Origin: a virus
Strand: one strand, 5' to 3'
DNA: 24,134 bases
Virus record (IMG/VR): IMGVR_UViG_3300023481_000012
Coordinates: 1 to 24,134 of that record
A program made the translations under genes and the position numbers. The notes beneath the pieces are model-generated. The model had not been told where the DNA came from. It searched no databases and saw nothing but the letters and a program-made list of their open reading frames with translations. Of the stretch, positions 1 to 24,134 are shown in pieces (within the stretch, counting starts at the first letter, position 1; every line of letters begins with the position of its first letter).

Positions 1-12
1 TAACTTACAATC

Positions 13-40
13 ATCTTAACAGACCATTGCACAATGTCAA
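13..40 (-). promoter_or_regulatory. Leftward sigma70-like promoter
   Basis: On the minus strand TTGACA (40 to 35) is followed after 16 nt by TAAGAT (18 to 13). It would drive transcription leftward out of the window, so the gene it serves is not visible. A repressor or other lysogeny gene would be usual at this side of a phage switch, but that is inference. Confidence 0.4.
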
Positions 41-44
41 GGTA

Positions 45-62
45 TTAAGTAAATTAACTTAA
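45..62. promoter_or_regulatory. Interrupted palindrome, possible operator
   Basis: TTAAGT and ACTTAA form 6-bp inverted arms around a 6-nt centre. The site lies just upstream of the leftward promoter at 13-40 and shares the word AAGTAAAT with the sequence around the other palindrome at 458-474. A regulator-binding site is a reasonable guess. The rest of 1-146 shows no gene; it is very AT-rich. Confidence 0.3.
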
Positions 63-146
63 CAAAATGCAATTAATTTTCAATATAATATATCTCTATA
101 TTTGACACACTTTTATTTATCTGGTTTGTACCACAATAAATACACT

Positions 147-404
147 TCATAATGCAGCATCTATTCTTAAATTATCTTTCATATTATTAAGATTAATAAA
201 TAAATTATTAACTCGGTTAACACATCTCGCGGCAACGGTACACATCGTAAACTCATTAACTACAACTAATAGAGTCAACTCATCAGCTCTAACAGTCCCC
301 TTCACTTTCCCGGTCAACTGCGCATTATCTGAATCTTGAGTAAACCCATCAAAAGTAACAGTGTCACCTACATGGATTGTTAATCGGTCTTGGTTTAAAG
401 TCAT
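147..404 (-). CDS. Small leftward protein at the regulatory region (85 aa, unknown)
   Basis: I do not recognise this protein. It starts at ATG 404-402 behind a good Shine-Dalgarno on the minus strand (GAGGTG, 414 to 409) and ends in TGA. It begins with a beta-rich run (LTIHVGDTVTFDGF, then KVKGTV and LTLLVVV), which suggests a small SH3/OB-like barrel, followed by an Asn-rich tail. It has no helix-turn-helix, so it is not an ordinary CI repressor even though it occupies the place of one, facing the Cro-like gene across a shared operator region. It has its own promoter at 428-455. A small regulator or anti-repressor-type accessory is possible. Confidence 0.65.
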   Translation of the reverse strand: MTLNQDRLTIHVGDTVTFDGFTQDSDNAQLTGKVKGTVRADELTLLVVVNEFTMCTVAARCVNRVNNLFINLNNMKDNLRIDAAL

Positions 405-427
405 AATTCACCTCATACGTTAAGTAC

Positions 428-455
428 AGTTTAGATACTACTTGCTTAATGTCAA
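428..455 (-). promoter_or_regulatory. Leftward promoter of the 85-aa gene
   Basis: On the minus strand a perfect TTGACA (455 to 450) is followed after 16 nt by TAAACT (433 to 428). The expected start near 421 leaves a leader of about 17 nt holding the GAGGTG ribosome-binding site. A smaller inverted repeat, TACTTG (439-444) and CAAGTA (453-458), overlaps the -35 box and could be a repressor half-site pair. Confidence 0.55.
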
Positions 456-457
456 GT

Positions 458-474
458 AAATAGTTTAACTATTT
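458..474. promoter_or_regulatory. 17-bp perfect palindrome between divergent promoters, likely operator
   Basis: AAATAGTT and AACTATTT are exact inverted arms around a single T at 466. The site lies between the two -35 boxes of the divergent promoters (450-455 leftward, 487-492 rightward). That position and the one-base centre are typical of Cro/CI-type dimer operators. Which protein binds is not shown; the Cro-like product is the obvious candidate. Confidence 0.6.
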
Positions 475-486
475 GCAATATATTAA

Positions 487-514
487 TTGACAACGCGCAA
501 ATTACTAATATAAT
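487..514 (+). promoter_or_regulatory. Strong rightward early promoter (PR-like)
   Basis: A consensus TTGACA (487-492) is followed after 16 nt by a consensus TATAAT (509-514). Transcription should begin at about 521-523, at or just before the ATG of the Cro-like gene at 523, which implies a leaderless or nearly leaderless mRNA. The -35 box is part of TTGACAAC, also found at 897 and 2343. Confidence 0.75.
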
Positions 515-522
515 TGGGATAT

Positions 523-756
523 ATGAGCATAAAACTAAAAGACTTAATAACAATATTCCCCCGTAGAGCCGATGTAGCAAGGGTTTTAGGGATTACTAGA
601 CAGGCTATAAGCGCAACCCCTGAGTTTACCAATATAGACAGGGTTAACGCTTTAGAGAAGGCAACAGTAGCCCGCATGAAGGAAATGAAGAAAGCACTAA
701 AGAATATTAAAGCCGGAGCAAAGAAAGCCCGTGAAAAATCAGGCGGTACAAATTGA
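523..756 (+). CDS. cro: Cro/YdaS-like helix-turn-helix regulator
   Basis: A 77-aa protein with a Cro/YdaS-like helix-turn-helix: the run from residue 5 (KDLITIF) through ADVARVLGITRQAIS places the recognition helix at the TRQAIS segment. A Lys/Ala-rich basic tail follows. The family represses the early divergent promoters of lambdoid phages. I start it at ATG 523 because family members begin a few residues before the first helix; an upstream TTG at 514 falls inside the -10 box. The only SD-like bases (GGGA 516-519) lie 3 nt from the ATG and probably upstream of the transcription start. The gene name is by analogy; a short repressor is an alternative. Confidence 0.75.
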   Translation: MSIKLKDLITIFPRRADVARVLGITRQAISATPEFTNIDRVNALEKATVARMKEMKKALKNIKAGAKKAREKSGGTN

Positions 757-892
757 GCGCAGAATTCACAAGAAAGCGCGTAACACAATAAATCAAATGC
801 AATACGCAATTGGTAACTGCTGCTTATCCCCTATCGAAACTCATCGTAAGCTCAAAGAACTGGCTCAACTTATTAACCACGTTAGAAAATAA
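731..892 (+). CDS. Small basic protein overlapping cro (53 aa, unknown)
   Basis: An open frame from GTG 731 to TAA 890-892 overlaps the 3' end of the Cro-like gene by 26 nt, as in translationally coupled early phage genes. The product is hydrophilic and basic, with a Cys-Cys pair near residue 30 and a C-terminal helix-like part (KLKELAQLINHVRK). GGAG at 715-718 is a rather distant SD (12 nt). An alternative start is ATG 797. It lies where lambdoid phages carry cII, but it shows no recognisable CII helix-turn-helix. Coding is supported by the otherwise empty gap and the open frame only. Confidence 0.5.
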   Translation: MKNQAVQIERRIHKKARNTINQMQYAIGNCCLSPIETHRKLKELAQLINHVRK

Positions 893-896
893 CTTC

Positions 897-924
897 TTGA
901 CAACCCATAAAGTAACGTTACACT
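897..924 (+). promoter_or_regulatory. Promoter of the replication genes
   Basis: TTGACA (897-902) is followed after 16 nt by TACACT (919-924), giving an expected start near 931. The left arm of the large inverted repeat (904-920) fills the spacer, so a protein bound there would block RNA polymerase. TTGACAAC matches the octamer at 487 and 2343. Confidence 0.55.
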
Positions 925-950
925 AGTATTTTATAACGTTACTTTATGGG
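904..950 (+). promoter_or_regulatory. 17-bp perfect inverted repeat upstream of the replication initiator
   Basis: Arms 904-920 and 934-950 are exact reverse complements (17 bp), separated by 13 nt. Each arm contains the self-complementary TAACGTTA, extended to GTAACGTTAC at 912-921. As DNA it looks like two operator copies, one between the -35 and -10 boxes. As RNA made by read-through from cro it would fold into a stable hairpin whose right arm ends in GGG (948-950), part of the G-run that serves as SD for ATG 957. RNA begun near 931 lacks the left arm, leaving that SD free. Confidence 0.65.
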
Positions 951-956
951 GGTTTT

Positions 957-1712
957 ATGTACGGAAAAATATTTGAGTCAATCTATGACGGTACTTTAGC
1001 TGATGATTGGCGAGGGTTAATAACATTTCAGCAATTTATAATTCTATGTAATCCAGACGGTATGATAGATATGACACCACAAGCTATATCACGAAGAACA
1101 GGAATTCCCATTGAACATATAAAAGCAGGTATCGATATTTTAGAAAAACCTGATAAATATTCAAGAACCGAAGGACAAGACGGGCGCAGAATAGAATTAA
1201 TTGATCCGCATCGTTCATGGGGGTGGCATATTGTAAACCACGAAAAATATAGAAATATGAAAGACATGGATACTGTTAGAGCACAAACTAGAGAAAGAGT
1301 AAGAAAGCACAGAGAAAGAAAAATAGGTAATGTAACAAGTGTAACGATTAGTAACGCTGAGAAACGCCATACAGATACAGATACAGATACAGACACAGAT
1401 ACAAATACAAATACAATAAATCAAAAGAAGGCTTCGCCTGTTGTTATCCCAGAAAGTATTGATAAGGAAACATGGAAGACATTTGTTGAACATAGACAAA
1501 AATTAAAAGCACCAATGACAGACAGAGCAAAAACTTTAATGTTTAACAAGTTAGATAAACTTAATGGAAATAATAACGATATCTTGAATCAATCAATTGA
1601 AAATGGATGGAAGGGTATTTTTGGATTAAAAGAGGATAATATAAATGAAACAAGAGGATCTACAACAAGGGTTAGCAACAATCTTAAACGGCTCTTCCAC
1701 GAGCAGCCATGA
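957..1712 (+). CDS. Phage replication initiator / replisome organiser (O-like)
   Basis: A 251-aa protein whose N-terminus (YGKIFESIYDGTL, then TFQQFIILC, DMTPQAISRRTGIP, HRSWGWHIVNHEKYR; residues 2-100) fits the winged-helix N-domain of phage replisome organisers that bind the origin and recruit the helicase loader. A basic stretch (about 105-125) leads to a low-complexity Asp-Thr/Asn-Thr linker (residues about 139-152), then a C-terminal domain (about 160-235) likely to contact the loader. ATG 957 fits the conserved family start; its SD is only the G-run 948-952, inside the right arm of the inverted repeat. The 3' end overlaps the loader gene by 68 nt, as in lambda O-P type pairs. The function follows the family and the neighbour; origin binding is inferred. 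Confidence 0.8.
   Translation: MYGKIFESIYDGTLADDWRGLITFQQFIILCNPDGMIDMTPQAISRRTGIPIEHIKAGIDILEKPDKYSRTEGQDGRRIELIDPHRSWGWHIVNHEKYRNMKDMDTVRAQTRERVRKHRERKIGNVTSVTISNAEKRHTDTDTDTDTDTNTNTINQKKASPVVIPESIDKETWKTFVEHRQKLKAPMTDRAKTLMFNKLDKLNGNNNDILNQSIENGWKGIFGLKEDNINETRGSTTRVSNNLKRLFHEQP
1326..1412 (+). repeat. Iteron-like GTAAC repeats plus GATACA microsatellite (candidate origin)
   Basis: Inside the initiator gene GTAAC occurs at 1332, 1341 and 1351, with a degenerate GAAAC at 1361, i.e. every 9-10 bp, about one helical turn. Seven hexamers of the type ACAGAT/ACAGAC/ACAAAT follow directly (1371-1412) and encode the Asp-Thr and Asn-Thr repeat. Lambda-type phages carry iterons and an AT-rich unwinding region inside gene O, so this is a candidate replication origin. 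The hexamers alone could be a simple linker microsatellite. Confidence 0.45.
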
Positions 1713-2097
1713 AACAGACAATTTACCCATAAAATGGGTTTATGCAGTATTTCAGAGATTTTCTGAAAGATATTTAACTAAATGGACTAGCTCGATTGAT
1801 GGTAGTGAGGAAGTTATTGCTAGTGAGTGGTCAAAGGTGTTGCGAGGAATGAAACCAGAGCAAATCAGTAGAGGTCTAACGGAATGGGAGGGTGACTGGC
1901 CACCAAGCGCAATAGAATTTAAAAAAACGTGTCAGGGACGATATAAGAACGAGCATGGATTAAATTACACGCCTGAAATATATCGATCAAGCACCCCGAT
2001 ATTCACAGCTAAGAAATTTAAACAGGATTGTCTGGACGATCAAAACAAAGCCAGACAACTAAATCTGGATAAAAAAGGTATCGCTCATGGAAAATAG
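1645..2097 (+). CDS. Replication protein P-like helicase loader
   Basis: A 150-aa protein with the lambda P-family pattern: YAVFQRFSERY (about 33-43), ASEWSKVL (about 59-66), MKPEQISRGL (about 69-78), then WPPSAIEFKKTC (about 85-96). Such proteins capture the host replicative helicase and deliver it to the initiator at the origin. It is shorter than lambda P but covers the conserved core. It begins inside the initiator gene, typical of an O-P pair and of coupled translation, and ends in TAG overlapping the next gene by 11 nt. There is no ATPase motif, so it is a P-type and not a DnaC-type loader. Confidence 0.75.
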   Translation: MKQEDLQQGLATILNGSSTSSHETDNLPIKWVYAVFQRFSERYLTKWTSSIDGSEEVIASEWSKVLRGMKPEQISRGLTEWEGDWPPSAIEFKKTCQGRYKNEHGLNYTPEIYRSSTPIFTAKKFKQDCLDDQNKARQLNLDKKGIAHGK

Positions 2098-2338
2098 CTA
2101 TACGACATGCAGTCAATGCAGAACCGGAGCGGCACGAATAATAACTAAAGCAGGGTTTAAATGTTGGAAGTGTTACCACGGCGAACAAAAGATGTTTAAA
2201 ACTGAGGACTGGCGAGACAAAACGATAAATGACTATGCCGCTAATAACGATATGGTATTACGTGATGGTGAAACTTTAAAAAACTTAGCTAATAGATGTA
2301 AACGTTTAGCTATTGAAGGGTTAAAGAAATTAAAATAA
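2087..2338 (+). CDS. Small zinc-ribbon protein
   Basis: An 83-aa product with two CxxC pairs (Cys8/Cys11 and Cys26/Cys29) that should hold one zinc ion in a ribbon, followed by a Lys-rich helical C-terminus. It overlaps the P-like gene by 11 nt, so it belongs to the replication transcript. Small zinc proteins next to phage replication genes may contact DNA or polymerase, but no specific role can be assigned. Confidence 0.65.
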   Translation: MENSYTTCSQCRTGAARIITKAGFKCWKCYHGEQKMFKTEDWRDKTINDYAANNDMVLRDGETLKNLANRCKRLAIEGLKKLK

Positions 2339-2342
2339 TAAC

Positions 2343-2371
2343 TTGACAACATGCAATTGCTGAACGACAAT
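2343..2371 (+). promoter_or_regulatory. Possible early promoter
   Basis: TTGACA (2343-2348) is followed after 17 nt by GACAAT (2366-2371), with an expected start near 2378, exactly at an in-frame ATG. TTGACAAC is identical to that at 487 and 897. The -10 box is only fair. Confidence 0.4.
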
Positions 2372-2557
2372 GAGATTATGAATAAAATAAAACTATTATC
2401 AGATGCCTTTAAAAAAGAATTTCACAACCTCCGTTTTGAATACGCAAAAGAAGAAAGTCTTGAGCGAGGTAAAATATTTAAGGGTATTGAAATTAATCCG
2501 GTAATCAGCGAAAAGGTTTTAACACGGACACAACTATTAAAAAAATATAGGGGATAA
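2351..2557 (+). CDS. Small hypothetical protein (68 aa or 59 aa)
   Basis: The product is charged and helical, with no motif I recognise. The long form starts at ATG 2351, 12 nt after the previous stop, but has no SD and its start lies inside the candidate promoter. ATG 2378 (59 aa, beginning MNKIKLL) coincides with the predicted transcription start and could be a leaderless start; GAG at 2372-2374 is too close to be a good SD. The next gene starts immediately after the TAA stop. Confidence 0.55.
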   Translation: MQLLNDNEIMNKIKLLSDAFKKEFHNLRFEYAKEESLERGKIFKGIEINPVISEKVLTRTQLLKKYRG

Positions 2558-2558
2558 A

Positions 2559-2906
2559 ATGAATCCGCTATCCGCCATCCCTAACAACGAACTAACCCAC
2601 TCACTTTGGGAGAAGGGAAAAGAGCAAGCCATAGCTGAACGTGAATGGGTAGTAGCTGATAAGTCCAGAGAGGTTGTTTTAAACACTGTAGCAGGTAGTT
2701 TTAGTGGAGACTCTAACGCAGAGGCAATGCGAAAGGCTAGGATATCTAAAGAATATAAAGACCACATCGAAAAAATGGGTCAATTAAAGTTTGATGTGAT
2801 ACTCGCTAGAACGAAATATTCTGCAATAGAATTTGAAATTAAAATGAGAATTAACAACAGTTTTCAACAAAGAGAAGGAATGAAAGCGGGGCAGATAAAC
2901 ACTTAA
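2559..2906 (+). CDS. Hypothetical early protein (115 aa)
   Basis: An ATG 10 nt after the run AGGGG (2549-2553) gives a 115-aa protein. It is soluble, highly charged and mostly helical, with a likely long helix over the C-terminal half (about 60-105) that could mediate oligomerisation. Proteins of this size commonly sit between phage replication and recombination genes, but no function is known to me. There is no cysteine and no membrane segment. Confidence 0.6.
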   Translation: MNPLSAIPNNELTHSLWEKGKEQAIAEREWVVADKSREVVLNTVAGSFSGDSNAEAMRKARISKEYKDHIEKMGQLKFDVILARTKYSAIEFEIKMRINNSFQQREGMKAGQINT

Positions 2907-2934
2907 TGATTAAAATACACAATAGCGAATATAT

Positions 2935-3369
2935 ATGAATGATCGTGATGGTAATAAATGCTCCGATGATTGGGCTACACCACCTTGGTTATACGATCAA
3001 CTTAACGAAGAATTTAAGTTTGATTTTGATCCATGCCCATTACACGCGGATTTTAACGGTCTTAGTATCGAGTGGGGTAAAAGTAATTTCATTAATCCAC
3101 CATATAACAAGAAAGACAAGCAGATGTTTATAGCTAAATCATTTTTAGAATATAGGAAAGGAAAATCATGTGTAATGTTGATCCCTTCTGCAACAGGTAC
3201 TATTCAATTCCATGAATTAATAATTCCGTTTGCGCAAATTAGATTTTTAAAGGGGAGAGTATCTTTTGAAGGATATAATTCAAAAGGTGAATTTACTAAA
3301 AAAGGAAAGGGTAAGCATGATTCGATGATTGTTATTTTCAACAAAAACTATAAGCCTAATTTATCATGA
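2935..3369 (+). CDS. dam: DNA N6-adenine methyltransferase (phage Dam-like)
   Basis: A 144-aa protein of the phage-type DNA N6-adenine methyltransferase family (the T1 Dam-like branch). DWATPPWLYDQL (12-23) and FDFDPCP (29-35) form the AdoMet-binding part; NPPY (54-57) is the catalytic motif IV that flips and methylates adenine. LIPSATGT (about 82-89) and the FLKGRVSFEG strand follow as in this family. Methylation may protect the phage from host restriction or tune its own promoters. ATG 2935 has no clear SD; 28 nt separate it from the previous gene. The 3' end overlaps the nuclease gene by 4 nt. Confidence 0.85.
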   Translation: MNDRDGNKCSDDWATPPWLYDQLNEEFKFDFDPCPLHADFNGLSIEWGKSNFINPPYNKKDKQMFIAKSFLEYRKGKSCVMLIPSATGTIQFHELIIPFAQIRFLKGRVSFEGYNSKGEFTKKGKGKHDSMIVIFNKNYKPNLS

Positions 3370-3677
3370 AAAGCAGAAAAGCCACAAAAGAAGAAAAAGA
3401 ATGGCTTGATAGCATCGAAAACTTTGGGTGTATCGTTTGTGCTAACGAGGGCTTCGGATATACACCATCAGCTATTCATCATATAGATGGCAAAGTTAAG
3501 CCAGATTGTCATTTTAAAACATTACCCCTATGCGGACTACATCACCAAGGTGAAAATGATACAAAAAAGTACACACCTAGACATCCTTGGAAGAAACGAT
3601 TTGAAGCAAGATATGGAACTGAATCAGAATTATTAAATCAAGTTAAACGACTAGTAGAGGGTTATTTTAATGAATGA
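3366..3677 (+). CDS. Ref-like RecA-dependent HNH nuclease
   Basis: A 103-aa protein with the pattern of the phage P1 Ref (recombination enhancement, RecA-dependent nuclease) family: Cys22-x2-Cys25, AIHHIDGK with His38/His39, a histidine at 49, then LCGLHHQG with Cys56, His59 and His60, and RHPWKKRFEARYG near 72-84. The His-rich centre is an HNH-type ββα-metal site and the cysteines should bind structural zinc. P1 Ref cleaves DNA at RecA-made D-loops; here it probably aids phage recombination. It overlaps the methylase by 4 nt, and its end carries the SD (GAGGG 3657-3661) of the following small membrane ORF. Confidence 0.85.
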   Translation: MKSRKATKEEKEWLDSIENFGCIVCANEGFGYTPSAIHHIDGKVKPDCHFKTLPLCGLHHQGENDTKKYTPRHPWKKRFEARYGTESELLNQVKRLVEGYFNE

Positions 3678-3849
3678 GTTTATGGCATTTATCTGAATGA
3701 TAGGCGTATTATTTACTCTAGGTTTTAAAATGAGCGACCACAGTGAATGTAGTAATTTAATTTTAGTCACCTCTGTTTTAATGATGATAGTATTGTGGCC
3801 TTTTTTCCTTGGTGGGTATGTATTTCATGGTTTTAATGAAAGAAGGTGA
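3670..3849 (+). pseudogene. Small membrane protein frame interrupted by TGA
   Basis: ATG 3670 has a good SD (GAGGG, 8 nt away) and overlaps the stop of the Ref-like gene. Its frame reads eight codons (MNEFMAFI), then TGA at 3694-3696, then ATG 3697 and 49 more codons to TGA 3847-3849. Joined across the stop it is a two-helix membrane protein: MAFI-stop-MIGVLFTLGF, a short polar loop (SDHSECSN), then LILVTSVLMMIVLWPFFLGGYVF. The single-base difference TGG/TGA (Trp) would restore it. The TGAATG junction also permits termination-reinitiation, giving a 50-aa protein from 3697. It could be a broken gene, a recoded gene or a base error. Confidence 0.5.
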
Positions 3850-4189
3850 CATACAGCGCGAGATTACTAAAATGCTAATAAAAAGCCCTGATATTGCTTT
3901 TTATACTGTTAATACAACGGGTAAGGTAATGTATAGGAAATTCTGGATAACGATAGGAAAATGGTTTAGCAGCCAATATAAAAACGACCATGATGGATTA
4001 AGTGACATAACAGGCATGAAGATAGACGGTACTTATTTTGCAATCGAGGTAAAAGCAGAAGGAAAAGAGCCGACTATAGACCAATGGAATTTTATTAATC
4101 ATGTTAACGAGCACGGTGGATTAGCTGGATATGCTACCAGCGTCAAGGCAGCCGAGGAAATAATTAGAGGCTTCCAAATAAGACTATGA
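3836..4189 (+). CDS. VRR-NUC domain nuclease
   Basis: A protein of about 117 aa with the VRR-NUC (PD-(D/E)xK-type) core: GLSDITGMK (aspartate of the catalytic PD-like motif), TYFAIEVKAEG (the ExK pair on the next strand), then a helix and GLAGYATSV. Stand-alone phage VRR-NUC proteins are thought to be structure-specific nucleases acting on branched replication or packaging intermediates. I choose ATG 3836 (MKEGDIQREITKML) because it precedes the first family helix; in-frame TTG, GTG and ATG codons at 3809-3827 would add up to 9 residues. SD evidence is weak for all of them. The start overlaps the membrane ORF by 14 nt. Confidence 0.8.
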   Translation: MKEGDIQREITKMLIKSPDIAFYTVNTTGKVMYRKFWITIGKWFSSQYKNDHDGLSDITGMKIDGTYFAIEVKAEGKEPTIDQWNFINHVNEHGGLAGYATSVKAAEEIIRGFQIRL

Positions 4190-4227
4190 GAACTTAAGAA
4201 GCAACCTATAATTGTGAGTGTTAATAA

Positions 4228-4476
4228 ATGAATATAAATATCTGTTTAGAGTGTTGGCAATACATTTTCAACAAAGTAACAAACGAAAGCTACTCAATAA
4301 AAGAGGCAGATATGTTCGCAAGGCTAGTCGAAACATCGTATCCATCAGCTAAGTTTAAGATTAAGCTAATACAAAACGGCCCTACCTGGTGGAATAATGA
4401 ATGCAAAGAATGTGACACCTGCAAATCTACCGAGCAAGAACAACGATTTACCGTAACAGCAGAGAGGGTAAACTAA
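4228..4476 (+). CDS. Cysteine-rich small protein (82 aa)
   Basis: The N-terminal CLEC and the later CKECDTC give five cysteines in two clusters, a likely zinc site. The middle is helical with a WW pair. No family is recognised. It starts 38 nt after the VRR-NUC gene; its 3' end carries an SD (AGAGAGGG, 4461-4468) for the next ORF, whose ATG overlaps the TAA stop by 1 nt. It is probably an accessory early gene. Confidence 0.55.
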   Translation: MNINICLECWQYIFNKVTNESYSIKEADMFARLVETSYPSAKFKIKLIQNGPTWWNNECKECDTCKSTEQEQRFTVTAERVN

Positions 4477-4637
4477 TGGATGAAATAATAAACGAAACAA
4501 TCTTACAAGTAAAAGAATCAATCGACATGCTTAACGAGTCTTTAGTAGAATTAATAAAAGTAGCTGCTGAAATAGAGCGTAATACAAAACCTCATTTAGC
4601 GGTTGATAACATTAGGGATAAGTTAAATGAAACGTAG
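4476..4637 (+). CDS. Small helical protein (53 aa)
   Basis: An ATG with an excellent SD (AGAGAGGG ending 7 nt upstream) and 1-nt overlap with the preceding stop opens a 53-codon frame ending in TAG. The product is acidic and helical, with heptad-like hydrophobic spacing (ILQVKESIDMLNESLVEL), so it may form a coiled coil. It overlaps the start of the Tat-signal gene by 11 nt. Function unknown. Confidence 0.6.
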   Translation: MDEIINETILQVKESIDMLNESLVELIKVAAEIERNTKPHLAVDNIRDKLNET

Positions 4638-5088
4638 AAACTTTATAAAATCAATATTAGCATTAACTGGCATAGGGTTAGCGCCTAAGTTAATAGGTAA
4701 AGAATTACCTAAAAATGGTCATATCCATATAGATAATGAAACTATATCTAGTGATGGTATTGGTGGACGATATGATAGATTGTATTCAGATTTATTATAT
4801 AATACCGATTGGTCTATTAAAGGTAAGGATATCAGGTATATAGGTACTGGTAATAAATATACAGTATTGGAATTTCACCAATTATTAAAAAACAAATATG
4901 AAAATATAACCGGCATCAACGAATACGACCCTTATCTAGTAGCTATGTCTGAAAAAATAACAGACCAGTACATAGAATTAGCTAATGGATATAATATAGA
5001 TGAATATGCAGCTCATCATTTAACTAATGGAGTAATATATTCACATGGTGACATATTCGCTTATGGCGATACACCTTTAATTGAATAA
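4627..5088 (+). CDS. Tat-signal protein with a domain shared with the protein at 8804
   Basis: A 153-aa protein that begins with a twin-arginine motif (KRRNFIK, residues 2-8) and a hydrophobic stretch (ILALTGIGLA, 10-19), as in Tat export signals; no clear AxA cleavage site follows, so it may stay anchored. The mature part carries DWSI (61-64), VLEFHQLL (80-87), then D..I.L.N.Y.I...AA.HL (113-132). The same pattern, in order, is in the 111-aa head-cluster protein at 8804-9139. The gene is the last before the terminase promoter and overlaps the previous ORF by 11 nt. A periplasmic role such as blocking superinfection is possible, but this is speculation; the export signal is the firmest point. 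Confidence 0.7.
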   Translation: MKRRNFIKSILALTGIGLAPKLIGKELPKNGHIHIDNETISSDGIGGRYDRLYSDLLYNTDWSIKGKDIRYIGTGNKYTVLEFHQLLKNKYENITGINEYDPYLVAMSEKITDQYIELANGYNIDEYAAHHLTNGVIYSHGDIFAYGDTPLIE

Positions 5089-5109
5089 AACCCACATATA
5101 AACTATACT
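5081..5109 (+). promoter_or_regulatory. Late promoter before the terminase genes
   Basis: TTGAAT (5081-5086), in the last codons of the previous gene, is followed after 17 nt by TATACT (5104-5109). The expected start is near 5116. The -10 region holds TATAAACTATACT, a 13-mer repeated before the lysis genes at 22536. Confidence 0.55.
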
Positions 5110-5117
5110 AATACCAT

Positions 5118-5130
5118 TAATCGGTGATTA
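5118..5130 (+). other. Leader mini-hairpin with GGT triloop
   Basis: TAATC and GATTA are 5-bp inverted arms around GGT, 15 nt before the GTG start of the small terminase. Similar triloop hairpins lie before the portal, the 8804 gene and the scaffold gene. Confidence 0.35.
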
Positions 5131-5145
5131 TAGGATAGTTAGCTA

Positions 5146-5595
5146 GTGGCTAAAAAGAAAGTAGGAAGACCATCAAGTTATAAACCATCATTAAACAATA
5201 TCATAAAGGTAATGTGTGAATTAGGCGCAACCGACAAAGATATTGCAAGGGCTACAGGTAAATCATTAGCCACAATAAATACATGGAAATTAAAGCACCC
5301 TGAATTTCTTGACACCTTAAAGGCCGGCAAGGAAATAGCCGATACCAATGTTGAAAAGGCTTTATATTCAAGAGCAATAGGATATTCCCACAAAGAAGAT
5401 AAAATATTCAATAACAATGGCGAAGCTCTAATTGTACCAACAATAAAACACTACCCACCTGACGCAACATCTTGCATATTCTGGCTTAAAAATAGAAAAA
5501 AAGAGCAATGGAGAGAAAAACCAGAAGATTCACAAGGTGGTAATGATGAATTAGCAGCAGCATTTAAGAAAATACTAGATGCAGTCCCAAATTAA
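5146..5595 (+). CDS. terS: Terminase small subunit
   Basis: A 149-aa protein with the usual layout of the phage small terminase: a basic N-terminus (KKKVGRPSSYKP), a helix-turn-helix (GATDKDIARATGKSLATINTWKLKHPEFL, about 27-55), a helical linker (KAGKEIADTNVEKALYSRAIGY, about 57-78), and the conserved VPTIKHYPPDATSCIFWLKNRKKEQWREK (about 99-127). It recognises the packaging site and stimulates the large subunit. It starts at GTG 5146 with AGGA 10 nt upstream; the frame overlaps the large subunit by 17 nt. The segment after residue 128 is acidic and probably contacts the large subunit. Confidence 0.85.
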   Translation: MAKKKVGRPSSYKPSLNNIIKVMCELGATDKDIARATGKSLATINTWKLKHPEFLDTLKAGKEIADTNVEKALYSRAIGYSHKEDKIFNNNGEALIVPTIKHYPPDATSCIFWLKNRKKEQWREKPEDSQGGNDELAAAFKKILDAVPN

Positions 5596-6901
5596 CCCAA
5601 AATTAGAAAGAGAACTTAAACGCTGGTATCACCTAAAAGATATCTCAGAGCAAGTAAGGCTAATAACAGAAACCTATCGATTTAAAGTTATTCCAGCAGG
5701 AAGGCGCTCAGGAAAAACAGAACGATTTAAACGAAAGCTAATCAAAGAAGCATCAGCAAACGATAATGAACTCTATTTCGCAGCAGCTCCAACACATCAA
5801 CAGGTTAAGAAGATATTCTGGGACGACCTAAAGCTATTATCATTATCCTCTCAACACTCAAAAAGACCATCAGAATCAGAACTTAAAATATATATGCCTA
5901 ACGGTACTGAGATTCATTTAATCGGATTAGATAAACCAGAACGGTTCGAGGGTGTACCTTGGACTGGCGGTGGCATCGATGAAATAGCAGACATTAAAGC
6001 GGATGCGTGGGAATGTCATATATTACCAGCATTAAACACTGTTAACCCATTAAGACCTGATTATAGGGCGTGGTGTTGGTTACTTGGCGTACCTGACGGC
6101 CTTAACCATTATTATGATATGGCTGAATATGCCAAAGAAGGAAATGACCCTGACTGGGGTTACTATCACTGGAAAAGTTCCGAGATATTACCTAAAGACG
6201 TAATAGACTCACTTAAGCGACAATTAGGTGATAAGCAGTTCAGGCAAGAAATGGAAGCATCCTTTGAAACTGTATCAGGTCGAATATATGAAGACTATTG
6301 CAGCGATAACCACACAAATAGAGAAATAAAAGAAACTGACGAATTAATATGGATGCACGATCAAAACTTTACCCCCTTATCAAGCGCAATAGGCGTTAAA
6401 GACGGTAATGACGTTTACCTTATGGATGAGATAATACTAACCTCCGCCATATCAAAACAATCAGCAATGGAATTTGTGGATAAATTCAAATACCATAAAA
6501 ACAAGAAGGTTACAATTTATGGCGATCCAGCAGGACGAGCAGGTGAAAAACACGGCCATGCATCTGATTACACCGATATTGAGGAAGTACTAAGAAAGAA
6601 TGAGTGGGATTACGTTAGACGCGTTAAAAAGAAACACCCAGCCATTAAAGATAGGCAAAACGCAGTTAGAGCAAAGATTAAGAACGCCGATAACGAGATA
6701 TCACTATTTGTTAACCCTGTTACCGCTAAATGGTGCGATAAAGGCTTAAAGACCGTACAGGTTAAAAAAGGCTCAACATTTCAAGAAGAGCAAAAAGATA
6801 ACCAATATCAACACATAACCACAGCAATTGGATATATGATTGATTATGACTTCCCAGTGGATGAGACTATGTTCTCGTTAGATGTTAAATTTGTACGTTG
6901 A
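5579..6901 (+). CDS. terL: Terminase large subunit
   Basis: A 440-aa packaging motor. The N-terminal ATPase has Walker A GRRSGKT (41-47) and Walker B GGIDEI (131-136, with Asp134 and Glu135). The C-terminal nuclease of RNase H fold shows a first acidic strand with Asp261 (HDQNF) and a second with Asp316 (YGDPAG); a His412/IGYMID segment stands where motif III belongs. The enzyme cuts concatemeric DNA and drives it into the prohead. Length is normal for the family. It overlaps the small subunit by 17 nt. Its TGA stop forms part of the -35 box of the next promoter. Confidence 0.93.
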   Translation: MQSQINPKLERELKRWYHLKDISEQVRLITETYRFKVIPAGRRSGKTERFKRKLIKEASANDNELYFAAAPTHQQVKKIFWDDLKLLSLSSQHSKRPSESELKIYMPNGTEIHLIGLDKPERFEGVPWTGGGIDEIADIKADAWECHILPALNTVNPLRPDYRAWCWLLGVPDGLNHYYDMAEYAKEGNDPDWGYYHWKSSEILPKDVIDSLKRQLGDKQFRQEMEASFETVSGRIYEDYCSDNHTNREIKETDELIWMHDQNFTPLSSAIGVKDGNDVYLMDEIILTSAISKQSAMEFVDKFKYHKNKKVTIYGDPAGRAGEKHGHASDYTDIEEVLRKNEWDYVRRVKKKHPAIKDRQNAVRAKIKNADNEISLFVNPVTAKWCDKGLKTVQVKKGSTFQEEQKDNQYQHITTAIGYMIDYDFPVDETMFSLDVKFVR

Positions 6902-6926
6902 TAAATACCACAATCTTTTATATACT
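6898..6926 (+). promoter_or_regulatory. Late promoter before the portal gene
   Basis: TTGATA (6898-6903), which contains the TGA stop of the large terminase, is followed after 17 nt by TATACT (6921-6926). The predicted start near 6933 leaves a leader of about 56 nt with a small hairpin (6957-6967) and an AGGA SD (6977-6980). Confidence 0.55.
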
Positions 6927-6956
6927 TTAACAATATACGTTCTGTGAGCGTTCATT

Positions 6957-6967
6957 GGCTGGTGGCC
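6957..6967 (+). other. Leader mini-hairpin GGCTGGTGGCC
   Basis: GGCT and GGCC pair (one G-T wobble) around a GGT triloop, 21 nt before the portal start. The identical 11-mer is found at 8773-8783. Confidence 0.4.
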
Positions 6968-6988
6968 TAAAAGAATAGGATAAGGCCT

Positions 6989-8395
6989 GTGACCGTATCA
7001 TCACAACACAAAGATTACACAAAATACCTACCCAGATGGGAATTAGCTCGCGACTCAGTAGAAGGCGCTCCGGCTATCAAGTCTCGAAATGGTGGTAAAA
7101 CATACCTCCCACAACCAAATGCAGAAGATACCCGCAACGAAAACAACGAACGTTACAAGTCATACTTAACCCGAGCTAATTACGTCAATTTTGTAGGTCA
7201 TACCAAAAAAGGGATGATTGGCATGGTCTTTCGTAAAGAGATGTTCGTTGAACTACCAAGCGAATTAGAGTACCTAGAGAAAGACTTTAATGGCGGCGGC
7301 TTATCCTTAGAGCAATCAGTTCGATCGATTCTAGGTGATACCATAGAAACAGCTAGGTTTGGTCTATTAGTAGACTTTCCAGAAACTGATGAAGAAACCC
7401 CAAAGACTAAAGCCAATACAGCAGATTTAAAATCCAATATCCTAAGTTACCGATCAGAAGCAATACTTAACTGGCGTACAGGTGTATTTAATGGCAACAA
7501 GAAACTAATCCTTGTTGTGTTAAAAGAGGAAGTAGAAGAAATACAGGAAGACGGTTTCAGCGTTGATGTTGTTGACCAATATCGAGTATTGAGATTAAAC
7601 GAAGGTGTTTATACTCAACAATTGTATGACAAAAATGAAGAACCTAAAGGGCCAGAAGTAACCCCCACTAAATCAGATAAGTCAAAATGGGACACTATCC
7701 CTTTTCAATTCGTAGGAGCACAAAATAATGATGAATCGGTTGATGATGCACCTCTTTACGCTATGGCTGAGGTTAATATTTCTCACTATCGTAATAGTGC
7801 TGATTACGAGGAATCTAGTTTTATGGTGGGTCAGCCTACCCCTTGGGCTTCTGGTCTCACTCAAGGATGGGTTGATGAAGTTCTTAAAGGCAGTGTTGCA
7901 TTAGGTTCAAGAGCTTTTATAGCATTACCGGAAGGTGGTGAAGCTGGTTTATTGCAAGCAGAGCCAAACACAATGCCATTTGAAGGCATGAAGCACAAAG
8001 AAGAACAAATGATTAAAATCGGCGCTCGTATCATTCAAGATAATTCAGGCGTTGAAACAGCAGAGGCCGCTAAAATACGCTTTGCAGGTCAAACCTCAGA
8101 ATTAGCATCTATCGTTGGTAACATCGAAAGCGCATTAACAACAGTAATCGAATGGGCAGGCTTTTATATGGGTGTGGATGGTGAAGCCTTAATTGAACTT
8201 AACCGTCAATTCTATGACATTACACTAGACGCTCAACAAGTAATGGCAATGATTCAACTATCAGATATCGGCGTTATGGATAATGAGGATATTCAAGGCA
8301 ACCTTAAGCGCGCTAATTGGATAGATTCAGATAAAAAAACTAATGACGCTGTTGACAATTTAGAAAATAAAGGTATCGATTTATCTACTCCATAG
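6989..8395 (+). CDS. Portal protein (DUF4055-type)
   Basis: A 468-aa protein that fits the DUF4055 portal family: HKDYTKYLPRWELARDSVEG near the N-terminus, YLTRANYVNFVGHTKKGMIGMVFRKE (about 59-84), IPFQFVGAQN near 240, HYRNSADYEESSFMVGQPTPW near 270 and a helical crown-type C-terminus. It would form the dodecameric DNA channel that docks terminase and later the connector. It starts at GTG 6989 with AGGA 8 nt upstream. It ends at TAG 8393-8395, but the same frame stays open for another 125 codons, so a longer read-through form of about 594 aa is possible. Confidence 0.85.
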   Translation: MTVSSQHKDYTKYLPRWELARDSVEGAPAIKSRNGGKTYLPQPNAEDTRNENNERYKSYLTRANYVNFVGHTKKGMIGMVFRKEMFVELPSELEYLEKDFNGGGLSLEQSVRSILGDTIETARFGLLVDFPETDEETPKTKANTADLKSNILSYRSEAILNWRTGVFNGNKKLILVVLKEEVEEIQEDGFSVDVVDQYRVLRLNEGVYTQQLYDKNEEPKGPEVTPTKSDKSKWDTIPFQFVGAQNNDESVDDAPLYAMAEVNISHYRNSADYEESSFMVGQPTPWASGLTQGWVDEVLKGSVALGSRAFIALPEGGEAGLLQAEPNTMPFEGMKHKEEQMIKIGARIIQDNSGVETAEAAKIRFAGQTSELASIVGNIESALTTVIEWAGFYMGVDGEALIELNRQFYDITLDAQQVMAMIQLSDIGVMDNEDIQGNLKRANWIDSDKKTNDAVDNLENKGIDLSTP

Positions 8396-8437
8396 CAAAA
8401 TAATGACGAATCAGCCAATGAAACAGATCCAGTATTA

Positions 8438-8773
8438 ATGGAAATACTACAACGTCTATCAGAACCTAAACAGGAATTTATACCTAGCGACCCATTGAAA
8501 CCTACATTTATAGCTGGTGATACACCTGCATCTATACAACCAAACATAACAGTGGAAGCACCAATAGTTAATGTCACATTACCAGAAGGGTTAATAACAC
8601 TACCTGAAAACATGGTAACGGTAACGGTAGAAGCTCCACAAATTCAGGTTGAATCCCCACAAATAACAATCGAAGGCACAACAACACAAATTACCCCATC
8701 AAAGGGTAAGGTAATTAAGTTAGTAAAAAATGACAGCGGCGTTATATCCGGTGCTGACGTAACCGAAAAATAG
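8438..8773 (+). CDS. Portal C-terminal extension or separate proline-rich protein
   Basis: This frame is the same as that of the portal and is continuous with it after the TAG at 8393 (codons 8396-8437 give an acidic linker QNNDESANETDPVL). The 111-aa part from ATG 8438 is rich in Val/Pro/Glu strands (APIVNVTLPEG, VEAPQIQVESPQITIEG), ending KGKVIKLVKND.SGVI, a layout I associate with C-terminal tails of phage head proteins. ATG 8438 has no SD, which argues against independent translation. It may be a read-through extension, a portal split by an amber mutation, or a real small gene. Confidence 0.6.
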   Translation: MEILQRLSEPKQEFIPSDPLKPTFIAGDTPASIQPNITVEAPIVNVTLPEGLITLPENMVTVTVEAPQIQVESPQITIEGTTTQITPSKGKVIKLVKNDSGVISGADVTEK

Positions 8774-8783
8774 GCTGGTGGCC
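8773..8783 (+). other. Leader mini-hairpin GGCTGGTGGCC (second copy)
   Basis: Exact copy of the 11-mer at 6957-6967, beginning on the last base of the preceding TAG and 20 nt before ATG 8804. No promoter is evident here, which suggests an RNA-level or spacer role for the copy. Confidence 0.4.
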
Positions 8784-8803
8784 ACAAACATGAGGATTAG
8801 ATA

Positions 8804-9139
8804 ATGGCATTCGTAGCAGCGGATTGGACAATTTTGCGATCAACTGGAGCTAATCCATTTGAAATAGATTATGTAAGTGATGCTCATGCGGGTACGGCAC
8901 CAACTTATTCAACAGGTATTGAACTACATAGAGCCTTACAAGACTTTGCAGATGATCCCGCGGATGGAACGGAAGAAATCAGTGTAGTCGATTTAGTCCC
9001 ATCCCAACGTGGCGGTGTTGATACAAATATTAGATTAATTAATAGTTATCACATCACACCAACAGCAGCAGAGCATTTAATTGATCAAATAAATCAAGAT
9101 GCACTAGCCTTGATACTAATAGCAATAGGGTGTGATTAA
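8804..9139 (+). CDS. Head-cluster protein sharing a domain with the Tat-signal protein
   Basis: A 111-aa protein with SD GAGG 8 nt upstream. DWTI (7-10), IELHRALQDFADD (39-51) and D..I.L.N.Y.I...AA.HL (73-92) match in order the mature part of the protein at 4627-5088. From memory, long virion proteins of some other phages begin with a similar pattern and continue far beyond; if so, this is a shortened copy whose end (ALALILIAIGCD) is unrelated. Its place between portal and MuF-like genes suggests a virion role. The stop overlaps the next ATG by 1 nt. Confidence 0.6.
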   Translation: MAFVAADWTILRSTGANPFEIDYVSDAHAGTAPTYSTGIELHRALQDFADDPADGTEEISVVDLVPSQRGGVDTNIRLINSYHITPTAAEHLIDQINQDALALILIAIGCD

Positions 9140-10185
9140 TGTCAGCTAATACTTTCGCTATAGATGCCATGACACGCCACCAAATCCACATACAGCGATT
9201 ATCGGGCGGCATGGTTAATCGTATCATCCCATTTCTTGACAGTATGAGCGACGATATAAGCAATAGAATAGCGGCTGGTAATTTAACTCAATTTCAATCA
9301 CAAAGGCTATCTTTGATACAAAGGGATATCGATCTAATCGTTTCAAGCTCAATGTCTACTATGGGTACTCAATTAAATCTTGAATTAAACGAGTTCGGAA
9401 ATTATGAGACAGGGTTTACGCAAAGATTACTAGATAGAATGATAACATTATCAGCTACATCGGTAGGCGTTAATCGAATAGCGGCTTTAATATCAGACAC
9501 GCCGATGAGTTTAGTATCAGGTAAAAAGGTCGTTAATTTAACTATTGATCAAGCCATTAACCAATTTGCAGGTACAGCAGCAAGAGACGTTACCCATGTT
9601 ATCCAAACAGGAATAGCAGAGGGTAAAACAACATCTGAAATCTCAAGACAAGCAACTAGGTTAGTTAAAAATAGAACCCGCGCTCAAACTGAGGCATTAA
9701 TTAGAACAGCGGCTAATCATACCGGCACATTGGCAAGGGGCCAAACATACGCAGAGAATGCCGACATTATTGATCGAGAGAAGTTTGTCGCCACATTAGA
9801 TAGCAGAACCTCATTAACATGTTCAGCCAATGACGGTAAACACTTTCAAATAGGTGAAGGCCCAATGCCAGCATTACATTTTAATTGTCGCTCAGTAAGA
9901 ATACCAATAGTGCACCCTGATTTCGTTATTGGAGACTTGAAAGGTGAACGTCCATCTATCGGATCCGATGGTGCTAAAGTGGTTAGCGGTCAATCAACTT
10001 ACGGCGGTTGGTTAAGAAAACAGCCGGTTAGTTTCCAGAATGAGGCTTTAGGCCCAGAAAGGGCAAAACTATTCCGTAATGGTGGCCTATCAATCGATAA
10101 GTTTACGAATGACCGAGACATAACTTACACACTTGATGAATTAAGAGGTTTAGAGCCTCAAGCCTTTGAGAGAGCTAATCTTTGA
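9139..10185 (+). CDS. MuF-like head morphogenesis protein
   Basis: A 348-aa protein of the Mu gpF / SPP1 gp7 head morphogenesis family. The N-terminal 200 residues are helical; the diagnostic C-terminal part has ATLDSRTSLTCSANDGKHF (218-236), GPMPALHFNCRS (241-252) and RIPIVHP. The Thr/Cys/His pattern resembles a small metal or toxin-like fold in the family. These minor head proteins associate with the portal and may travel with the DNA. It overlaps the 8804 gene by 1 nt. Its TGA stop lies in the -35 box of the next promoter. Confidence 0.85.
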   Translation: MSANTFAIDAMTRHQIHIQRLSGGMVNRIIPFLDSMSDDISNRIAAGNLTQFQSQRLSLIQRDIDLIVSSSMSTMGTQLNLELNEFGNYETGFTQRLLDRMITLSATSVGVNRIAALISDTPMSLVSGKKVVNLTIDQAINQFAGTAARDVTHVIQTGIAEGKTTSEISRQATRLVKNRTRAQTEALIRTAANHTGTLARGQTYAENADIIDREKFVATLDSRTSLTCSANDGKHFQIGEGPMPALHFNCRSVRIPIVHPDFVIGDLKGERPSIGSDGAKVVSGQSTYGGWLRKQPVSFQNEALGPERAKLFRNGGLSIDKFTNDRDITYTLDELRGLEPQAFERANL

Positions 10186-10210
10186 AAACACACTAAAAAT
10201 GTGCTATATA
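10182..10210 (+). promoter_or_regulatory. Late promoter before scaffold and coat genes
   Basis: TTGAAA (10182-10187), containing the TGA stop of the MuF-like gene, is followed after 17 nt by TATATA (10205-10210). The predicted start is near 10217. An inverted repeat CTATAT/ATATAG (10204-10220) overlaps the -10 box. Confidence 0.5.
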
Positions 10211-10233
10211 TACCATATAGTTTGTGACTAATC

Positions 10234-10244
10234 GTCCTGTGGAC
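10234..10244 (+). other. Leader mini-hairpin with TGT triloop
   Basis: GTCC and GGAC pair perfectly around TGT, 11 nt before ATG 10256 and just before the SD AAGGT. It is the fourth such hairpin in the late leaders. Confidence 0.35.
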
Positions 10245-10255
10245 AAGGTAGAATA

Positions 10256-10939
10256 ATGATACTAAATAACATGAGATTCAAATCACGCAAATTTCGTGAG
10301 GAAGCTGGTGAAGGTGAAGGAAGTACAGGCCCTACAATTGAGGAGTTACAAGCTCAATTAACAGATTTAACAGGGCAGTTTGACCGAGTAAAGAATAAGA
10401 ACGATGAACTATTAACCGAGGCTAAACGCGCTAAAAATGCGAAACGTGAAGCTGAGGAACTTGCTAAACGTGAAGCTGATAAAAAACTGTTAGCTTCTAG
10501 TAATTACGAAGAGTTACACAAATCTAGCGAACTCGAAAGAGAAAAGCTAAATAACGAACTATCAGACCTAAAGAATAACATCTCTAAGGGTAAGGTAGAG
10601 ACAGCAGCATTAAAAATAGCTGGTGAAATAGCAGAGGGCGATAACATTAGCCTGATATCTGATTTTATCACTAAGCGATTAAAGTATGCTGATGGTCTAG
10701 TCCAAGTAGTAAATGATAGTGGTGAATTAACCGTATCTAGCTTGGATGAACTAAAAAAAGAATTTGAGACTAATGCTAAATTTTCAGCACTAGTTAAAGG
10801 TAACAAATCATCCGGTGGTGGTGCTTCCGGTGGGTCAAATGGCGGCGGTGCTGCAAAAGAGATGCCGCGTCAAGAATTTGACGCACTAGATCACATTGCT
10901 CGGGCCAAGTTTATAAAGTCCGGGGGTATACCAACATAA
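10256..10939 (+). CDS. Capsid scaffolding protein
   Basis: A 227-aa protein just upstream of the coat gene. Residues about 28-110 are a long, charged coiled coil (EELQAQLTDLTGQFDRVKNKNDELL, then KRAKNAKREAEELAKREADKK), followed by a Gly/Ser-rich linker (about 183-200) and a short C-terminal tail that may bind coat. Such proteins guide coat into the correct prohead and leave before packaging. SD AAGGT lies 6-10 nt from ATG 10256. Gene order and composition support the call; there is no protease domain in it, so a separate protease does not seem to be encoded here. Confidence 0.8.
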   Translation: MILNNMRFKSRKFREEAGEGEGSTGPTIEELQAQLTDLTGQFDRVKNKNDELLTEAKRAKNAKREAEELAKREADKKLLASSNYEELHKSSELEREKLNNELSDLKNNISKGKVETAALKIAGEIAEGDNISLISDFITKRLKYADGLVQVVNDSGELTVSSLDELKKEFETNAKFSALVKGNKSSGGGASGGSNGGGAAKEMPRQEFDALDHIARAKFIKSGGIPT

Positions 10940-10957
10940 CCGAATGAGGAAATAAAA

Positions 10958-12100
10958 ATGGCTGAGAATGTAATTACTGGATTAATCCCAGATATTTATG
11001 AGGCTCTTGACATCACATCAAGAGAGTTAGTAGGTTTAGTACCTGCTGTAACTATGAACGCAAGCGCAGAACGCGCAGCATTAAACGAAAATATTAGAGT
11101 ATCTATTGAGCCTACAGCAAATGTAAGTGATATTACTCCATCAATGACTTTAACTGAGCCAACAGGACAAACAACTGGCTTTACAGATATCGTTATTACT
11201 AAAGAGCGAGCTGCTGAATTTGGCTTTATTGGCAATCAGCAAATGGCTTTACAGAATGGCGTTGGTTATCAAAACAGTCGAGCTGGTAAAATTGCTCAAG
11301 CCCTTCGAAGCTTAACAAATGAGTTTGAAACAGATTTAGCAGCATTACATACTACTTTTTCACGTGCATATGGTACTGCTGGAACCACTCCTTTCTCAAC
11401 AGCTAATGATTATACAGAAGCTTCTAACGCACTTAAAATTCTAAAAGATAACGGTTCACCTCAAAGCGATAACCACATGGTAATTAATACTACCGCTGGT
11501 GCTAACTTTATCGGTAAACAGTCTGCTGTTAATTCTGCTGGTACTGATAGCATGTTACGTCAAGGTGTATTACTTGATTTAGTTGGAATGCCTTTACGTG
11601 AATCAGCTCAAATCAACACAACTACTGCTGGTACTGGTACATCTTATACATCAGATACTACCGGTTACGCGATTGGTTCAACTTCAATCACATTAATTAC
11701 CGGCTCTGGTACTGTACTGGCTGGCGATACCGTGACATGGGCGGGTGATAACAATAAGTATGTTGTGGCTACTGGCGTAACAGCTCCGGGAACTATCGTT
11801 TTAGCTGCCCCAGGATTACGTGTTGCAATACCAGCATCAACGGTCGCTATGACTGTAGGCTCAGCATCAGCTCGTAACATGTGCTTTAACCGTTCAGCTC
11901 TGGTTTTAGCTACACGTGTACCAGCAATGCCAGAAGAAGGCGACCAAGCATCAGACGGCATAATTATCACAGATCCACATTCAGGCTTAACTTTTGAGTT
12001 TTTGATGTATAAAGGCCGCAGAAAAGTACGCTACGAAGTAGGTGCAGCATGGGGTGTTAAAAACATTAAACCAGAACATACAGCCTTACTATTAGGTTAA
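10958..12100 (+). CDS. Major capsid protein (P22 coat-like)
   Basis: A 380-aa protein placed directly after the scaffold. The N-terminus (ITGLIPDIYEALDITSRELVGLVPAV) and the sequence around VSIEPTANVSDITPSM and GFIGNQQMALQNG resemble the P22 coat (gene 5) family of HK97 fold. The central region (about 225-305, Thr/Gly/Val-rich, beta) looks like an inserted surface domain, as P22 coat has. The C-terminus (LTFEFLMYKGRRKVRYEVGAAWGVKNIKPEHTALLLG) is well formed. SD GAGG lies 9 nt before ATG. A hairpin follows the stop. There is no cleavable delta domain visible, in keeping with a separate scaffold. Confidence 0.88.
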   Translation: MAENVITGLIPDIYEALDITSRELVGLVPAVTMNASAERAALNENIRVSIEPTANVSDITPSMTLTEPTGQTTGFTDIVITKERAAEFGFIGNQQMALQNGVGYQNSRAGKIAQALRSLTNEFETDLAALHTTFSRAYGTAGTTPFSTANDYTEASNALKILKDNGSPQSDNHMVINTTAGANFIGKQSAVNSAGTDSMLRQGVLLDLVGMPLRESAQINTTTAGTGTSYTSDTTGYAIGSTSITLITGSGTVLAGDTVTWAGDNNKYVVATGVTAPGTIVLAAPGLRVAIPASTVAMTVGSASARNMCFNRSALVLATRVPAMPEEGDQASDGIIITDPHSGLTFEFLMYKGRRKVRYEVGAAWGVKNIKPEHTALLLG

Positions 12101-12106
12101 TCAATA

Positions 12107-12126
12107 AGGGAGGTTTCGGCTTCCCT
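12107..12126 (+). terminator. Hairpin after the coat gene (attenuator or mRNA-stability element)
   Basis: AGGGAGG pairs with CTTCCCT (7 bp, one G-T wobble) around the loop TTTCGG. No T-run follows, so full termination is unlikely. It may lower downstream expression or protect the 3' end of the coat message. Confidence 0.4.
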
Positions 12127-12145
12127 ACTTCAATGAGGTAAAACA

Positions 12146-12298
12146 ATGGATAATTCAGATATTTGCGAGACAGTAAAAGTAGTTCATGCTGAGGGTTACA
12201 TGGTTATTAATAAATCAGACCTAACTAAAGACCATAAGATTTATAAAGAAAAGTCTGAAGTAGCTGAAAAACCTAAGAGCGGTAAAAAGGCTAAATAA
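12146..12298 (+). CDS. Small lysine-rich protein after the coat gene (50 aa)
   Basis: ATG 12146 has SD GAGGT 6 nt upstream, and the 50-codon frame ends in TAA sharing one base with the next ATG. The N-terminal part (ETVKVVHAEGYMVINKSDL) is strand-like and the tail is Lys-rich (KPKSGKKAK). Many phages have a short ORF here, between coat and the first connector. No function is known to me. Confidence 0.65.
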   Translation: MDNSDICETVKVVHAEGYMVINKSDLTKDHKIYKEKSEVAEKPKSGKKAK

Positions 12299-12774
12299 TG
12301 GCTGCTATAGTTGTAGAAGATGGTACAGGACTAGCAACTAGCAATAGTTATGTATCTAATACTGAGATAAATGCTTATGTAGCTGATAGGGGTTTTACGG
12401 CTGTAACTAGCCCTGAAACACTAGCTCATATTGCTATGGACTGGCTAGAACAGCAAAACTTCAAAGGCGATAAAAATACAGACGCTCAAGCCCTTCAATG
12501 GCCTCGAGCTAACGTTGATATCGATGGTTACACAGTCTTAACAACTACAATTCCACAACTATTGAAAGATGCTCAAATTGAGTTAGTAATTGCTATTAGC
12601 GCAGGTACTAGCCCATTAGCTAATTTAGAGCGTGAAACTAAGATAGAAAAGGTTGACGTTATTGAAGTTGAATATATGACATCTTCACGCAGTCAAACCT
12701 ATTTACAAGCCGTTGAATTTAAGCTTAAGAAATTACTTAAACATAGCGGTCAATTAAGGTCTATCAGGGTATGA
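12298..12774 (+). CDS. Head-tail connector / DnaT-like adaptor protein
   Basis: A 158-aa protein of the family often labelled putative DnaT-like: IVVEDGTGLATSNSYVSNTEINAYVADRG (4-32), a helical part with MDWLEQQNFKGDK, and ALQWPRANVDIDG (64-76). Despite the label, its place right after coat indicates a head completion protein that binds the portal ring. Gene order alone supports this role. It is coupled to its neighbours by a 1-nt overlap upstream and 4-nt downstream. Confidence 0.75.
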   Translation: MAAIVVEDGTGLATSNSYVSNTEINAYVADRGFTAVTSPETLAHIAMDWLEQQNFKGDKNTDAQALQWPRANVDIDGYTVLTTTIPQLLKDAQIELVIAISAGTSPLANLERETKIEKVDVIEVEYMTSSRSQTYLQAVEFKLKKLLKHSGQLRSIRV

Positions 12775-13127
12775 GTTTTTACTCAAACTTAGCAGTAACG
12801 GCAAGAAAGTTATTAACTGATAAAGGCCAACAAGTAACACTAACAAGGTCAGTAACAGCAGGATTTGATCCTGTACCAGGAATAGATACACCAGCAGCAA
12901 GCACAACTATTACAGGTTATGGCGCTGCATTTGGTTATAACAAGCGTGAGATAGACGGCACTTTAATTCAATCAGGTGACATTCGATTCGTATTAGAGGC
13001 CACTACAAGCGCACCAGAGAACGGCGATACAATGCCTATTGATAGCACTACTTATAGAGTAATGAACGTAAGACAAGTTAACCCTGCCGGTATAGCGGTA
13101 TTATATGAGTGTCAATTAAGAGAATGA
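12771..13127 (+). CDS. Head-closure (stopper) protein
   Basis: A 118-aa beta-rich protein. KLLTDKGQQVTLTR (14-27) and the later VLEATTSAPENGDTMPIDSTTYRVMNVRQVNPAGIAVLYECQLRE fit the small-barrel head-tail stopper proteins (SPP1 gp16-like). It would plug the connector until the tail joins. Call rests on gene order and overall pattern. It overlaps its neighbours on both sides by 4 nt. Confidence 0.65.
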   Translation: MSFYSNLAVTARKLLTDKGQQVTLTRSVTAGFDPVPGIDTPAASTTITGYGAAFGYNKREIDGTLIQSGDIRFVLEATTSAPENGDTMPIDSTTYRVMNVRQVNPAGIAVLYECQLRE

Positions 13128-13519
13128 GTTTTAACAAAGACATAGAAGCATTTAAAAATAAAGCTGAAAAGGCTGCTTCCGCTATTGTTAGAGGTTCATT
13201 TTTAGCTATTGTAGGTAAAATTATAGTTAGAACTCCAGTAGACACAGGTAGGTTGCGAGGTAATTGGATAACTACAGTTAATAATCCATCTACTAGACAA
13301 TTAAGTGATAAAGATAAGTCAGGTCGTAAAGCTGTAGGCTTTGCAAAGGAAACGTCAAAAGCATTTAAGTTAGGCGAGTCCTTATTTATGGTTAATAATT
13401 TGCCTTATGTTGGGCCAATTGAAAACGGTAGTAGTCAGCAAGCACCATCCGGTATGGTAAAGGTTAGTATTTTAGGTCTTCAAGGCGTGGTTAGTGCGTT
13501 AGCTAGGAAAAATAGATAA
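13124..13519 (+). CDS. HK97 gp10-like neck / tail-connector protein
   Basis: About 131 aa from ATG 13124, which overlaps the previous stop (ATGA). IIVRTPVDTGRLRGNWI is the family signature, followed by the later LPYVGPIENGSSQQAPSGMV, as in HK97 gp10 and related neck proteins. An in-frame GTG at 13109 would add 5 residues, but the ATG with 4-nt overlap is preferred. It joins the closed head to the tail terminator. Confidence 0.8.
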   Translation: MSFNKDIEAFKNKAEKAASAIVRGSFLAIVGKIIVRTPVDTGRLRGNWITTVNNPSTRQLSDKDKSGRKAVGFAKETSKAFKLGESLFMVNNLPYVGPIENGSSQQAPSGMVKVSILGLQGVVSALARKNR

Positions 13520-13938
13520 TGTCTGTTTTCTTGGACATAAGCGCAGCTTTAGACGGCCAACTAAATACAATGGTAGGCATACCACCGGTTGCATGGGAAA
13601 ACAGGCCTTATGACCCAATTAACGGTACTTTATACGTTAGACCTACTTTATTAAGTGGTGATGTAACGCAAGCAACATTAGGGGCATCAGGAACAGATAG
13701 TAATATTGGGATATATCAAATAGATGTATTTTCTGAAAACGGCAAGGGTAAAAATGAAGCTGTAGCAATGGCCGATACAATTGCTGATAGATTTAAGCGC
13801 GGTACAAATTTAACTTACAATGGCCGCGTAGTAAGAATAAGAGATGTAAGCAGACAAACAGGAATTAATAACACAGATGGCTGGTATCAAATACCGGTTG
13901 AAATTTCATTCATAGCATACACAAGCGCGAGGATATAA
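13519..13938 (+). CDS. Tail terminator protein
   Basis: A 139-aa protein with the pattern of tail terminators (lambda gpU / DUF4128 type): MSVFLDISAALDGQL at the start, VAWENRPYDPINGTLYVRPTLL, GIYQIDVFSENGKGKNEAVAMADTIADRFK and a final beta segment (WYQIPVEISFIAY). It caps the tube when the tape measure length is reached. It overlaps the gp10-like stop by 1 nt and is followed after 2 nt by the tube gene. Confidence 0.8.
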   Translation: MSVFLDISAALDGQLNTMVGIPPVAWENRPYDPINGTLYVRPTLLSGDVTQATLGASGTDSNIGIYQIDVFSENGKGKNEAVAMADTIADRFKRGTNLTYNGRVVRIRDVSRQTGINNTDGWYQIPVEISFIAYTSARI

Positions 13939-13940
13939 TT

Positions 13941-15101
13941 ATGGCTGCTACAGGAACAGGATCACAACACTCAGCGGCTTTAGTGTCTGAGTCAACTTAC
14001 GGAACAACACCAACAAGTCCGACATTTATCGATATACGACATACGGATGCGAGTATAGGTTTAAGTCGTACTAGTCTTGAATCTGCCGAACTTAGGACTG
14101 ATAGACAAATTGCACATTTCCGATTAGGTAATAAGTCAGTAGCTGGTGGCATTCCATTTGAATTATCTTATGGATCGCATGATTCATTATTTGAAGCTGC
14201 TATGGCCGGTACATTTTCCGGATCTTTGAGTATTACAGCAACTACATTAAGCGTTGCTGCTGGTGATAACTCATACAATGACTCAGGCACAGCATTACCA
14301 TTATTTACAGTAGGTGATAAAGTCATTACTACAGGGTTCGGAACAGGTGCTAATAATGCTACATCAACAGTAGTTACATCTACCACATCAAAATTAGTGG
14401 TAAGTGGCACTACATTGGTGACAGAGGCAGCCGGCGCAACAGCAACTATTCAGGCTGATGGTGATAAGGTAAAAGTTGGCACTACTCGACGTAGCTTTAC
14501 GATAGAACGTAAGTTTGCTGATTTAACAATACCAGAATGGCATCGATATACTGGTTGTGAAATAGACGGTTTTAGCCTTTCAGTTGCTCCAGATGCATTG
14601 GTTACTGGTACTTTTAATGTAATCGCTCAAGACCTATCAATTGGTACAGCTATATTGTCAGGTGCTACCTATGGAACCGCTACAACAACAGAACCTTTTG
14701 ATTCATTTAACGGAACTATTACAGAGGGTGGTGGTGCAATTGCTATTGTAACAGCAGTAGACCTTACTCTTGAGAATGGTTTAAATCCTTTATTCACTAT
14801 TGGAAGTTCAACAACTTCACGCCCTAGTATAGGTAAAAGCCGTGTAACTGGTAGTTTAACTACTTACTTCCAAAGTAAAGCATTAATGGATAAGTTTATT
14901 AATGAGACAGCATCAAGTTTAGTCTTTACCTTGACTGACCCAGCAGGTAATTCTAACACTTATACAATACCAAATATTAAATATACTGGCGGTCAACCTG
15001 ATACATCGGGCGAAGGTGAAATTACTATTAGTTTCCCATTCCAAGCCTTATATGACTCAACAGAGTTATCTAATTTAACAATCGAACGTAATCCAATTTA
15101 G
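13941..15101 (+). CDS. Major tail tube protein
   Basis: A 386-aa, Thr/Ser/Gly-rich beta protein directly before the chaperone genes. GSQHSAALVSESTYGTTPTSPTFIDIRHTD (residues 7-36) and GIPFELSYGSHDSLFEAAM (70-88) fit siphophage tube proteins; GEITISFPFQALYD at the end fits the family. A Thr/Gly-rich stretch (about 100-175) looks like an inserted surface domain. The tube protein stacks as rings around the tape measure. It starts 2 nt after the previous stop; TAG ends it. Confidence 0.85.
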   Translation: MAATGTGSQHSAALVSESTYGTTPTSPTFIDIRHTDASIGLSRTSLESAELRTDRQIAHFRLGNKSVAGGIPFELSYGSHDSLFEAAMAGTFSGSLSITATTLSVAAGDNSYNDSGTALPLFTVGDKVITTGFGTGANNATSTVVTSTTSKLVVSGTTLVTEAAGATATIQADGDKVKVGTTRRSFTIERKFADLTIPEWHRYTGCEIDGFSLSVAPDALVTGTFNVIAQDLSIGTAILSGATYGTATTTEPFDSFNGTITEGGGAIAIVTAVDLTLENGLNPLFTIGSSTTSRPSIGKSRVTGSLTTYFQSKALMDKFINETASSLVFTLTDPAGNSNTYTIPNIKYTGGQPDTSGEGEITISFPFQALYDSTELSNLTIERNPI

Positions 15102-15110
15102 AGGTATTTT

Positions 15111-15464
15111 ATGGAAATTGATCAACTCGCTACGGCCGGGGATCACGATAAAGGCGCAGACATGCAGGTACTTGACCAATACGGAGAAAAGCTAGATTGT
15201 TTTATAACGTTAGCTGGTATTGACTCAAAACTGTATCGCACTATTTATAAAGATGCTCAAAGGAAGTTTCTAAAGGGGGAGAATTACGATGATGATGCTG
15301 AGATACTTGCAAAAATAACGTTAGGTTGGAAAGGCTTTAAAGATAAAGGTAAAGCCCTTAAATTCAGTAAAGTACGTATCAAGCAATTATATATTGCAGC
15401 TCCCTATATTATGGATCAAGCAGATAGATTTATTATAGAGCGTAAAAATTTTACCAAGGGTTAG
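15111..15464 (+). CDS. Tail assembly chaperone, short form (G-like)
   Basis: A 117-aa protein with GAEMQVLD-like start (GADMQVLDQYGEKLDCFITLAGIDSKLYR) and a helical rest, in the place of lambda gpG. It binds the tape measure and helps the tube polymerise around it. ATG 15111 follows SD GAGG (15101-15104). The last codons hold a slippery heptamer A-AAT-TTT, and most ribosomes should stop at TAG 15462-15464, while a fraction shift -1 into the next frame. Confidence 0.85.
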   Translation: MEIDQLATAGDHDKGADMQVLDQYGEKLDCFITLAGIDSKLYRTIYKDAQRKFLKGENYDDDAEILAKITLGWKGFKDKGKALKFSKVRIKQLYIAAPYIMDQADRFIIERKNFTKG

Positions 15465-15793
15465 AAACGGAATTACTAACCTATGCTAAATGGATGTTTT
15501 ACGCATACGGATATGACAAAGATGAGAAAGGCGTTAGTAGTAAAGTAAGTAGGATAGCAGGGTGGGAGCAAGTACAAAAATCAGGGATAACCCCTAAAGG
15601 ATTACAGGATAAACCGGATTTAGATGATAACCTGACTTATTTATGGAATGACTATTGTGATATAAGAAAAGGTTGTGAAAATATAAGTTACTTAGAATTA
15701 CAGGCTTATCAGAATGTATCAGGAAATAACTTAACACCGTGGGAAGTTAGTATGATGTTAGAACTTGACTTAATAAGGCGACAAAATGGCTGA
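15111..15793 (+). CDS. Tail assembly chaperone, frameshift fusion (GT-like)
   Basis: By a -1 shift at 15446-15452 the ribosome passes from codon 114 of the G-like protein into the frame that reads YQGLETELLTYAKWMFYAYGYDKDEKG and on to TGA 15791-15793, about 227 aa in all. The T part alone, whose first in-frame ATG is 15494, has no usable SD and would lose the part that fuses directly to G. The T domain recruits tube protein to the chaperone-coated tape. It overlaps the tape measure start by 8 nt. Confidence 0.85.
15446..15481 (+). promoter_or_regulatory. -1 programmed frameshift site with stimulatory stem-loop
   Basis: The heptamer A AAT TTT (15446-15452) fits X XXY YYZ in the zero frame, allowing both tRNAs to re-pair after a -1 slip. 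After a 6-nt spacer, GGTTAG (15459-15464) pairs with CTAACC (15476-15481) around 11 nt; a G-T pair (15458 with 15482) may extend it. The stem contains the zero-frame stop TAG. Confidence 0.85.
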
Positions 15794-17792
15794 GGAAATA
15801 GCCCGATTAGGTATTGAAGTTACTAGCGACGATGTGTTGAGAGCTATTAGACGGTTAGATAAATTAGAGAATCAGTCTAAAAAGAACGTCAAACGGAATA
15901 AGAAATTGAGGGCATCCTTTAAGAAATTGGGCGCTGTTATAGCCGCTATTGGTATTGTAAAGTTAACAAAAAGCCTAGTTGGTCAAATAAATACCTACTC
16001 AAACCTATCAAATAGATTAAAACTAGTTACCAAAGACGCTAAAAACTTAGTTGATGTACAGGGTTTACTATTTGATTTAGCTCAAGAAACTAGAGTACCT
16101 TTAGAGGGTACGGTAGATTTATATACTCGCTTAGCAAGATCCACTAAACAATTAAACCTTAATCAAAACGATTTAGCGTCAATTACTGAGACGGTTAATA
16201 AAACCCTTATAATATCTGGTGCATCCGCTGCTGAAGCTGGAGGCGCATTACTTCAATTAGGTCAAGGTTTAGCCGCGAACGCTTTAAGAGGACAAGAACT
16301 TAACTCAATTTTAGAACAAACCCCGCGATTAGCTCAAGCGATAGCAGAAGGTATGGGTGTCCAAGTTGGTGAACTTAAAAAACTAGGTGAGCAAGGGTTA
16401 ATAACATCAGAAGTCGTTGTTAAAGCATTACAAAATCAAGCCCAAACAGTATCAGAAGAATTTGGGCGAATGGATAAAACCATAGGACAAGCCTTTACAC
16501 AGATTGAAAACACATTTTTGAAAACGTTCGGATCTGTTAAAGGTGGTGGACTTATTCAATCATTGGATGAGTTTAGAGCGATAATATCAGATCCTAATGT
16601 ATCAAGCGGGTTAACTAGATTAGCTCAAGGGTTAATTGATGTAACGTCAATATTAGTTAAGGCCATAGCAAAATTGGGTATCTTTAGTAAGATGACTGAA
16701 GATTTACTTATAAACGGCATACCTGACTCAACTAAGGCTGCGTTATTGCTTATCCCCGGGGGTTCAGCAATAGTCACGTTACTGGGATTAACTAAGCTTG
16801 ATGAGGTTCAATCTGCTTTTGATTTAATTAATACTAGAATATCTGATACAGCCCAAAAGATAATAGAACAAGAAAATATAATAAATTCCACAAGAGGAGC
16901 ATCAATAGAGCGAATAAAAGAAGCTGAAAAGCAATTAAGATTACTAAATATACAACAAGAGAAAAACTTATTGCTTAAACAGGCTTTAACTCCAACAGCA
17001 TCTAGCGTTGGATCTGCGGTAGGTAGTTTATTGCCTATATTCGACCCAACGGCTAAAAAGGGCGGCGGCAGAGGAAGTCCGATTGCAGATGTTGGTGGTC
17101 AAAAAGGAGATGCTGAATCAGAAACAGCTTTAGAAAAGCTTAGATTAAGGTATGCAACAGAGTTACAATTACTTGATGAAAAAGAACAAAGTGAAATAGA
17201 TTTATTAAATGAGAGGTTAGCTCAAAAAAGATTATCATTAGGTGAGCATGAGCAATTAACCACTGATATTACTAAAGACTTCGCAGATAAACGTCAAAAA
17301 ATATCTGACGCTGAATCAGACCAAAGAAAAGCTAAGTTAGAAGGTTTTTTTAATGGCGCTGTAGCAATAATGAATTCAGGATCTAAGGAATTATTCGAGA
17401 TAGGGAAAGTAGCTGCATTGGCTACCGGTGCCTTATCATTATCAGAGTCAATAAGCACGTCTTATGCTGCTGGCTCTAAATTAGGTGGCCCATTATTAGG
17501 GGCTGCTTTTGCTGCTACGGCCGGTATTGCTCAAGCAGCAAATCTAGCTAAAATAGCAGGCACTAGCTTTGGCTCTAAGAGTTCAGCTCCTAGCTCAACA
17601 TCAACATCTGTTCCTAGTGCGCCAATAGCGCAGCAACCACCTCAATTACCTGTCGACCAAATACAAACTAGAAAAATAAATGTAGTTGTTGAAGGTAACG
17701 ACCCACACTCTGACAGTATAAGAAAATTAATAATGGACATACAGGAAACAGGAAAAGATATGGGATCAGATTTCGAGCTAGTATTATCATGA
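15786..17792 (+). CDS. Tail tape measure protein
   Basis: A 668-aa protein with the classical tape measure domain: after a basic N-terminus and a hydrophobic helix (about 49-61) come TYSNLSNRLKLVTKDAKNLVDVQ (about 70-92), VPLEGTVDLYTRLARSTKQL and LQLGQGLAANALRGQELNSILEQTPRLAQAIAEGMGV. Coiled-coil segments (about 345-400 and 445-515) and an Ala-rich stretch with weakly hydrophobic helices (about 545-605) follow. At about 1.5 Å per residue this would fix a tail near 100 nm. It overlaps the GT frame by 8 nt and the next gene by 4 nt. Confidence 0.9.
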   Translation: MAEEIARLGIEVTSDDVLRAIRRLDKLENQSKKNVKRNKKLRASFKKLGAVIAAIGIVKLTKSLVGQINTYSNLSNRLKLVTKDAKNLVDVQGLLFDLAQETRVPLEGTVDLYTRLARSTKQLNLNQNDLASITETVNKTLIISGASAAEAGGALLQLGQGLAANALRGQELNSILEQTPRLAQAIAEGMGVQVGELKKLGEQGLITSEVVVKALQNQAQTVSEEFGRMDKTIGQAFTQIENTFLKTFGSVKGGGLIQSLDEFRAIISDPNVSSGLTRLAQGLIDVTSILVKAIAKLGIFSKMTEDLLINGIPDSTKAALLLIPGGSAIVTLLGLTKLDEVQSAFDLINTRISDTAQKIIEQENIINSTRGASIERIKEAEKQLRLLNIQQEKNLLLKQALTPTASSVGSAVGSLLPIFDPTAKKGGGRGSPIADVGGQKGDAESETALEKLRLRYATELQLLDEKEQSEIDLLNERLAQKRLSLGEHEQLTTDITKDFADKRQKISDAESDQRKAKLEGFFNGAVAIMNSGSKELFEIGKVAALATGALSLSESISTSYAAGSKLGGPLLGAAFAATAGIAQAANLAKIAGTSFGSKSSAPSSTSTSVPSAPIAQQPPQLPVDQIQTRKINVVVEGNDPHSDSIRKLIMDIQETGKDMGSDFELVLS

Positions 17793-18583
17793 CTTTTATT
17801 GTAACAGCAGAAAGACCTGGAGTAGGAAGAATAGGGTACAAAAACATATTTAACAATGTTGGGGCTACCGTAACAGCATCAAGCGAGGCTACAGGATTTG
17901 CAAAAGAGAATGCTTATGACTATTTTGGTTACGATTGGTGGAAACCAACTACTACAGGAGTATCATGGTTAAGAGCTTCTTTTGCTAGCGCTACTAATGC
18001 AAATTATATGGCTATATGGGGCCATGATTTAGGAACTCAAGGTTCTAATGTAAAACCTCAATATTCTACTAGTGGGGGGGCTATATGGGTTGACGCTGCA
18101 AGTGTAAATTCACCATCTAATAATAATGTTTTATTTTTCTCGTGGGATACTAAGACGGCGGCAGATTGGAGAATATTAGTTACCAACCCAACAACTATAG
18201 CATCAATTGCTGGAGTCCAAATTGGAGAAGCTTTAATAATGGATCATAATATGGAAATAGGATATGCGCCTGAGTCACTAGCCCCTGTTATTGAATCTAA
18301 AACAGCTCAGTCAGAAAGTGGTGCATTTATAGGTGGTTCTCAACTACATAAAGGAATAAAAGGAAGCATTAACTTAACTAATATAGACCCAGTATGGGTT
18401 CGTTCTGAATGGCAGCCCTTTATTAATCATGCACAAACACCTAAACCTTTTGTATGGGTATGGGATAGCGTAACCCATCCAACCGAGATTGTTTTAGGAT
18501 GGGTATCAGGACAAATACAAGCACCTAGATATAGCTCAAGCCTTTACATGGATATCAGTCTAAATTTTGAAGGTACATTGTGA
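17789..18583 (+). CDS. Minor tail / tail-tip protein with discoidin-like domain
   Basis: A 264-aa, aromatic-rich beta protein between tape measure and tail hub, the place of the distal tail protein. The N-terminal half (ATVTASSEATGFAKENAYDYFGYDWWKPTT, then WLRASFASATNANYMAIWGHDL) resembles galactose-binding discoidin-type sandwiches. The C-terminal half (SQLHKGIKGSINLTNIDPVWV and the WVWDSVTHPTEIVLGWV run) may join the tail ring. The role is by position; sugar binding is inferred from the fold. Overlap with both neighbours is 4 nt. Confidence 0.6.
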   Translation: MTFIVTAERPGVGRIGYKNIFNNVGATVTASSEATGFAKENAYDYFGYDWWKPTTTGVSWLRASFASATNANYMAIWGHDLGTQGSNVKPQYSTSGGAIWVDAASVNSPSNNNVLFFSWDTKTAADWRILVTNPTTIASIAGVQIGEALIMDHNMEIGYAPESLAPVIESKTAQSESGAFIGGSQLHKGIKGSINLTNIDPVWVRSEWQPFINHAQTPKPFVWVWDSVTHPTEIVLGWVSGQIQAPRYSSSLYMDISLNFEGTL

Positions 18584-20328
18584 CTTACAATTCTGAAAAA
18601 GTTAAAATAGGTCGTAAACCATTAACAGTTATTGGGATAGTGGCTGATTACTGTTCTTTAACTTATGGTGTATCTCCTTGTACAGCATCAATACCGACAA
18701 CTGGATCTCAGAAATGTTTTAATACTCGTATTAGTTGCCAAGATACACCTAATTACGCAAAAACAACCAAAGAGTATAATTTTTGCCAACCTAGAAGCAA
18801 TCTACCGGCTGGTGTTAATATGATACCTGTTATTATAGGTGATATTAAAAAGTCCCCCACATCGGTCACTGGTGGATCTGGATTAGGTAATAGAGCAGTA
18901 GTTCGAGTTAAAATAAAAGATTTCCCTCATCACGATAGGGATGTTGACCCTTACGTTTCTGAGCGAACGTATACACCAGAAGAACAAGGTACTTATTGGG
19001 GCAAATGGATTAAACGAAACCCATACTATGAGGGTAGAACCTTAAAAGTTTATTATGGGTATATTGGCGATACATTCTCATTAGCGACTGATTTTGAGGT
19101 TCAAGAGTTCGATATAGTTGATATTAAAGGCCCAGATAATGGCCAAATAGAAATAACAGCCAAAGATGTACTAGTTAGAACATATACAAGAAAATCAACC
19201 TATCCAATGTTAAGTACTGGTGAATTAGTGGCAGCAATAACAGATGTTGCCACATCAGCCACATTAACACCTACTGGAATAGGTAATACCGAGTACCCGA
19301 TAAGCGGCACTATCTCGATCGGTAAGGAAGCTATGAGCTTCACCCGATCGGGGGACGTGTTGACTTTAACGCGCGCGCAATGGGGGACAACCGCAAAGTC
19401 TCACGCTATTAATGATGTTGTACAAATAAGTCCTACATGGGATGGAACGACTAATATAATAGACTTCTTAAATGAACTTTTAGTCACCGGGGCTGGATTA
19501 CCAGCTTCTTACATCCCTACTACTGATTGGGTAATAGAAAGAGATTTGTGGTTAACTAATGCCAATGTTACCGGTATTTTAATGAAGCCTGAAAGCATTG
19601 AAAAAGTTATAGCTGAGGTATCAGAATGTTTTAATTTTGATATATGGTGGGATCCTATAGTGCAAGAGGTTAAAATCAAGGCGTTAAGCCCCGAGCCATC
19701 CGGGGCTACCATAAATACATTATCAGAAACCAGTAATATTAAAAAAAATACCTTAAAAATAGAACGTAAATCGGGTAAGCGCTATACTGAGATAAGAGTT
19801 GCTTATAACAAGTTAGATTATTCAGAGAAAAATTCACCTGAACAGTTTTCTAGTTGGCAAGTAGCAACTGACGTTAGTAGGTCTGGGGCCGATAGATATA
19901 ATGGAAATTCTATAAAATCATTAATGTGTAGATGGTTTACGGGTTCATCTCAAGCATTACAATTAGCTGGTAGACGATTAGCTAGATTTTCAGATACGCC
20001 AGAAATAGTCACTTTTAAGTTAGATCAAAAAGACCATAGTAAAATAGTTATAGCTGGCCGTATAAAACTAAACTCATGGCAATTTCCTGATTTATATGGG
20101 GCCAATGAGGATAGAAGCTTTCAGGTATTAGAGATAAAAGAGTTAGATAATGATGAATTTCAAGTTAAGGTTTTAACTAGCTCATTTGAAGGGCGTTATT
20201 TTTTTATTGCCCCTAATGGTACGCCTGATTATGGGTCAGCAACAGAAAGTCAAAAAGAAAAATATGGATTTATATCATTAAATACTGGATTAATGGGTGA
20301 TGGCTCGGCAGGATACAAAATAATATGA
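18580..20328 (+). CDS. Tail hub / tail-associated protein
   Basis: A 582-aa protein in the place of the central tail hub. The N-terminal region has several cysteines (CSLTYGVSPC, CFNTRISCQD, FCQPRS) that may bind metal. The motif GKEAMSFTRSGDVLTLTRAQWGTTAKSH (about 248-275) is a recurring module of phage tip proteins; the segment of about 300-480 (LPASYIPTTDWVIERDLWLTNANVTGILMKPESIEKVIAEV) resembles hub ring domains. The stretch 19321-19380 is richer in GC than its surroundings. It overlaps its neighbours by 4 nt. Which hub ring it forms is not certain. Confidence 0.65.
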   Translation: MTYNSEKVKIGRKPLTVIGIVADYCSLTYGVSPCTASIPTTGSQKCFNTRISCQDTPNYAKTTKEYNFCQPRSNLPAGVNMIPVIIGDIKKSPTSVTGGSGLGNRAVVRVKIKDFPHHDRDVDPYVSERTYTPEEQGTYWGKWIKRNPYYEGRTLKVYYGYIGDTFSLATDFEVQEFDIVDIKGPDNGQIEITAKDVLVRTYTRKSTYPMLSTGELVAAITDVATSATLTPTGIGNTEYPISGTISIGKEAMSFTRSGDVLTLTRAQWGTTAKSHAINDVVQISPTWDGTTNIIDFLNELLVTGAGLPASYIPTTDWVIERDLWLTNANVTGILMKPESIEKVIAEVSECFNFDIWWDPIVQEVKIKALSPEPSGATINTLSETSNIKKNTLKIERKSGKRYTEIRVAYNKLDYSEKNSPEQFSSWQVATDVSRSGADRYNGNSIKSLMCRWFTGSSQALQLAGRRLARFSDTPEIVTFKLDQKDHSKIVIAGRIKLNSWQFPDLYGANEDRSFQVLEIKELDNDEFQVKVLTSSFEGRYFFIAPNGTPDYGSATESQKEKYGFISLNTGLMGDGSAGYKII

Positions 20329-20540
20329 ATATAGAATTAAATGACAATATATTGGTGCAATGCCCTGAGATTAACTTTAATTTAAGAAAAGCTAGTAAGT
20401 GTTTATTATGCACACATTATATTGGTCTTGAAAAGGCTACTGTGGGCGGAATAGATGTAGATGCTAACCAAGCAGATGATTTTCAAGTTATATGCGGTAG
20501 GCCAATAACTCGAAAATTAACAAAGATATACGAGGGATAA
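20325..20540 (+). CDS. Small cysteine-containing tail-region protein (71 aa)
   Basis: A 71-aa product with four cysteines, CP (13-14), CLLC (27-30) and ICGRP (Cys57), a pattern that could coordinate zinc or an Fe-S cluster. It overlaps the hub gene by 4 nt and is followed after 1 nt by the fibre gene. Small cysteine proteins in this place occur in other tail operons, sometimes as assembly factors. No family is recognised. Confidence 0.55.
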   Translation: MNIELNDNILVQCPEINFNLRKASKCLLCTHYIGLEKATVGGIDVDANQADDFQVICGRPITRKLTKIYEG

Positions 20541-20541
20541 A

Positions 20542-21180
20542 ATGACTGTTCATGTAGATTTAGCAGATTCAGAGATAGATCCAGAATCACCCGGTAATAC
20601 CTCTATTTTTACTAAACTTAGAGATAATCCTATTGCAACTTATGAAGGGAACAATCCTACCAAGATAGTAGATGGGGCATTATCTGAGCCGGGGCAATTA
20701 AAATTAATCGAAACTCAAACAGCTTCTGCATCAGCAAGTATTGTTTTCAGCACTGGTATCGCTGCCACAGAAGCTGTTCATATAATGAAATTCTCTCATA
20801 TAGTAGCCGGCGCAACTGGTACTGATTTAATAGTGGCGTTTTCAACAGATGGAGGATCTACTTATGTAACATCAACTGATCACCAATGGACGTTAGGGGC
20901 TTCAACAGGATCCAACCAAACCACTATGGTTGCTATACCATCAATAAACTCAAATGCAGCGGCAGGCGCGTCGGGGTCTATAGAATTTCACGATTTAAAC
21001 AGCTCTAAATGGGTTCTCATGACTCATGCATTATCGATATATGACGGTGTATCGGCTTTTACTTCTGTTCATGGGTCGGCAGCTTTATCAATATCAACAG
21101 CAATTAATGCTATAAAATTTACTGCATCGGCTGGAAGTATAGCTCAAGGTGAATTTTCACTATATAAGGTAATAAATTAA
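20542..21180 (+). CDS. Tail fibre / tip protein with beta-sandwich domain
   Basis: A 212-aa protein, rich in Ser, Ala and Thr, without charged helices, as in trimeric fibre or receptor-binding modules. FSTDGGSTYVTSTDHQWTLGAS and GSIEFHDLNSSKWVLMTHALS suggest a jelly-roll-like beta sandwich; GSIAQGEFSLYKVIN closes the domain, as often at the end of small fibre proteins. SD GAGGG lies 5-9 nt before ATG. Its stop overlaps the next ATG by 1 nt. A receptor-binding role is plausible but not shown. Confidence 0.6.
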   Translation: MTVHVDLADSEIDPESPGNTSIFTKLRDNPIATYEGNNPTKIVDGALSEPGQLKLIETQTASASASIVFSTGIAATEAVHIMKFSHIVAGATGTDLIVAFSTDGGSTYVTSTDHQWTLGASTGSNQTTMVAIPSINSNAAAGASGSIEFHDLNSSKWVLMTHALSIYDGVSAFTSVHGSAALSISTAINAIKFTASAGSIAQGEFSLYKVIN

Positions 21181-22109
21181 TGGAGCGTTATAACGGAGTA
21201 GTACAAGACAGCAGCGGTAATATCATAACAACAGCGACTATTACTGTTTACCTATCAAGTAATGGTGCGGTAGCATCTATATTCCTAGATGATGAAACAA
21301 CAGCTATAAATAATCCTTTCACAATAGCCGATACTAATTATGATTTAGACGGTTCTTTTTGGTTTAAGGCTGCTAACTCGTTATATGATGTAAAGGTTGT
21401 AAGTGGAGCTGATACGTCATGGGTTTATGATAAAAACCTATCTGATAATAATGATCAAACCATATTCGGCGCTAATATAGGAGTAGGGACAACAACACCG
21501 AATTCTATTTCTGGGTTTGATAGGTTGCTTGAGGTATCAGGACTATCAGCGGCTTTAAGTCTTGAAGATACTACAAATGGTAGACAGTGGGAGTTAGGGG
21601 CTACAGGTGGGTTTTTAAAATTTAACGACAATAGTACTGAGATAGCTACATTAGGGTCAGGACTTAAGGTTGGTGCTCCTATAGGCGGCGATAAAGGCCC
21701 CGGCAGTATAAATGCAACAGCTGTATATGATGATAACGTGCTACTAACTTGTTATGTGTTTGATCAAGCGGTTGATGGGGAAATAAAAAATAATAAATGG
21801 GACTCGAAAGTACCTAATACAAAAATAAAAAAAGACAATGCCAAGTATGAAGAAAAAGAACGAACTCATGAACCTATGAGAATGTTTAAAAAAAGATTGA
21901 CGACTAAATACAATCCACTTGATATTGATAAATATTCTACTCACTGGAAAGATAAAAAACATCTAACGTCAATGCCAAATGAAGATAAGTATGATCCAGA
22001 AAATGGGGCTATGGCTACAGGTAAATGGATACAAAGGTTAATAGAAACTGTTGAAATACAAGCGGTTCACATAGATAATCTTAACGAAAGGCTAAAAAAA
22101 TTAGAATGA
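21180..22109 (+). CDS. Tail fibre protein with C-terminal chaperone-like helix
   Basis: A 309-aa protein. The N-terminal domain (VVQDSSGNIITTATITVYLSSNG, residues about 7-29) is the usual attachment module of phage fibres. A repeat-like centre with NIGVGTTTPNSISGFD and RQWELGATGGFLKFND (about 98-150) is common in shafts preceding receptor tips. The last 100 residues are charged (WDSKVPNTKIKKD, then LTSMPNEDKYDPENGAMATGKWIQRLIETVEIQAVHIDNLNERLKKLE), ending in a helix that should trimerise. It may be the host-range determinant. It overlaps the lysozyme gene by 4 nt. Confidence 0.7.
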   Translation: MERYNGVVQDSSGNIITTATITVYLSSNGAVASIFLDDETTAINNPFTIADTNYDLDGSFWFKAANSLYDVKVVSGADTSWVYDKNLSDNNDQTIFGANIGVGTTTPNSISGFDRLLEVSGLSAALSLEDTTNGRQWELGATGGFLKFNDNSTEIATLGSGLKVGAPIGGDKGPGSINATAVYDDNVLLTCYVFDQAVDGEIKNNKWDSKVPNTKIKKDNAKYEEKERTHEPMRMFKKRLTTKYNPLDIDKYSTHWKDKKHLTSMPNEDKYDPENGAMATGKWIQRLIETVEIQAVHIDNLNERLKKLE

Positions 22110-22519
22110 ACATAAAAGACCAATTAATAAGACATGAGGGGTTAAGACTCGATCTATATAAGGATTCAGTCGGTAAGCTTACGATAGGGGTAGGTAGAAA
22201 TATCGATGATATTGGCATATCGAAAGATGAAGCCATGTACTTACTTGATAATGATATCAAAAAAGTAGAGGAACAAGTCTCGCATTTCTTCTGGTATAAA
22301 GACTTAAGCGAAGCAAGAAAGAAAGTAATTATAGACATGGTATTTAATCTCGGCTTAACCCGGTTTAAGGGTTTCAAAAAGACCATAGCGTACATTGCGG
22401 CAGGCAATTTCGATCTCGCATCAATTGAGATGCTGTCGAGCCGTTGGGCTGACCAAGTAGGTAGTAGAGCACATACTTTATCCAATATAATGAAAGATGA
22501 TATCGATATAAACGATTAG
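22106..22519 (+). CDS. Endolysin: T4-type lysozyme (GH24)
   Basis: A 137-aa muramidase with the E-8x-D-5x-T triad: Glu11 (RHEG), Asp20 and Thr26 (SVGKLTIGVG). VFNLGLTRFKGFKKT (about 79-93) matches the second conserved helix. It hydrolyses the glycan backbone of peptidoglycan at lysis. No signal peptide or SAR segment, so it needs a holin to reach the wall. It overlaps the fibre gene by 4 nt and stops with TAG before the lysis-membrane genes. Confidence 0.88.
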   Translation: MNIKDQLIRHEGLRLDLYKDSVGKLTIGVGRNIDDIGISKDEAMYLLDNDIKKVEEQVSHFFWYKDLSEARKKVIIDMVFNLGLTRFKGFKKTIAYIAAGNFDLASIEMLSSRWADQVGSRAHTLSNIMKDDIDIND

Positions 22520-22533
22520 ATGATTAAATGAAC

Positions 22534-22548
22534 AGTATAAACTATACT
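22534..22548 (+). promoter_or_regulatory. Palindromic element or weak promoter before the membrane lysis genes
   Basis: AGTATA and TATACT form a 15-bp palindrome around AAC. TATAAACTATACT (22536-22548) is identical to the -10 region of the terminase promoter (5097-5109). Only a weak -35 (ATGATT, 22520-22525) stands 17 nt upstream, so a regulator-binding site fits as well as a promoter. Confidence 0.4.
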
Positions 22549-22562
22549 TATAGGTAATTGAG

Positions 22563-22817
22563 ATGGCTAAATACAGCAAAAGCGATAGGCGTAAAATGAC
22601 AGTTAAAGAACGAGTTATTGATATGATACCGGTAAGCTCAGTGATAGTAATTTTATTACTTATCTTAAATACTGTTAGTGGGATTAAAGATGTTGTGTAT
22701 GCAGAAAGGTCGGTTAACCATGTTCAGGACGAATCTATTACCACCTTAAAGGAAAGAGTAGCAATAAATACTGATGATATTAAAGTGCTTCAAGTTGATG
22801 TATGGAAACATAAATGA
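22563..22817 (+). CDS. Single-TM membrane protein of the lysis cassette (84 aa)
   Basis: An 84-aa protein with a basic N-terminus, one transmembrane segment (IPVSSVIVILLLILNTVSGI, about 22-41) and a hydrophilic helical C-terminus (about 45-84) that may be a coiled coil. The position between lysozyme and holin suggests a spanin-like or holin-accessory role; no lipobox is seen. An AGG 8 nt upstream of ATG is a fair SD. It overlaps the next gene by 4 nt. Confidence 0.6.
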   Translation: MAKYSKSDRRKMTVKERVIDMIPVSSVIVILLLILNTVSGIKDVVYAERSVNHVQDESITTLKERVAINTDDIKVLQVDVWKHK

Positions 22818-23074
22818 AAATACTTAAAATACTAGGTAATATTAAAACCATAAGTGCAGGTTTATTATCGATAATGGTCGCCTTAGCTGCCGTAGCTGAT
22901 ACCCGATACATAACTTATGATGTCATCCAGGTAAGGGATATTAAACAAATACGCCGTGCGATTTCAGAATTACAAGTTAGAATGAATTTTACAAAATCAG
23001 AAACAGATAAATTAATGTATGAGACGATCATTAAGATGAAAGAGAATCAAATTAAAGAGATTAAGGGGGAATAA
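22814..23074 (+). CDS. Membrane protein with C-terminal coiled coil (possible i-spanin)
   Basis: An 86-aa protein with an N-terminal transmembrane helix (ISAGLLSIMVALAAVA, about 13-28) and then a charged coiled-coil helix (VRDIKQIRRAISELQVRMN, then KLMYETIIKMKENQIKEIKGE). The topology, short cytosolic part and periplasmic coiled coil, is like that of an inner-membrane spanin. No partner o-spanin with a lipobox is seen nearby. It is followed after 1 nt by the holin gene; its end holds the holin SD (GGGGGA). Confidence 0.55.
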   Translation: MKILKILGNIKTISAGLLSIMVALAAVADTRYITYDVIQVRDIKQIRRAISELQVRMNFTKSETDKLMYETIIKMKENQIKEIKGE

Positions 23075-23075
23075 T

Positions 23076-23483
23076 ATGCTTAGTTTATTTACATCGTTAA
23101 TTCCAAGTTTGTTTAAGATAGGCGATAAGTTAATAGTAGACCAAGATAAAAAGGCAGAATACGCTTTTAAAGTACAAGAGATGATGTTTAAGCAAATGGA
23201 AGTAATGCTAAACGTTAAGACCTTCCCATGGATAGATGCCTTGGTTAAACTGTCCTACGCATCAGAATCAATTATTAAAGGTTTATTCAGGCCACTTGGT
23301 GCAGCCGCATTAACCGGGTTTGCTATTTATGCAGACATCTACGGAATTAACCTATCCGAAGGTGTTGAGCTTATTCTATACGGTGCTTTCCCTGCATGGG
23401 GTGTATCACGACATACCGAAAAGAAAGATAAACTAAAAGCCAAGCAATATCAGATTGATATGGATGATGATTATAGTAGTTAA
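23076..23483 (+). CDS. Holin with three predicted membrane segments
   Basis: A 135-aa protein with the 3-TM holin pattern: a hydrophobic amphipathic N-terminus (LFTSLIPSLF), FPWIDALVKLSYASESI, the central FRPLGAAALTGFAIYADIY (about 73-91) and VELILYGAFPAWGVSRHTEK (about 97-116), with a charged acidic tail. The pattern RPLGAAALTGFAIYADIYG fits the holin-3TM family known from gene transfer agents and phages. It forms the lesion that lets out the lysozyme. Strong SD GGGGGA lies upstream. It is the last gene of the rightward transcript. Confidence 0.75.
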   Translation: MLSLFTSLIPSLFKIGDKLIVDQDKKAEYAFKVQEMMFKQMEVMLNVKTFPWIDALVKLSYASESIIKGLFRPLGAAALTGFAIYADIYGINLSEGVELILYGAFPAWGVSRHTEKKDKLKAKQYQIDMDDDYSS

Positions 23484-23485
23484 AT

Positions 23486-23520
23486 AAAAAAGGTCTCTTG
23501 GCTGGGAGCCTTGAGACCTT
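23486..23520 (-). terminator. Intrinsic terminator facing the leftward genes
   Basis: AAGGTCTC and GAGACCTT form an 8-bp stem (23490-23497 with 23513-23520), continued by GGCT/AGCC around GGG after a TT/TT bulge. Read leftward, the stem is followed by six T and ATTT; read rightward it is followed by TTAAAAT. It should end the leftward transcript well and the rightward one only in part. Confidence 0.75.
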
Positions 23521-23582
23521 AAAATATCAGATAAAAGGGTTAAGAATACCTAATTGCAATATTATAATTGTTATTTATTATT

Positions 23583-23957
23583 TTAGCAATGGAATCCCGG
23601 TCTATTTAACTCCCTGCAGACTAAAAGTGCGAATTTAAGACGATACATATCTAGTGGCTTTAACTTAATACCGATGTTTTCAATTAAAGTAAGATCCTTT
23701 TTATACCGCTTAAGCCTGCCTGTGGTTAATTCTAACGGTTTCGCAGGTAAATCTAGCATCGGTACAGTCAAAAGTATATTTAACGCCCAATCGAGAACTA
23801 GAAACACGGTAACTTGAGGTATAAGTACGACCTTAATCCACAAAGGTACGTTCTTTTTATTTTTAAGGTATTTCCACTTAATCACCATTAAGTAAAAATA
23901 CCCGATACCAGTTAAAATCGATACTACTACTAATAATTTCCAGTATTGCTCAATCAT
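23583..23957 (-). CDS. Leftward membrane protein (124 aa, unknown)
   Basis: A 124-aa protein with two likely membrane segments: LLVVVSILTGIGYFYLMVI (about 8-26) and IKVVLIPQVTVFLVLDWALNILLTVPML (about 41-68). A charged cytosolic part (LTTGRLKRYKKDL, KLKPLDMYRLKFALLVCREL) follows. I recall similar proteins with a DW...DLP motif in other phages but no function. SD GGGGTGA lies upstream of its ATG. Its start overlaps the stop of the next leftward gene by 8 nt. It may act in membrane or superinfection control; that is a guess. Confidence 0.6.
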   Translation of the reverse strand: MIEQYWKLLVVVSILTGIGYFYLMVIKWKYLKNKKNVPLWIKVVLIPQVTVFLVLDWALNILLTVPMLDLPAKPLELTTGRLKRYKKDLTLIENIGIKLKPLDMYRLKFALLVCRELNRPGFHC

Positions 23958-24134
23958 CTTTCACCCCGTTTAGTTTTTCGTTAAGTTCAATTAATTTAAG
24001 ATTCATCATTCTTGAAGCGCAAACCATCCGCCCCACAGGATTGGAATGTTTAGCTATCGTCATTTCAACCTTTCGCCACCATCCATTTTTTATCCATAAA
24101 TCCCGGTCATTCTTAGCGTATTTCCGTATCTCCC
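23950..24134 (-). CDS. Leftward hypothetical protein, cut by the window edge
   Basis: An open frame runs from the right edge to TGA (23952 to 23950). The visible 60 residues are basic (RKYAKNDRDLWIKNGWWRKVEMTIAKH) and end in a helix (LKLIELNEKLNGVKDD). The overlap with the following ATG (8 nt) and the SD it holds show an operon with the membrane gene. The N-terminus lies outside. No family is recognised. Confidence 0.5.
   Translation of the reverse strand, partial: EIRKYAKNDRDLWIKNGWWRKVEMTIAKHSNPVGRMVCASRMMNLKLIELNEKLNGVKDD

What the first reader, a model, noticed from the sequence alone, without database searches (positions are those of the whole stretch)
4627..5088. Tat-signal phage protein that shares a domain with a head-cluster protein
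The protein at 4627 has KRRNFIK plus a hydrophobic stretch, a Tat-type export signal, rare in phages. After it the ordered motif DW[ST]I, a [FL]H helix and D..I.L.N.Y.I...AA.HL is also found in the 111-aa protein at 8804-9139, without any signal. One copy would be exported or membrane anchored and the other would lie in the head cluster. An exported copy of a virion-domain suggests a decoy that blocks superinfection or a partner in DNA entry. This is inference.
Basis: partly seen in the sequence, partly recalled or inferred. Interest (0 to 1): 0.72.

Follow-up and report, generated by a model that had tools for sequence, protein, structure and literature searches.

The report
Exported copy of phage fibre-like domain
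A bacterial virus encodes a small protein that joins an export-type signal to a domain otherwise found only at the front of long, probably virus-surface proteins; the join is real and rare, but what it does (perhaps keeping rival viruses out) is untested.

Summary
The 153-aa protein (4627-5088) starts with a Tat-like RRNFIK signal or anchor, followed by a polar spacer and a domain truly homologous to the 111-aa protein at 8804-9139: profile score 60.7 bits against at most 14.4 in 20,000 shuffles, hhalign E 1e-16. The domain is the N-terminal ~110 aa of an unnamed family of 476-860-aa fibre-like proteins in more than 100 uncultivated-phage contigs, not found in Pfam, PHROGs or named phage genomes. 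Beside the window, only one other stand-alone copy was found, without a signal; no other copy carries a signal.

Its first ~92 residues are the start of such a fibre-like gene; its last ~13 match the end of a different small gene preceding the head-morphogenesis gene in relatives. It is an in-frame deletion scar, and the neighbouring portal extension is cut off by an amber stop. The two window copies belong to different branches.

Best reading: an envelope-targeted stand-alone fibre domain, most likely an accessory protein of the superinfection-exclusion kind. Targeting is likely; exclusion is inference without direct support. Interest is moderate: rare architecture, one example, no functional evidence.

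The parts
4627..5088 (+). P0001: 153-aa protein = Tat-like signal/anchor + spacer + DWxI domain
4627..4695 (+). residues 1-23, MKRRNFIKSILALTGIGLAPKLI: RR-type signal peptide or N-terminal membrane anchor (inferred)
   Evidence: motif compared with S/T-RR-x-F-L-K (PMC6085387)
4696..4803 (+). residues 24-59, polar low-confidence spacer
   Evidence: pLDDT below 50 for most of residues 1-58
4804..5064 (+). residues 60-146, DWxI domain, strand-strand-helix-strand-strand-(short helix)-strand-strand
4476..4637 (+). 53-aa ORF overlapping the P0001 start codon (same transcript likely, inference)
8804..9139 (+). P0002: 111-aa deletion-scar ORF
8804..9079 (+). residues 1-92 of P0002: start of a DWxI fibre-like gene (77.6% DNA identity to L042 over 8804-9075)
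9098..9136 (+). residues 99-111 of P0002 (DALALILIAIGCD): C-terminal end of the small coiled-coil gene that precedes the head-morphogenesis gene in L002 and L004
6989..8395 (+). portal protein, ending at an amber stop
8438..8773 (+). former portal C-terminal beta-repeat extension, same frame as the portal; continuous with the portal in L002, L003, L004
9139..10185 (+). head morphogenesis protein (Mu F-like) at the far end of the slot

Best explanation
P0001 is an envelope-targeted, stand-alone copy of the N-terminal 'DWxI' domain of a widespread unnamed family of long fibre-like phage proteins. SHOWN: homology, architecture, conserved domain core, absence of any fibre body. LIKELY: the N-terminus sends it to the Tat pathway or holds it as an uncleaved anchor, so that spacer and domain face the periplasm. 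INFERRED: it is an accessory ('moron') protein of the superinfection-exclusion kind, which acts from the envelope of the infected or lysogenic cell by binding a partner that the matching domain of an incoming phage would bind. In the window the phage's own fibre-like gene is reduced to a remnant (P0002), so the phage itself no longer carries an intact DWxI fibre in this slot.
For: Homology. Compact predicted domain (block means of pLDDT 85-91 for residues 61-90 and 111-140) behind a low-confidence spacer. RRNFIK fits S/T-RR-x-F-L-K and the published TatP pattern RR.[FGAVML][LITMVF]; moderate hydrophobicity (max 13-residue mean 1.79) as in Tat signals. No other domain-bearing protein in about 245 fetched loci has such a signal. 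Anchor + spacer + effector domain is the layout of Ltp, and many exclusion proteins lie on the outer side of the cytoplasmic membrane through an N-terminal helix or lipid anchor (PMC3952083). T5 Llp shows that a periplasmic phage protein can exclude (PMC9586334). The gene sits just before the terminase genes and overlaps the preceding small ORF.
Against: No relative with a signal was found, so neither conservation of the signal nor selection on it can be tested. The copied domain is the N-terminal end, which in fibres usually docks to the virion, and a periplasmic protein of a Gram-negative cell would not normally meet that part of an adsorbing virion. No significant match to any exclusion family (phrog_1510 E 0.14). 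Uncharged run of 12 residues, no clear cleavage site. Nothing here shows directly that the long proteins are in virions.
Confidence: 0.3

Rival explanations
1. P0001 is exported but serves another envelope function (lysogenic conversion, binding a periplasmic or cell-wall ligand, aiding lysis or release), reusing the DWxI fold as a general binding module.
For: The domain is modular: a 76-aa stand-alone copy without a signal exists in L112. No exclusion family matches.
Against: No ligand-binding family or fold match; the long-protein context points to virion biology.
Confidence: 0.27
2. P0001 is not exported: the N-terminal segment only tethers the domain to the inner face of the membrane or to another hydrophobic partner, where it competes with or helps assembly of fibre proteins inside the cell.
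For: Only 12 uncharged residues, no AxA-type site, lysine at 21 and 25; L112 shows that a stand-alone copy without a signal can exist.
Against: RRNFIK placed directly after the start with a moderately hydrophobic stretch is the classical Tat layout.
Confidence: 0.23
3. P0001 is a relic: a fragment of a former fibre-like gene that happened to land behind a signal and has no function, like P0002.
For: P0002 shows that fibre-like genes decay in this genome; P0001 sits on a very long branch.
Against: The ORF is intact over 153 codons, has a ribosome-binding-like site, and keeps the family's core residues (D61, W62, Y71, G73, T79, D113, L118).
Confidence: 0.13
4. The signal-domain join or the P0002 fusion is an assembly artefact of the metagenome.
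For: The record is one uncultivated linear contig and no second phage shows either join.
Against: P0002 is fused in frame and keeps the TAATG overlap with the head-morphogenesis gene, and the small gene also ends right at that start codon in L002 and L004; P0001 is very divergent from every other copy, so no donor sequence is at hand for a chimera.
Confidence: 0.07

Closest known systems
Unnamed DWxI fibre-like phage proteins (e.g. L042, L048, L095, L112 of IMG/VR)
   Same: Domain sequence, core residues and predicted secondary-structure order
   Different: They are 476-860 aa, begin with the domain a few residues after the start and have no signal; P0001 is the domain alone behind a signal
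Ltp superinfection-exclusion lipoprotein of phage TP-J34 (PMC3952083)
   Same: Layout of membrane anchor, polar spacer, effector domain; small phage protein
   Different: Ltp is a lipoprotein of a Gram-positive host with repeat domains against the tape measure protein; no sequence relation was found and no exclusion is shown for P0001
Llp/Cor exclusion lipoproteins (T5, T1; PMC9586334)
   Same: Small phage protein placed in the envelope
   Different: Llp is a lipoprotein binding the receptor FhuA from the periplasm; P0001 has no lipobox and resembles a phage fibre-like domain
phrog_1510 (superinfection exclusion) and Pfam DUF7777
   Same: Weak alignments over the domain (residues 76-125, E 0.14; residues 68-130, E 0.014)
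   Different: Both are below accepted thresholds, and the other family members do not match them

Membership tests
DWxI fibre-like N-terminal domain family (defined here) | Significant match to a profile built without the query | tested here: met
   60.7 bits against at most 14.4 in 20,000 shuffles; hhalign E 1.2e-16
DWxI fibre-like N-terminal domain family (defined here) | Strand-strand-helix-strand-(strand)-helix-strand-strand order | tested here: met
   AlphaFold2 models of P0001 and of L048 residues 1-108; no superposition was made
DWxI fibre-like long proteins | Domain at the very N-terminus of a 476-860-aa protein | tested here: not met
   P0001 has a 59-aa signal and spacer before the domain and nothing after it; P0002 is truncated
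Tat substrates | S/T-RR-x-F-L-K-type motif near the N-terminus | tested here: met
   KRRNFIK at residues 2-8; fits RR.[FGAVML][LITMVF]
Tat substrates | Uncharged, moderately hydrophobic h-region of sufficient length | tested here: inconclusive
   SILALTGIGLAP, 12 residues, max 13-residue mean 1.79; the TATFIND minimum of 13 is from my own knowledge
Tat substrates | Signal-peptidase recognition site in the c-region | tested here: inconclusive
   No AxA-type motif by eye in residues 18-32; may be an uncleaved anchor
Tat substrates | Export that depends on TatC | not testable with these tools
   needs a reporter assay
Superinfection-exclusion proteins | Significant similarity to a described exclusion family | tested here: inconclusive
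   Only phrog_1510 at E 0.14; exclusion proteins share no common family, so this decides little
Superinfection-exclusion proteins | Expression blocks infection at entry | not testable with these tools
   needs plating assays

The most novel reading that the evidence does not exclude
Phages export a stand-alone copy of a fibre's docking domain to the cell envelope, where it mimics that part of the virion and blocks rival phages that carry the full-length protein: exclusion by virion-domain mimicry through the Tat pathway.
Probability: 0.13. Interest if true: 0.75.

Novelty: new variant of a known kind. Interest (0 to 1): 0.42.

Why it matters
If true, it would join two known themes (small envelope-anchored phage exclusion proteins, and fibre domains) in a way not found in the papers searched here: a phage exporting a piece of a virion-type protein. 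Independently of that, the work defines an unnamed domain family present in more than 100 uncultivated-phage contigs but not found in Pfam, PHROGs or the 50,697 named phage records searched.

Tried and rejected
Single-sequence searches with P0001 in viral contigs and named phages found nothing, nor did its signal and spacer alone. P0002 and three long or stand-alone relatives found nothing in named phages. Pfam, PHROGs and NCBIfam gave no significant family for the domain. Foldseek against PDB and BFVD with the P0001 model, and the VIA second look, gave no match; this does not show that the fold is new. Two PDB sequence hits (LacI-type 3ctp, E 0.01) were judged chance. Whole-record searches: 17 contigs related by portal hold no copy of the domain; records with the long protein hold one copy each, except the L112 contig and one contig whose two ends repeat the same gene. 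Recent duplication of P0002 into P0001 was rejected by the tree, with the caution that P0001's branch is very long. The genome-contig scan gave a single locus, in an Acidimicrobiia MAG. Literature searches for Tat signals with superinfection exclusion or viral contigs returned no paper.

Full report
What was checked. The window is a whole 24,134-base uncultivated virus record, linear. It carries terminase, portal, head-morphogenesis and lysozyme genes; its terminase large subunit is up to 67% identical to that of named gammaproteobacterial phages such as Acinetobacter phage Silvergun.

Homology. A direct BLASTP of the two gives E 3e-4. Relatives make it decisive. P0002 finds ten viral loci, P0001 then matches two of these at E below 1e-7 on its own, and alignment-based scans found over a hundred contigs in all. 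A profile of these, built without either window protein, scores P0001 at 60.7 bits; the best of 20,000 shuffles of its domain reaches 14.4. hhalign gives E 1.2e-16 for P0001 and 3e-29 for P0002.

What the domain is. In nearly all relatives it is the first ~110 residues of a 476-860-aa protein (where the contig holds the whole gene) without any signal. No such protein tested matches Pfam or PHROGs, and none of those tried finds a named phage. The predicted structure of L048 (561 aa) is rich in beta strands; its C-terminal part resembles domains of phage tail tubes and tail tips and pilin-like Ig folds at modest scores (Z up to 8.6), which may mean only a common arrangement. Next to it lie collagen-like, LamG-like or other fibre-like genes (these names read by eye), and in distant phages a similar row of genes recurs. 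I therefore call it fibre-like; that it is in the virion is inference.

What P0002 is. In L002 and L004 the space between portal and head-morphogenesis gene holds another gene (in L002 phrog_1645, virion structural, E 2.8e-31) and then a small coiled-coil gene ending DALALILIMQLL or NALALILILANI. P0002 ends DALALILIAIGCD, and its DNA matches the fibre-like gene of L042 only up to 9075. P0002 is thus the start of a fibre-like gene fused in frame to the last codons of the small gene, with everything between deleted. It is not an intact head protein.

The portal next door. The portal frame stops at TAG (8393-8395) but continues open to 8773; in L002, L003 and L004 the same stretch is one continuous portal with a beta-repeat C-terminal extension. 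Among the portal relatives examined, the extension occurs only where a gene fills the slot (L003 is cut off before this can be seen); portals without it abut the head-morphogenesis gene, except L017 with about 300 bases. This suggests, but does not show, that the extension and the slot protein work together, and that both are decaying here.

P0001 itself. MKRRNFIKSILALTGIGLAPKLIGKELPK fits the Tat motif (PMC6085387), with a moderately hydrophobic stretch of 12 uncharged residues and no clear cleavage site; Tat targeting or an N-terminal anchor is likely, not proven. A spacer of low predicted confidence follows, then a confident compact domain with no match in PDB or BFVD. It keeps the family's invariant residues but sits on a very long branch, apart from P0002's group. 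No other signal-bearing copy was found in about 245 loci; one other stand-alone copy, without a signal, lies in the L112 contig.

How it may work. The layout of anchor, spacer and effector domain is that of Ltp, and many exclusion proteins are held on the outer face of the cytoplasmic membrane (PMC3952083); T5 Llp excludes from the periplasm (PMC9586334). On this analogy I favour an envelope-placed accessory protein of the exclusion kind, at low confidence. The main difficulty is that the copied part is an N-terminal, probably docking, end, which an adsorbing virion would not normally present to the periplasm. Another envelope function, a non-exported tether, and a relic remain open.

Novelty. 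The architecture is new to the collections searched and the domain family is unnamed, but the case rests on one protein in one contig and has no functional evidence.

Noticed in passing
8393-8395 and 8396-8773: Amber stop (CCA TAG CAA) splits the portal from a C-terminal beta-repeat extension that is continuous in L002, L003 and L004; TAG is an ordinary stop in 7 of 40 window genes, so this is a nonsense split or possibly leaky readthrough.
   Followed up: partly
8396-9139; L002, L004, L020 and other portal loci: Portals with the C-terminal extension occur only where a gene fills the slot before the head-morphogenesis gene; portals without it abut that gene (L017 an exception of about 300 bases).
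   Followed up: partly
L112:593-823: 76-aa stand-alone copy of the DWxI domain without a signal, in the same contig as a full-length copy (5989-7638).
   Followed up: partly
L064, L067, L096, L112, L114, L117, L155: Recurrent row of a DWxI protein, often a second long fibre-like protein, and a protein starting like VNWxTKVIxIPKxDL; the last has an N-terminal pattern reminiscent of the DWxI domain.
   Followed up: no
L159 and L160 (IMGVR_UViG_3300036768_000595): The two ends of this contig carry the same DWxI gene, which suggests a terminally redundant or circular assembly.
   Followed up: no
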